Positions 1 to 44,416 of a stretch of 44,416 nt of DNA are shown here, piece after piece. Within the stretch, counting starts at the first letter, position 1; the number at the start of each line of letters is the position of its first letter. The position numbers were made by a program, and so were the translations under genes. Under the pieces are notes generated by a model, which saw only the letters and a program-made list of their open reading frames with translations, had not been told where the DNA came from and did no database searches. Source of the DNA: a virus; the IMG/VR virus record IMGVR_UViG_3300046542_000329, positions 1 to 44,416 of that record; one strand, given 5' to 3'.

Positions 1-86
1 CCCGAATGGCGAAACTGGTAGACGCATGGGACTTAAAATCCCCCGCCCGTAAGGGCGTGCCGGTTCGATTCCGGCTTCGGGCACCA
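1..86 (+). tRNA. tRNA-Leu (anticodon TAA), missing only its first base
   Basis: The 3' end TTCGGGC-ACCA pairs with CCCGAA at the window start; the missing first base would be G. The anticodon loop CTTAAAA at 32-38 gives anticodon TAA. A long variable arm (stem around 45-58, loop GTAA) marks a class II tRNA such as Leu. The T-arm GGTTCGATTCC and an encoded CCA (84-86) are present. The 3' half lies inside the attL repeat, so phage DNA rebuilds the functional tRNA after integration. Confidence 0.95.
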
Positions 87-140
87 TCTGAAATCAAGGG
101 TTTGCGAGCGAAAGCTAATGCAAACCCTTGTTTGTTTCTG
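29..140. repeat. attL: 112-bp att repeat, left copy
   Basis: This stretch matches 43465-43576 with four mismatches (positions 47, 90, 107 and 133 here). The longest identical block is 48-89 (42 bp), covering the variable arm, T-arm and CCA end. The repeat runs from the anticodon stem through the tRNA terminator. It marks the left prophage end; strand exchange probably occurs in or 5' of the 42-bp block. Confidence 0.93.
95..137 (+). terminator. tRNA-Leu intrinsic terminator, left copy
   Basis: An 11-bp perfect stem, CAAGGGTTTGC (95-105) with GCAAACCCTTG (120-130), encloses a 14-nt loop and is followed by TTTGTTT. It lies just behind the tRNA and inside the att repeat, so the phage supplies both the tRNA 3' half and its terminator. 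Confidence 0.8.
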
Positions 141-169
141 GTCCGCAATTTTGACCGTGGACCGCAATC
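140..169. promoter_or_regulatory. Candidate integrase/Xis arm-type sites, left arm
   Basis: GGTCCGCAAT (140-149) and GGACCGCAATC (159-169) are two near-identical direct copies starting 19 bp apart, between attL and the integrase stop codon. The same GGTCCGCAA word recurs beside attR. Tyrosine integrases of the lambda type bind short arm-type repeats flanking the core, so this is the best reading. The binding role is inferred. Confidence 0.6.
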
Positions 170-1199
170 ACCTCGTTGGCGATACCTTTTTGCCTATCCG
201 GTTGCGGATATATTGCTCTGTCATCACGACCGTCGTATGCCCAAGTTGATCTCTCGCCTGAAGAATGTCACCGGTGGATTCGGCCTTGTCGGTACCGGCT
301 TTTGCCCGCAGATCCCTCATCTGAAATTCAGATTTCGCGACCCCGGCCGCCTCCCTGGCTAAATCGAATCTCCTGCGCAACATGGCCACCGTCATCGGTG
401 TGCCGGTCTCCGTGACGATCAACCGTGTCGATCGGACCTTGTGTTCCGATTTTCGGGCCATGATCCTGTCTATCAAAGCCTCCAGTTCCCCCGTCACTTC
501 AATCCGAAGCTTCGCCTTCGTCTTGCCCTGCCGAACCCATAGCTGCCCGCCCCGAATGTCTCGTTCGTCCATCAGTCTGGTGTCCGTCACGCGTTGGCTC
601 GTCAGGTATGCAAGGTCCATCGCATCACGCAGACCGACTTCCGCTTTGTCGTAGACACGCTGAAACAGCTCGTCCTCGACGTATGTGCTCCGGCCGGTTT
701 CCTTGTTGCCCTTGATGCCTGCGCACGGGTTCGCGAGGGCTGTGTAGCCTTTGTCCCGGGCGTAGTTCCATATTGCGCTGAGCAGAGCCTTTTCACGGTT
801 CGCCCGGACCGGCGCCGCCTTGCGCCAGGTGAGGTACTGCCTGACGTGGAGGGGTTCGATTGTCTCCAAAGGTGCCGGCGGATCATCGAAGAAGGCGAGC
901 AGGTTTTTGACTTCCCGTTTGTTGTCCCGTTGCGTCTGCTCGCCTTTCGTCGGAACGACGTCGACCATGTATTTCTCGGCGACGTAGCGGAAGGTGATCA
1001 CCTTGGATACCAGGTCGGTCGCGGTACGATCGCGCTCGAGCTTCGCGTACTCCATGATCGCAAGGCCGTAATCACTGCCCAGCGGAATTTCCTTGCGGTC
1101 CTTTCCGCCAGTGTCGTAGTAGTAATACACCCGGCCGCTGCGCTTCTTGCGCTCACGCAGCCGGGCTATGGAACCGGGCTTGCTTGGTCTTCGTCCCAT
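168..1199 (-). CDS. int: Tyrosine recombinase (phage integrase)
   Basis: A 343-aa site-specific recombinase that should integrate and excise the prophage at tRNA-Leu. The N-terminal part has an arm-binding-type segment (YYYYDTGG near residue 25) and a SAM-like core-binding domain. The C-terminal catalytic domain shows the first Arg in LTSQRVTD, an RDLRAKAGTD box (Arg replaces the usual His of H-x-x-R), LGHTT and the nucleophile Tyr in TEQYIR. The start at 1199 (MGRRPSKPGS) is preferred over an ATG at 1253, because it follows the stop of the excisionase candidate by one base. The gene ends 28 bp inside attL, the usual place for int. Confidence 0.95.
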   Translation of the reverse strand: MGRRPSKPGSIARLRERKKRSGRVYYYYDTGGKDRKEIPLGSDYGLAIMEYAKLERDRTATDLVSKVITFRYVAEKYMVDVVPTKGEQTQRDNKREVKNLLAFFDDPPAPLETIEPLHVRQYLTWRKAAPVRANREKALLSAIWNYARDKGYTALANPCAGIKGNKETGRSTYVEDELFQRVYDKAEVGLRDAMDLAYLTSQRVTDTRLMDERDIRGGQLWVRQGKTKAKLRIEVTGELEALIDRIMARKSEHKVRSTRLIVTETGTPMTVAMLRRRFDLAREAAGVAKSEFQMRDLRAKAGTDKAESTGDILQARDQLGHTTVVMTEQYIRNRIGKKVSPTR

Positions 1200-1200
1200 A

Positions 1201-1407
1201 TCAGCCAGCCTTACGTGGTGTCCACACGGGTTTCTCAGCCTCAAAAACTCCAACCGCGGTCACAGCCATGGCTGTGACGCTGGGCCACCCATTCACCTTG
1301 ATCGTGTGCCGGATGCCGTTTTTCTTCAGGTTCTGAATTTGCCCAGCCTTGGTTCGCGCGCCGGTGAGCTCGCAAACCTCCTCGTGGGAAAGAAACTGGA
1401 TGCTCAT
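1201..1407 (-). CDS. DUF4224 protein, probable excisionase
   Basis: This 68-aa basic protein opens with FLSHEEVCELTG and continues with LKKNGI and NGWPSVT, the pattern of DUF4224, a short winged-helix-like family commonly next to phage integrases. It sits immediately upstream of int (one base between stop and start) and is read with it. By position and size it is the best candidate for the directionality factor that promotes excision. The family match is by eye; the excisionase role is inferred. Confidence 0.75.
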   Translation of the reverse strand: MSIQFLSHEEVCELTGARTKAGQIQNLKKNGIRHTIKVNGWPSVTAMAVTAVGVFEAEKPVWTPRKAG

Positions 1408-1443
1408 GAGCTTCTCCTTGCCGCGCGGAGCGGCAGAAGGCGG

Positions 1444-1818
1444 TTATTCGGGGAACCATTCGGTGTCGTACTCGAACTGAGTGACACGTCGCGGCTCGAT
1501 GCGCGGCATCGATTGCTTGAACTCATGAACAGAGCCGGGCGATCCGTTGAAGTGCTTTGCCTCGCGCACGAACACGTCTTTGTAGATCCGGATCAGGTGA
1601 TCGGCCGCGTCGGCGTAAGCCTCCTCGCGATAGAAGCCAGCGACACAGATCCCGTCATCGATGAGCCAGACGGTTCGCCTCGACTGGGCCTGGGCGTTCT
1701 TGATTATCTGGTCCATCTGGTCGCGGGCGTAGATGAGCTGGTCCATGGTCAACGCAGCGACCCAGTCGTCGGTGCTGACGTGTTGCTCATGGCCGAGGAA
1801 ACACTTAATTACGGGCAT
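1444..1818 (-). CDS. Phage hypothetical protein, 124 aa
   Basis: I do not recognise a domain. The protein is acidic, with several Trp and His residues and a segment VWLIDDGICVAGFYREEAY that looks like a small alpha/beta fold. Its ATG at 1818 has a GAGG Shine-Dalgarno nine bases upstream. It is the first gene of the int-xis end after a 150-bp gap holding two tandem repeats (1837-1878), so it may have its own promoter there. Function unknown. Confidence 0.7.
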   Translation of the reverse strand: MPVIKCFLGHEQHVSTDDWVAALTMDQLIYARDQMDQIIKNAQAQSRRTVWLIDDGICVAGFYREEAYADAADHLIRIYKDVFVREAKHFNGSPGSVHEFKQSMPRIEPRRVTQFEYDTEWFPE

Positions 1819-1836
1819 CGAAATATCCTCGCCCTC

Positions 1837-1878
1837 CGTTTATTGGTGGGCAGTTTCGTTTAATTGAGTGGGAAGTTT
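1837..1878. repeat. Two tandem imperfect direct repeats (20 and 22 bp)
   Basis: CGTTTATTGGTGGGCAGTTT (1837-1856) is followed directly by a 22-bp variant (1857-1878) sharing CGTTTA, TTG, GTGGG and AGTTT. They lie just upstream of the 1818 start and next to a divergent small ORF. A regulator- or Xis-binding role is possible but unproven. Confidence 0.5.
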
Positions 1879-1968
1879 CTTAAACGGCTTTTTCGCGGTT
1901 ACATCGCGCGAGATTGTTGGTGGGGGCCGTGTTTAATAAGGGCTAAACCAATCAATGAGGCGTGATTC

Positions 1969-2085
1969 ATGCGAGAAGCGTTGCGGTGGTTAAACAGGAT
2001 TTTGCAGTCGGTGTTTGTGGTGGCGGCGTTGCTTGCTTTCGGTACTGCATTGGCGCTCACGGTGTTGCGGCAGACTGCCTGCTGA
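1969..2085 (+). CDS. Candidate small membrane protein, 38 aa
   Basis: A short plus-strand ORF runs against its neighbours. It has GAGG at 1957-1960, eight bases before the ATG. The product starts MREALRWLNRILQ and then has one hydrophobic stretch of about 20 residues (SVFVVAALLAFGTALALTV), ending LRQTAC. Two Arg on the N-terminal side suggest the N-terminus is inside. Good ribosome binding and a clean transmembrane helix support it, but it is short and I recognise no family. Confidence 0.5.
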   Translation: MREALRWLNRILQSVFVVAALLAFGTALALTVLRQTAC

Positions 2086-2094
2086 TGGGGTGGC

Positions 2095-2115
2095 GCCTGC
2101 CGTTCACCGGCAGGC
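2095..2115. terminator. GC-rich hairpin between convergent genes
   Basis: GCCTGCCG (2095-2102) pairs with CGGCAGGC (2108-2115) around a five-base loop. It lies between the ends of the plus-strand 38-aa ORF and the minus-strand 65-aa gene. Neither strand has a T-run, so it may only stabilise 3' ends. Confidence 0.35.
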
Positions 2116-2131
2116 TGTAGGTGGATTGGGG

Positions 2132-2329
2132 TTAGGTGAGCTGGGCGTTGAAAGCTTCGATGATCGCTAGCGCGCAGAATGTGATCGGCAAGGCGTCGGC
2201 GCTCTTGCCATCGGAAATAATCACCCAGCCGTCTTTGCGCAACGTGCAGGTCTCGTTCCCTGTCTTGATGCGTGCGATTGGCAGCCAAGGGAATGGCAGC
2301 TTTCGGTTGATCCAATACATCAGCCTCAT
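2132..2329 (-). CDS. Small phage protein, 65 aa
   Basis: The product (MRLMYWINRKLPFPWLP...) is basic at its start and ends EAFNAQLT. No family recognised. Its ATG overlaps the TGA of the 18-aa ORF at 2326-2382 (ATGA), which suggests translational coupling. It is the last gene of the coupled run that begins at 3687. A second in-frame ATG at 2320 is possible. Confidence 0.6.
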   Translation of the reverse strand: MRLMYWINRKLPFPWLPIARIKTGNETCTLRKDGWVIISDGKSADALPITFCALAIIEAFNAQLT

Positions 2330-2382
2330 GGCCTCGGCCCCGAATAGATGAGCCAGGCCATGTAGAGCAGGGGAAGGATCAT
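2326..2382 (-). CDS. Candidate 18-aa hydrophobic peptide
   Basis: The tiny ORF encodes MILPLLYMAWLIYSGPRP. It has a strong GGAGG seven bases before its ATG. Its ATG overlaps the TGA of the Ea22-like gene and its own TGA overlaps the ATG of the next gene, both as ATGA. Coupling at both ends is hard to explain unless it is translated. It may be a membrane peptide or mainly a ribosome relay. Confidence 0.5.
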   Translation of the reverse strand: MILPLLYMAWLIYSGPRP

Positions 2383-2771
2383 GGCGTCACCTCCTTGGAC
2401 AGTGGAGACTTCGCTCGATCAACAAGAGCCCGCCATTGCTCTGCATCGCTACGCAGCGCCTCGTTCTCTGCCTGGAGTCGGTCGATCTCCTTCTTCAGGC
2501 GCATCGCGCAGGCGTACTTCATGCCGTTGCGGGCTTCGTCGAGATCGTCCAGCAGGGCCAGGACTACGGCGGGATTGGCGGCCTCAATGAAAGCCCGGAA
2601 CACGTCAGGACATTGCACGCTGTCCTGATAAGCGCTGATTGCATCGCCGTCGGCGCCGTGCCGGCCGTTGATATCAGTTGTCAGGCGAAGGGTAGAGTTG
2701 CTGTCCCACCACTTCCATTCGACGCTACCGGCAGCCTCGGCCAGCAGCTTCAGTTCGGTGTGGTCGGTCAT
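2379..2771 (-). CDS. Ead/Ea22-like protein
   Basis: The 130-aa protein starts MTDHTELKLLAEAAG, continues with EWKWWDSNS and has FIEAANPAVVLALLDDL, the hallmark of Ead/Ea22-like phage proteins. The C-terminal third is a coiled coil (RLKKEIDRLQAENEAL). The family is common in delayed-early left operons; its function is unknown. The start at 2771 overlaps the stop of the preceding gene (ATGA); an upstream in-frame ATG at 2849 would sit inside that gene and is rejected. Confidence 0.8.
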   Translation of the reverse strand: MTDHTELKLLAEAAGSVEWKWWDSNSTLRLTTDINGRHGADGDAISAYQDSVQCPDVFRAFIEAANPAVVLALLDDLDEARNGMKYACAMRLKKEIDRLQAENEALRSDAEQWRALVDRAKSPLSKEVTP

Positions 2772-3445
2772 GGCATCACCCGCTTGAACTCGACGACCCA
2801 GACCCAGGGATTCAAGTCCCAGGCACCGGAGCCGTTGATTGATGCCCATAGGTAGGCGAATTGACCAACTGTCGTCGGCCTGCCGGTCATGTTGTGATCG
2901 GCAACCATGTCGTATCGCTCCTGCGCATCTGCGAGTTGGTCGAGGTCGATGCCTTCCGCCTCGGCCTGCCCATCGCTAATGTCCTGCAACCGCTCGACGC
3001 GGACGTCGGTGATCTCCAGCAAGATGCGGCTAACCCAGCGCGGCATGTGGATCGATGGCCGGGTTTTGCCTGGTGTGATCATCGCGCAACCGGTATGCCT
3101 GATGGCTTCATCTGCTGGGTAACGGATCGGCTCGCCCTGGCTCAGCTCCCGCGGCGCGACCGAATCAAGCTGAGCATCAGCTTGCCAAGACTCGCGCACC
3201 CACAATCGGTCGCCCACCACCCCATAGGGGCAATCAACAAACTTGAGCTGTTCGCCCATTTCGTACCCAGGGCCGTGCCCTATCAGCCAGGACAGCAGGG
3301 CCTGTCCGCTTTCCAGCATTTCCACCGACAGGCTTGGGCCGGTGGCCTGCTTAATGACTCGCCGCGTGACGGTCTTCTGTCCGCCGAGGATGGCGCGCAC
3401 CATCGGCGCCCGAAACAGGATCGGCAGTTCCTTTACTTTGCTCAT
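2768..3445 (-). CDS. Phage protein of the ASCH/PUA-like type
   Basis: The 225-aa protein has ILFRAPMVRAILGGQKTVTRR at residues 9-29 and CPYGVVGDRLWVRESW near residue 80. This is the layout of phage proteins with an ASCH/PUA-like RNA- or nucleotide-binding fold, often labelled morphogenetic protein in Pseudomonas. The start at 3445 (MSKVKELP) overlaps the previous gene's stop by ATGA. Its biochemical role is not established; the morphogenesis label has no support here. Confidence 0.65.
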   Translation of the reverse strand: MSKVKELPILFRAPMVRAILGGQKTVTRRVIKQATGPSLSVEMLESGQALLSWLIGHGPGYEMGEQLKFVDCPYGVVGDRLWVRESWQADAQLDSVAPRELSQGEPIRYPADEAIRHTGCAMITPGKTRPSIHMPRWVSRILLEITDVRVERLQDISDGQAEAEGIDLDQLADAQERYDMVADHNMTGRPTTVGQFAYLWASINGSGAWDLNPWVWVVEFKRVMP

Positions 3446-3687
3446 GACGTTATCTCGGTTGGCTGCTCGACCAACTTCCACTTGGTGTTGTTGCTCTGGT
3501 TGTGATCTGACTCAAGCAGTCCGTCACGCCTCATACGCTCAAGCTCCCGGCGAATTTCCGGGGTGTCGCGGGCGCCGGATACATGAAACTTGAACCACCA
3601 GGTTGGGAACCAGCCTTGGACCCTTGGTTTTTTCCGCATGTACTGGAGGATTTGGTCGCGTAGTGTCATGGTGGTTTCTTCAGGCAT
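3442..3687 (-). CDS. Small winged-helix-like protein, 81 aa
   Basis: The sequence MTLRDQILQYMRKKPRVQGWFPTW... followed by TPEIRRELERMRRDGLLES and a beta-like WKLVEQ end reads like a winged helix domain (helices then a wing). AAGGA lies seven bases before the ATG at 3687. It heads the coupled set running down to 2132. Possibly a small DNA-binding regulator; target unknown. Confidence 0.65.
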   Translation of the reverse strand: MPEETTMTLRDQILQYMRKKPRVQGWFPTWWFKFHVSGARDTPEIRRELERMRRDGLLESDHNQSNNTKWKLVEQPTEITS

Positions 3688-3732
3688 AGCGATTCCTTGC
3701 CGCTATAGCGGCTGAATTTGAAAGAGGAAGGG

Positions 3733-3912
3733 TTACGGGTAGTTCTTGCTGATGCGCTTGGCGATGGCTTCGAGCTTTTCGGCCATGGTCCACATGTCGT
3801 TGTTGTCGCGGCGGGATGTCACGGGGGAACGGTGGACGTTGCGGCCCATCAGGACCCCAGCGGCCAGTAGGAGCAGCCAGGCCTCAAGCTTCCGTCGCAG
3901 GGCGTATTTCAT
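3733..3912 (-). CDS. Small phage protein, 59 aa, with one hydrophobic segment
   Basis: The preferred start at 3912 (MKYALRRKLEAW) has AGGTGA just upstream, overlapping the stop of the DUF7167 gene. Residues 9-22 (LEAWLLLLAAGVLM) are hydrophobic, followed by a charged tail ending RISKNYP. It may be a single-pass membrane protein. No family recognised. Confidence 0.55.
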   Translation of the reverse strand: MKYALRRKLEAWLLLLAAGVLMGRNVHRSPVTSRRDNNDMWTMAEKLEAIAKRISKNYP

Positions 3913-3916
3913 TGCT

Positions 3917-4132
3917 TCACCTGATCGATAGGCCATCGTCTTCATCCTCTACCCAGGCCGAGTATTCAACCGTGTTGTGTAAATAATCGGAGGCGGCCTG
4001 TTCGAGGTACTGCTCTTGTTGCGGCTCTGTCATGGCTTCCCATTCGACGCGGTCTATCAGCTCTTCGTCTTCGTGAGCTTGCCCGGCAAAGCCAGTGCCG
4101 ACATACAGCTTGATCTTCACTTGATTACCCAT
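3917..4132 (-). CDS. DUF7167 family protein
   Basis: The 71-aa acidic protein starts VKIKLYVGTGFAG, then has EELIDRVEWEAM and AWVEDED. This matches the small DUF7167 family of phage proteins (beta-strand opening KIKLYVGTG, acidic C-terminus). Function unknown. It overlaps the end of the upstream gene by eight bases and continues the leftward early operon. Confidence 0.7.
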   Translation of the reverse strand: MGNQVKIKLYVGTGFAGQAHEDEELIDRVEWEAMTEPQQEQYLEQAASDYLHNTVEYSAWVEDEDDGLSIR

Positions 4133-4355
4133 GGCTTTCGGTCTCGGCAGTTGGTTTCAGGGCGGCACGAACCGAGAAATCGAAGTGCAGTCCACGGATC
4201 GCGCCACTATTGAGAATTTCCCACAACAACCCTTTCAAGTCGTCCTCCCGCTGGTCCTGAGCTGTGAGGCGCTGCTGTAAAGCGTCCCGCTCAGCGAAGG
4301 CGCGGTCACGCTGCGCCTGGCATATCTCAAGTTGTTGAAAGAGCGCTTGGCTCAT
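4125..4355 (-). CDS. Coiled-coil phage protein, 76 aa
   Basis: From the ATG at 4355 (AAGGAC upstream) the product MSQALFQQLEICQAQRDRAF... is a helix with heptad-like spacing to about residue 40, then GLLWEILNSGAIRGLHFDF. An in-frame ATG at 4415 adds a proline-rich leader and lacks a ribosome site, so it is rejected. This is the most upstream of the small leftward genes before the cargo block. Function unknown. Confidence 0.6.
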   Translation of the reverse strand: MSQALFQQLEICQAQRDRAFAERDALQQRLTAQDQREDDLKGLLWEILNSGAIRGLHFDFSVRAALKPTAETESHG

Positions 4356-4479
4356 AGCTATGTCCTTGACGGGGCATGCCCGGGCGGTGGGGGGTGGTAT
4401 ACGGGTTTTCGGCATTCTACGATGGCAATGTGCCGCTTCTTCGTGTAATTAGATGGCATTCATCGACAGGAGCGTCGTA

Positions 4480-5415
4480 ATGGCAGGTGGCAAAAAGATA
4501 GACACGGACTGGGATCGAAACCGCATCAAGCATGCGTTGCATTTACCTGGCTGGATATTTCGGGTGGGAAGCGAGTCAGTCCTAAGGCAATCTGGGAAGC
4601 CGGTGTTGGTATCTGAATATCAGAAGGACATGAAGGGGCAAATTTTCTGTCCTGAATGTACGTGCCCTTTGTTTAGGTCGCCTGAAGAGGTTGAGGCAAA
4701 TAAAACTGGTCGTAATGCGTACTACGCTCACCGCAGGAATATCAAAACTGACTGCGGATTAAGAACGAAGCCGGCAGAGGGCAAGAAATATCTAACCGAG
4801 GAAGAAGCTAGTCAAGCAATCGTCGATGGGAAACTGGTGATCGTAAAAGGATTTCTCAAAGAGAAGCCAATTTCGCCAGATAAAGAAGCGAAAGTTTATG
4901 ATCAAACATCTGTTGAAGATGAACATGGCGAAGTTTCTGAAATAGCAATCGCCCGCCATCGTGGGCAGAAGTTTAATCTGCCTAGCACTCTCACCACAGT
5001 GCGTGGGCTATGCACGAAATTTGATGAAAACCTCTACAAGTATTACGTTTTTCCAGAAAAACAGCATGCCCAGTTACTAATCGATGCGCTCCGAAATGTC
5101 ACCACGCTTTCTTCCGTTACGGATTCGCCAATTCTTGGATACGGTCGAATCGTAAGTATTTGGGAACCAGGAAAATATCCACAGAGCACCAGATTCGTTA
5201 AGTTGGCTTTTAAAGCAAAAGGTGGGTATGGGGATTTCTCTATCATGATCTCGCAGCGTGAGGCTGATTTGCATGATCTGAATACTCAATCAATCGGAAG
5301 ATTTGCATTTTTCTACGGGAGAATAAGTGTTAACGGTGGTGGTTTGAGCGTGAAGAATATTGGTTGGGGTGAAGTGGCACTGCTGCCCACCAAATATGAG
5401 AAATACTTGAGTTGA
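4480..5415 (+). CDS. Cargo protein with CoiA-like zinc-ribbon N-terminus
   Basis: The 311-aa protein lies on the plus strand against the early operon and is clearly less GC-rich than its neighbours, signs of recent transfer. Residues 55-95 have CPECTCPLF, then AYYAHRRN and CGL: a Cys2-His-Cys arrangement like the N-terminal ribbon of competence CoiA-like proteins. The rest is unrecognised, with an aromatic, beta-rich C-terminus. The start at 4480 is preferred over 4453 because AGGAG precedes it by seven bases. It is probably a lysogen-expressed accessory gene; a defence role is only a guess from location. Confidence 0.6.
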   Translation: MAGGKKIDTDWDRNRIKHALHLPGWIFRVGSESVLRQSGKPVLVSEYQKDMKGQIFCPECTCPLFRSPEEVEANKTGRNAYYAHRRNIKTDCGLRTKPAEGKKYLTEEEASQAIVDGKLVIVKGFLKEKPISPDKEAKVYDQTSVEDEHGEVSEIAIARHRGQKFNLPSTLTTVRGLCTKFDENLYKYYVFPEKQHAQLLIDALRNVTTLSSVTDSPILGYGRIVSIWEPGKYPQSTRFVKLAFKAKGGYGDFSIMISQREADLHDLNTQSIGRFAFFYGRISVNGGGLSVKNIGWGEVALLPTKYEKYLS

Positions 5416-5512
5416 TCATATAAGTACAAAGCGTACGTCCCGGCTGGCGTGATTCGAGTTTGTGGGCTATTGGTTGATGGCCCGGCATGAGGCCGGATCA
5501 AGGAGCGAATTG

Positions 5513-5830
5513 ATGAAAAAGCCATTGGTTGATCATTGGTGGGGCAAAATCACGGAGCAGGATCACCGCGGACTTGCTGCGGCGAAGGATAAGCTTGCTG
5601 AGCTTGAGAGCATCAGTACCAAAATCGAAGCGTCCGATGGATCTGAGGCCGTCCGGAATGTCTTAGATGATGGAATGATCAAGCGTGCGCTTCAGAGGTG
5701 TATTGAATTCCATGAGGGAGTTGGAAGCATGGATATCAAGGATCTCCATATTTATCACCGGTACGCTACTGATGCCGCGAAGAGGTCTGAAGCGATCATT
5801 GATGAAGAGCTTGATTACCTCGAACTGTAG
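5513..5830 (+). CDS. Small acidic helical cargo protein, 105 aa
   Basis: The product (MKKPLVDHWWGKITEQD...) is mostly helical with charged heptads and ends DEELDYLEL. AGGAG lies eight bases before the ATG at 5513, which is preferred over 5462. It follows the CoiA-like gene by 97 bp on the same strand, so the two may share a transcript. No family recognised. Confidence 0.6.
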   Translation: MKKPLVDHWWGKITEQDHRGLAAAKDKLAELESISTKIEASDGSEAVRNVLDDGMIKRALQRCIEFHEGVGSMDIKDLHIYHRYATDAAKRSEAIIDEELDYLEL

Positions 5831-5857
5831 GAATTCAGCGCATTCTGATGTTCTGAT

Positions 5858-6936
5858 TCAGGCTGCTGGCGCGGAATCGTGAAACACGTCCATCTGCGCC
5901 GCGCCGTCGAGCCAGGCCGCCGCGATGCGGCGTTCAGCCATGGCGGCGTACTCCGGATTGAGTTCGCAGAGGATAGATTTGCGGCCCTCCTGCATTGCGA
6001 CCACCGCCGTGGTACCGGCACCGCCGAACGGGTCAAGCACGATTCCACCGCGCGGGACCCCCGGCCAGAATGCAAGGCCGGATCAGTTCAGGCGGGAAGG
6101 TGGCGAAGTGAGCGCCTTTGAAGCCTTGGGTCGGCACCGTCCAGACGCTGCGCTTATTTCGGGTGTCGAGCGGGTAGGCGCTTTCTTCCCGATCCGGGCG
6201 GTGCGTACCGAGTGAGTGCCCAGGTATTGCCTGCTCTCGCTTGGAACCTTCGGCGCTGACTCCGGACCGCTTTCATGGGGCCGTTTGCCTTGCCCGGTAC
6301 GCGGTCGCTACCGAGTTGTTGCTCGAGATCCTGAGCGAGTCTGACAACCGAGCTCAGTGCTACCGGCTCACGTATCGCATCCTGGTCGTAAAAATAGCGC
6401 GGGCACTTGCTCAACAGAAACACGTACTCATGGGATTTAGTGCAACGATCCCTTGTGGATTCAGGCATTGGATTCGGCTTATGCCAGATGATGTCCTGAC
6501 GCAGATACCAGCCGTCATCCTGCAAGGCGAAGGCCAGCCGCCACGGGATGCCCATCAGATCCTTTTGTTTCAACCCAGTCGGTGGCGTCCGGCGCTTCCC
6601 ACGCAGCACAGCTCCGCGCGTGGATTGGGAAACCATGTCGTGCTTTCCTGCCGATCCGCCCGGGGCATATCCGCCGGCGATTGAGGCGTACGTGTCGCCC
6701 ATGTTCACCCAGAGAGTGCCGTCGTCACGCAGTACCCGCCGCACCTCCCGGAACACTTGCACCAGGCGAGAAACGAATTCGCCCGGCGTTTCCTCCAGCC
6801 CGATCTGGTCGGGCATGCCGTAATCCCTCAGCCCAAAGTAGGGCGGGCTGGTCACGCAGCACTGCATTGACTGATCCGGCAAGGTCCGCATCATGTCGAT
6901 GCAGTCGCCAACCAGTATCTGGTGGGAGGGAGTCAT
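5858..6936 (-). pseudogene. Class beta DNA methyltransferase (N4-C or N6-A), frameshifted
   Basis: The first part (ATG 6936, ending at a TAA at 6154) opens HQILVGDCIDMMRTLPD and has the catalytic motif IV TSPPYFGLRDYG near residue 30, with later motifs to about residue 190. The SAM-binding motif I LDPFGGAGTTAVVA appears only in another frame near 6000-6040, after KRSVWTVPTQGF and HFATFPPELIRP. Motif IV before motif I is the class beta order. The two halves join by a shift between about 6285 and 6160, where both frames are open. No restriction partner lies next to it. As read, SAM binding is lost; a sequencing error cannot be excluded. Confidence 0.85.
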
Positions 6937-7036
6937 AGTTGATTTCCAGTTAGGCGCCGCCCTCCGTGACCGGTGGTGGCAATTTGATTTGGGTTGGGGT
7001 ATTGATGCCGACAGCTTTTGGCGGAGGAAGAATCTA

Positions 7037-7510
7037 GTGGCTCAAGAAATGGCAATGATTACTGTGGGGATAATATCTGCTGTCTCCGTGATGGCTGGCT
7101 CATCACTGACCTGGCTACTCAACAACATCACAACAACTGAGACAGCGAAACGAGCTGAACAGGCGGCGATCCGCCATCTAGTAGAGGGCCATTACCTATC
7201 AGTGATGACTGCACTTGAAAATTTTTTAAGAGCAGAGGAATACGGCCGGGAGATCCATAGTGAACTTTCAGCAATGAATGCGGCGATAGATCTATTCGCC
7301 AATGCAAAAGTCAAAGAAAGGTTCACTTCTGCTACGAAATTGATCAGCGATTTTCAGGACAAAGCTGAGGATTTTTCCCCTAGGCCTCAATCTCTTTTCC
7401 ATGCGGGAGAAAGTCTTGGAAAGGAGTGGAAGGCGATCCTAATAGAAAAAGAAAATCTAGCAAATGCGATGTGTGACCATATGCGGGAGCTGCAGAGTTT
7501 TGTTCGGTAA
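7037..7510 (+). CDS. Membrane-anchored helical protein, 157 aa
   Basis: The preferred start is GTG 7037, with GGAGGAAG upstream; the open frame from 6893 runs through the methyltransferase start region and is not credible there. The product has one N-terminal transmembrane helix (MITVGIISAVSVMAGSSLTW) and a soluble, mostly helical domain of about 120 residues. It lies in the cargo block, opposite to both methyltransferase genes and less GC-rich than the virion genes. Function unknown. Confidence 0.6.
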   Translation: MAQEMAMITVGIISAVSVMAGSSLTWLLNNITTTETAKRAEQAAIRHLVEGHYLSVMTALENFLRAEEYGREIHSELSAMNAAIDLFANAKVKERFTSATKLISDFQDKAEDFSPRPQSLFHAGESLGKEWKAILIEKENLANAMCDHMRELQSFVR

Positions 7511-7551
7511 ATTTAGGTCCAGGCGACAAATCTAGTCGGGTTAGGAGCTGG

Positions 7552-9357
7552 TTATTCATGGAATCCCTTCTGAGAAACGCTCAGGCCGACCGCAACCGGG
7601 CGAACCCAGATCGGCATGTTGCTGAGCATGAATGTTTCGCCGGCAGCAGCCAGCAATAGGGTGGTGCCCATCACATCGGCGATTGCTTCGGCTGCGTGCG
7701 GCGGGACTGCGTTTCCGATGCGTTCGCGCCATGCCTGATCGCTTAGGCCGTCCAGCTCGAATTGTTCTTCCGGTTCGACCAGGCTTTGAATGGCAGCCAG
7801 CTCCAAAGTGGTGAAGGGGCGGTGCCAGGTGCCGTCGAGGCTTTCGATGACGCAGGTCAGTCGGTCGTTGGGTTCCGGCATGCGTGGATCAGCGACAGAC
7901 CAGCGACCGTTATCCTGGCGGGCGCTTGCTGAGACTGCGCCGCACTGATCGTTCCAGGCGACAACTCCATAGTGTCCACCCGTGAGGTAGGCGTCACCTT
8001 TCACGCGTTTCATGCCCGGGCGGGGGTCAGCGATGGACAGCGCGCCGCTAGCAACTTGCAGTGACCCTGTCACGGTCCCGGCTGTTTTGTCCCATGGACA
8101 AACGCCCAGCTTTCGAGTGCTCGCCCCTGGGTGCCAGTTGTGGTATCTGGGGTCTTGCACGGCGAAGGAGCTCTGGCCGGTGGTGCTGGCGGCGATAACC
8201 GTTCCGCTGGCAGCGTCCCATGGCGTAACCATGTACTTGCCGAAGGAGCTGCGCGGTTGGCGCGGGTCAGCAACGCTGAACGTCCCTTGCCCGGGCGACT
8301 TCACACCGATGACCGCGCCGCTCGTTTCGCCCCACTGGCGCACGCCGTACTGTTGGTATTGCAGGGCGCCAGCTTTGGCGCGCGGATCCGCAACCGAAAA
8401 CGCACCATTGGTTGGGCTGCTGCGACCGGCGACCGTGCCGGCGGTGTCCTGCCAGTCATGCACACCCAGGTATCCGGCACGGCACTCAGGCAGGATCACC
8501 AGATCACGCAGGTAACCGTCCTCAACCGCCAGGTCATTCAGGCTGCGCCAGTCCTTGCCGGCGGTGACCAGGGCGAGGCGAACCCATGTTTTCCATTGCA
8601 GCGCCGGTACACGGTGCATTGGGCCCGCGGACTCGATGTCGCCAGCGAGCGGCATCCGGCCGAGGATTGAGCCGACAGACTTGAGCGTTTTCTTTTCCGG
8701 CTCGTACAGGAACGGCGGTACCTTCTCAATATGGCGAGCCACCAGCAAGAAGCGTTTGCGGCTCTGGGCCAGGCCGCCAATAACGCCGCAGTCGTGGGTG
8801 GTTTCCGCGACGGCATAGCCGTAGTGCTCCAGTAGCTTGTTGATCTGGTCCAACAGGTGCCGGCCACGAGTGGCGAGGCGCGGCACGTTCTCGAACACCA
8901 GCAGCGGGACAGGGTCATCTTTCCATGCTTCCCCAAACAACCAGATGCAGCGCAACGTCAGTTCGTTTAGGGCCTGGTACTTGGGAGTGAGGCTCAACTT
9001 TTCAGACAACAATCCCGATGCGCCTTTGCAGGGACTGGAAATGAACACGGCGTCAGGCCTTTGGTAGTTGGCGGCGCGGCGGATATCTTCCACCGTGGCT
9101 TCACGCCAACCCGGCGGCGGTTCTTTACCGTGGAAACGGATGTATTGATCGCGAGTGAAAAGGTCCAGCAAGGTGCCTTTTACACCGCTCAACCGTTCGA
9201 AGTCCGCCAATCCGGCCGGGTCGATATCGACGCCGCCGATACATTGCCATTCGGCTTGAACGTTACCGACGATGGGCTTTGACCGATTAAAACCTTTGGC
9301 GCCGCCGCCGAGGCCGCAGCAAAAATGAAAGTGTTTGAGTACGCGCTTGAGCATCAT
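7552..9357 (-). CDS. DNA C5-cytosine methyltransferase with repeat-built target domain
   Basis: The 601-aa protein has all key C5-methyltransferase motifs: FCCGLGGGAKGF (motif I, 12-23), SSPC with catalytic Cys110 (motif IV), ENV at 156-158 (VI), QSRKR at 198-202 (VIII) and GNAVPP at 548-553 (X). Between VIII and X, residues 297-492 hold five copies of a roughly 40-residue unit, W-[D/N/G]-x2-[A/S/C]-G-[T/A]-V ... D-P-R. That is where the target recognition domain normally sits, so the repeats probably form or extend it. The start at 9357 has AAGGAC upstream, and a terminator at 9377-9401 separates it from the recombination genes. Likely role: modifying phage or host DNA against restriction. 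Confidence 0.9.
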   Translation of the reverse strand: MMLKRVLKHFHFCCGLGGGAKGFNRSKPIVGNVQAEWQCIGGVDIDPAGLADFERLSGVKGTLLDLFTRDQYIRFHGKEPPPGWREATVEDIRRAANYQRPDAVFISSPCKGASGLLSEKLSLTPKYQALNELTLRCIWLFGEAWKDDPVPLLVFENVPRLATRGRHLLDQINKLLEHYGYAVAETTHDCGVIGGLAQSRKRFLLVARHIEKVPPFLYEPEKKTLKSVGSILGRMPLAGDIESAGPMHRVPALQWKTWVRLALVTAGKDWRSLNDLAVEDGYLRDLVILPECRAGYLGVHDWQDTAGTVAGRSSPTNGAFSVADPRAKAGALQYQQYGVRQWGETSGAVIGVKSPGQGTFSVADPRQPRSSFGKYMVTPWDAASGTVIAASTTGQSSFAVQDPRYHNWHPGASTRKLGVCPWDKTAGTVTGSLQVASGALSIADPRPGMKRVKGDAYLTGGHYGVVAWNDQCGAVSASARQDNGRWSVADPRMPEPNDRLTCVIESLDGTWHRPFTTLELAAIQSLVEPEEQFELDGLSDQAWRERIGNAVPPHAAEAIADVMGTTLLLAAAGETFMLSNMPIWVRPVAVGLSVSQKGFHE

Positions 9358-9376
9358 GCGGCGGAGTCCTTTGGAC

Positions 9377-9401
9377 AAAAGAAAGGCGCCCATAGGCGCC
9401 C
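9377..9401 (-). terminator. Intrinsic terminator after the recombination operon
   Basis: On the minus strand GGCGCC (9400-9395) pairs with GGCGCC (9390-9385) and is followed by TTTCTTTT (9384-9377). It lies between the SMC-like ATPase stop and the methyltransferase start, so leftward transcription must pass it to reach int. Confidence 0.7.
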
Positions 9402-9422
9402 GTGGTATTTCGGTGAAACTGG

Positions 9423-11171
9423 TCAGCTGGCTTGTTGCAGCGGTTGATCGCCGGCCGCAACACCGCCCTCAATCCAAACCGCACTAATCTCTGGCGACTT
9501 GGATGTATCGGGCTTCGTCTTCAGCGTCCCACACACAATGGCGCTATCGACGGCGCCGGTCTTCGCCAACGCCACCAACATGCCCAGCAGCTCCCCGCGC
9601 CCAGGTAGATCGAGCACGTCGTATCGATCCAGGATCAGAAACCGCAGGCCAGAATGTTCGGCAATGACCAGAGCCAATAGGGCGTCGACACGCCAGCGCT
9701 CCGATTCCGACAACAGTGCGTACAACCGGCCGCCGGCGCTGATGCTCATGTCCGCGCCGATCTCTACCGGCCGCCATCGCGCCAGAGCGGAGGCCTTCGC
9801 CAAGCTGTCGTTGATCGGTTGAAGCGCACCGGCCAGGATCTCGCTGGGTATCCCATCGGGCGCCAGCAGGTCAGCGATCAACGTCCAGGCTTTCACGTCG
9901 GCGTGATGCGCTGCCGCTGTGTCGTTGGTTTTCTGGGCATTGGCAACCAGGTCCTGGCGGTCCTTCATGGCGTTGACCTTTGCACGTAGGTTGTCCGCTT
10001 TAAGCCGGAGATCCGTCAGAGCTTCTTCCGTCTTTCCGATTTGCTCGGCGGAGATTACTTCAGGCGCTGACTTTTGCAGTTCCGCCAACTCGGCGGCGGC
10101 ATTTTCGGCTGTGGTCATGGCGGCTTGATCATTGTGTTGTGTGCGCTTCAGCAGCTCGATGGCGCTTTTGGCTTTGCTCAGTTCCAATGCCAAGTCGGTG
10201 ACCTGTTTGGTGTCGCCGACGAGACCTTGATACAGCTCGACGGTCTTGCCCACGATTTTCAGTTTGACGCCACAGCTTGGGCAGTCGCAGCCAGCGACGT
10301 TATAGGTCGCCAATTCCAGTTGGGTTGTGAGCTGCTGATGCTTCTCTTCCCAGCCGGCCAGATCCTTGCTGGTGCTGTCGAGCTTCGTCTTGGCGCGCGA
10401 GAGTAGGGCGGCGGCTTCGGTCAGTGTTTCGATCCGGGCAGCATGGTCGGCAGTGGCTTTTTGCTTTTCCTCCAGGGCGCCGAGGTACTTCACGCCTTTT
10501 TCGATTTCGACGGTGATGCCGCCATGCTCAGCGATGACCTTGTTTATCTCCGCGCTGGTGATCACCGGACCGACAGGGACCTCTACGGTCCAATCCTCGG
10601 ATTTTTCACTCCCGTACTGCTCGCCAGTGAGTGCTTTCCAGGCCCCGCGGCTTTCGCTGGCGTAATCCTTGGCCTGTTGCTGCGCCGCCGGAAATCCGCC
10701 GATCAGCATCGGCTTGATCTTCTCCACCTTTGCTGGCTCGGCCCCTTTGGACAGGAGCTTGTCGGCGACCACTTGAGGCTTGCTGCTCGATTTAGTCAGG
10801 GCGAATAGCGCTTTCCTGCGATCACCGTCCGGCAGGTTGGCAAACAGGGAGGGCGTCAGCACGTAGGGTAAAAACTCGTCGCCAGCGGCGGGTGAATGGT
10901 CGCCCTTGCCGTCTGGCAGGGTGTAGCTGCTGGTGACCCCATCATGACTGAGGATGATCTGGGCTTTCTTGCTGCCCTCGGTGACCAGTTGTTTGTAGTG
11001 CTTTTTCAGGGCAACCCGTGCCGAACCGCCCAGCGCGAGGTTGATGGCTTCTTGCAGGCTGGATTTTCCGGCGCCGTTCGCGCCGCAAACCAGGGTGATG
11101 GGTGCCGATAGGTCCAGGTTGCAGGACTTCAGCCCCTGGAAATTCTCAACGTAAAGGTGGGTCAGGCGCAT
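9423..11171 (-). CDS. SMC/RecF/SbcC-like AAA ATPase
   Basis: The 582-aa protein starts MRLTHLYVENFQGLKS and has Walker A GANGAGKS at 30-37, the N-terminal head of an SMC/Rad50-type ATPase. Long charged helices follow on both sides of a CDCPSCGVKL segment (Cys295, 297, 300) near the middle, which resembles a Rad50 zinc hook. A hydrophobic FLILDRYDVLD near residue 530 is the Walker B. The family acts in DNA end processing. Here it sits downstream of RecT and a nuclease, so it probably belongs to phage recombination. GGAG precedes its ATG. Confidence 0.88.
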   Translation of the reverse strand: MRLTHLYVENFQGLKSCNLDLSAPITLVCGANGAGKSSLQEAINLALGGSARVALKKHYKQLVTEGSKKAQIILSHDGVTSSYTLPDGKGDHSPAAGDEFLPYVLTPSLFANLPDGDRRKALFALTKSSSKPQVVADKLLSKGAEPAKVEKIKPMLIGGFPAAQQQAKDYASESRGAWKALTGEQYGSEKSEDWTVEVPVGPVITSAEINKVIAEHGGITVEIEKGVKYLGALEEKQKATADHAARIETLTEAAALLSRAKTKLDSTSKDLAGWEEKHQQLTTQLELATYNVAGCDCPSCGVKLKIVGKTVELYQGLVGDTKQVTDLALELSKAKSAIELLKRTQHNDQAAMTTAENAAAELAELQKSAPEVISAEQIGKTEEALTDLRLKADNLRAKVNAMKDRQDLVANAQKTNDTAAAHHADVKAWTLIADLLAPDGIPSEILAGALQPINDSLAKASALARWRPVEIGADMSISAGGRLYALLSESERWRVDALLALVIAEHSGLRFLILDRYDVLDLPGRGELLGMLVALAKTGAVDSAIVCGTLKTKPDTSKSPEISAVWIEGGVAAGDQPLQQAS

Positions 11172-11177
11172 GGGACG

Positions 11178-11918
11178 TCACTCCAGGTCAGCGTCAAGGT
11201 CGGTCAGGCTCATGACCACGGTGTAGATGTTCTCCAGCGGGTCGGAGGCTTCGGTTTCAAGCTCGATAACGCCTTCTTCGAGCATCAACAGAATCAGGCG
11301 CGTCGCGGTGTCGCTGTCCACGGCGAACCGCGATTGCAGCTTGGCCACGTCAATGCAGGTGAAGTGGAGAATGACGGAGCGGCAGATATCGCCGAGTGTC
11401 AGCCCGGCGAATTTCTCGACGCCGAGGGCCAGGAATTCCCCTTCAATCGGTTCTTCGGACGTACCGCCCCAATCGGCGTTTTCCATGCTGCTGTCGCCGC
11501 TGTTGAGGTCCATCACATTTTGATCCGGGTCGGCCTTCGTTGCCTTGAGGTCCCCCATGTGTTCGTCGGGGTTGGCGATAACCAGTAGGCAGTCTTTATC
11601 GACGGAATCCTGCAATTCATGGCGGCCCTCAGAGGAAGGGTTGATTACGAAGACGGCCTTGATTTTGCTCTTGGTGGTGACTTGTTCCAGCTTGCCCACC
11701 ACCGTGACCCGCTCTGCGCTGGCGATCATGTGGGTGGCGAGCGTCACCGCAGCGTGGACGCGGGAGGAAAGGCGCTCGATGATATCCTCCTGTTTGCTCT
11801 CGGTCAGCTTCTGCCAGCAATCAGGCATGATGCGGATTTCCTGGACCAGGCCGGCCAGCAGCTTTTCACCGATGGAGTTGGCGGTCATTTGAAGGAATTC
11901 GGGGTTTGCTTCGTTCAT
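11178..11918 (-). CDS. Phage protein with C-terminal winged helix resembling FtsK gamma
   Basis: The 246-aa acidic protein has a central region (RVTVVGKLEQVTTKSKIKAVFVI...) and a low-complexity acidic stretch. The C-terminal part, CIDVAKLQSRFAVDSDTATR then LLMLEEGVIE, resembles the winged helix of FtsK gamma domains. It lies between the ATPase and RecT genes, so a role with the recombination proteins is likely. The exact function is unknown and the FtsK link is weak. Confidence 0.6.
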   Translation of the reverse strand: MNEANPEFLQMTANSIGEKLLAGLVQEIRIMPDCWQKLTESKQEDIIERLSSRVHAAVTLATHMIASAERVTVVGKLEQVTTKSKIKAVFVINPSSEGRHELQDSVDKDCLLVIANPDEHMGDLKATKADPDQNVMDLNSGDSSMENADWGGTSEEPIEGEFLALGVEKFAGLTLGDICRSVILHFTCIDVAKLQSRFAVDSDTATRLILLMLEEGVIELETEASDPLENIYTVVMSLTDLDADLE

Positions 11919-11930
11919 AACTGAGCCGTC

Positions 11931-12131
11931 CTATTCGTTGGCGATGCGCTCAAGGATGTTGTGTTGGGTTTCGCTGAGGAGCGTGTGGGCGCCGTAGCGT
12001 TGGAAGTTGGCCCGCAGGTCGCTGGTGAACGTTTCTTCCCACTCCGCGCGGGCGTGCAGTTCAGCGGTGGATAGCAACAGATCGAATTCTTCGACGTGGT
12101 CGAAGAGCTCATCTATGGATTGGCTGGTCAT
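11931..12131 (-). CDS. Small acidic phage protein, 66 aa
   Basis: A 66-residue helical, acidic product (MTSQSIDELFDHVEEFDLL...). It starts six bases after the RecT-like gene ends, in the same operon. No family recognised. Confidence 0.6.
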   Translation of the reverse strand: MTSQSIDELFDHVEEFDLLLSTAELHARAEWEETFTSDLRANFQRYGAHTLLSETQHNILERIANE

Positions 12132-12136
12132 GGCGG

Positions 12137-13123
12137 CTACTCGAATTGCAGGCCGGTGGTGTCGGCAGCTGTTGCGGTTTCTTCGGTTTGGGTTGCGCTA
12201 TCGGCTTGTGCCGTTGCGGCTTCGGCCGTTTCTGTTGCAGTCGCTACCAGCTCGGCAACGCTGTCGGCGTCATTTACATCTCCGTCGCCGTCGCCGTCGC
12301 CGTCGCCGTCGTCGTCGTCATTGACGATTGCCGGTGCCTCGGGCTCTTTGTTACGAAGATCGTTAACGTCCACGGTGAAGTTGCCGGCGCCGTCTGGTGA
12401 GGCATCGATAAAGTCTTGAACTTCTTCTTGGGTTTGCAGGCCCATCAGCAATTCAGGGGCGTACAGCCGACCGAAAAGACTCGCCGCCCGGTAACGGAGC
12501 ATGATTTCTGGCATGGTTTGCCACTTGCTGCCGTTCTTCGTCAGCCAGCCTTCATCGATAGCCATTTGAATAGAGACTGTCGGGCCGTCGAGACGATCGC
12601 CGGTTTCCTTCTCTATCACCCAGGCTCGACAGGTGCGGTGCTGGATCTTGGTTTCGCGCTGCTCTTCGGTTTTTTTGTCGTTCTTCCAGACCACGGCTTT
12701 GTACTTTACGACTTCGTCCCTGCCGGGCTCGCTGAGGTCGAAACGCAGCGGGCTAAAGCGGCCGCAACTGTTGATTGCCGCGATGATGAACTGGCTTGAC
12801 CAGCTCGGGCGGCCCTCAATGACATAGAGATTCTGCATCACCATTAGAGGGTCAGCGCCCATGCGCATAGCCATGTTCAGCGCGACAACGCAATTTGGAA
12901 GGCCGGCGGGGTTTGGCGTGTGGCCGGTGACTCTCCCGTAAGCCTTTACTTCGGTGAATGCACGGTACTGCGCCGGCACCAGGGTAGAAGAGCACAGCGC
13001 TTTGGCAACCCGTTGCAGTTGGTCGAAGCCAGAGCCAGTGAGCAATGACATAGGAGCATCGTTTTTGGGCGCGGCGACAGCGCTGGTCTGCATCTGCGCC
13101 AAGGTCGTTGTTTGCTGTGTCAT
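12137..13123 (-). CDS. RecT-family single-strand annealing protein
   Basis: The 328-aa protein has the RecT core: LPNCVVALNMAMRMGADPLMV, then MQNLYVIEGRPSWSSQFIIAAIN, then MPEIMLRYRAASLFGRLYAPELL. Such proteins anneal complementary single strands during phage recombination and pair with an exonuclease, here the PD-(D/E)XK gene just upstream. The C-terminal tail after residue 255 is disordered and very acidic, with a GDGDGDGD run encoded by a hexanucleotide repeat. The ATG overlaps the preceding stop (ATGA). Confidence 0.88.
   Translation of the reverse strand: MTQQTTTLAQMQTSAVAAPKNDAPMSLLTGSGFDQLQRVAKALCSSTLVPAQYRAFTEVKAYGRVTGHTPNPAGLPNCVVALNMAMRMGADPLMVMQNLYVIEGRPSWSSQFIIAAINSCGRFSPLRFDLSEPGRDEVVKYKAVVWKNDKKTEEQRETKIQHRTCRAWVIEKETGDRLDGPTVSIQMAIDEGWLTKNGSKWQTMPEIMLRYRAASLFGRLYAPELLMGLQTQEEVQDFIDASPDGAGNFTVDVNDLRNKEPEAPAIVNDDDDGDGDGDGDGDVNDADSVAELVATATETAEAATAQADSATQTEETATAADTTGLQFE
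12283..12321. repeat. CCGTCG hexanucleotide microsatellite in the recT tail
   Basis: The plus strand shows four consecutive CCGTCG units followed by several CGT/GTC triplets. On the coding strand this gives alternating Gly-Asp and then an Asp run. Such a tract can vary in length by slippage without a frameshift, because the units are multiples of three. Confidence 0.8.
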
Positions 13124-13350
13124 GAGATCACCTTGCGAGCGGCCAGGTAATCGGCCTCGGTCGCGATGGATACGAGGCGTTTGTCCTGGAGGTCTTTCGG
13201 GGTTTCGTGGAGCTTCACTTGGGTCATGTAGAAGGTTTCCCGGTCCCAGACCCGGTGGGCGTTGATGACTGGTTTCCGTCTACCGGTGGGGTCGGTCAGG
13301 CGCACGTAAAGGTCTTGGCCCTTCATCTTTTCGTTGATGGCTGTTTTCAT
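13120..13350 (-). CDS. Small recombination-operon protein, 76 aa
   Basis: From ATG 13350 (MKTAINEKMKGQDLYVRL) the product has a short beta-rich look (INAHRVWDRETFYMTQVKLHE) and a helical end. Upstream in-frame starts lie inside the nuclease gene and are rejected. It sits between the nuclease and RecT and overlaps recT by four bases. Function unknown. Confidence 0.65.
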   Translation of the reverse strand: MKTAINEKMKGQDLYVRLTDPTGRRKPVINAHRVWDRETFYMTQVKLHETPKDLQDKRLVSIATEADYLAARKVIS

Positions 13351-13355
13351 GGCGC

Positions 13356-14162
13356 TTACTCGTGGTAGGGGCATAAGGACCAGCGCGGGCAGTACTTCGC
13401 GCTGCACAGAAAGCTCTGTGGGTTGGGAGGGAAAAGACCGGTACGGAACATGTCGGCGCCGATCTGGATCAGGCCGGGGAATTCCTCCGTGCCGACCATC
13501 ATTTGCTTGGCGCCCTGGATAACGCCGACGCCGGTCTCTGGCTTGCCCCGTGTCTTGAGCCCGATGATGTGGGCCGGGGCGGTGCAGGGCTCGCCGGTGG
13601 TGTGTTCCTCAAGGATTTCGTAGGTGCCGATCTGCGCGGCGTGGCCTTTGGTTTTCGCCACGCCATCAGCAACAGCGGCGCCGCCGGTCTTCACGTCGGC
13701 GATGCCCTTGCCGTCTCCGGTCCTGCAGATCCGTGCCCGATCGAGTTGGCCGGTTAGGCGGACGATTACCCCGGCGCCGCAATCGATATCCAGCGGCGTG
13801 GCTGTGCGTTCAACAGCCGCGAATTCATAGCGGGGGCTGATGTCATTGCAGTAGCGGGTATGCAAGGGCAGGGCGATGCGCTCGGCCTCTTGGAGGGTCA
13901 GCTTGTCGGCCTTCCAATCGACTTCCCATTCAGGATTGCGCAGCGTGTGGATGAGCAGCTCAGCGGTGTCAAAGGCAGTGAGGTTGTTGCCATTCATGCG
14001 GGAGACATCGAAAGCGGCGGTGCTGGCGTGGATCGACGTTCCCAGGTGCGCCCGGCCGCTACTCGGCGACCGGTGCCCGAGAATGTGTATCCACTCCCAC
14101 TTGAAAGCGCAGTCGAACAGCGAGCCCCACGACGAGGCACGGACAGTGATTATTCTGTGCAT
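13356..14162 (-). CDS. PD-(D/E)XK exonuclease with a Cas4-like iron-sulfur Cys set
   Basis: The 268-aa nuclease has His45 (GTSIHAS), Glu118, Asp141 (TGQLDRA), then IADVKTG with Asp156 and Lys158: the PD-(D/E)XK core of the Cas4/RecB class. Cys18 near the N-terminus and Cys253, Cys258 and Cys264 at the C-terminus match the split four-cysteine layout that holds a 4Fe-4S cluster in Cas4 and AddB nucleases. Next to recT it is the expected 5'-3' exonuclease that makes single strands for annealing. It overlaps the RNase H-like gene's end by 13 bases. Confidence 0.85.
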   Translation of the reverse strand: MHRIITVRASSWGSLFDCAFKWEWIHILGHRSPSSGRAHLGTSIHASTAAFDVSRMNGNNLTAFDTAELLIHTLRNPEWEVDWKADKLTLQEAERIALPLHTRYCNDISPRYEFAAVERTATPLDIDCGAGVIVRLTGQLDRARICRTGDGKGIADVKTGGAAVADGVAKTKGHAAQIGTYEILEEHTTGEPCTAPAHIIGLKTRGKPETGVGVIQGAKQMMVGTEEFPGLIQIGADMFRTGLFPPNPQSFLCSAKYCPRWSLCPYHE

Positions 14163-14644
14163 GCGCGCACCGCCTTTGCGCGTTGTTCACGCATCTGTCG
14201 TTTTGCCTCTTTGTCACACCAGTTGTTCACCCATTGGCGAGGCGAGCCAGTTCCTTTATGGGCCTTCACGTGATTGATCTTTAATAGGAAACCGTGCTGA
14301 TTCCGCAAGGCTTCAACCTGTTCGATATGAGTTCTGATGATGTCTGGCATGCCCCGCAAACGCCCCTCAAACGCGTCCTGAACGGCCAGGCAATCAACCA
14401 CCAGGACAAGCCGGATACGTTTGCCAAGTTTCAGCAGCGCGCCGATGTTTTCGTCATCGCCCATTTGAAGGATTGCTTTGCAGGCGGTCACTATCTCGGC
14501 TTCATGGGCCTGTTTAATTCCTAGAACTGGAAAGGAACTACTCAGTCGTTCGACTTCCCCCCTCGCCCAGAACGCACCGCCGGCGCTCTTTGTGTCCGGG
14601 CAGAAGCTGGCATCGGAAAACACCGTGACATTTTCTATATTCAT
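14150..14644 (-). CDS. RNase H-like protein
   Basis: The 164-aa protein opens VTVFSDASFCPDTKSAGGAFWARG (Asp11), then AHEAEIV (Glu48/50), LVVDCLAVQDAF (Asp84) and NNWCDKEAKR (Asp144). These are the four acidic positions of an RNase HI fold, and NHVKAHKG supplies the usual His. It probably cuts RNA in RNA-DNA hybrids during phage replication or recombination. An upstream in-frame ATG at 14665 overlaps the preceding small gene; 14644 was chosen, but either is possible. Confidence 0.78.
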   Translation of the reverse strand: MNIENVTVFSDASFCPDTKSAGGAFWARGEVERLSSSFPVLGIKQAHEAEIVTACKAILQMGDDENIGALLKLGKRIRLVLVVDCLAVQDAFEGRLRGMPDIIRTHIEQVEALRNQHGFLLKINHVKAHKGTGSPRQWVNNWCDKEAKRQMREQRAKAVRACTE

Positions 14645-14651
14645 GGTTTGC

Positions 14652-14771
14652 CTATTGAGTGACATAGCCCGCGATGATTGGGGCCAGGAACACAGTGAGG
14701 ATGAACACTGCTCCGGTGATGGCTGAGGCCAGGCGGATGGCCCGCCGACGCGAGCGTTGGGCGTGGGTCAT
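14652..14771 (-). CDS. Small single-pass membrane protein, 39 aa
   Basis: The ORF encodes MTHAQRSRRRAIRL followed by a clear hydrophobic helix (ITGAVFILTVFLAPIIAG). Its ATG overlaps the TGA of the zinc-ribbon gene (CCATGA), the coupling pattern used throughout this operon. The RNase H-like gene follows within eight bases. The Arg-rich N-terminus predicts an inside N-terminus. Function unknown. Confidence 0.6.
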   Translation of the reverse strand: MTHAQRSRRRAIRLASAITGAVFILTVFLAPIIAGYVTQ

Positions 14772-15022
14772 GGGCAGCACCACTGACTACCGCCGCAGTA
14801 GCTGTAATCGGGGTCGAACTCGCGCGCATCGCAGCAGATCTCGTAATCGTTTCCGCACGAGCGACACTCAGCTACCCAAGCGCCACCGATCCGCATCAAA
14901 CCTTCCGGCCCGCGGCCCTGCGCAGCCTCGGCGCGGTAGTTTCGTTCCTGGCGCCGTTGCCGCTTTGACTCGGCTGCACGGATGTAGGCGGTGTCCGTCG
15001 CGTTGAACCTACGAAATCTCAT
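14768..15022 (-). CDS. Small zinc-ribbon phage protein, 84 aa
   Basis: The basic N-terminus (MRFRRFNATDTAYIRAAESKRQRRQ) leads to a Cys-rich half: CRSCGNDYEICCD, then YCGGSQWCC. The Cys spacing suggests zinc binding. It is coupled by ATGA at both ends. This is likely a nucleic-acid-binding early protein; no specific role is known. Confidence 0.7.
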   Translation of the reverse strand: MRFRRFNATDTAYIRAAESKRQRRQERNYRAEAAQGRGPEGLMRIGGAWVAECRSCGNDYEICCDAREFDPDYSYCGGSQWCCP

Positions 15023-15168
15023 AGAAACCTCACGACAAGCATGTTGCGGCGCACTTCAATGTTGATCCGCTTCGGTAAATCGGTGATCAGAAAAAAGCCC
15101 TGCGATTGCAGGGCTTTGACGAGTCCGGGGATTGTGGGGGCGATGACCGCCACGCTGTGGTTGTTCAT
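15019..15168 (-). CDS. Small phage protein, 49 aa, carrying a hairpin in its coding sequence
   Basis: The product MNNHSVAVIAPTIPGLVKAL... with FFLITDLPKRINIEVRRNMLV looks like a compact alpha/beta fragment. Its start overlaps the preceding stop and its stop overlaps the next start, both ATGA. Codons about 17-27 also form the terminator-like hairpin at 15088-15117, so the RNA there has a second role. No family recognised. Confidence 0.65.
   Translation of the reverse strand: MNNHSVAVIAPTIPGLVKALQSQGFFLITDLPKRINIEVRRNMLVVRFL
15088..15117 (-). terminator. Intrinsic terminator-like hairpin inside a coding region
   Basis: On the minus strand AAAGCCCTGC and GCAGGGCTTT form a 10-bp perfect stem with a four-base loop, followed directly by more T (six in a row counting the stem end). 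It lies about 1.1 kb downstream of pL and inside the 49-aa gene. If it terminates, everything to its left needs antitermination. Confidence 0.6.
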
Positions 15169-15395
15169 CCGTAGGACCTCATTCGTTCCATGGTCTGTAG
15201 GCTTTCGCTGTCGTAGATCCGCTTGAGGCGATTTCGGTAATGTCGGTATTCATCGACGTCGATCACGCCAAGGGAATGGGCCATTTCAATGGACATCGAC
15301 GTTTCGGCGTGCAGCGCTGCTGATGTTGTGCCTGTCTCCAGCATCTCGAACCGGGCGTCGATCATGCTGACGGCGATGTCGTGCTTTTTTTTCAT
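15165..15395 (-). CDS. Small helical phage protein, 76 aa
   Basis: From ATG 15395 (MKKKHDIAVSMIDARFEML) the product is helical and charged, with the segment VIDVDEYRHYRNRLKRIYD. Its ATG overlaps the previous stop by ATGA. Function unknown. Confidence 0.65.
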   Translation of the reverse strand: MKKKHDIAVSMIDARFEMLETGTTSAALHAETSMSIEMAHSLGVIDVDEYRHYRNRLKRIYDSESLQTMERMRSYG

Positions 15396-15679
15396 GCGAT
15401 CCACCGTTCCCGCCGTTTACGGGCGTCAATCTCGATCCACAGCGCGGTTTCGATTTGCCGTCCATGCTGATGCGCAATCGGTTGGAGGCCCCACTTGGGG
15501 ACTTTATGTCGCGTGCCATTGGCGTCATAGGTCACGGCTGACAGGATCTTGAACTCGAGTTCGCGGGAGCCGTAGAAGTCCCAGTCGCTGGCCCAGCTGT
15601 TCGGCTGGGCTGGCGTGTTTTCGCAGTGGGTGACCTCCACTTGGAGGACAAATCCTTCAACAATTATTTCGTGTTCCAT
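15392..15679 (-). CDS. Small phage protein, 95 aa
   Basis: The start at 15679 (MEHEIIVEGFVLQVEVTH) has AGGAGG nine bases upstream. The protein looks like a beta-rich domain (SRELEFKILSAV, TALWIEIDARKRR). It is an early-operon gene with no recognised family. Confidence 0.65.
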   Translation of the reverse strand: MEHEIIVEGFVLQVEVTHCENTPAQPNSWASDWDFYGSRELEFKILSAVTYDANGTRHKVPKWGLQPIAHQHGRQIETALWIEIDARKRRERWIA

Positions 15680-15707
15680 GGTCGCCTCCTGCGTGGCGGT
15701 GGTTGGA

Positions 15708-15908
15708 TCAGCCCGGAATGGGTACTGGCTGCTGATCAATGATGGTTATCGAGCCGCGATCCGTGACCGCAACGCGGCCTGTGATGCCGGGGTTCAGTTC
15801 TGCAAGGCGGGGATGGGGCTCGAACTTAATCACGCGGCCTGTGCGATGGCCGAGGCCGACGTAGATCACGTCTCCTACCCTGATTTCGCTACCTTTTTTG
15901 CTTGGCAC
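15708..15908 (-). CDS. First gene of the pL operon, 66 aa, SH3/KOW-like
   Basis: The preferred start is GTG 15908 with GGAG seven bases upstream. The product KKGSEIRVGDVIYVGLGHRTGRVIKFEP... ending GSITIIDQQPVPIPG resembles a small beta-barrel. A longer in-frame ORF from 15995 covers a hairpin and lacks a ribosome site. It follows a leader of about 280 nt from pL, the place where lambda keeps N, but I see no N-like arginine-rich motif. Confidence 0.55.
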   Translation of the reverse strand: MPSKKGSEIRVGDVIYVGLGHRTGRVIKFEPHPRLAELNPGITGRVAVTDRGSITIIDQQPVPIPG

Positions 15909-16192
15909 ATCGCTTCTCCGGTTGTTTCCCAATGCACCCGGTCGCCCAGGTGCATCAGTAAAAATTCCGTATTGCTGGCCGCTGTTACACGCCACCTGCG
16001 GACTGGGCGATTGCTTTCTCGGGAGCCCTTGGGGCTCGACAGTCAGCCGCGTTCTTCACCGCTGACACTCTTTGATCAAGGACCCTCTACGCTGCGGGTC
16101 ACGGGGTGAGGCATCCCCTGTACCGGATTCGGGCTCCGGCTCGCTGCCCTTGTTGCTGACCAGCTGGCTGGCTGCGCTTCATAACTGAAGTT
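15909..16192 (-). ncRNA. Long structured leader of the pL transcript (candidate)
   Basis: About 280 nt lie between the predicted pL start and the first gene with no supported ORF. They contain two neighbouring hairpins, GTCAGC...GCTGAC (16042-16066) and GAGCCC-3 nt-GGGCTC (16023-16037), and a third, TGCACC...GGTGCA, near 15932-15954. A structured untranslated leader here could act as an antitermination or regulatory RNA. This is inferred from structure and position only. Confidence 0.35.
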
Positions 16193-16240
16193 ATGGGAAA
16201 TAATAACTTGAGTTTTGTTTCTGTCAATAACTCAAGTTAT
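16181..16240. promoter_or_regulatory. OL operator cluster (three repressor sites)
   Basis: Three 14-bp palindromic sites fit ATAACTNNAGTTAT: 16181-16194 (perfect arms), 16203-16216 (one mismatch) and 16227-16240 (perfect arms). Start-to-start spacing is 22 then 24 bp. They cover the pL promoter. The same sequence and spacing recur at OR (17383-17442). Confidence 0.85.
16200..16227 (-). promoter_or_regulatory. pL, early leftward promoter
   Basis: On the minus strand a perfect -35 TTGACA (16227-16222) and -10 TATTAT (16205-16200) are separated by 16 bp. The middle operator lies in the spacer. It faces the recombination and early genes. Confidence 0.8.
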
Positions 16241-16257
16241 GAAATTTTTGGAGAGCG

Positions 16258-16283
16258 AAAAAAAGCCCGTGCTAGACGGGCTT
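16258..16283 (-). terminator. Terminator of the cI-DUF1654 transcript
   Basis: On the minus strand AAGCCCGT and ACGGGCTT form an eight-base stem with a five-base loop, followed by a run of T (complement of 16258-16264). It ends the leftward repressor transcript before pL. Confidence 0.85.
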
Positions 16284-16304
16284 CTGGGTGGATGGGCGAT
16301 CGGG

Positions 16305-16547
16305 TTAGTAGGTGATGTTGAGATACCAGTAAAGGAACAGTGAACCGTCACAGCGGATTTCAAGGTTCAAACCATCAGTGTTACGGAGTTCGTCTACGAG
16401 ACGATTCCAGACCCAATCGGGATCTGATGTACATCTGGGAATAACCACGTGCTGTTCGATCTGTGCCCTGGGCGACTGGATTTTGGTGCGCACCCGGTCA
16501 ACAAGTGCGAGGTAGGTTTTTTCGAGGGGGTCCGTTACGATTTCCAT
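16305..16547 (-). CDS. DUF1654 family protein in the lambda rex position
   Basis: The 80-aa product has LEKTYLALVDRVRTKIQSPRAQ, WNRLVDELRNTDGLNLEI and a final DGSLFLYW. This matches DUF1654 of Pseudomonas and its phages (SP-x-AQ, a W-x-x-L/V-x-x-E core, the closing DGS-x-x-x-x-W). AAGGAG precedes ATG 16547. The gene lies between cI and its terminator, so it should be expressed in the lysogen, as rexA/rexB are in lambda. A regulatory or superinfection-related role is inferred from position only. Confidence 0.8.
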   Translation of the reverse strand: MEIVTDPLEKTYLALVDRVRTKIQSPRAQIEQHVVIPRCTSDPDWVWNRLVDELRNTDGLNLEIRCDGSLFLYWYLNITY

Positions 16548-16681
16548 GCATATCTCCTTATGCTCTGCGCAAAAAAGGTATGCAAGGAATGTCGTGGTGC
16601 GCAATCGATGACGCGTAGGAGAGGGGAGACAGTACCCAAAAAACGTACTACAAAACGTTTCGATGGCGGGCGGTTATAGCG

Positions 16682-17371
16682 TTATCGGTGTTTGCGTTTC
16701 GACTCTGTGACCACGCCGATGATCTGGCATTTTTCGTCGATGGGGATCATGCGGTAGGCTGGATTTAATGGCTTTAGATAGCGTTGCCCAGCATCCGAGA
16801 CGAGCATCTTGAAGGTGGCTTCACTGCTACTATCGCTCAGTAATCGGGCGACCACCAAGTCGCCTGGTCTCGCCTCCAAGCCTGTGTCTACTAAGATCAT
16901 CACGCCTTCCGGGATACTTTCTCCCGACAGCGATGTCATGGAATCGCCTTTCACTTCCAGCCAAAAAGACTGGCCCTTGCCTTTGTAGTCCGTCAGTTCA
17001 AAACGGTCTGCTGCGCCAGGCTCGAAAGGTTCGACGGCTTCGCTCCAGTTGCCAGCGGCAACCCAGCTCAACACGGGGTAGCGATATAGCCGCTGTGGCT
17101 GCTCCAACGGCGCAACATTGGTCGATTGTTTACCTTCCAGCAGGGCAAGGTTTTCCTCGGCAGCAGCCCCCGTTTCCAACCACTCCGCAGATATGCCAAG
17201 CCCACGGGCGATCGAGACCAGTTTTTTGCTGGTCCTGCTCCGCCCGCTTTCCAGGTGCGCAATGGTCACTTGGGTGACGCCCGCTTTTTCCGCGAGGAGT
17301 CCCTGGCTGAAACCGCGCTTTTCTCTGGCAAAGGCGAGGCGGTCTTTGAGTTCTGCGAGTTCGATAGTCAT
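16682..17371 (-). CDS. cI: CI-like repressor (XRE HTH plus S24 peptidase)
   Basis: The 229-aa repressor has an N-terminal helix-turn-helix (GFSQGLLAEKAGVTQVTIAHLE, 20-41) and a C-terminal S24 domain. Self-cleavage residues are visible: Ala106-Gly107 in SWVAAGNW, Ser144 in KGDSMTS and Lys188 in ATFKML. RecA-activated cleavage should induce the prophage. It should bind the six ATAACTNNAGTTAT-type operators at pL and pR. There is no clear ribosome site before ATG 17371, and a possible pRM would start transcription at or next to the ATG, so a leaderless message as in lambda is likely. Confidence 0.95.
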   Translation of the reverse strand: MTIELAELKDRLAFAREKRGFSQGLLAEKAGVTQVTIAHLESGRSRTSKKLVSIARGLGISAEWLETGAAAEENLALLEGKQSTNVAPLEQPQRLYRYPVLSWVAAGNWSEAVEPFEPGAADRFELTDYKGKGQSFWLEVKGDSMTSLSGESIPEGVMILVDTGLEARPGDLVVARLLSDSSSEATFKMLVSDAGQRYLKPLNPAYRMIPIDEKCQIIGVVTESKRKHR

Positions 17372-17382
17372 GCGCTGAGGTT

Positions 17383-17442
17383 AAAACCTTTGTTATTGCC
17401 CTTCAAATAACATGCGTTTGCCATTTTCATAACCTGAGTTAT
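17383..17442. promoter_or_regulatory. OR operator cluster (three repressor sites)
   Basis: Sites lie at 17429-17442 (ATAACCTGAGTTAT), 17407-17420 (ATAACATGCGTTTG, weak) and 17383-17396 (AAAACCTTTGTTAT). Spacing from the cro side is 22 then 24 bp, identical to OL counted from its early-gene side. They sit between cI and cro and overlap pR. Confidence 0.8.
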
Positions 17443-17445
17443 CAT
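17418..17445 (+). promoter_or_regulatory. pR, early rightward promoter
   Basis: A -35 TTGCCA (17418-17423) and -10 TATCAT (17440-17445) are separated by 16 bp, as in pL. The strongest OR site lies in the spacer. It drives cro, cII and the replication genes. Confidence 0.75.
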
Positions 17446-17476
17446 TTGGTGAGATTTCACCGAATGGCAGAAGGCT

Positions 17477-17743
17477 ATGGAAATGAACGTAATCGCCGAG
17501 CGCCCGATCGATAAGGCGATCCGTCTTGCTGGCTCCCAGGTTGAGCTGGCAAGGCGCTGCAACACCAGTCAACCGAGAATCTGGCAATGCGCAAATAGGA
17601 ACCGCCGCGTTCCGGCGGACCTTGCCATCCCCATTGAAAAAGCGGTGGGCGGGGAGGTGACCCGTCATGAGCTGCGCCCGGATCTTTACCCACTTGATGA
17701 GGCTGATCAGGCGTTCGTCAACCCATCCGCCGCGGTGACGTGA
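17477..17743 (+). CDS. Cro-like (YdaS-type) regulator
   Basis: This 88-aa protein has a helix-turn-helix in IRLAGSQVELARRCNTSQPRIWQCANRNRRVP, typical of YdaS/Cro-like phage regulators. It is the first gene after pR and divergent from cI. AGAAGG lies just upstream; ATG 17477 or 17483 could be used. It should repress cI expression by binding OR during lytic growth. Confidence 0.85.
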   Translation: MEMNVIAERPIDKAIRLAGSQVELARRCNTSQPRIWQCANRNRRVPADLAIPIEKAVGGEVTRHELRPDLYPLDEADQAFVNPSAAVT

Positions 17744-17744
17744 C

Positions 17745-18059
17745 ATGGCGACGGAGAAATTAAGCCCTGAGCAAGCCTCAAGAGCACGCGAGTTCGAGGC
17801 CTTGTTCTTGACCCGGCTTTTGTCAGTGGGGCAACGGAACCTGGCCGCTTCACTCGACTTGAGTGAGTCGGCCATTTCCAACTGGAAGAAGGACGGGATC
17901 ATCGAGCGTTTTTGCAAGGCGCTCGCCATCTTGGAGATCCAGTTGGTGCCGCAGTCGGCCATCGTCACGAACGTGAATTATCTGCGCTCGTTGGAAACCC
18001 TAGCGGCCCTGGGGATCGCGGCGGAGAGAAAACGGCCCGGGCCATTGGGCTGGGATTGA
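17745..18059 (+). CDS. CII-like activator
   Basis: The 104-aa protein has LLSVGQRNLAASLDLSESAISNWKKDGIIERFCKALAILE, the helix-turn-helix of phage CII family proteins. It lies between cro and the replication gene O, as in lambda. The likely role is activation of repressor and integrase promoters at the lysis/lysogeny decision; such promoters were not identified. It starts one base after the cro stop. Confidence 0.85.
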   Translation: MATEKLSPEQASRAREFEALFLTRLLSVGQRNLAASLDLSESAISNWKKDGIIERFCKALAILEIQLVPQSAIVTNVNYLRSLETLAALGIAAERKRPGPLGWD

Positions 18060-18062
18060 TTC

Positions 18063-19040
18063 GTGCCGTCTTTCCAAATCAGTGACGCGGAGTGGATCGC
18101 GCTGGCGGGTGAGCCTGCCGACGTGTTCAAGCTGTACTGCGTCATACGGCGACACATGGACTACCGGACAGGTGTGTCCGGGCAAAAGCGGAGGCTGAGC
18201 GAGCAAATGTTCCGCGAAGAGTTGTATATTGCCCCAACGCGTGGCCGTCATGAGTCTGGATCCCCCACCAGGCAAAAGGTCAGATCGTTGGTCGATCGCC
18301 TGGTCTCCGTTGGCGCAATAGACCCTATTGGGCCCCTTGTTTTTCAGTTGCCGAATGCGGAATGGGATGGTCCGTCCAAAACATCAGCAACCGATGAACA
18401 ACCAGATCAGCAACCCGATCAACAACCAAAAGAAGAACCGGAAAATCCCAATGAATCCGGGCACTTTCCCGAGCATTCCCAAGCATCAGCAACCGTATCA
18501 GAATCGGCCGACCTTCTGATCAGCAACCTACCTCCGGTATCCGGAGGATCAAAAGCTCTTCCACCACCGACGCGCGCGCGATCTCACGATCATCGCACGC
18601 GCTTTGCCATGTCTGCGACTTGGCTGCCGGATGAAAAATCTTTCCCGGCTGTTCTCGCCATGAACGGCATGGGAGGGCAGGTCTACAACCTCGATCAGCT
18701 CAACGAATTCCGTTCGTTCTGGTGCGCGTCCCCCGACGAATACCGCACCCAGGCCAAGTGGGAACACGCATTCGCAATGAGCTTGAAAAAACAACTTCGT
18801 GTCGCACAAGCCAACGGGAGACCAGCCCATGGGCACACCCAAATCCATCAAGGCCGTTGTGCCAAAACAAATCAACGGGGTACTCGACAAGGCCCGATGT
18901 CAGCTCCCGAACGGGTTCGCGCAGCCATCGCCGAACGTGAAGCCAGAGAGGCTGCCGCAGGCCCTGATGGACAAGCTCTGGATCAAGATGGCCGAGATGT
19001 ACGGCCACCGCTGGACGTCGAATTTTGGCGTGTCAGCTGA
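18063..19040 (+). CDS. Replication initiator, lambda O-like, with DnaT-like domain
   Basis: The 325-aa protein starts at GTG 18063. The N-terminal third looks like a winged-helix replication domain (FQISDAEWIALAGEP, MFREELYIAPTR). The middle is a disordered Gln/Pro/Glu stretch whose DNA carries the iterons. Then WLPDEKSFPAVLAMNGM with LNEFRSFW and AKWEHAFAMSLKKQL is a DnaT-like DNA-binding domain. It should bind the origin inside its own gene and recruit P. The last 212 bases are overlapped in another frame by the P-like gene. Confidence 0.85.
   Translation: MPSFQISDAEWIALAGEPADVFKLYCVIRRHMDYRTGVSGQKRRLSEQMFREELYIAPTRGRHESGSPTRQKVRSLVDRLVSVGAIDPIGPLVFQLPNAEWDGPSKTSATDEQPDQQPDQQPKEEPENPNESGHFPEHSQASATVSESADLLISNLPPVSGGSKALPPPTRARSHDHRTRFAMSATWLPDEKSFPAVLAMNGMGGQVYNLDQLNEFRSFWCASPDEYRTQAKWEHAFAMSLKKQLRVAQANGRPAHGHTQIHQGRCAKTNQRGTRQGPMSAPERVRAAIAEREAREAAAGPDGQALDQDGRDVRPPLDVEFWRVS
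18382..18529. repeat. Iterons of the replication origin, inside the O-like gene
   Basis: The core ATCA[G/A]CAACC occurs at 18382-18393, 18405-18416, 18417-18428, 18484-18495 and 18518-18529, with a degenerate copy near 18395. Copies fall in all three reading frames of the gene: TCA-GCA-ACC, GAT-CAG-CAA-CC and ATC-AGC-AAC. The conservation is therefore at the DNA level. The location matches ori-lambda inside O. Confidence 0.85.
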
Positions 19041-19563
19041 TCAAGGCCATTCCTGGGCAACCGTGCTCAAGGGCTTGACCCGTGAACAACTCGCCAATGG
19101 CTTGAACGAGCTGGCGGAAAGGGCCGACAAATTCGATTGGCCTCCGCCGGCGAACGTTTTTCGTGCCCTCTGCATGCAGGTACCTGGGCTGCCAAGTGAG
19201 GCGCAAGCCTGGGACGAAGCCAGGACAGGGGCGTACAGCCACCCCGCCGTGCGCATCGCTGCAGAAGCGACCAGCACCTTCGACTTGCGCATGGCGAAGA
19301 ACAGCGACAAGGCGTTGCGCCAGCGCTTCGAGCGCAATTACGCCATCGTCATGCGGCGCGCACAGACCGGCCAGCCGCTCGAAGGACGCATCGCCAAAGG
19401 CCTGGGGCACGACAGTACCCGGCCACGCGAACAGTTGCAGCTTGAGTACTCCTTGCGTTTTGCGGATGAGCTGGTTGCCGGTCTCGGCGTACCCACAGAT
19501 CCCAAGGCAGCGCGATATCAGTTGCTCGATATGCTGAAAATTCGGAGGGATGGCCATGTCTGA
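18829..19563 (+). CDS. Replication protein P-like helicase loader
   Basis: The 244-aa protein (MGTPKSIKAVVPKQINGVL...) has MDKLWIKMAEMYGHRWTSNFG and LTREQLANGLNELAERADKFDWPPPANVF, the pattern of phage replication protein P, which brings the host DnaB helicase to the origin. GGGAG lies nine bases before ATG 18829. It begins 212 bases before the end of the O-like gene in a different frame, a very long overlap for this pair. It ends eight bases into the RusA gene. Confidence 0.8.
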   Translation: MGTPKSIKAVVPKQINGVLDKARCQLPNGFAQPSPNVKPERLPQALMDKLWIKMAEMYGHRWTSNFGVSADQGHSWATVLKGLTREQLANGLNELAERADKFDWPPPANVFRALCMQVPGLPSEAQAWDEARTGAYSHPAVRIAAEATSTFDLRMAKNSDKALRQRFERNYAIVMRRAQTGQPLEGRIAKGLGHDSTRPREQLQLEYSLRFADELVAGLGVPTDPKAARYQLLDMLKIRRDGHV

Positions 19564-19999
19564 ATTCAAACCCGTGTCGTTCTTCGTCCCAGGCAAAGCC
19601 ATTGGCAAAGGCCGTATGCGCCTGAGCACCATGCACGGATTCGCACGCATGCACCCAACCGACCAGACAATCCACTACGAAAACCTGGTCTCGGTGACAG
19701 CACAACAGGCTATGCAGGGCCGTGACTTGATCGCCGGGCCTGTTCTGGTGGAAATGAAAATCGTCGTCGCTGTGGCTGCATCTTGGTCCAACAAAAAACG
19801 CATCGCCGCTTTGGCCGGTGATGTATTTCCTACCAAGAAACCGGATATCGATAACGTGGAAAAGTCGGTGTTCGATGGCATGAACGGTGTGGTATGGGTC
19901 GACGACGTGCAAGTGGTCAACGTCAGCAAAAGTAAGCGCTTTGGCGAAACACCAGGCGTCTCCGTTCGTGTTGTTCCGCTGGAGGGGCAATCCTCATGA
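19556..19999 (+). CDS. rusA: RusA-family Holliday junction resolvase
   Basis: The 147-aa endodeoxyribonuclease has FFVPGKAIGKGRMR at the start and the RusA acidic signature KKPDIDNVEKSVFDGMNGVVWVDD, with Asp97, Asp99 and Asp116/117 as metal ligands. It resolves branched DNA before packaging. GGAGG precedes ATG 19556 by seven bases; ATG 19550 lies too close to it. It overlaps the next gene by four bases. Confidence 0.93.
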   Translation: MSEFKPVSFFVPGKAIGKGRMRLSTMHGFARMHPTDQTIHYENLVSVTAQQAMQGRDLIAGPVLVEMKIVVAVAASWSNKKRIAALAGDVFPTKKPDIDNVEKSVFDGMNGVVWVDDVQVVNVSKSKRFGETPGVSVRVVPLEGQSS

Positions 20000-20598
20000 A
20001 CCTGAATTCGGCGCGCCAGGCCTGGCACGACTGCGCGTATAACCCGTCCCGCAGCCCTTTGACCGGGTTGCAGGACCGCTGCCTGCTCGGTACCGCAGTG
20101 CAAACCTCTGACAGAGGGGTGACCGCCAATCATCAAGTGCACTCTACTCTTGCGGGCTGGGTGCAATCGGCAATCGCAAAACTGCATCCTCAGCTTCGAG
20201 TCTTCGGTGATTTCATGTATGCGCCGCATATCACTCGGGAGTACACCGAAGACATTCGCCAGGCAGCGGAAGAGGTTGTGCTGGCAATGGTTCTGGCCAT
20301 AGGCCCAAGGATGACCCGAGCGAAAAAAGCCAAGGCGGCCTATGTGGTGAAGGGGATATTGTACCGGTACCAGTATCAGCACCAGGGCGGTCAGTCGGCC
20401 AATCCTGACCCGCTGAGTAAACCCGAGGCATTTCGCGCTTGGATGTTCGACCGTTACGGTGTGCGGCTTGAATCGTGCGCTTGGCAGCGGGAATGGGAGC
20501 CGTTCATTCACAAATGCTTCGAGTGTTGTGAGGATCTGGACCGGCGAGCACTGAGCCCGATAGGGGCCGTGCTGTACCGGATGAAACAAGCGGCTTGA
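19996..20598 (+). CDS. Q-position protein, possible late antiterminator
   Basis: The 200-aa basic protein (MNLNSARQAWHDCAYN...) has no domain I can name. A C-terminal segment IHKCFECCEDLDRRALSPIGAVLYRMK is Cys-rich and helical. It lies after rusA and just before a hairpin terminator and the holin, the place of lambda Q. A late-gene antitermination role is inferred from position only. Confidence 0.55.
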   Translation: MNLNSARQAWHDCAYNPSRSPLTGLQDRCLLGTAVQTSDRGVTANHQVHSTLAGWVQSAIAKLHPQLRVFGDFMYAPHITREYTEDIRQAAEEVVLAMVLAIGPRMTRAKKAKAAYVVKGILYRYQYQHQGGQSANPDPLSKPEAFRAWMFDRYGVRLESCAWQREWEPFIHKCFECCEDLDRRALSPIGAVLYRMKQAA

Positions 20599-20657
20599 CT
20601 TCCCGCACGGCTGGATGCAACATTTTCCCATCTTGTACAGCTATACCCCCACTTCAG

Positions 20658-20683
20658 AAACCTGCCATTTGAGCGGGTTTTTT
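20658..20683 (+). terminator. Terminator between the Q-position gene and the late operon
   Basis: AAACCTGC (20658-20665) pairs with GCGGGTTT (20673-20680) with one T-G pair and a seven-base loop, followed by TTT. It lies 60 bp after the Q-position gene and before holin, as lambda tR' does. A TTGACT at 20595-20600 could be a -35 for a late promoter, but I see no good -10. Confidence 0.6.
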
Positions 20684-20715
20684 CGTTTCTGCTCCCCGCT
20701 CCGGGAGGTTGTCGG

Positions 20716-21051
20716 ATGAACTCCCCCATGCCAGAAAAAGACCTCACGCTGTGGGCGCTGGCGCTCGCATGGCTGCACGAACATACCCCGGTACTTTACG
20801 CGGCATGTTTGACGTTGGCCACCGCTGTACTTCGCGTCATCTATCGCGGCGGCACCTGGTGCCAAGCGTTGTTGGAAGCGCCAATCTGCATGTTACTCAC
20901 GCTTAGCATCATCCCGGTTCTCCGGTTCTTCGACCTGTCCCAGGATCTCGCTACGGCGGCGGGCGTGTGGATCGGGTACTTCGGCGTCCGTAAGGTTGCT
21001 GGTTGGGTAGAGCGTGTGGCAGATGTGCGGTTACCGAAAAAAGAGGTGTGA
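20716..21051 (+). CDS. Holin, lambda-family type
   Basis: The 111-aa membrane protein has three hydrophobic segments (about 25-42, 53-70 and 80-95), then a basic tail RKVAGWVERVADVRLPKKEV. This resembles the phage holins common in Pseudomonas prophages. It should form inner membrane holes for lysis. GGGAGG precedes the ATG. It is the first late gene, 20 kb away from the endolysin and spanins. Confidence 0.8.
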   Translation: MNSPMPEKDLTLWALALAWLHEHTPVLYAACLTLATAVLRVIYRGGTWCQALLEAPICMLLTLSIIPVLRFFDLSQDLATAAGVWIGYFGVRKVAGWVERVADVRLPKKEV

Positions 21052-21054
21052 ACA

Positions 21055-21501
21055 ATGGCCGGCATTTCACAGCGCGCCACAGATCACGCGAGGAAAACGT
21101 TCATCGAGACGTTGCGCGAAACTGCCAATGTTTCAGCAGCAGCCCGTGCCGCCGACATCAACCGCCGTACTGCGTACAACTGGCGTGATGACAATCCAGA
21201 GTTCGCCGCGGACTGGGATGAAGCACTGGAAGAAGCCACCGATGCTCTTGAGGCGGAAGCACGGCGCCGAGCCCTGCAAGGTGTGGCCAAGCCGGTGTTC
21301 TATCAGGGCGTTGAGTGCGGCACCGTTCAGGAGTACTCCGACACGCTGATGACGCTGTTGCTCAAGGCTCACCGTCCCGAAAAATACAAGGAGCGCAGCA
21401 GCAACGAATTAACCGGTCCGGGCGGCTCTGCGTTATCGTACCCGCCGATGGAGTTTGTTATCGCTCATGAAACGCCCGGAGAAAATACAGGCGAGGATTG
21501 A
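21055..21501 (+). CDS. terS: Terminase small subunit
   Basis: The 148-aa protein starts with a helix-turn-helix-like region, TLRETANVSAAARAADINRRTAYNW, then a helical oligomerisation part EEATDALEAEARRRALQGV and LMTLLLKAHRPEKYKER. This is the usual TerS arrangement. It recognises the phage packaging site and feeds DNA to TerL, whose gene overlaps it by 35 bases. Confidence 0.85.
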   Translation: MAGISQRATDHARKTFIETLRETANVSAAARAADINRRTAYNWRDDNPEFAADWDEALEEATDALEAEARRRALQGVAKPVFYQGVECGTVQEYSDTLMTLLLKAHRPEKYKERSSNELTGPGGSALSYPPMEFVIAHETPGENTGED

Positions 21502-22720
21502 GCCGCGTTATGAGCCGCTTCTCTTCCCCAGGCGTTACAAGGTGTTGTATGGCGGGCGGGGCGGGGGAAAGTCCTGGGGCATCGCCCGTATTCTGGTGAG
21601 CTTGGCCTACGCCAAACCGTTGAGGGTGTTGTGCTGCCGAGAAATCCAGGACTCCATCGCCGAATCGGTCAAAAAGCTGCTCGACGATGAAATATCGCGC
21701 CTGGGACTGAAGTGGTTTTACCGCTCGACCAAAACGGCGATCTACGGCCTCAACGGTACCGAAATTATCTTTGGTGGCCTGCGCTACAACTATGAGTCGA
21801 TCAAGTCGATGGAGGGCATCGACCTGGTCTGGGTCGAGGAAGCGCAGACCATCAGCCGCGAATCGCTGGACACCCTGATTCCGACCATCCGCAATGCTGG
21901 TTCGGAGATCTGGTTCTCCCTCAACCCGAGGAACAAAGCGGACCCGGTCTACGCCGATTACGTGCTGGCCGAGCGTCCCGATACGCTGAAGATTCGGGTC
22001 AACTACTACGACAACCCTCACTTGCCCGATGAGCTGCTGTGTGAAGCGCGCATCTGCAAGGCGATGTATCCGCAGCGGTACCGGCATATCTGGCTGGGCG
22101 AGCCGTGCGAAAGCGAAGGGCAGATTCTCAACCCTGACTGGTGGTGCTACTACGAGAGTCGTAGCGAAATCGCCCAGCGGGTCAGCGCCACGATTGTCTG
22201 TGCGGATACAGCCTACAAGGCCAAACAGGGTAACGATTACTCGGTCATTCAGCGCTGGGGCGTCGAAGGGACACGGCGCGCCTATCTGCTGGACCAATGG
22301 CGGGCGAGGGCCGAGTTCCCCGACTTGCTACTGAGCGCCAAGCGCCTTTGGAACAGTTGGCGCAACGACAAGCAGTTTCCCCGCCCGCGCACGATGTTCA
22401 TCGAAGACAAGGCCAGCGGCCAAAGCCTGGTGCAAACCCTGCGCCGTCAGGGCGTCGTTGCCACGCCTTGGAAACCTGAGGACTACAGCTTTCCTGCCGA
22501 CAAGGCGGGCAGGGCGCGCGAGTGTGCGTGGTTGGCTTATGGCGAATGTTTGTGGTTGCCGGATAACCAGCCGTGGACCGATGAATTCGTGGACGAATGT
22601 TCGGATTTTCGTGACGACGATTCCCATCCGTTTGATGACCAGGTGGACGGCATGGGAATCGGGCTGTCGGTCTGGCGCCGAATGGGCGGCGGTCGCCACC
22701 TGGGCAATGTCGCCCCCTAA
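21467..22720 (+). CDS. terL: Terminase large subunit
   Basis: The 417-aa packaging motor has Walker A GGRGGGKS at 29-36 and Walker B LVWVEEA near 120-126. The nuclease domain shows VCADTAYKAKQGNDYS and a final FDDQVDGMG with the expected acidic residues. It resembles PBSX-type large terminases. The start at 21467 (MKRPEKI) lies inside terS; a TTG at 21455 is less likely. Confidence 0.93.
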   Translation: MKRPEKIQARIEPRYEPLLFPRRYKVLYGGRGGGKSWGIARILVSLAYAKPLRVLCCREIQDSIAESVKKLLDDEISRLGLKWFYRSTKTAIYGLNGTEIIFGGLRYNYESIKSMEGIDLVWVEEAQTISRESLDTLIPTIRNAGSEIWFSLNPRNKADPVYADYVLAERPDTLKIRVNYYDNPHLPDELLCEARICKAMYPQRYRHIWLGEPCESEGQILNPDWWCYYESRSEIAQRVSATIVCADTAYKAKQGNDYSVIQRWGVEGTRRAYLLDQWRARAEFPDLLLSAKRLWNSWRNDKQFPRPRTMFIEDKASGQSLVQTLRRQGVVATPWKPEDYSFPADKAGRARECAWLAYGECLWLPDNQPWTDEFVDECSDFRDDDSHPFDDQVDGMGIGLSVWRRMGGGRHLGNVAP

Positions 22721-22735
22721 TAACAATGGAAACTT

Positions 22736-24142
22736 ATGGCAAAGCATCGTTCCGCGTCTTCCCACAAGCGCCGGGCAGGTCAGCGCTTGCGCGCGCAGAA
22801 TGCGAACACCCAAGGGCGCAGCGGGGCCGGCGGATGCCAGGATCGAGGGGCTAACACTCGACCGCTGGTAGGCGCGGCCCTGACTCAGCAAGAGCTGTTG
22901 GATTTATGGCGGTTTGACTGGGCGGCCCGCAAGATCGTGGTCATCCCGGTGGCCGATGCCCTGCGGGAAGAGTGGAGTTACACCGGTCTCGACGGCCAGG
23001 AAAACGAGATCGCGCGCGCGATCGATAATTTGGGCTTGGTCGACACGTTGCGCCGAGCCCTGATCATCGAGCGTCTTCTCGGTGGCTCGGCGATCCTGAT
23101 GGGCGTGCAGGATACCCACGACAAACCCGACGAGCCCCTGGACACGTCCACCGTGCGCGAAGGCGATTTGCGCTTCATCAATGTTATTCCGCGCAGCCGC
23201 CTGTATCTGGCCGACGTGGTCAACGACCCCTTTTCGCCCAGCTACGGCAAGCCTGCGATGTACACCATCAACGGCAAGCGCGTGCATGAGTCCAGGCTGC
23301 TTGTGTTCGACGGGCAGCCGCTGACCTATGACGGTTCACTGATGACCTTCGGCAGCATGTTGGGCCCGGGGTTCGGTGACTCAGTGCTGCAACCGCTGAT
23401 GGATGATTTGATGCGCGCCACCGGTACACGCCAGGCGGCGTTTCACCTGGTGAACACCGCGTCCTTGCTGATGATCAGGGCCGACATCGCCGCGCTCCAA
23501 TCCACCAACGCGGGCAGCGAACGTATTGCCGAGCTGGAGGAGATCGCCAAGCAACTGAGCCTCTACCGGGCGGCGCTGGTCGACAATGGCCCAACGGGCG
23601 GAGCGGAGGTGTCAACGCTGTCGACGTCCTTCGGTTCGGTACCGGAATTGCTCATGTCCTTCCTACAGGTGCTGTCGGCAGCCTCGGACATCCCTGCTAC
23701 GCGGTTTCTGGGCCAGGCGCCCGGTGGGATGAACGCTACCGGCGATTCCGATTTGGAAAACTATTACAACAGCATCGACGCCTTCCAGGCCCAGCGCATC
23801 AAACCGCAGTTGTTGAAGCTGTTGCGGGTGTTGCACCCCTCGGTCACTGGCAAACCGTTGCCGGATGGTGTGGACATCGAGTTCCCGCCTTTGTGGAACC
23901 TCAGCGACAAAGAAACGGCCGAGATTCGCCAGATCGATGCAACCGTTATCACGACGCTGGCTTCAGGTGGGGTCATTGGTGGCGACGAGGCGTATGCCGA
24001 AGCGAAAGAACGCGGGATCTTGATCGCGAAAGCAGAAACCAATGATTCGGATGATGACGAGTCGGGCGCGCTTACCGATCCAAGGGCAGCGCTGGCGAAG
24101 CTGACAGAGGTGCTGGGCGATGCCGATCATCTTGCCCCGTGA
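22736..24142 (+). CDS. Portal protein, DUF1073 type
   Basis: The 468-aa protein has LLDLWRFDWAARKIVVIPVADALREEW, LLGGSAILMGV and DIPATRFLGQAPGGMNATGDSDLENYYNSI, the marks of DUF1073 phage portals. It forms the ring through which DNA enters the head. The first 45 residues are basic and low-complexity. It overlaps the next gene by 23 bases. The same Pfam entry covers the N-terminal part of some Acb1-linked proteins, but I see no phosphoesterase domain here. Confidence 0.88.
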   Translation: MAKHRSASSHKRRAGQRLRAQNANTQGRSGAGGCQDRGANTRPLVGAALTQQELLDLWRFDWAARKIVVIPVADALREEWSYTGLDGQENEIARAIDNLGLVDTLRRALIIERLLGGSAILMGVQDTHDKPDEPLDTSTVREGDLRFINVIPRSRLYLADVVNDPFSPSYGKPAMYTINGKRVHESRLLVFDGQPLTYDGSLMTFGSMLGPGFGDSVLQPLMDDLMRATGTRQAAFHLVNTASLLMIRADIAALQSTNAGSERIAELEEIAKQLSLYRAALVDNGPTGGAEVSTLSTSFGSVPELLMSFLQVLSAASDIPATRFLGQAPGGMNATGDSDLENYYNSIDAFQAQRIKPQLLKLLRVLHPSVTGKPLPDGVDIEFPPLWNLSDKETAEIRQIDATVITTLASGGVIGGDEAYAEAKERGILIAKAETNDSDDDESGALTDPRAALAKLTEVLGDADHLAP

Positions 24143-24962
24143 GGCTCAAAAAGCTCGCAAGCAGATCCGCGCCGGTACATCGGTTCGCCCCCGGCGTTCG
24201 GTGGAAGTGCTGTATCGGGACGCGCTGTTTCAGCAGGTCAACTTGCTGAAACTGTCGACCGCCGAGATATCCCAGGCCATCACCCTGGGGATTCAACGGC
24301 CCCGGTTGATTGCACTGATCGCGAACAGAATGGAGTCGACCGGCAGGGCGCTGGAGCAGCTGGCGCCGCGTGCAGCAGCTACGTGGGCCAGCGCTGCCAA
24401 CGTAGCCAACAAAGAACAGGTAGAGGCCATGGTGGCGCGCTCGCTCGGCGTGGAGTGGGCCACGATCATGGCGACCCCGGCCATTACCAGCACGGTAGAG
24501 GCCGCGATTGCCGCTAACGTCTCGCTGATCCGAACCATCGGCGAAAACCATTGGGGGCGGGTGATCGAGGCGGTCACCGCCAACTATCAAGGCAAGATCT
24601 TCGCCGAAGGCAGCTTGACCAATCGCTTGGCGAAGATCGGCAGCATTAGCAAGCGCCAGGCCAAGCGCATCGCGCGGGACCAGACCAGCAAGCTGGCTTC
24701 GTCGCTCAATGCCATTCGGCAGCAGGACGCTGGCATCCATCGTTACACCTGGCGCAACGTCCAGGACCAACGCGTGGTGGGCAATCCCGGAGGGCTGTAC
24801 CCCGAAGGCAATGCGGAACATGGCAACCACTGGGAGCGAGAAGGGCAAGAGTTCCGCTGGGATCAGCCTCCCGAAGACGGCCACCCCGGCCAACCCATTC
24901 AATGCCGGTGTACGGCGGAGCCCATCATCGATCTGGAGGAACTGGATGCGACCTACGTTTGA
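24120..24962 (+). CDS. Head morphogenesis protein, Mu gpF-like
   Basis: The 280-aa protein ends with the minor head protein signature: TWRNVQDQRV, HGNHWEREGQEF and GQPIQCRCTAEPI. The central part is helical. Such proteins associate with the portal and prohead. It overlaps portal at its start and the protease gene at its end. Confidence 0.88.
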   Translation: MPIILPREAQKARKQIRAGTSVRPRRSVEVLYRDALFQQVNLLKLSTAEISQAITLGIQRPRLIALIANRMESTGRALEQLAPRAAATWASAANVANKEQVEAMVARSLGVEWATIMATPAITSTVEAAIAANVSLIRTIGENHWGRVIEAVTANYQGKIFAEGSLTNRLAKIGSISKRQAKRIARDQTSKLASSLNAIRQQDAGIHRYTWRNVQDQRVVGNPGGLYPEGNAEHGNHWEREGQEFRWDQPPEDGHPGQPIQCRCTAEPIIDLEELDATYV

Positions 24963-26133
24963 AATTGCCGACGGGGCATGGGAGATCACCAGTACCGGCG
25001 CGTTGCGTTGCCGTGCGCGGGTACTGGCCGTGGGGGTGATGGAATACACCGACGCGGAACTGGGCGAACTGGCGGACGGTACCGGCAGCGGCGGAATGCT
25101 GGTCAGCCCAGACAGCTTGGCAGAACCACGATCCATGCGCAGCCTGGAGGGCGCCCCGGTGCTGATGGATCAGCATGTATGGATCGAGGACGCCGATGCT
25201 CAGGCGAGTGTCATCGTCGGTTACGTCGTCGGAGCGCCCGTGGTGGAGCTTCCGTATTTGTTGGCGGATCTGCTCATCACGGACCGCCAGGCCATCGACA
25301 AAATCAAAAATCGTCAGGTGTCGGAGGTTTCGTCAGGGTATGACGCGGATGGTGTGCCTGACGTGGGCGAGTACGACGGGCTGCGTTATGTCGGGCGTCA
25401 AACCCAGATTCGCTACAACCACATCGCGTTATTGCCCGCCGGTACCGGCCGGGGCGGCCACGACGTGCGCATTCTCAACACTAAACCCCAGCAACCCCCA
25501 CAACACAAACCACAGGAGGCCGTTATGGCTGATCCGATCCGGGTGCGTCTGCGTAACGGCAAGACCATCCAAGTCATGAACGAAGACGACGCGAAGGCCG
25601 TCGAGGAAATCGAGCAGAAAGCCGAAAACGCCGATGCCGGCGCCTCGAAGCTGGAAGGGCTCATGGCCGAACTGGAAACCATTCGGGCCGACAAGGAGAA
25701 AGCCGACGCCGAATTCGCCCGCGTTACCGGCGAGCTCCAGGCGATCAAAGAGCAGTTGGAAGCTGCCATGTCTGCCGAGACCATCGAGAGCGCCGCCCAA
25801 GAGATGGTCAACGAGCGCGAGGAAGCCACCCAGGTCCTGAACTGCCAGGCGCTGCCCGACGAGCTGAAGAAGCTGTCCGGTAACGCCTTGCGTGCTGAGG
25901 TGGTTAAGCGCGTTAGGGCACAGAATGGTTTGCCGGAGGTGCCCGCCGAGAAGCTGTCCGACGCCAACTTTGTCGCCGGGCTGTACGAGGGGTTGCGTCA
26001 CGGTATCCCGCAAAAGCGAGTGATTAACGGCGGCAGCGTGGCCCAGCCAAACCAAGTGATGAATCAACGGGCGATGGGCATGGCCGACAGTCAGCAGCGC
26101 TTCAACAAGCTTTATGGAGGGAAAGCCAAATGA
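24946..26133 (+). CDS. DUF2213 prohead protease fused to scaffold
   Basis: The 395-aa protein starts at ATG 24946 with GGAGGA upstream. Residues 1-180 fit DUF2213 (GMLVSPDSLAEPRSMRSLEGAPVLMDQH, QVSEVSSGY, RYNHIALLPAGTGRGGHDVRI), which are likely prohead maturation proteases; here the His and Ser candidates are in DQHVW and SSGYD. Residues 195-290 form a charged coiled coil like a scaffold. A nested start at 25525 would release the scaffold alone. An open frame extends upstream to 24709 but runs inside the previous gene. Confidence 0.85.
   Translation: MRPTFEIADGAWEITSTGALRCRARVLAVGVMEYTDAELGELADGTGSGGMLVSPDSLAEPRSMRSLEGAPVLMDQHVWIEDADAQASVIVGYVVGAPVVELPYLLADLLITDRQAIDKIKNRQVSEVSSGYDADGVPDVGEYDGLRYVGRQTQIRYNHIALLPAGTGRGGHDVRILNTKPQQPPQHKPQEAVMADPIRVRLRNGKTIQVMNEDDAKAVEEIEQKAENADAGASKLEGLMAELETIRADKEKADAEFARVTGELQAIKEQLEAAMSAETIESAAQEMVNEREEATQVLNCQALPDELKKLSGNALRAEVVKRVRAQNGLPEVPAEKLSDANFVAGLYEGLRHGIPQKRVINGGSVAQPNQVMNQRAMGMADSQQRFNKLYGGKAK
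25525..26133 (+). CDS. Nested scaffold protein, internal start in the protease gene
   Basis: AGGAGG (25514-25519) lies five bases before ATG 25525, in frame with the protease. The product, 202 aa starting MADPIRVRLRNGKTIQV, consists of the coiled-coil scaffold and C-terminal part. This is the same logic as lambda C/Nu3. The ribosome site is stronger than that of most genes here. Separate synthesis is inferred. Confidence 0.65.
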   Translation: MADPIRVRLRNGKTIQVMNEDDAKAVEEIEQKAENADAGASKLEGLMAELETIRADKEKADAEFARVTGELQAIKEQLEAAMSAETIESAAQEMVNEREEATQVLNCQALPDELKKLSGNALRAEVVKRVRAQNGLPEVPAEKLSDANFVAGLYEGLRHGIPQKRVINGGSVAQPNQVMNQRAMGMADSQQRFNKLYGGKAK

Positions 26134-26672
26134 CGTATCGAAACAGCCGTCCCGCCGTGCAGAACAGCTATCCAGACGCTCACGTTGCGGGTTTTCCTGG
26201 GCAACTGGCGGACATGAGAAGTGTTTCCCGAGACCCCCACTGCAGCTACGCCACCGAAACAGACGTCTACGTCGGCCGCGCCGTGGTCAAGGGCGCGACG
26301 AGCACCGACCAATTCGACTTGCGTCCGTTTGGCGTCAAGGCACCGTTGGCCACTTCCGTCGCTGGCGATCTGGTCGGGATCGTCGGCTATACCTACGCGG
26401 CCGACCTCGATGCCGAGGGCGCCGCGTATGTCGGGGCCAAAGCCCTGGCAGCTATTATCGAGCCAGGGCAAGACGTGTTGGTGTACGTGTTGTTGCCCGA
26501 AAACACGACCATTGCCCATGGGGATGCGGTGTACGTCGCCATAGATGCCACCAATGACGCGGACATTCCCGTGGGCGCACTCGCCAACGCCGCCGGCGCT
26601 GGGCTGATCGAATGGAGTGCTGCTACCTGGCACAAGCAAGTCGGCCCGGAACTGGGCGTTATCAAAATCTGA
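26130..26672 (+). CDS. Head decoration/structural cement protein, Gp24-like
   Basis: The 180-aa protein has VAGFPGQLADMRSV and a set of beta-rich segments (VYVGRAVVKG, GDAVYVAI, VGALANAAG). This is the pattern of structural cement proteins encoded just before the major capsid. It should stabilise the expanded head. The ATG overlaps the protease stop (ATGA). Confidence 0.75.
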   Translation: MTYRNSRPAVQNSYPDAHVAGFPGQLADMRSVSRDPHCSYATETDVYVGRAVVKGATSTDQFDLRPFGVKAPLATSVAGDLVGIVGYTYAADLDAEGAAYVGAKALAAIIEPGQDVLVYVLLPENTTIAHGDAVYVAIDATNDADIPVGALANAAGAGLIEWSAATWHKQVGPELGVIKI

Positions 26673-26693
26673 CCATCAGCCAGCCTCATCGAG

Positions 26694-26716
26694 AACCCGC
26701 CTTGTGCGGGGTTTCG
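26694..26716 (+). terminator. Hairpin before the major capsid gene
   Basis: AACCCGC (26694-26700) pairs with GCGGGGTT (26706-26713) with one bulged G and is followed by TTC. The T-run is short, so it may set transcript levels rather than stop transcription. Confidence 0.4.
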
Positions 26717-26741
26717 TGTATCTGGCCGGGAGAAAAGCAGC

Positions 26742-27716
26742 ATGCGTATGCGAATCCAGAACAACCATTTCCAGTACGGTCGCGTCAATGCGATGCAGAT
26801 CGTGCAAAGCAATTTTGAGCAAATCGTCTCCGGCATCGAAGACGTCGAGCTGCCGGAGATTCTGTGGAATCAAGTGATCCCCGGCGAGTGCGTGGACACG
26901 TCGATCAACCCCGGCGCCCGGGCCGCCAGCTACCTGGTGCGTGATCGGTCCGGCCGTGGCCAATTCCGCGCCCGTCTCGCCAACGATGTACCGACTGTGG
27001 GCGTGGCCCTGGACAAGGTCACCATCCCCCTGGAGGCCTCTGGCGTGGGGGCTGACTTCGACATTCAGGACGCCCGCGCGATTGAGTTCGGTGTCGAGGG
27101 CCCTGGGCTGTTCAATGAGCTTGGCGAGTCGATGCGCGAGGCCAGCGAGCGGCATATCGAAGGCGTCACTTGGTATGGCGAAGACGATGTCGATTACAAC
27201 GGCCTAATCGAGCTGCCCGGTGTGCCGGTGGCACCTGCCGCGCCCAATGCCGGCGGCACGTCCAGCGAATGGCCGAACAAAGACCCGGACGAGATCCTGG
27301 CGGACGTCAACGACGCGCTGACAGGGGTGTGGCTGCAATCGAACACCGTTCACCTGGCCGGGACGCTACTCGTTCCTGCCAAACGCTACGGGCAGATCGC
27401 GACCCAGCGTGTCAGCCAGAACAGTGACGTGTCTGTGCTCGAATATGTGCAGAAAGCCAATCTTTACACCACACGCACCAATCAGCCGCTGAAGATCGTT
27501 CCGGTGCGCTACCTCGACAACGCGGGTGCCGGCGGTACGGCTCGTATGGCCGCCACGACCTTCAGCAAGAAAACCATTTGGATGCCGATGCCGCTGCCGT
27601 TCCAGCTGCTGGAGCCGCAACCGCAAGGCTACGGCGTGAAGCTCTACGCCGAATACATCTTTGGCCCGACCCACATCAAACACCCGCTGTCGTGGCGCTA
27701 CGTAGACGGCATCTAA
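26742..27716 (+). CDS. Major capsid protein, DUF2184 type
   Basis: The 324-aa protein lies after the decoration gene. It has QVIPGECVDTSINPGARAASY, VALDKVTIPLEASGVGADFD and a C-terminal FQLLEPQPQGYGVKLYAEYIFGPTHIKHPLSWRYVDGI, the DUF2184 capsid pattern. GGGAG precedes the ATG. It forms the HK97-fold shell. Confidence 0.85.
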   Translation: MRMRIQNNHFQYGRVNAMQIVQSNFEQIVSGIEDVELPEILWNQVIPGECVDTSINPGARAASYLVRDRSGRGQFRARLANDVPTVGVALDKVTIPLEASGVGADFDIQDARAIEFGVEGPGLFNELGESMREASERHIEGVTWYGEDDVDYNGLIELPGVPVAPAAPNAGGTSSEWPNKDPDEILADVNDALTGVWLQSNTVHLAGTLLVPAKRYGQIATQRVSQNSDVSVLEYVQKANLYTTRTNQPLKIVPVRYLDNAGAGGTARMAATTFSKKTIWMPMPLPFQLLEPQPQGYGVKLYAEYIFGPTHIKHPLSWRYVDGI

Positions 27717-27728
27717 GGAGCCCATTCC

Positions 27729-28109
27729 ATGAAATTGACCAACCGTTCCCGCAACCCCTTTGTCGTCATCAAGACCCAGCCGGACGAGGAAGAAATCCTG
27801 CTGGGCCGTAACGAGACCGTCACCATCGAAGACGATCGCTTCGAGCGACTGCGCCGCGCCTCGGTCGTCGGTGTGCTGCTGGACAGACGTTTGCTGGTGG
27901 CGACCCGAGCCGAAGTGAAGGTCGACCCGGATGACCCAGGCACCAAAGTCACCGAGGCGCAGAAGCCGCAAGAGCTCGATGTAGGCAACGCCTCGGTAGA
28001 CAACGGCAAACGCACCGTAGAGGTGGACAGCACCGCCACGGCCATCGAAGTGTCGGCGGCCAAACTCACCGACACCGATGCGCCGGCCGGTGGGCGCCGC
28101 AACAAATAA
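27729..28109 (+). CDS. Virion-module protein, 126 aa
   Basis: The protein starts MKLTNRSRNPFVVIKTQPDEEEILLGRNETVTIEDDRFERL, a short beta-rich domain, and ends in a disordered acidic tail. It lies between capsid and connector genes, so it is probably a minor head or connector component. Family not recognised. Confidence 0.6.
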   Translation: MKLTNRSRNPFVVIKTQPDEEEILLGRNETVTIEDDRFERLRRASVVGVLLDRRLLVATRAEVKVDPDDPGTKVTEAQKPQELDVGNASVDNGKRTVEVDSTATAIEVSAAKLTDTDAPAGGRRNK

Positions 28110-28121
28110 TTGGGGGGCTGC

Positions 28122-28529
28122 ATGCAAGCCGACTTGGAAACCTACCGGGCTTTGTATCCCGAGCACGAGCCGCTGACCGATGCGTTGATCCAATTGCAGA
28201 TTGACGACGCAGTGGAGCATCTATCGCGTAAAAGCTGGGGCCGGTGCTACCCCAAAGCAGTGCTGAGCTACACCGCTCATGAAGTAGCGCTTGCTCAAGC
28301 CCGTAAAGCGGGAGCAGTGATCACCGAAAACGGCGAAGTGGTGGGCCAGGCGACCGGGACCGTAGCCAGCGCCTCGGCGGGTGGTTTGTCGGTTTCGTTT
28401 GCGGTACCGGCGTCAGCAGGCACCGCGGACGCCGCTTACTTTTCTCAAACTCCTTACGGCCAACGCTATCTCGCCTTGAGGCGGGAATGCTTGAGCCGTG
28501 GCCATATCGTGGGATGCCGACATGGTTAA
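28122..28529 (+). CDS. Head-tail adaptor, DUF4054-like
   Basis: The 135-aa protein has YRALYPEHEPLTDALIQLQIDDAVEHL, HEVALAQARKAGAV and YFSQTPYGQRYLALRRE, the layout of DUF4054 connector proteins. It should bind below the portal ring. ATG 28122 with a G-rich ribosome site is preferred over 28110. Confidence 0.72.
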   Translation: MQADLETYRALYPEHEPLTDALIQLQIDDAVEHLSRKSWGRCYPKAVLSYTAHEVALAQARKAGAVITENGEVVGQATGTVASASAGGLSVSFAVPASAGTADAAYFSQTPYGQRYLALRRECLSRGHIVGCRHG

Positions 28530-29001
28530 CCCGAATCGGATCACACAACGCAATCCCGGCTGGTTGAAAAAATTGCGGCAACAATATGAGGGGAGCGAAG
28601 TCCTGGCGGTGGGTTTCCCGGTCGGTACCGACGGGGCCAGCGCCTCCTATCCGGATGGCACGCGGCTATTGATGGTCGCCGCCGTGAACAACTTCGGCTC
28701 ACTGGACGGGCATATTCCCCGGCGACCCTTTATGGAGCTGGGCGCCGATAAAACTCACGAAGCAACGGCGCCGTTGCTGCGGGCACTCATTCCCAAGGTG
28801 AACGCAGGGCAGATGAGTAAGGCGGAGGCTTTGAAGATCCTTGGCCCAGTCGCTGTCGGACAGCATCAGGCAGCTATCGTCGAGCTGCGCCAGCCTCCCA
28901 ACGCAGAATCGACCGTTGACGCTAAACAATCGGATAACCCGTTGATTGATACCGGCCTGATGCGACAGGCCGTCACCTTTACAGTGCGGGAGGGCGAATG
29001 A
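28522..29001 (+). CDS. Neck/tail-completion protein
   Basis: The 159-aa protein has VNNFGSLDGHIPRRPFMELG, AEALKILGPVAVGQHQAAI and NPLIDTGLMRQAVTFTVRE. The PFM and IDTGLMRQ patterns are typical of neck or tail-completion proteins of the HK97 gp10 / Mu gpG kind. It overlaps its neighbours by a few bases on both sides. Confidence 0.65.
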   Translation: MVNPNRITQRNPGWLKKLRQQYEGSEVLAVGFPVGTDGASASYPDGTRLLMVAAVNNFGSLDGHIPRRPFMELGADKTHEATAPLLRALIPKVNAGQMSKAEALKILGPVAVGQHQAAIVELRQPPNAESTVDAKQSDNPLIDTGLMRQAVTFTVREGE

Positions 29002-29387
29002 TCATTTTGCCGTTAATGCCCGCGCTGAACTTGTTCGCGTCCGCTGTGGTGGTTTTCGACCTGGTGGGGGAACGCGTTGGGGGGCGTTGGCGCGAGTTGC
29101 CCGAGCCGGACCGGCGCATCAGCGGTGCCATTCAACCGGCTGATGAGCGCACCCTCAACGTCTTGCCCGAAGGTGATCGCAGCGACGGCGCCGTACTGCT
29201 TCACACCCAGGCCCGGTTGAGCTGGTACGACGTGGAGCAGGGCGGCATCTCCAACCGGCAAACCATCATTCGCCACGGCGGCTCGCTGTGGCGGGTGCTC
29301 AAGCCCCAGGACTGGACCACCAACACGCCGCGAGTATGGCGCTATGTGGCGACACGGTATTTGAACAATGACACCGACGACCTTTGA
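28998..29387 (+). CDS. Head-tail joining protein candidate, 129 aa
   Basis: The product has GRWRELPEPDRRISGAIQPADE and WRVLKPQDWTTNTPRVWRYVATRY, typical of small beta-rich joining or stopper proteins in myovirus connector blocks. The N-terminus is hydrophobic (MIILPLMPALNLFASAVVVF). The role rests mainly on position. Confidence 0.6.
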   Translation: MIILPLMPALNLFASAVVVFDLVGERVGGRWRELPEPDRRISGAIQPADERTLNVLPEGDRSDGAVLLHTQARLSWYDVEQGGISNRQTIIRHGGSLWRVLKPQDWTTNTPRVWRYVATRYLNNDTDDL

Positions 29388-29892
29388 AGCGCTGGAAGCC
29401 GTGGTGCTGGCTTGGGCGAGCGCCATCACGGGCCGCGAGGGTGTCCTCGAGGACGAGGGCGGCCCGCAACCGGCAAAGCCCTATTTCACGCTGTCGGTGC
29501 GCTCCAGCAAAGCCATGGAGCGTGGCCGGGTGGAGGTTGATCGGCAGACGGAAACCATCAACGCCTTGCACCGCATCACCTTCAGGCTGACCGTGCGCGG
29601 CGGCCAAGCGATGGCAGATGCCGCGCGCTTGCGTGACAGCCTCATAAGCGCACACCGCTGGCGCGACCTGTGGAAAGTCGCCGGCCTCGGCGCCGTGACA
29701 GAGATACAGAACCTCAGTGCGGTGGAGAGCAGCCGCCAGCGGGGCCGGGCTGAATTCCAACTGACCTTGCATGCGGTCCTTCAAACCACCGCGGCGCCGG
29801 AGTACTTCACCACCCAACACATCGACCTCTACGAGACCGATCAAGGCTTCGTGGCCAGGGTCACCGCTTCAACCCCTTCCGGAGACTGCTAA
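29368..29892 (+). CDS. Tail terminator candidate (neck protein)
   Basis: The 174-aa protein (TTFEALEAVVLAWASAITG, PYFTLSVRSS, INALHRITFRLTVRG) resembles phage neck/tail-terminator proteins that cap the finished tail. It lies directly before the sheath gene, the usual place. Its stop overlaps the sheath start by one base. Confidence 0.65.
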   Translation: MTPTTFEALEAVVLAWASAITGREGVLEDEGGPQPAKPYFTLSVRSSKAMERGRVEVDRQTETINALHRITFRLTVRGGQAMADAARLRDSLISAHRWRDLWKVAGLGAVTEIQNLSAVESSRQRGRAEFQLTLHAVLQTTAAPEYFTTQHIDLYETDQGFVARVTASTPSGDC

Positions 29893-31400
29893 TGGTCAAG
29901 ATCATCGATTGCGGCGCCAAGACGCTGCCGCGTGATATCGACGTCAACATACAACTGAGCAAGGCCCAGACCGAATTGGCGACGGACCTCAGCGTGCTGG
30001 TGTTCGTCAGCGCGTCCGGCAACTTGCCGGCGGGTGCTGGTCGCATCCGCTACTACACCACATCGGACGCTTTCAATGCCGATTGGCCGCCGGGTACCCA
30101 GGCCTATTTGGCCGGGCGTGACTTCTTTGCCCAGAACCCACGGTCCAAAACCATCGCCGTCGCCCAGGCCTTCAATGAGCCCCAACCGGGCTACATGCGC
30201 ACCGGCGCAATCGCCACCGACGTGACGATCTGGAAGGGCGTTCTTGACGGTAGCTTCTCCATTGCCATCGACGGCGTCAGCGAAAATATCACCGGCCTGG
30301 ATTTCTCCACGGTGACCACGCTTGCGGATGTCGCCGCGCAGATTCAAACCGCGTTACGTGAAAAGACCGGAGCCGGTTATGTGGCGGCGGCGGTGAAGCT
30401 TGACGGCACCCAACTGCAAATCAGTTCGGGCACGTTGGGGGACGGCGCCGCCGTGTCGACACTCAGCCCGGCCGGGTCGGGCGTGGATATTTCCGGACCT
30501 GGATTTCTCAACGGTCGGGAGGGCACCATCACGCCCGGGTACACACCGACCGGCCTGGTCAGTGAGCTGGTGCTCATCGCCGAGGCCGCCCGGTGCAGTG
30601 GGCGTTTTGTCTATGGCTGGGCGCTGGACGAGACCTACCGCGACAGCCAAGATGCGGCGGATGCTGCAGCATGGATGGAGGCCCGCAAAGGCGTGATGGG
30701 CTTGACGTCCAATGATCCGTTGGTATTGGACGCCGGTAGTGTTACGGATATCGCCTCGGCCACCAGCAGCGCCGGCCTGTCTCGAACCAGCGTCAGCTAC
30801 CACGACAAGGCCGGGTACTACCCGGAGGTTTCCATCCTCGCGCGCATGCTTGGGGTGAACTACGCGCTGCCTGGAAGTGTGATTACCGCGAAATTCAAAG
30901 ACCTGCCCGGCATTCCCACTGTGGGACTGGGGGAAACCGAACTCGGCGTACTGGAGAAAAAACGCGGCAACACGCTGGTGGCGGTGGGCAACAACGCCCG
31001 GACCTATCGCAGCGGCACGATGGCCTCCAGCAGTTGGTTTCTTGGTTCGCGCATCGGCCTTGATAACCTGGTGGAGGAGCTGCAAACCGCCGGCTTCAAC
31101 GTCTTTCTACGCAACGGCGTGGTCTCCTACACGCCAAGCGGCAGCACCCTGATCATCGACGGCCTGACCCCGATCCTGGAGCGCTACATCTCCAACGGCT
31201 TGCTGGCGGACCGCCCGACGATAGATCCCACCAGCCAATCAGGCGTCGGCCTGGTACCGGCCTACAGCATGAGCGTGGTCGGCGTGGAACAGATGAGCGA
31301 TTCCGACCGTGCCGGCAGGATCGGGCCGCCGATCCGTATCGACGTCAACCTGGCGGGTGCTCAACACACCGTCGCCATCCATATCAACGCTTTCGAGTGA
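29892..31400 (+). CDS. Tail sheath protein, DUF3383 type
   Basis: The 502-aa protein has the DUF3383 sheath pattern: AFNADWPPGTQAYLAGRDFFAQNPRSKTIAVA, a variable domain 110-220, then TSVSYHDKAGYYPEVSILARMLG and FKDLPGIPTVGL, closing with GRIGPPIRIDVNLAGAQH. It marks the virion as a contractile-tailed myovirus. The next gene encodes the tube. Confidence 0.88.
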   Translation: MVKIIDCGAKTLPRDIDVNIQLSKAQTELATDLSVLVFVSASGNLPAGAGRIRYYTTSDAFNADWPPGTQAYLAGRDFFAQNPRSKTIAVAQAFNEPQPGYMRTGAIATDVTIWKGVLDGSFSIAIDGVSENITGLDFSTVTTLADVAAQIQTALREKTGAGYVAAAVKLDGTQLQISSGTLGDGAAVSTLSPAGSGVDISGPGFLNGREGTITPGYTPTGLVSELVLIAEAARCSGRFVYGWALDETYRDSQDAADAAAWMEARKGVMGLTSNDPLVLDAGSVTDIASATSSAGLSRTSVSYHDKAGYYPEVSILARMLGVNYALPGSVITAKFKDLPGIPTVGLGETELGVLEKKRGNTLVAVGNNARTYRSGTMASSSWFLGSRIGLDNLVEELQTAGFNVFLRNGVVSYTPSGSTLIIDGLTPILERYISNGLLADRPTIDPTSQSGVGLVPAYSMSVVGVEQMSDSDRAGRIGPPIRIDVNLAGAQHTVAIHINAFE

Positions 31401-31407
31401 GGCCACC

Positions 31408-31824
31408 ATGCCGCGCAATATTGCCTACAACCAAGCCCAGGCCACGGCGGTGATCAACGGCCTGCTGGTGGACAACCTGGCCGACGGCGACTGCATCCGC
31501 ATCATCAATGACGCCGTCGGTGCCCAAAAAACCGTGGGGACCAACAGCACCATGATTTCGTTTGCCTCCGATGAGTCTGGAGCCTTTGAACTGGATCTGC
31601 TGCCCGTCTCCCGCGCCCTGACGATGCTCTACAGCCTGTGGCGCGGACAGAAAACCGGCTTTGCAGTCCCCTTGATCAACATCACGGTATCGACCGGCGT
31701 GGGCGAGGTCGCGCAGCTGACCGGCTGCGCGATCGAGAACATTGGCGACATCACTACGGGAGGCCAGACGGGGCAAATGCGCACCGTGCGGTTCCTGGCC
31801 AGCAAGATCATTCAACCCTTCTGA
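31408..31824 (+). CDS. Tail tube protein, DUF3277-like
   Basis: The 138-aa protein (ISFASDESGAFELDLLPVSRAL, VPLINITVSTGVGEVAQLTGCAIENIG) has the repeated beta structure expected of a tube monomer. It follows sheath by seven bases, the usual order. ATG 31408 has GTGAGG upstream; an open frame to 31309 runs inside the sheath gene. Confidence 0.75.
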   Translation: MPRNIAYNQAQATAVINGLLVDNLADGDCIRIINDAVGAQKTVGTNSTMISFASDESGAFELDLLPVSRALTMLYSLWRGQKTGFAVPLINITVSTGVGEVAQLTGCAIENIGDITTGGQTGQMRTVRFLASKIIQPF

Positions 31825-31832
31825 GGTACGCC

Positions 31833-32318
31833 ATGATCCAACAGAAAACGCTCACCATCGAAAGCCGAACCTATCGCTTGATTCCCATGCAACCGCTCAA
31901 CGGTTTGCCTTTTGCCCTCAAGGTAGCCGCGAGCCTTGGCGGCAGCATTGCCAGCCTGGACACGGGTGGTTTCTCGCTCGACTCGCTGAAGGGCAATAGC
32001 GATGCGGAAGGCAAGGGCATGGAAAAACTTCTGTCGGCGGTACTGGTCGCGACCGCCAGTATCGACCCGAATCAAGTGCACCAGCTGATGCGCGAAGCCC
32101 TGAGTTACGAGGTCTATGCCGACAACACCAAGCTATCGGATGACATGCATTTCAATCAGTGGTTCGGCGACCATCCTGGCGACTTGTTGCCGGTCGCGAT
32201 CTGGGCGATCAAGGAGCACGTCGGGCGTTTTTTCGTCCAAGGCGGCCCGGCCTGGTCCGCACTGGCGGGTCAGTTCGGGCTGTCAGCATCCCCCAAGACC
32301 GACAAGCCGACTGGCTGA
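31833..32318 (+). CDS. Tail assembly chaperone, short form
   Basis: The 161-aa protein lies between tube and tape measure, where tail assembly chaperones are encoded (TYRLIPMQPLNGLPFALKVA, then LLSAVLVATASIDPNQVHQLMREAL). The T-TTT-TTC heptamer at 32228-32234 could move a share of ribosomes into the -1 frame and give a longer form. GAGG precedes the ATG. Confidence 0.8.
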   Translation: MIQQKTLTIESRTYRLIPMQPLNGLPFALKVAASLGGSIASLDTGGFSLDSLKGNSDAEGKGMEKLLSAVLVATASIDPNQVHQLMREALSYEVYADNTKLSDDMHFNQWFGDHPGDLLPVAIWAIKEHVGRFFVQGGPAWSALAGQFGLSASPKTDKPTG

Positions 32319-32488
32319 TTGCGCGCCTGATCAACGCTGATCTTTGTCGGCTTCACGAACTCCGGGACGGCACTTACGGCTGGGATGATTTTTGGCATCT
32401 GCATGACCTGCTCGATTTGATCGAATGGGTTGAGTGGGAAGGTCACGTCATCGCGGCGGCAGAGGCAAAGAAACATGGCAATCGTTGA
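31833..32488 (+). CDS. Tail assembly chaperone, -1 frameshift form (candidate)
   Basis: The -1 frame is open from 32159 to 32488 and lacks a credible start of its own. It encodes ADWLIARLINADLCRLHEL and WDDFWHLHDLLDLIEWVEWEG, a plausible second chaperone domain. A shift at TTTTTTC (32228-32234) would give about 218 aa. A second possible slip is the CCCCC run at 32290-32294. Such shifts are well known between sheath/tube and tape measure genes of tailed phages. The exact site is inferred. Confidence 0.7.
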
Positions 32489-34157
32489 CGAACTTGTAAC
32501 CCTTCTCGGCCTGCGGGCCGACCCAAAAAACCAACAGGCTGCCCAGAGCCTGAAAAGCAGTTTGAAAACCATCAAGGTCGCGGCCGCCGCAACGGTGGCG
32601 GCCATGTCGGCACTGGTCGGCGGCGTGACGGCGTTTGTCTCGTCGGTAGCCGAGACGGAGGACGCCGCAGGTAAGTTTGCCGATTCCATAGGGGTCACCT
32701 ATGAGGCCTTGCAAGAATTGGAGTTTGCGGCGCAAAGATCGGGTAACTCGATCGAAGATATGCGCATGGTGCTGGGCAAACTCTCCACCGAATTGGTAGA
32801 TGCGAAAACCGGCAAGACTAACGAGGCCTTGGCAAGGCTTGGTCTGTCTGCCGTCGATGCTACCGGGAAGCTCAAGCCGGCTGACCAGATGCTGGGGGAA
32901 ATCTCCGGCAAATTTGAAACCCTGGGTAAGGCCGAGCAAGTCAATTTGGCCAAGTCCCTGGGCATTAAGCCGCAGATGGTCAAACTCTTGCAGCAGGGAG
33001 CGGCAGGGCTTGATGCGTTGCGCCAAGCCGCGCGAGAAACCGGGGCTGTATTGCCAGAGGAGGCCAAGCAACGTGCGGCTGACTACAACGACAGTCTGCT
33101 GGATTTGCAGGTGTCGATTAAAGCGATCGGGCGTAACTTCGCTGTCCATGTCATGCCCAGCCTCACCAACGCTTTTCGGCGCATGCAACAGTTCATCAGC
33201 GCAGCGCGCCCGAAAATCGTCCGGATGATGTCCTTGGTATGGGAGCAACTTGGCGTCGCCATGGATAACGTTTCGAAGATTGCCGGCGGCGCCTGGCGTT
33301 CCTTCAAAACGTTGTTGGCGCCGCTGGAGCGGTTGCTCGACTGGCTGCCTGATATCGATAGCAGCGCGCTTGACCTGTCCAGCGCCATTGGAACCGGCCT
33401 GACTCTTGCTCTGGGGATCGCCGCCATCGCAGCCTGGGGATTTATTGCGCCGTTTCTGCCGATGATCGCCACCGCAGCAGCGGTCGTCGCGGCGATTGGC
33501 CTGGTGGTGCTGATCATCGACGACCTGTGGGTGGCGTTCCAAGGCGGTAACTCGGTTGTCGGGGAACTGTTCAGTATTTTTGAGGAAAAGTTTCCCCATC
33601 TGGCCAAAGTGCTGCGTGCGCTGGGTAACCTGGTCAAAACCATTGTGGTCGGGCAGTTCGAGCGTCTGAAGGACGTGATCGATGTGGTTGTCAGTGCTAT
33701 TGAAACTGTGTGGACGTGGCTCGGCAAACTGGCGCGGGCCGGTGGGGACTGGTTGAAGAAGGTCGGCATTGATATCGACACCTCGGCCTTTGTTGCCGGC
33801 ATCGAAGACGCCACCCGCAAAGTCGAAGAGCTCAACGCGGCATCCCAAGGTGCGTTGGGCGATGCCAAGCAGGGGGTTCAACGTTTCGCGCCCGATGTCC
33901 AAGACCGTAGCAAGGCGTTCGCCGAGCGTGGTCCGCTGGTTATGGCCAACGTGCAACCGCCTGCACCTACCCCCATGCTGGCGAACGTCCCGCCGGCCAC
34001 ACTTCAGCAAGCCGCACAGTCGTTTAACACCACCAATACGACCACCATCAACGTTAACGGCGCCGGGAACCCCATGGGCGTAGCCAGTGAGATTTCCCGG
34101 CGACAAGGAGGGCCGTCCACGGCGTACATGGGTGCCCGTGCCCAACCTGCGAGCTGA
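32475..34157 (+). CDS. Tape measure protein
   Basis: The 560-aa protein has long helical parts, an N-terminal hydrophobic stretch (IKVAAAATVAAMSALVGGVTAF) and a second membrane-like region near residues 315-355 (WGFIAPFLPMIATAAAVVAAIG). The early part VTYEALQELEFAAQRSG and KQRAADYNDSLLDLQVS are typical of phage tape measures. It sets tail length; 560 residues at about 1.5 angstrom each predicts a tail below 100 nm. It overlaps the chaperone extension by 14 bases. Confidence 0.88.
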   Translation: MAIVDELVTLLGLRADPKNQQAAQSLKSSLKTIKVAAAATVAAMSALVGGVTAFVSSVAETEDAAGKFADSIGVTYEALQELEFAAQRSGNSIEDMRMVLGKLSTELVDAKTGKTNEALARLGLSAVDATGKLKPADQMLGEISGKFETLGKAEQVNLAKSLGIKPQMVKLLQQGAAGLDALRQAARETGAVLPEEAKQRAADYNDSLLDLQVSIKAIGRNFAVHVMPSLTNAFRRMQQFISAARPKIVRMMSLVWEQLGVAMDNVSKIAGGAWRSFKTLLAPLERLLDWLPDIDSSALDLSSAIGTGLTLALGIAAIAAWGFIAPFLPMIATAAAVVAAIGLVVLIIDDLWVAFQGGNSVVGELFSIFEEKFPHLAKVLRALGNLVKTIVVGQFERLKDVIDVVVSAIETVWTWLGKLARAGGDWLKKVGIDIDTSAFVAGIEDATRKVEELNAASQGALGDAKQGVQRFAPDVQDRSKAFAERGPLVMANVQPPAPTPMLANVPPATLQQAAQSFNTTNTTTINVNGAGNPMGVASEISRRQGGPSTAYMGARAQPAS

Positions 34158-34160
34158 CCC

Positions 34161-34700
34161 ATGGCAACGATGTTCACCGGCAACCAGATCCTGGCCGATA
34201 TCGAGTTCGATGCGGTTACCTCCGAAGTCCACACCATGGAGGCCACGGCCACCCAATACGCCGTAGACGGAGGGGCCGTGGTCAGCGACCACGTCACCGT
34301 TTTACCTGACGGCCTGGAAATTCGCGGCGGGATCAGCAACGCCGACGGCGGCGAACGCGCCCGCACGGTGCTGACCGAGCTGCGCCGCAAACTCCGCGCC
34401 CGCCAGCGGCTCGACGTCCTGACCACGCACGAGCTCTACAGCAACATGATTTTCCTCGGTGCTCACGCCGAGAACGCCGGGCCATTTGACGGTGCGCTGA
34501 CGCTACGCCTGAGCTTCCAACGCGTGCAGACGGCGGTGATTGAGACCGTCGCGGTACCGGCCACCTTGCTCAAGCCCAAGGCAGGGCCTGCGCCCAATGC
34601 CACTGACAAAACCGCGGCTCCTGAGCAGGACGGCGGCCGTGAGTCGGCCAAAGAGGTTCAGCAAAGTACCTTGCAAAGCATTCTGGGAATCGGCAGATGA
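34161..34700 (+). CDS. Baseplate protein, Dit-like
   Basis: The 179-aa protein has ILADIEFDAVTSEVHTMEATATQYAVDGGAVVSDHV, the opening of Dit-like baseplate proteins in myophages with a DUF3383 sheath. A disordered Ala/Pro/Lys tail follows residue 130. It lies after tape measure, as expected for a baseplate component. Confidence 0.7.
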   Translation: MATMFTGNQILADIEFDAVTSEVHTMEATATQYAVDGGAVVSDHVTVLPDGLEIRGGISNADGGERARTVLTELRRKLRARQRLDVLTTHELYSNMIFLGAHAENAGPFDGALTLRLSFQRVQTAVIETVAVPATLLKPKAGPAPNATDKTAAPEQDGGRESAKEVQQSTLQSILGIGR

Positions 34701-35083
34701 AAGAAATCCCCACCACCGACGACGGCGCCCGGCGTGCCACCGTCGATATTCCGGGCATCGGTACCTACACGGTGCGCACCTACTACCGGCATGTCGGCCC
34801 TTGCTTCGTGATGGACATTCACGACGCCACCGGTGGACCGATTCTGATCGGCGTGCCTTTGGTGGCTGGTGTGAGTTTGCTCAACAAGTCCCCGCGCACC
34901 CGCGACAGCCTGGGGCAACTGAGAATGACCGCCGACAGTCACGGCCCTGATTCGCTGGGCGACGTGGCGAGACTGATCCAGTTTGATCCTGGTGAGTTCG
35001 AAGTGCTGGCACCTGCACCTGTAGTCGCACTGGCGCCCATCGTCGCCAATACCCGATTGCTATTTTCCAACTTCGATTCCTGA
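34697..35083 (+). CDS. Baseplate plug protein, DUF6983-like
   Basis: The 128-aa protein has IPGIGTYTVRTYYRHVGPCFVMDI, TGGPILIGVPLVAGVSLL and a late FDPGEFEVL. It resembles phage baseplate plug proteins. Its ATG overlaps the previous stop by four bases. Confidence 0.7.
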   Translation: MKEIPTTDDGARRATVDIPGIGTYTVRTYYRHVGPCFVMDIHDATGGPILIGVPLVAGVSLLNKSPRTRDSLGQLRMTADSHGPDSLGDVARLIQFDPGEFEVLAPAPVVALAPIVANTRLLFSNFDS

Positions 35084-35091
35084 GGCGACTC

Positions 35092-35964
35092 ATGACGTTC
35101 ATTCGCCAGGCCGAATTACTGATCGGTCCGTTGACCGAGGCTGAAGGGGGTGGCCCGAGCCAAGAGGCTTACCGGATCTTCAGCCAAGGTTCGGATACCG
35201 ACATCCGCGTTCGGTTTTCCATCGACCTGTCGGCCACCAGCGAGCCGAACAAAATCGTCGTAGCGGTCAGCAACCTGGCAACAGAGCGCTGGGCGCGGAT
35301 GGCCGCCAAGAACACCTTGGTTCAACTCTCGGTGAGCTATCAGGGCGAAAGCCTCAAACGACTGGCCCGGGGCGGCATCGCATCCTGCACCACCCGGCGC
35401 GAGGGTGACGACCGGGTCACCGTGATCGAGGCGCTCGACGGCTATGGGCCTCAGGCTCGGGGCATCCTGAACCGGACCTATGGCGGCGGCATGCCGCTCA
35501 GGGATGTCTTTCGTGACCTGGCCCGCAGCCTGCCCGGGATCGACCTGGGCTCGATCGACGTATCCGGCAACCTGCCGCCCAAAGGCGTCCACGCCTCCGG
35601 CCGGGTCGCGGAAACCCTGAACTGGTTGGCGGATCGCTACGGCGTGACCTGGTCCATTCAGGGCGGTGTGCTGCAAGTGATCAAGGACGGCCAGGGCCTC
35701 CCCGGCGAGGCCCTGGTGATCAGTTCACGCAATCGCAACCTCAAGAGTATTTCCCCAACAGCCTCCGGCCCCGACGCCGCTCAGAACGGCGTAGAAATCA
35801 TCGCCCAGCTCGACGCCTCGATTCGACCGGGATCGGTGGTCTACGTCGATTCCCACGATCAACCCAACCTCACAGGTTTCTACGTCGCCCAGAGCGTCAA
35901 TGCATCGGGGGATACCCACGGTGACGACTGGACGATGACCATCCGGAGCACTTCACGCCAATGA
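35092..35964 (+). CDS. Baseplate hub protein, gp27/gpD-like
   Basis: The 290-aa protein has DIRVRFSIDLSATSEPNKIVVAVSNL, YQGESLKRLARGGI, VHASGRVAETLNWLADRYGVTWSIQ and VYVDSHDQPNLTGFYVAQSV. This is the tube-like hub fold pattern of myophage baseplates. It binds the spike encoded just downstream. Confidence 0.8.
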   Translation: MTFIRQAELLIGPLTEAEGGGPSQEAYRIFSQGSDTDIRVRFSIDLSATSEPNKIVVAVSNLATERWARMAAKNTLVQLSVSYQGESLKRLARGGIASCTTRREGDDRVTVIEALDGYGPQARGILNRTYGGGMPLRDVFRDLARSLPGIDLGSIDVSGNLPPKGVHASGRVAETLNWLADRYGVTWSIQGGVLQVIKDGQGLPGEALVISSRNRNLKSISPTASGPDAAQNGVEIIAQLDASIRPGSVVYVDSHDQPNLTGFYVAQSVNASGDTHGDDWTMTIRSTSRQ

Positions 35965-36662
35965 CCTTGACGACTGCTTTCACCGATCCCGAAGAACTGG
36001 AACGCGTCAGCTTTGAGCGCCACAGCGCCCGCCTGCGCACGGCCACCCCTGGCATCATCGATGCCGTGCACGCCAATGGCACCGTCGACGTGCAACCGGC
36101 CATCATGCAGGTCACCACCCTGGACGGCCAGCGCAGCGATGAGCCGTTGTCCGTGCTGACCGGCGTGCCGACGATTTTTGCCTACTACGCCCAGACCCTG
36201 GGGCTGTCGATCACCTTGCCAATGAGACCTGGCGACGAAGGCCTGCTGATCGTGGCCGACCGCAGCATTGATAACTGGCAGGTCGCAAGCGGTGTGCAGG
36301 CGGCCGCTGAACCCGTGTCGCCCCGGCACCACAATTTGACCGACGCCCTGTTCCTGCCCGGCGCCGTCAGTGAGCCGAACGCCATCGCGGCGGTGTCCTC
36401 CGAAGCCATCGAGATTCGCAACCGAGACGCCAGCACCTGCGTCAGCGTGAGCGACAGCCGCATTGTTTTGCAGGTGGGGGGTTCGACCATCACCGTCACC
36501 GATGGAGCAATAACCCTCAGTGCTGGCGGCTCCACCGTCGCCCTGGGCGATGCTGTCTCGATTCAGGCCACGAGCCTGACCCATAACGCCAAAAACATCG
36601 GCGACACCCACGCCCATGCGGACGTGACACCGGGCGACGGACAGACGGGAGCGCCTGTATGA
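35961..36662 (+). CDS. Membrane-puncturing spike, Gp138 family
   Basis: The 233-aa protein has an OB-like N-terminus (LRTATPGIIDAVHANGTVDVQPAI, LPMRPGDEGLLIVADRSIDNW) and a C-terminal beta-helix rich in Ser/Thr/Val. It ends near THAHADVTPGDGQTG, an HxH site that in such spikes binds iron at the tip. It forms the central needle of the contractile tail. Confidence 0.85.
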   Translation: MTLTTAFTDPEELERVSFERHSARLRTATPGIIDAVHANGTVDVQPAIMQVTTLDGQRSDEPLSVLTGVPTIFAYYAQTLGLSITLPMRPGDEGLLIVADRSIDNWQVASGVQAAAEPVSPRHHNLTDALFLPGAVSEPNAIAAVSSEAIEIRNRDASTCVSVSDSRIVLQVGGSTITVTDGAITLSAGGSTVALGDAVSIQATSLTHNAKNIGDTHAHADVTPGDGQTGAPV

Positions 36663-37021
36663 GCCTGAGCATCCATATCGACGCTCTTGACTACGACTTC
36701 CGCATCGTTGGCGGCCGCTTGCAGCTCGTGACCGGCGCCGATGCAGTGGCGGAGCGCTTGCGGGTGCGCTTGCACGCGTATTTGGGCGAGTGGTTTCTCG
36801 ACCGTGGGTTCGGCCTGCCCTGGTATGACGGTGAAATGCTCGGCGCCCGCAATAGTCGCTTGATCAGCCCACTGGTGCGGCGCGAAATCCTCAAGGATCC
36901 AGAAGTTGAAGCCGTGCTTGAGTTCGCGGTATCCCTCAACGGGCGGCAACTTTCACTTACGGCGACGGTACGCACCGGGCGCGGCGACACGCTGGAACTT
37001 TCGGAGGTCTTCAATGGCTGA
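36659..37021 (+). CDS. Baseplate wedge protein, gp25/gpW-like
   Basis: The 120-aa protein has DALDYDFRIVGGRLQLVTGADAVAERLRVRLHAYLGEWFLD, the core of gp25-like lysozyme-fold wedge proteins of contractile tails. It overlaps spike and wedge J genes by a few bases on each side. Confidence 0.85.
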   Translation: MSLSIHIDALDYDFRIVGGRLQLVTGADAVAERLRVRLHAYLGEWFLDRGFGLPWYDGEMLGARNSRLISPLVRREILKDPEVEAVLEFAVSLNGRQLSLTATVRTGRGDTLELSEVFNG

Positions 37022-38246
37022 CTATGGATTGACTCCCGAGGGCTTGAAGGTCAAGCGCCTGGCAGACGTGCTCGCGGATGCCGGTACCGCTCTTGAGCAG
37101 ATCGAGGACCCGGTCACCGGCGAACGACTGCAAGAGGACTTTTCTGCCGCCGACCCGGCCATGCAAGTGGTCAAGATTCCGCTGGAGGCGGTGGGTGACG
37201 TCTGGGCGTTGTTGCACAACGTTTTCAGCCAGTTCGACCCCGATGCGGCGACCGGCGCGGCGCTATCTGGATTGGTTCGCCTGAACGGTATCGAGCGGGC
37301 GGGGGGTACACATTCTATTGTTCCGCTTCAGCTCGAAGGCGTGGCGAATACCATTATTCGTCAGGGGCAGCGAGTAAGCGACATCCAGCGGAAAGTCGCC
37401 TGGGTCACCCAGGCGGATGTCACCTTAGATGGTTCGGGCAAGGCGACTGTTCTGGGGCGTACCGAGGAAAAAGGGGCTTTCACCGCTACCCCTGGGCAGC
37501 TCAACGTCATTCTGACCCCAGTGGTTGGTTGGAACAGCGTCACCAACGCCACGGCGGCGGTACCGGGTACCGCGGAGGAAAAAGACCGATTGTTGCGCCA
37601 ACGCCGAGACCAATCGACCATGGCCCCGGCCAGTTCGCCCGTGGAAGCGATCTACGCCAATCTGCGCAACGTGCCAGGCGTTGAATTCGTCCGGGTCTTG
37701 ATCAACAACACGTTGCAGACAGACAGCCGAGGTATACCGCCTAAGGGCATCGCTGCAGTTGTGGTCGGCGGCCAGGATCAAGACGTCGCTAAAGTACTGC
37801 TGGAGCGCTCGCCGGCGCTGACCGAATGGTACGGAAACACCCTGTTCGTGGTGACAGACAACCTCGGCGATACCTACCCCATCCTGTGGGTGACACCTAC
37901 CGAGGTGCCGATCCATGTTGAGGTGGATATCGAGTCGCTGGGTGACGGCCAACTGACGGACGACTACGAGGCTCGAATTGCCGATGCCGTCGTGATCTAC
38001 ACGCGTTTCGGAGCCCCTGGTCTGGGTATTCCTCCCGCATCAGGTTACGACCAGGACGGCATTGTTCCGGGCGAAAGCGTTGTCGCGCCGCGCCTGTACA
38101 CGCCCATCAACAGCGTGCCCGGACATGCCCTGCGCGCCATACGCATCGGAACCAGTGCCAGCCCCTCCGGCAATGCGGACATTCCAATCAGCTGGGACGC
38201 TTGGGCGTCCTTCGACGCCTCGCGAATCAAGGTCAACCTGCTATGA
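37014..38246 (+). CDS. Baseplate wedge protein J-like
   Basis: The 410-aa protein has ATGAALSGLVRLNGIERAGG, QGQRVSDIQRKVAWVTQADV, PGTAEEKDRLLRQRRDQST and NVPGVEFVRVLINNT, the baseplate J/gp47 pattern. GGAGG lies six bases before ATG 37014; the open frame from 36906 runs inside the gp25-like gene. It links wedge to fibres. Confidence 0.88.
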   Translation: MADYGLTPEGLKVKRLADVLADAGTALEQIEDPVTGERLQEDFSAADPAMQVVKIPLEAVGDVWALLHNVFSQFDPDAATGAALSGLVRLNGIERAGGTHSIVPLQLEGVANTIIRQGQRVSDIQRKVAWVTQADVTLDGSGKATVLGRTEEKGAFTATPGQLNVILTPVVGWNSVTNATAAVPGTAEEKDRLLRQRRDQSTMAPASSPVEAIYANLRNVPGVEFVRVLINNTLQTDSRGIPPKGIAAVVVGGQDQDVAKVLLERSPALTEWYGNTLFVVTDNLGDTYPILWVTPTEVPIHVEVDIESLGDGQLTDDYEARIADAVVIYTRFGAPGLGIPPASGYDQDGIVPGESVVAPRLYTPINSVPGHALRAIRIGTSASPSGNADIPISWDAWASFDASRIKVNLL

Positions 38247-38947
38247 GCCGTGCCGACTACCTGAAGGACTATGGTCGTGACCTGGCGGCGCAGGCCTGCG
38301 ACCGTCAGCTCTACAGTTTGAAACGTTCAACCGTGCGGGCCGGTGTGCTGCAAGCCCAGATCGACCAGATCCAGGCGCTCTATGACACGCTCGTCGAGGT
38401 CTTGATTGGGCGCGACGTGCGCTGGGCCAAGGGCAAACAACTGGACGTGCTCGGGCGGATCGTTGGCCAGGGGAGGGAAGTCGTCAGCCGGACCGAGGCG
38501 CAATGGCTGCGGGCGGACGATGTCCTGGGCTCGCCAGACAACGCCCCTGTCTGGCTCGCCGGCGTGCCTTCCTTCGGCAACCGCCGCGCCGACGATGACG
38601 AATTCCGCCTGCGCATCCTCGGCAAGATCGCCAAGAACCACACCAAACACGGCTCCCTGCCCGAAATACTCTGGTTCGTGCGCCAAGCCTTCGGCATCGA
38701 CTGCGGCCTCCAACGCATCGGCCCGCTGGAAGGTGTGCTACTGGTGCGCGACAACATACCGCGCTACCTGTTGCAGGAGCTGACGAGCGTGTTCAGCGAT
38801 ACCCGTGCCGATCATCAGTACCTGTTGCCGCTACCGGCGGGGGCCAGGTTAGTGGGTATTGTCCTGCGACCACCCAAGGGATTTGGCCCCGATATGGAAA
38901 CCGGCGCGCCGGATGTTGGTGTGGTGACAGTGCTTATTCCGTTCTAG
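38243..38947 (+). CDS. Tail protein, DUF2612
   Basis: The 234-aa protein has the DUF2612 core: RWAKGKQLDVLGRIVGQGR, DDEFRLRILGKIAKNHTKHGSLPEILWFVRQAFG. It corresponds in position to the gpI/gp53-like wedge protein that joins fibres to the baseplate. It overlaps J by four bases and ends the baseplate run, just before a strong terminator. Confidence 0.82.
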   Translation: MSRADYLKDYGRDLAAQACDRQLYSLKRSTVRAGVLQAQIDQIQALYDTLVEVLIGRDVRWAKGKQLDVLGRIVGQGREVVSRTEAQWLRADDVLGSPDNAPVWLAGVPSFGNRRADDDEFRLRILGKIAKNHTKHGSLPEILWFVRQAFGIDCGLQRIGPLEGVLLVRDNIPRYLLQELTSVFSDTRADHQYLLPLPAGARLVGIVLRPPKGFGPDMETGAPDVGVVTVLIPF

Positions 38948-38968
38948 AAGTTCTGACAAACAATTCAC

Positions 38969-38991
38969 AACCGCCGATGGCGGTTTTTTTT
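38969..38991 (+). terminator. Strong intrinsic terminator after the baseplate operon
   Basis: AACCGCC (38969-38975), loop GAT, GGCGGTT (38979-38985), followed by a run of T. It separates the morphogenesis operon from the tail fibre gene, which may need its own promoter or read-through. Confidence 0.88.
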
Positions 38992-39009
38992 CGCCTGGAG
39001 TAAACCTAC

Positions 39010-40167
39010 ATGGCAAGTGTTGATCGCCCTCTATCACCTGGTGTTTTCGCGGCTGCCGCCCAAACAACGATCCCCGCCAATCCTGTACCGGGCGTTTCCT
39101 ACCGTGACCCGGTGAATGGCACCTCCGCCATTGAACAAGGGTGGCCATTTCAACGGTTGGTGAATTCCGCCGAGTTTAATGAGGTCATGTATCGGATTAC
39201 TGCGCTGCTGGAGCTGGTTAGCACCACCTCTGTCCTGGCCTGGAATGAAAAGATCGATTATCAAGGGCCGGGGGCCGCGCAGACACCCTCTGTCGTGGCT
39301 TCTACCGATGGCCATCTCTACGTTGCGTTGCAAGCCAGCGGACCGAATAGTGGTGGCCCGAGGGATCCGGCAACTGGCAATACGGCCTTTTGGGGCCAGT
39401 TTTCAGGATTAGCCGCCGGGGCTGACGTGGGAGATGTGAAGGCTGTGGCGACAGAGGAACCGCCTTTCGGTTGGCTCAAATGCGACGGCGCGGTGATTTC
39501 CAGAACACAATACCCCGCGTTGTTTGATGCAATCGGCATTCGGTATGGCGCGGGTAACGGCAGTACGACCTTTGGCCTGCCAGACCTGCGCGGTGAATTT
39601 GTCCGGGGTTGGGATGACGGGCGCGGGGTTGACGTTGACCGAGTGCTTGGCAGTAGCCAGGCCGGACAGAACGCTTCGCACAATCACGACGCTACGGCGG
39701 CTAACGACGGGGACCATTCACATACCGTGAGTGGTACGGCGGCGCCGGACGGTGCTCATACTCACGGGCTAAGTGCGTCGGCCACCTCAGCTGGAGGACA
39801 TCAGCATCTAATCAGTGGCACCGCTGCCAGCGCCGGGGCCCACAGTCATTCATTACAGATAGGGTCCAATGACATTGCGGGCTCCAGGCCTCCTATCGTA
39901 GCCCCTGGCCAGAACCCCGTGGCGGTTGGCGGTGCTATTGGAGCTGATGGGGCGCACACGCATGCGGTTTCTGGTAGCACCACCTTAAATGGGGATCACT
40001 CGCACACGGTGACCGGCACTGCCGCATCCGGAGGAGCGCATGGTCATGCTGTTTCTGGCACCGCCGCGTCTGATGGAAACCACGCTCACGCTATCACCGT
40101 GGCAGATTCTGGTGGCAATGAATCTCGTCCAAGAAACGTAGCTCTGTTGTATGTGATCAAGCACTAA
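39010..40167 (+). CDS. Tail fibre with collar domain and HxH repeats
   Basis: The 385-aa fibre has an N-terminal attachment region, a tail collar domain (VKAVATEEPPFGWLKCDGAVISRTQYPALFDAIG, GLPDLRGEFVRGWDDGRG) and a C-terminal repeat region with nine His-x-His motifs (NHD, HSH, HTH, HQH, HSH, HTH, HSH, HGH, HAH). These are spaced about 12-16 residues apart except for one longer linker. It ends RPRNVALLYVIKH, typical of collar fibres. HxH sites bind iron in the T4 gp37 fibre tip. It probably binds the host cell surface. No chaperone gene follows. Confidence 0.88.
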   Translation: MASVDRPLSPGVFAAAAQTTIPANPVPGVSYRDPVNGTSAIEQGWPFQRLVNSAEFNEVMYRITALLELVSTTSVLAWNEKIDYQGPGAAQTPSVVASTDGHLYVALQASGPNSGGPRDPATGNTAFWGQFSGLAAGADVGDVKAVATEEPPFGWLKCDGAVISRTQYPALFDAIGIRYGAGNGSTTFGLPDLRGEFVRGWDDGRGVDVDRVLGSSQAGQNASHNHDATAANDGDHSHTVSGTAAPDGAHTHGLSASATSAGGHQHLISGTAASAGAHSHSLQIGSNDIAGSRPPIVAPGQNPVAVGGAIGADGAHTHAVSGSTTLNGDHSHTVTGTAASGGAHGHAVSGTAASDGNHAHAITVADSGGNESRPRNVALLYVIKH

Positions 40168-40198
40168 CCCAAGAGCTTGCTTCGGATGTGAGAACGAA

Positions 40199-40897
40199 CT
40201 ACAGGTCCTTTCTGATGAGGGTCTTTCCACTGTTCTTAAAAGCTTGATAGAACTGTCGTCTCCAATTTGATCTCCAGAATTTTTCATCTGATCCGTAATG
40301 CTGAGGTTGCAGTTTCTCATTACGGTAACGGTAAGGTGATATATTGCTCGTTGCCATAGATTCAGGTTGATGCTGACAGATCAAAGGGAAAGCGCCATAC
40401 GCTTTGAAATTTTTTGAGATAATCTGATCAATCGCTAGCCCAGCGAACGGTGTAAATTCCAGCAGTTTCTTACAGCCATCGTTAGATATGATGTAGGCGA
40501 AGGCGCCTTTCGTTCGATATCTTGCAATACCTCTATTCCAAGTCAGCCAAAGCTTGCCTAGTGTGGCCCCGAGATAGAAAATCTCGGGTTTTTTATGAAG
40601 GAGAAATTTGTTGATTTGAGGTATCTTTTTTGAGTGAAAGTTGTTTAGGGTTGCATCATCTTCAAGGATCAATACGTTTCTATAATTTCGCTCTAGAGCG
40701 ATTTGAGCACATTTTATGTGTGATTCGAAACATCCTTGTTCTGGGTTGGTTTCATGAGGGGCTACCAATACAAACTCAATCGATAAGCCGCAATCCTTGA
40801 ACTCTTTTAATATTAAGTCTCGGCGATCCTGTCGAGACTTAAGGCTTATACACAAAATGCCGTCGATTAATAATTGGCTCAAGTCCTTGGTTTTCAT
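40199..40897 (-). CDS. Glycosyltransferase family 25, AT-rich moron
   Basis: The 232-aa protein has ILCISLKSRQDRRDLILKEF, GCFESHIKCAQIALERNYRNVLILEDDA (EDD at 79-81) and a late FAYIISNDGCKKLLEF: the GT25 lipooligosaccharide transferase pattern. Its codons are much more AT-rich than its neighbours and it lies on the opposite strand between the fibre and endolysin genes, so it was added later. A lysogen could use it to change LPS and the phage receptor. The sugar donor and acceptor are unknown. Confidence 0.85.
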   Translation of the reverse strand: MKTKDLSQLLIDGILCISLKSRQDRRDLILKEFKDCGLSIEFVLVAPHETNPEQGCFESHIKCAQIALERNYRNVLILEDDATLNNFHSKKIPQINKFLLHKKPEIFYLGATLGKLWLTWNRGIARYRTKGAFAYIISNDGCKKLLEFTPFAGLAIDQIISKNFKAYGAFPLICQHQPESMATSNISPYRYRNEKLQPQHYGSDEKFWRSNWRRQFYQAFKNSGKTLIRKDL

Positions 40898-41023
40898 TTA
40901 AGTAACTCCCTGTGAAATGATCGCTTGAAATATAGGTTTTTGTTTGCCGCTGTCTGCGGGGCGATTCGCAGAGTTGTGTAGGAATATTCTGTTTCTTGTC
41001 TCGCGATAAATTGGAGGGACCTT

Positions 41024-41557
41024 ATGCCTATCACTACAGCGCAGTTGCTGCGCATACTTCCGAACGCCGGCGCCAAAGCCGGCGTTTTTGCGCCTGCCCT
41101 CAACACAGCCATGGGCCGGTACCAGATTGTTGGCCGCCAGCGTGTGGCTGCCTTCATCGCCCAGGTCGGCCATGAGTCAGGTCAGTTGCGGTGGGTGCGT
41201 GAGCTATGGGGCCCAACGTCCGCCCAGAGTCGTTACGAAGGCCGGGCAGATCTCGGCAATACCCTACCGGGTGATGGGTTCAGGTTTCGTGGGCGGGGTC
41301 TGATTCAAGTCACTGGCCGCGCCAACTACGCCGAGTGTGGGGAGGCCCTGGGCCTGGATCTAATCAGCCGGCCTGAGCTGCTGGAGCTGCCAGAATGGGC
41401 CGCGAAGTCGGCGGCCTGGTTCTGGTCTACTCGCGGTTTGAACACCCTGGCGGACGCCGGTGCGTTCGACAAGATCACACGCAGGATCAATGGCGGTCAG
41501 AACGGCGCAGAAGAGCGCCGAGAGCTGTATGACCGGGCGCGGGATGTGTTGGCATGA
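41024..41557 (+). CDS. GH19 endolysin
   Basis: The 177-aa lytic enzyme has AAFIAQVGHESGQLRWVRELWGPT, with catalytic Glu51 and Glu60, then RFRGRGLIQVTGRANYAECG and WAAKSAAWFWSTRGLN. This is the GH19 chitinase-like endolysin family, which cuts peptidoglycan. No signal peptide is visible, so it needs the holin. It overlaps Rz by four bases. Confidence 0.92.
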   Translation: MPITTAQLLRILPNAGAKAGVFAPALNTAMGRYQIVGRQRVAAFIAQVGHESGQLRWVRELWGPTSAQSRYEGRADLGNTLPGDGFRFRGRGLIQVTGRANYAECGEALGLDLISRPELLELPEWAAKSAAWFWSTRGLNTLADAGAFDKITRRINGGQNGAEERRELYDRARDVLA

Positions 41558-42069
41558 ACCCTGGCACGCTGAAGTTGCTGATCGTAGGCGTGGCCGTGGC
41601 GCTGATCCTGGTCATGAGGGCAACTTGGAAGGTCCAGGACTGGCGCTACGGGAAACAGCTGGCGGAGCAGGACGGCCAGCATCAGGCCAACTTGGCCGAG
41701 ATCAGTAGGGCGGCCGCCTCCCAGATCCAGACGGAACTGGACAAGCGCCTGGCGCTCGAGCAGCAACTTTCCGCCAGCGAAAAAACCCACTATAAGGAAC
41801 TGAGCAATGCCCTGCGTGATCAAAATCGTCTGCGCGATCGTCTTGCCACTGCTGATGTCCGGCTGTCAATCCTCCTTGCCGAGGATCCAGCCGGTTGCAA
41901 CGCAGTGCCTCCCGCCCCCGGCGCCGTCGGCGTGGTTCATGGAAGAGCAAGAGCCCAACTTGACCCAGCGCATGCTCAACGAATTATCGCCATCACCGAT
42001 GCCGGCGACCGGGGGTTGATCGCGCTGCGGGCGTGCCAGGCTTACGCTAAAGAAGTGGGCCGGCGATAG
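41554..42069 (+). CDS. Rz-like i-spanin
   Basis: The 171-aa protein has one N-terminal transmembrane segment (LLIVGVAVALILVMRATW) and a long coiled coil to about residue 100, as in Rz inner-membrane spanins. It pairs with the Rz1-like lipoprotein encoded inside it. It ends with an overlap of 23 bases against the convergent SRAP gene. Confidence 0.85.
   Translation: MNPGTLKLLIVGVAVALILVMRATWKVQDWRYGKQLAEQDGQHQANLAEISRAAASQIQTELDKRLALEQQLSASEKTHYKELSNALRDQNRLRDRLATADVRLSILLAEDPAGCNAVPPAPGAVGVVHGRARAQLDPAHAQRIIAITDAGDRGLIALRACQAYAKEVGRR
41807..42019 (+). CDS. Rz1-like o-spanin lipoprotein, nested in Rz
   Basis: The 70-aa ORF in a second frame inside the Rz gene starts MPCVIKIVCAIVLPLLMSGC, a signal peptide with lipobox LMSGC (Cys20). 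A proline-rich segment follows (CLPPPAPSAW). Nested Rz1 genes are standard. It should be anchored in the outer membrane and join Rz to fuse the membranes. Confidence 0.88.
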   Translation: MPCVIKIVCAIVLPLLMSGCQSSLPRIQPVATQCLPPPAPSAWFMEEQEPNLTQRMLNELSPSPMPATGG

Positions 42070-42739
42070 GTCTGATCAGCTCGGGGCCCTGGTTCCGCAC
42101 ATTGCCGACGGCCTTGTCGACCTTGAACCACTCGAAGGACTCGGCCGGCTCGCCCTGGTGCAGTACGATTTGCTCAGCCCGTTCCTTGGGCGTGGCCGGA
42201 TCCAGCCATTCCCGGGCAAGCTCAGGCGTCAGCACCACGGGCCGTCGGTCGTGGATGTCTATCATGCCGCCCTGGCTGTCGGCGGTGATGATCACAAAGC
42301 CGTCGTGCTCACCCGGCTCCCGGTCACCGGTGGGGAATTGGCCGATGGCCGCGCAGAATATCGGGGCCTGGTCTCGCCGGCGGATCAGGTAGGGCTGCTT
42401 CTTGGGACCACCCTCATCGACCCACTCAAACCAGTTGTTGATCGGGGTTATGGCGCGGTTCGGCCAGATCGGGCGGTAGAACGGGCCGTGGGCCACTTTC
42501 TCTACCCGGGCATTGATTGGCGCAGCCCGGTCTTTGGCCCAGGCCGGCCGCCAGCCCCAGGGCACCATGTCAGCGTGCAGAACGTCGTCCTCCTGATGGA
42601 AGAGGGCGAGCTGCTGCGACGGCGCTCCGTTGCACCTCCCAAGCGGCATGTCTCCGGCGGAATTGACCAAGGCGTTGGGCATGCTCAAGGCCGCCACGAA
42701 GTCGTGGATGCCGGTGTATTGCGAGAGTCGTCCGCACAT
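42047..42739 (-). CDS. SRAP protein (YedK/HMCES family)
   Basis: The 230-aa protein starts MCGRLSQYTG with the catalytic Cys2, then INARVEKV (Asn76), NNWFEWVDEG (Glu105) and IDIHDRRPVVL (His163), all SRAP active-site positions. Family members form a DNA-protein crosslink with abasic sites in single-stranded DNA. It lies 17 bases behind a coiled-coil gene whose promoter region holds a LexA box, so both are probably SOS-induced. Confidence 0.92.
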   Translation of the reverse strand: MCGRLSQYTGIHDFVAALSMPNALVNSAGDMPLGRCNGAPSQQLALFHQEDDVLHADMVPWGWRPAWAKDRAAPINARVEKVAHGPFYRPIWPNRAITPINNWFEWVDEGGPKKQPYLIRRRDQAPIFCAAIGQFPTGDREPGEHDGFVIITADSQGGMIDIHDRRPVVLTPELAREWLDPATPKERAEQIVLHQGEPAESFEWFKVDKAVGNVRNQGPELIRPIAGPLL

Positions 42740-42756
42740 GACGCCTGTTCCCGTAG

Positions 42757-43137
42757 TTACCTTGGCTGGGTGCTCGTGAGTATGCTCTCTGGAAGCCTCT
42801 CACCCTCGTGAACCTTGAGCTGCCGGTACAGCTCGGCGACCAGCTGGTTATGTGCCATTTGATCGCCGTTCGATTTATTCATCAGTTCGACATATCGAAG
42901 GTGCTCGGAATTCCACGCCCATTTCGCCTTCTCCAGCTCAGCCCGAAGCCTGGTGCACTCCTTGGCCTCGGCTGCGTGCATTTCCACCAAACCAAAAATA
43001 TCCTGGCGCGCCTTGCGTAACTGGGTGGTCAGTTCCTGCACCTCGTTCTCCAGCATTCGGCAGGATTGCCTGTACATCTCCAGAGGCGTGGGGCAGCCCA
43101 GCCAATCGCTGGTGTCTTCAATTTCAAACGGGTCCAT
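42757..43137 (-). CDS. Coiled-coil protein cotranscribed with SRAP
   Basis: The 126-aa protein has EIEDTSDWLGCPTPLEMYRQ then a long heptad coiled coil (ENEVQELTTQLRKARQDI ... LRAELEKAKWAW). ATG 43137 has AAGG eight bases upstream; ATG 43143 is too close to it. No family recognised. It is the first gene behind the LexA box at 43158-43173 and leads into the SRAP gene. Confidence 0.7.
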   Translation of the reverse strand: MDPFEIEDTSDWLGCPTPLEMYRQSCRMLENEVQELTTQLRKARQDIFGLVEMHAAEAKECTRLRAELEKAKWAWNSEHLRYVELMNKSNGDQMAHNQLVAELYRQLKVHEGERLPESILTSTQPR

Positions 43138-43157
43138 GACCATCGCCTTGCTTAATA

Positions 43158-43173
43158 CTGTTTGGATATACAG
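43158..43173. promoter_or_regulatory. LexA (SOS) box before the coiled-coil/SRAP operon
   Basis: CTGTTTGGATATACAG fits CTGT-N8-ACAG exactly and is flanked by TA on both sides. It lies 20 bases upstream of ATG 43137, where LexA would block the promoter. Consistent with SOS induction of the two genes when the prophage is induced. Confidence 0.8.
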
Positions 43174-43323
43174 TAATCGAGGCGGTAGGATTCGAGCGAT
43201 GGCGAGACGACGAGCTGTAGGATTTTGGGGGATGATCGGTCGGCAGGACGCCGAAGGTTGGATGGTTCATTTATGCTGGATCGGCATAATGGGAAAGCTT
43301 TGGTTAACGATTAAGCGCCCGGC

Positions 43324-43422
43324 TTGCGGGCCGGAGACGGGGTTAATTTCCGGTCCGCAATCGTTTCAAGGCATGCGGAAACATTGGTCTGGAAGGCAGT
43401 CTTTCAGATGTGGTTGCGGACC
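43324..43422. promoter_or_regulatory. Candidate integrase/Xis arm-type sites, right arm
   Basis: TTGCGGGCC (43324-43332, inverted, one mismatch), GGTCCGCAATC (43352-43362, direct) and TTGCGGACC (43414-43422, inverted) repeat the word found beside attL. About 320 bases without a gene (43144-43464) hold these sites and the LexA box; I see nothing else there. Confidence 0.6.
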
Positions 43423-43464
43423 GGAAAACCCATTGCAGCCCTCGGCCTGACTGATTTCCCCTTA

Positions 43465-43576
43465 GGACTTAAAATCCCCCGCTCGTAAGGGCGTGCCGGT
43501 TCGATTCCGGCTTCGGGCACCATCTAAAATCAAGGGTTTGCGGGCGAAAGCTAATGCAAACCCTTGTTCGTTTCTG
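43465..43576. repeat. attR: 112-bp att repeat, right copy
   Basis: It copies 29-140 with four mismatches. It holds the displaced 3' half of tRNA-Leu (43465-43522, starting at the anticodon stem, CCA end intact) and a second terminator stem (43531-43566). The tRNA 5' half is missing, so this copy is not a functional tRNA. The prophage length between copies is 43,436 bp. Confidence 0.93.
43531..43573 (+). terminator. tRNA-Leu terminator, right copy
   Basis: The same 11-bp CAAGGGTTTGC/GCAAACCCTTG stem as at the left end, with one loop change. It probably served the original host tRNA gene. Confidence 0.75.
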
Positions 43577-43679
43577 CTTCTGGAAATTGCTGCGGAAATG
43601 GAGTCCAAGCCTGCGGGTATTTTCAAGCGCAAGCCTCTACACTGGGTGTCGAGATCCTTTAACCATGGAGAGGTAACGA

Positions 43680-44162
43680 GTGAAAACAATCGCAACGATG
43701 AGTCTATTGGCCTTGATGAGCAGCAGCGCTGACGCCGGGGAGACAACCTCCGTTGATGGGAAGACGCTGGCCGTGAACTTTGGCGAGCCGACCGTCAAGC
43801 AGGTTCTGCACTATCGGAAAATGTACGATAAGAAGCCTTTTCCCGATGCGGAAATTTATTACTACAGCAACGGTTTGTACAAGATCATCTCTCAGGGAGA
43901 AAACCATTACGGTGTCTACGTCTTGCAGGGCCAACACACCGACGAGACATACACCGTGAAGTTCATCTCCCTGCCTTCCCCGGACTGGGGAAATAAAACG
44001 GCGTATCACCAGCTCACCTTTATTCGAGGTGATGCACAAAACGTATTTATCCAGAACGCAATTGTCGACACTGGCGAGGCGATAGCCCAGCAGAATGGGA
44101 CCTATACGCAGGAAAAAAATACTGTGGTGAATCCGATCAGTACTGCCTGGCAGAAGAAGTGA
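43680..44162 (+). CDS. Host secreted protein, 160 aa
   Basis: The first gene outside the prophage starts at GTG 43680 with GGAGAGG upstream. It has a signal peptide (MKTIATMSLLALMSSSADAG) and a mature domain with YHQLTFIRGD and many Tyr residues. No family recognised. It should be exported to the periplasm or beyond. Confidence 0.75.
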   Translation: MKTIATMSLLALMSSSADAGETTSVDGKTLAVNFGEPTVKQVLHYRKMYDKKPFPDAEIYYYSNGLYKIISQGENHYGVYVLQGQHTDETYTVKFISLPSPDWGNKTAYHQLTFIRGDAQNVFIQNAIVDTGEAIAQQNGTYTQEKNTVVNPISTAWQKK

Positions 44163-44223
44163 GCCCGTTGTCCCCAGCGGTTTGAGGGCAGACTTTTGAT
44201 CATCTAATTTTTATAAAACAATG

Positions 44224-44254
44224 GGTTGCATGATATTCCTCATGCAACCTGTTT
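44224..44254. terminator. Bidirectional terminator between convergent host genes
   Basis: GGTTGCATGA and TCATGCAACC form a 10-bp perfect stem with loop TATTCC. TGTTT follows on the plus strand and a T-rich stretch (TTGTTTTA) on the minus strand. Confidence 0.7.
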
Positions 44255-44279
44255 GATGCTGACCGTCGGTGCCGGCGCC

Positions 44280-44416
44280 TTACAACCGCCGCCGAAACGC
44301 CTCGAGAATGTCCCGCGTCCCCTTTTTCATTTGCAGTTGGGCAATGGCGTCCAGCGGGTGCCAGAGGCAATCGCTGATTTCATTCTGTGGCTTGGCCGCC
44401 GTCGAGTCGCTGACCG
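44280..44416 (-). CDS. C-terminal end of a possible NUDIX hydrolase (partial)
   Basis: Only the last 44 or so codons are present. They read NEISDCLWHPLDAIAQLQMKKGTRDILEAFRRRL then TAA at 44280-44282. The W-x-PLDAI and MKKGTRDILEAF ending resembles NUDIX hydrolase tails in Pseudomonas, but the catalytic box lies outside the window. The gene is convergent with the secreted-protein gene. Confidence 0.5.
   Translation of the reverse strand, partial: VSDSTAAKPQNEISDCLWHPLDAIAQLQMKKGTRDILEAFRRRL

What the first reader, a model, noticed from the sequence alone, without database searches (positions are those of the whole stretch)
7880..8467. C5 methyltransferase with five tandem repeats in the target-recognition region
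Residues 297-492 repeat a unit of about 40 residues, W-[D/N/G]-x2-[A/S/C]-G-[T/A]-V ... [S/A]-[V/I]-x-DPR, five times. Ordinary C5 enzymes have one target domain. A modular array could recognise several sequences, or evolve by unit gain and loss.
Basis: partly seen in the sequence, partly recalled or inferred. Interest (0 to 1): 0.65.

Follow-up and report, generated by a model that had tools for sequence, protein, structure and literature searches.

The report
Phage DNA methyltransferase with swappable target-readers
A temperate phage, probably of Pseudomonas, carries a cytosine DNA-methylating enzyme with five tandem copies of a small module placed where such enzymes read their target sequence; relatives carry 2 to 10 copies that are gained, lost and swapped as whole cassettes, so one enzyme can probably mark several different sites and shield the phage from many restriction enzymes.

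Summary
The 613-aa ORF at 7552-9393 (-) is a C5-cytosine methyltransferase with five ~40-aa repeats (residues 305-505; window 7879-8481), lying between motif VIII and motif IX, the slot of the target-recognition domain (TRD). No restriction enzyme was recognised beside it. Across 266 unique complete relatives (Pseudomonas phages and plasmids, other Pseudomonadota, Thermodesulfobacteriota, Bacillota) unit number runs from 2 to 10. Units fall into conserved classes (here B-D-C-E-A). The first and last units are nearly fixed; inner ones are inserted, deleted or reordered as whole cassettes, with breakpoints at the shared ADPR motif, even between enzymes with a 100% identical catalytic domain. All five units are under purifying selection. 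The residues that define a class lie just after the T-V doublet, the core feature of known TRDs. The best explanation is an orphan multispecific methyltransferase, one core TRD per unit, working like the Bacillus phage SPR/phi3T enzymes but as a separate, more modular family. Multispecificity itself is inferred: no target was measured, the unit fold did not model confidently, and the units do not match SPR/phi3T TRDs by sequence. It is a new variant of a known kind.

The parts
7552..9393 (-). C5-cytosine DNA methyltransferase gene, 613 aa (600 aa if translation starts at Met14, 9354)
   Evidence: ORF; PF00145 E 1.8e-12; PHROG 116 DNA methyltransferase E 4.7e-55; fold search of the model of a relative: the 50 listed rows are C5 methyltransferases
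9301..9330 (-). motif I, FHFCCGLGGG (SAM binding), residues 22-31
   Evidence: sequence; the glycines are invariant in 38 relatives
9028..9033 (-). motif IV Pro-Cys (catalytic Cys122)
   Evidence: invariant in 119 sequences; aligned to the SPR/phi3T PC motif by hhalign
8884..8892 (-). motif VI Glu-Asn-Val, residues 168-170
   Evidence: invariant in relatives
8752..8766 (-). motif VIII QSRKR, residues 210-214
8377..8481 (-). TRD unit 1, class B (res 305-339)
   Evidence: unit HMM 62.6 bits; class B is always first where it occurs; dN/dS 0.15
8257..8361 (-). TRD unit 2, class D (res 345-379)
   Evidence: 61.7 bits; dN/dS 0.03
8143..8247 (-). TRD unit 3, class C (res 383-417), exchangeable cassette
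   Evidence: 52.3 bits; dN/dS 0.07; present, absent or moved in relatives
8017..8121 (-). TRD unit 4, class E (res 425-459), exchangeable cassette
   Evidence: 55.2 bits; dN/dS 0.09; deleted or replaced in relatives
7879..7983 (-). TRD unit 5, class A (res 471-505), nearly always last
   Evidence: 57.2 bits; last in almost every array; dN/dS 0.08
7813..7821 (-). motif IX region (TWHRPFTTLE), residues 525-527 RPF
   Evidence: invariant RPFTT in 38 relatives
7699..7716 (-). motif X GNAVPP, residues 560-565

Best explanation
This is an orphan, multispecific C5-cytosine methyltransferase of a temperate, contractile-tailed phage. One catalytic domain serves a tandem array of five core target-recognition domains. 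Each ~40-residue unit has a constant scaffold (V-x-x-W ... G-T-V ... V-A-D-P-R) and a class-specific loop just after the T-V doublet, which would contact the major groove as the T-L loop of M.HhaI does. Each unit would dock its own short target into the same active site, so the phage genome is methylated at several different sequences and is protected from many host restriction enzymes with one gene. The repertoire changes when recombination at the shared ADPR sequence adds, removes or swaps whole in-frame cassettes. Shown: the C5 motifs, the array in the TRD slot, variable unit number, class conservation, cassette exchange, selection on every unit, and no restriction enzyme recognised nearby. 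Inferred: that each unit is a TRD, that the classes read different sequences, and that the purpose is anti-restriction.
For: C5 family and motifs. Array exactly between motif VIII and motif IX. Repeats above chance. Unit number 2-10 in 266 unique relatives. Classes and architectures. Whole-cassette indels with breakpoints at or next to ADPR and near-identical flanks. Class-defining residues sit after the T-V doublet (columns 16-26: within-class entropy 0.04-0.8, overall up to 2.8). Every unit under purifying selection: dN/dS 0.03-0.15 against 0.08 for the catalytic domain. Known comparators: in the retrieved SPR and phi3T enzymes the T-L/T-V/T-I doublet occurs three times and twice in the TRD region, matching three and two known specificities (SPR's triple specificity by the title cited; phi3T from memory); phi3T's doublet region aligns to the M.HhaI TRD segment RIYSTRGIAITLSAYGGG. 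[quoted passage not shown] No REase partner recognised; temperate phage context.
Against: No methylation data for any member. AlphaFold leaves the units mostly at pLDDT below 50, so DNA contact is not shown. The unit HMM does not detect the SPR/phi3T TRDs nor any C5 enzyme in the PDB; the TRD identity rests on position and the T-V doublet. The functional parallel is a different family whose authors called the enzymes relaxed, not multispecific, and the Paracoccus sequences themselves were not inspected here.
Confidence: 0.8

Rival explanations
1. One relaxed specificity: the units together read a short degenerate target (for example a cytosine in CC), and the number of units tunes affinity or efficiency, not the set of targets.
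For: The nearest functionally studied proteobacterial phage m5C enzymes (a relative of which carries such repeats) were described as relaxed, partly protecting many sites (PMC3925955; PMC5537653).
Against: Classes keep sharply different loop residues across species and units in one protein are only 31-49% identical; units doing one job would be expected to homogenise. Known tandem-TRD enzymes are multispecific.
Confidence: 0.12
2. Only one unit (for example the fixed last unit A) reads the target; the others are spacers or remnants.
For: First and last units are nearly fixed while inner ones come and go.
Against: Every unit has dN/dS of 0.03-0.15, like the catalytic domain, and all keep the T/A-V doublet and DPR. 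In two relatives (L125, L126) it is the last unit that has decayed while the inner ones are intact.
Confidence: 0.04
3. The array is a docking or oligomerisation module (protein-protein or non-specific DNA clamp), not a specificity module.
For: The units did not model confidently, so their place relative to DNA is open.
Against: The array occupies precisely the TRD slot between motif VIII and motif IX; apart from a conserved lead-in of about 90 residues after motif VIII no other TRD-sized region remains there.
Confidence: 0.04

Closest known systems
Multispecific C5 methyltransferases of Bacillus SPbeta-group phages (M.SPR, M.phi3TI, M.H2I; Trautner and colleagues)
   Same: Phage-borne orphan C5 enzyme; several tandem TRDs between motifs VIII and IX; one T-L/T-V/T-I doublet per TRD.
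   Different: In the retrieved SPR and phi3T enzymes 2-3 TRDs that look unlike each other; here 2-10 clearly homologous cassettes with a shared W...TV...DPR scaffold, reordered between relatives. No sequence match between the unit types.
Relaxed-specificity m5C methyltransferases of Alphaproteobacteria prophages (Paracoccus JCM7686_0772/_2655; relative in Rhizobium phage RR1-A)
   Same: Large phage C5 enzyme; about eight T-V/T-I-type repeats in the RR1-A enzyme; the Paracoccus members protect many sites in assays.
   Different: Not the same family: the full-length profile finds no match and the unit HMM scores only marginally above shuffles (9.3 against 6.7).
Aeromonas phage ARM81ld_p31
   Same: C5 enzyme with several D-x-P-x-x-T repeats and reported relaxed specificity.
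   Different: Not found by tblastn with the window enzyme; weak unit match (4.4 against shuffle maximum 3.6).
M.HhaI and other single-TRD C5 methyltransferases
   Same: Catalytic fold and motifs.
   Different: One TRD with one T-L doublet.

Membership tests
C5-cytosine DNA methyltransferase (PF00145) | Conserved motifs I, IV (PC), VI (ENV), VIII (QxRxR), IX and X (GN) | tested here: met
   PF00145 47.8 bits against cut-off 22; motifs invariant or nearly so across 38 and 119 sequences; fold search. The stricter NCBIfam dcm model stays below its cut-off, 35 against 100.65 bits.
C5-cytosine DNA methyltransferase (PF00145) | Methyl transfer to cytosine C5 | not testable with these tools
   needs an assay
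Multispecific Bacillus phage C5 methyltransferases (SPR/phi3T type) | More than one TRD-like unit in tandem between motif VIII and motif IX | tested here: met
   five units at residues 305-505, motif VIII at 210-214, motif IX at about 525
Multispecific Bacillus phage C5 methyltransferases (SPR/phi3T type) | T-L/V/I doublet in each TRD | tested here: met
   TV in three and AV in two of the five window units; column 15 is V or I in nearly all units, column 14 is T in 53% and A in 37%; SPR and phi3T checked
Multispecific Bacillus phage C5 methyltransferases (SPR/phi3T type) | Common descent of the TRDs | tested here: not met
   unit HMM scores SPR/phi3T no better than shuffles; only the catalytic part aligns
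Multispecific Bacillus phage C5 methyltransferases (SPR/phi3T type) | Several distinct target sequences, one per TRD | not testable with these tools
   no methylome available
Orphan phage methyltransferase | No cognate restriction endonuclease nearby | tested here: met
   flanking ORFs scanned with Pfam, PHROGs and PADLOC: no REase recognised, though several flanking proteins match no family
Relaxed-specificity m5C family of Paracoccus/Rhizobium prophages | Sequence homology over the full protein | tested here: not met
   A1 profile gives no hit to the RR1-A enzyme

The most novel reading that the evidence does not exclude
A mobile cassette library of DNA readers: a family of phage and plasmid C5 methyltransferases whose target set is assembled by recombination of 2-10 interchangeable ~40-residue TRD cassettes between fixed end units, so that the number and identity of protected sites evolve rapidly and can be read from the cassette string.
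Probability: 0.5. Interest if true: 0.72.

Novelty: new variant of a known kind. Interest (0 to 1): 0.58.

Why it matters
C5 target recognition still cannot be read from sequence. Here nature supplies closely related enzymes with the same catalytic domain and arrays that differ by one cassette, so each cassette's target could be assigned by subtraction. It would also explain how phages and large plasmids of Pseudomonas could evade many restriction systems with one gene, and it extends a classic 1980s Bacillus phage principle to a family found in three phyla.

Tried and rejected
Sequence search for a solved relative: none for the protein (E 0.27 antibody hit, chance), none for the family profile, and only short NF-kappaB chance hits for the unit profile. 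AlphaFold of the window protein (38 sequences) and of a 2-unit relative (119 sequences): catalytic part good in the second, units mostly below pLDDT 50 in both, so repeat-DNA geometry was not used as evidence. Foldseek TM-scores are modest because the units are unresolved in the model; only the family assignment is used. Unit HMM against SPR/phi3T TRDs: no signal. Young tandem duplication or assembly artefact: rejected, units are 40-51% identical in DNA and conserved in hundreds of relatives. A scan of viral contigs with the Bacillus velezensis plasmid member found no relatives. Papers on this family: none found with target data; the original TRD papers are not held.

Full report
What is there. 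The window is a temperate phage with integrase, repressor, RecT-like annealing protein, terminase, major head protein, tail sheath and tape measure. On the minus strand at 7552-9393 lies a 613-aa ORF (600 aa from the second likely start, Met14). It is a C5-cytosine methyltransferase: PF00145 above its cut-off, PHROG 116, and motifs I (CCGLGGG), IV (PC), VI (ENV), VIII (QSRKR), IX (HRPFT) and X (GNAVPP), invariant or nearly so in relatives. Between motif VIII and motif IX are five units of about 40 residues, V-x-x-W-x4-G-[TA]-V ... [SA]-[VI]-x-D-P-R, at residues 305-505. Self-comparison scores far above shuffled versions (63 against at most 39).

Unit number varies. A unit HMM counted 2-10 units in 266 unique complete relatives from IMG/VR, GTDB genomes, phage records and plasmids (earlier subsets). 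Hosts include Pseudomonas, Sinorhizobium, Burkholderia, Roseomonas, Nitratidesulfovibrio, Bacillus, Priestia and Paenibacillus. On a tree of 140 catalytic domains at least 66 changes of unit number are needed; randomly shuffled labels need 71-83, so the number is only weakly inherited (FastTree, so tree error inflates the count).

Units are cassettes of distinct classes. Clustering of 716 units gave a few large classes (single linkage at 72% identity). Class B occurs only in first place (129 units), class A is last in nearly all arrays, D is usually second, and C, E, F, G and J are inner cassettes that come, go and change order (B-D-C-E-A, B-D-C-F-E-A, B-D-F-C-A, B-D-C-A, B-D-F-J-A, B-D-A and others). 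The window is B-D-C-E-A. Within one protein the five units are only 31-49% identical, while the same class is strongly conserved across species. Enzymes with nearly identical catalytic domains carry different arrays: L087 and L033 are 100% identical over the aligned catalytic region of up to about 285 residues yet are B-D-C-E-A and B-D-F-C-A; L132 and L100 differ by clean removal of cassette J with near-identical flanks; L086 and L018 differ by insertion of F and exchange of C. Breakpoints fall at or next to the shared ADPR sequence, which suggests recombination between units.

Units look functional and TRD-like. In 35 B-D-C-E-A enzymes dN/dS is 0.03-0.15 for each unit against 0.08 for the catalytic domain (synonymous sites are near saturation, so the values are approximate). 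The class-defining residues (columns 16-26) follow immediately after the T-V doublet. A T-L/V/I doublet is the known landmark of C5 TRDs (established knowledge; M.HhaI T250-L251). In the retrieved phi3T enzyme, the doublet segment RVYSPEGLSPTLTTMGGG aligns to M.HhaI RIYSTRGIAITLSAYGGG, and the retrieved SPR enzyme has three such doublets in its TRD region, matching its known triple specificity (title of Gunthert and Reiners 1987, cited).

Mechanism. The best reading is a multispecific orphan methyltransferase, one core TRD per unit, protecting phage DNA at several sites. [quoted passage not shown] PMC5923457). [quoted passage not shown] Its authors called this relaxed specificity, so a single relaxed target remains the main rival here.

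Limits. No target of any family member was measured. Both AlphaFold models leave the units mostly below pLDDT 50; the fold search supports only the catalytic family. The unit HMM does not detect SPR/phi3T TRDs, so common descent with those TRDs is not shown. It works like an SPR-type enzyme but is not filed as a member of that family.

Novelty. The principle is known; this family, its size (2-10 homologous cassettes), its fixed ends with an exchangeable middle, and its spread across phages and plasmids of three phyla were not found described in the held papers. It is rated a new variant of a known kind.

Noticed in passing
window 6154-6936 (-): A second methyltransferase ORF (N6/N4 type, 260 aa); the PF01555 match covers only profile positions 2-124 of 221, so it may be truncated or frameshifted.
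   Followed up: no
L125 and L126 (Pseudomonas), last unit: The terminal A unit has lost its T-V core and the DPR motif, a decaying cassette, while motif IX after it is intact.
   Followed up: partly
L138 and L127, just before the first unit: Short remnants (GFAVRDPR, GGVVVDPR) look like the stump of a deleted first unit, as expected from in-frame recombination between units.
   Followed up: partly
L147 (Sphingomonas aliaeris plasmid): The homologous methyltransferase is split over two frames, probably broken; its array has many units.
   Followed up: no
plasmid hits H39-H78 and H131-H190: Close relatives of this phage enzyme sit on large Pseudomonas plasmids, several from clinical isolates; in two of the plasmids examined (L146, L148) the gene is next to rdgC.
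   Followed up: partly
L377 (Rhizobium phage RR1-A) 41579-43672 and L378 (Aeromonas phage ARM81ld) 25673-27337: Two C5 methyltransferases of another family also carry tandem P-x-x-T repeats in the TRD slot, so tandem TRD arrays may have arisen more than once in phages of Pseudomonadota.
   Followed up: partly
L134 (contig labelled Streptomyces sp. IBSBF 2953): A Pseudomonas-like copy split into two ORFs in a genome labelled Streptomyces; possibly contamination.
   Followed up: no

Follow-up and report, generated by a model that had tools for sequence, protein, structure and literature searches.

A temperate Pseudomonas phage carries a probable LexA-repressed accessory operon with an SRAP gene and a member of a new coiled-coil family

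In the SRAP protein YedK, residues Cys2, Asn75, Glu105 and His160 make and stabilise a thiazolidine crosslink with the abasic site (PMC9436759). SRAP genes were noted in prophages in 2013 (PMC3765255), and A1S_2014, the SRAP of an A. baumannii prophage, was reported in 2019 to be DNA-damage-inducible (PMC7273328). Like the phage analyzed here, other temperate phages carry SRAP genes, i.e., Bacillus SPbeta (yoqW), Gifsy-2 and F116 (p67). Prophage operons under LexA control are classic, for example the dinI-antirepressor operons of the Gifsy phages (PMC3121763). The latter, as well as tum of phage 186, resemble the present locus in that control by host LexA is exerted outside the immunity region and a small protein is combined with a DNA-damage gene (PMC3121763).

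The window analyzed here, i.e., the whole stretch of 44,416 bp, is an IMG/VR virus record of a Pseudomonas prophage integrated at a tRNA-Leu. Direct repeats of 127 nt at 14-140 and 43450-43576, which are 91% identical, bracket the prophage and end in the 3' end of a tRNA-Leu (the right copy was read by eye). The original prediction had placed a LexA-controlled SRAP operon on a prophage, and these att repeats, together with the virus record, bear out the prophage assignment. An RNA-family search yielded a weak tRNA-type match at attR as its sole match, and none at the coiled-coil/SRAP operon. The box, the coiled-coil gene and the SRAP gene, all on the minus strand, sit between an Rz-like spanin gene and attR, with no further minus-strand gene between attR and the operon. 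The features of this region are as follows:

41554-42069, plus strand: Rz-like spanin gene, given for context; convergent with the SRAP gene, with a 23-nt overlap
42047-42739, minus strand: SRAP gene, 230 aa, with Cys2, Asn76, Glu105 and His163; second gene of the operon
42757-43143, minus strand: coiled-coil protein gene, 128 aa from the ATG at 43143 or 126 aa from the likelier ATG at 43137
43146-43149, minus strand: Shine-Dalgarno-like AAGG, serving the start at 43137; conserved in relatives
43152-43157, minus strand: candidate -10 TATTAA, at 17-nt spacing from the candidate -35; the box fills the spacer
43158-43173, minus strand: LexA box CTGTATATCCAAACAG (plus strand: CTGTTTGGATATACAG), with palindromic half sites CTGT/ACAG
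43175-43180, minus strand: candidate -35 TCGATT, at positions -7 to -2 from the box; 78-100% conserved across 95 loci
43208-43213, minus strand: conserved upstream block TCGTCG, at about -40 from the box; present in 78 of 95 upstream regions
43450-43576, no strand: attR, tRNA-Leu 3' end; attL copy at 14-140

Elsewhere in the window, a glycosyltransferase family 25 gene of the LPS-modifying type (40199-40897, minus strand) lies between the tail fibre and endolysin genes and is likely a lysogenic-conversion gene. The early region (6154-14162, minus strand) encodes a putative N6/N4 DNA methylase and a C5 cytosine methylase, as well as an SMC/RecN-like ATPase, a weak RecT-like match and an exonuclease. 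This gene content indicates a phage with its own recombination and methylation set, and the exonuclease and RecT-like gene would generate single strands. None of the findings, though, points to the phage's single-stranded replication intermediates as what SRAP serves at induction, as the original prediction had tentatively proposed.

The SRAP protein matched Pfam SRAP (PF02586) with 148.5 bits against a curated cut-off of 27.1 (profile residues 1-214), and PHROG 1599 over its full length. The sequences of the YedK crystal structures (PDB 2icu, 6nua, 6kcq) matched it with an E value of about 1e-52, and 99 of the 221 residues aligned with YedK were identical. In this alignment, Cys2, Asn76, Glu105 and His163 correspond to YedK Cys2, Asn75, Glu105 and His160, thereby confirming the prediction of a phage SRAP with all active-site residues. 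These residues were kept in the relatives, with C2, N76 and E105 each present in 84/84 sequences and H163 in 82/84 (window included). By analogy with the YedK/HMCES family, of which it shares the full-length domain and all four catalytic positions, the window's SRAP would be expected to protect abasic sites. It differs from YedK and HMCES in being phage-borne, preceded by a LexA box and encoded by the second gene of an operon. The gene is under purifying selection, with dN of 0.03-0.07 vs dS of 0.2-0.7 and dN/dS ratios of about 0.05-0.15 in collinear comparisons; the comparison with locus L018, which was out of register due to a length difference, was disregarded. A gap of 17 nt, in which no terminator-like hairpin was found, separates the coiled-coil gene from the SRAP gene. 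As for the prophage SRAPs described previously, yoqW and the SRAP of pAN differ in having no LexA-type box before the gene, while A1S_2014 belongs to Acinetobacter, which is without LexA. In Gifsy-2, we observed an unannotated, apparently C-terminally altered SRAP frame (L139:280-504) linked to the known LexA-led dinI-like gene, which lies about 1.5 kb upstream on the same strand.

The perfect CTGT-N8-ACAG box that had been predicted ahead of the coiled-coil and SRAP genes was found at 43158-43173 (TACTGTATATCCAAACAGTA with its flanks, 43156-43175), 14 nt from the first ATG of the coiled-coil gene and 20 nt from the likelier start. By itself, the plain pattern is weak evidence, since it occurs twice in the 44-kb window vs 0.42 times expected; the second match, at 37842 within a late gene, is probably due to chance. 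The box, however, matched 17 of the 20 positions of the extended operator TACTGT-N8-ACAGTA, for which 100 shuffles gave an expectation of 0. It is also close to the published P. aeruginosa LexA consensus, CTG-TATAA-ATATA-CAG (PMC13114513), and shows the CTG-N10-CAG near a start codon by which Pseudomonas LexA operators are recognized.

A perfect box was present at most 900 nt upstream in 66 of 73 distinct related phage SRAP loci (71 of 73 with near variants), compared with a chance rate of 0.8% in shuffled upstream DNA. Given that these 73 loci were fetched by similarity to the window's SRAP and share ancestry, this count shows conservation and not independent events. Across 71 distinct coiled-coil loci, the distance from the box to the aligned coiled-coil start was 25-31 nt (19 nt in a single locus), the box being held at about -28 while the protein falls to approximately 40% identity; a few loci had ACCAG or ATCAG in the right half of the box. 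The same form of box was found in P. fluorescens genomes before lexA (two boxes), yebG and other genes, the yebG assignment having been made by eye from a protein, CTGTATATAAATACAG, that reads as YebG. No such box was detected near 16 SRAP-family loci in the fetched neighbourhoods of five Pseudomonas genomes, with the exception of L166, which is a copy of the cassette itself. Amongst Stutzerimonas-type phage SRAPs, one of 12 had a box, while the YedK-like SRAPs at enterobacterial prophage ends had none adjoining the gene, seven having one approximately 520 nt away. Because a perfect box is present in 66 of the 73 related phage SRAP loci, we consider it very likely that host LexA controls the two-gene coiled-coil/SRAP unit. 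The idea of a LexA-controlled phage SRAP is thus strongly supported by conservation, and is backed by the host operators of the same form, the box-free SRAPs outside the cassette and the differing operators of the phage CI repressor (see below).

A simple sigma-70 scan found no consensus promoter ahead of the operon. Comparison of 95 related loci revealed conserved promoter blocks spanning 43175-43214 of the window and, assigned solely from this conservation, a candidate promoter TCGATT-N17-TATTAA appears to overlap the LexA box. An operator inside the spacer between -35 and -10 resembles the arrangement of the E. coli recA promoter. Transcription from TCGATT-N17-TATTAA is predicted to start very near the conserved AAGG ribosome site, so a -10 within the box is also possible. 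For either placement, LexA bound at the box would obstruct RNA polymerase. A second block, CTCGCC, lies at about -26 and, together with TCGTCG, precedes the cassette in most phages; the combination of TCGTCG, CTCGCC and TCGATT with a LexA box was absent before other genes in the five host genomes. A conserved 69-aa frame (MPNSDLLPSLLFKINENQLALEAAIMELSNWVE...) is often located upstream of the cassette on the same strand, e.g., in L016, L018, L028, L040, L131 and L332, and is absent from the window.

The real start of the coiled-coil gene is probably the second ATG, at 43137, since the position of the first ATG is not a start codon in several relatives, whereas M/V-D-P is kept behind the AAGG. 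A family alignment revealed a (nearly) invariant N-terminal motif, DPxxIEDTxDWLGxPTxLE. AlphaFold2 predicted one 97-residue helix (residues 20 to 116, pLDDT mostly >90) and a loose, unstructured N-terminal tail that holds the conserved motif; given a single helix and a loose tail, a fold search was not useful. Judging from this model, the protein most likely forms a coiled-coil oligomer on which EDTxDWLG would be displayed as a docking peptide for a protein of the host or phage. The gene is under purifying selection (dN/dS ratios of 0.05-0.33 in collinear comparisons), and no Pfam, PHROG or NCBIfam family covers its product. The DNA replication initiation control protein, YabA, matched the family weakly in the coiled-coil region (NCBIfam, 15.9-20.8 bits, with 20.8 for one member, vs a cut-off of 130; Pfam, 18.2 bits vs a cut-off of 30, E 0.004; PDB profile, E 0.027). 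Kinship with YabA was rejected: the similarity is weak and one of coiled-coil composition only, unrelated coiled coils score like YabA against the family, and the conserved N-terminal motif lies outside the matched stretch.

Members of the coiled-coil family were identified in 57 of 199 Pseudomonas species. Amongst the best 30 genome loci, the motif was readable in 25, all of which (25/25) had a LexA-type box 45-56 nt before it, whereas an SRAP gene was located downstream in about eight of the 30 (about six intact, two truncated). Lysis or integrase genes were found within about 1.5 kb in 22 of these 30 loci, consistent with a family that is largely one of prophages. A downstream SRAP or SRAP remnant accompanied 31 of the 47 members in the virus collection. 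In a further three, L011 (1657-2109), L013 and L014, a short, divergent SRAP-like frame follows the coiled-coil gene; that of L011, the only one of the three to be scanned, scored 16.6 bits vs the cut-off of 27.1. Behind some coiled-coil genes, a short divergent SRAP-like frame has KLE in place of the NAR motif that holds the catalytic Asn but retains IHDR, and behind others there is a decayed SRAP with about 45% identity (divergent or decayed frames were also listed for L021, L022, L127 and L128).

The original prediction regarded the coiled-coil protein as a partner of SRAP that was not known from SRAP operons. It does indeed represent a new family that is often found beside SRAP, but the partnership held only in part: most genome-sampled coiled-coil loci are without SRAP, so a joint function is not required, and in other phages an unrelated gene replaces it before SRAP. 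An obligate pairing of the two was therefore rejected. In these other phages, the same promoter and box are followed by an unrelated gene of 241-246 aa, here called type B, and then by SRAP (L055, L057, L060, L064, L070, L072, L075, L081, L083, L085, L096, L103, L108, L110, L112, L117, L123 and L124). The type B protein starts with MNF[DEN]QAK... and has a C-terminal CxxC...CxxC pair; it had no family match, and the structure model of a 241-aa member (mean pLDDT 78.5) was without a significant match in PDB or viral structures. F116 and Presto share with the window a box-led gene before SRAP, yet differ in this first gene, which encodes a 171-aa protein behind a LexA-type box. Phage VW-6S has the box and the coiled-coil gene, with SRAP absent. 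Taken together, the exchangeable first genes and the presence or absence of SRAP define a cassette with a fixed switch and swappable genes. The constant companion of the box is the coiled-coil gene and not SRAP; judged by its sequence context, the coiled-coil family is a widespread and putatively SOS-controlled family of prophages, and a facultative partner of SRAP only.

We consider it highly probable, from the sequence comparisons above, that the locus belongs to a temperate Pseudomonas phage as an accessory operon under LexA repression. In the lysogen, host LexA bound to a box that overlaps the promoter would keep both genes silent; upon DNA damage, RecA would bring about LexA cleavage and both genes would be turned on, independently of phage CI and its operators. 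SRAP would then capture abasic sites in single-stranded DNA covalently via Cys2, exposed at its N terminus after removal of Met, and the captured sites would be shielded from strand cleavage during recovery of the lysogen or replication of the induced phage. The coiled-coil protein, likely a small oligomer, would at the same time show its EDTxDWLG peptide to a host or phage protein, acting as an SOS-timed effector in its own right, for which SRAP is a frequent but not a constant companion. A wider reading, which we put forward tentatively, is that the coiled-coil family constitutes a new class of SOS-timed phage effectors in more than one quarter of the sampled Pseudomonas species. Through its oligomer, an invariant EDTxDWLG-type peptide could possibly, though this is doubtful, be offered to the repressors of other prophages or to a host protein of replication, repair or the SOS response. 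The corresponding suggestion that SRAP accompanies the family optionally, within one and the same LexA-controlled cassette, is made with similar reserve.

As to who would benefit, SRAP and the coiled-coil protein may instead be lysogenic-conversion genes that aid the damaged host and not the phage, a serious alternative that we nevertheless do not favour. The operon lies beside the att site on the strand opposite the late genes, would be controlled by the host and not by the phage, and would add something to the host's own SRAPs, which are without a LexA box. The same facts, however, also fit a benefit to the phage, and none of the findings separates the two.

We next consider whether the coiled-coil protein could be an antirepressor under LexA control, similar to GfoA/GftA or Tum, such that the operon would induce the prophage and SRAP would be a passenger. 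This would follow the logic of the Gifsy operons, in which a small protein is encoded behind a LexA box, outside the immunity region and beside a DNA-damage gene (PMC3121763), and would fit the constant presence of the coiled-coil protein behind the box, where SRAP may or may not be found. However, the Gifsy phages and 186 have a repressor that is not cleaved and use the small protein as inducer, whereas in the window the small protein is unrelated and the repressor, judged by its sequence, looks self-cleaving:

16682-17371, minus strand: phage CI-type repressor, HTH plus S24 peptidase, with an Ala-Gly cleavage site and Ser/Lys; given for context
16181-16240, no strand: three CI-type operators, ATAACTTGAGTTAT, which differ from the LexA box; a fourth site lies at 17429-17442

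With its S24 peptidase, Ala-Gly site, Ser and Lys, this repressor should be triggered by RecA directly. Likewise, 36 of 37 cassette-bearing phage records had an S24-type repressor, in contrast to the uncleaved repressors of the Gifsy phages, and no sequence kinship of the coiled-coil protein to known antirepressors was found. An antirepressor role is thus disfavoured and appears improbable, although an effect on other prophages would be in keeping with Fels-1, which has an antirepressor even though a repressor there is cleaved (PMC3121763).

Less probable still is a role for SRAP in countering a bacterial defence, e.g., a base-excising one, or a lesion through which abasic sites arise in phage DNA, instead of a role in general damage tolerance. 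The phage carries DNA methylase genes, and the spread of SRAP among phages is otherwise unexplained, but none of the proteins had a defence-family match of note in PADLOC, and the timing set by LexA would be that of host damage and not of fresh infection. Finally, we rejected as barely credible the notion that the box is an operator of the phage repressor instead of host LexA and the operon an ordinary early or lysogeny phage gene: while the LexA box and certain phage operators have in common that they are short palindromes, the CI operators of this phage differ in sequence and are confined to 16181-16240 and 17429-17442, with none near 43158, and the box matches host LexA sites and is kept across phages whose repressor S24 domain scores vary widely.

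No published description of the LexA-box cassette or of the coiled-coil family was found in the open-licence literature. These two are new, whereas prophage SRAPs, including one damage-inducible case, were already known. With the LexA-repressed operon, a mobile element would bring SOS control to a protein that captures abasic sites, while the chromosomal-type copies of the hosts are without a LexA box, and the question of why temperate phages carry SRAP thereby becomes directly testable. The analysis also exposes a widespread, unnamed prophage family in which the one constant is the LexA box and the best-conserved stretch of the protein resembles a docking peptide.
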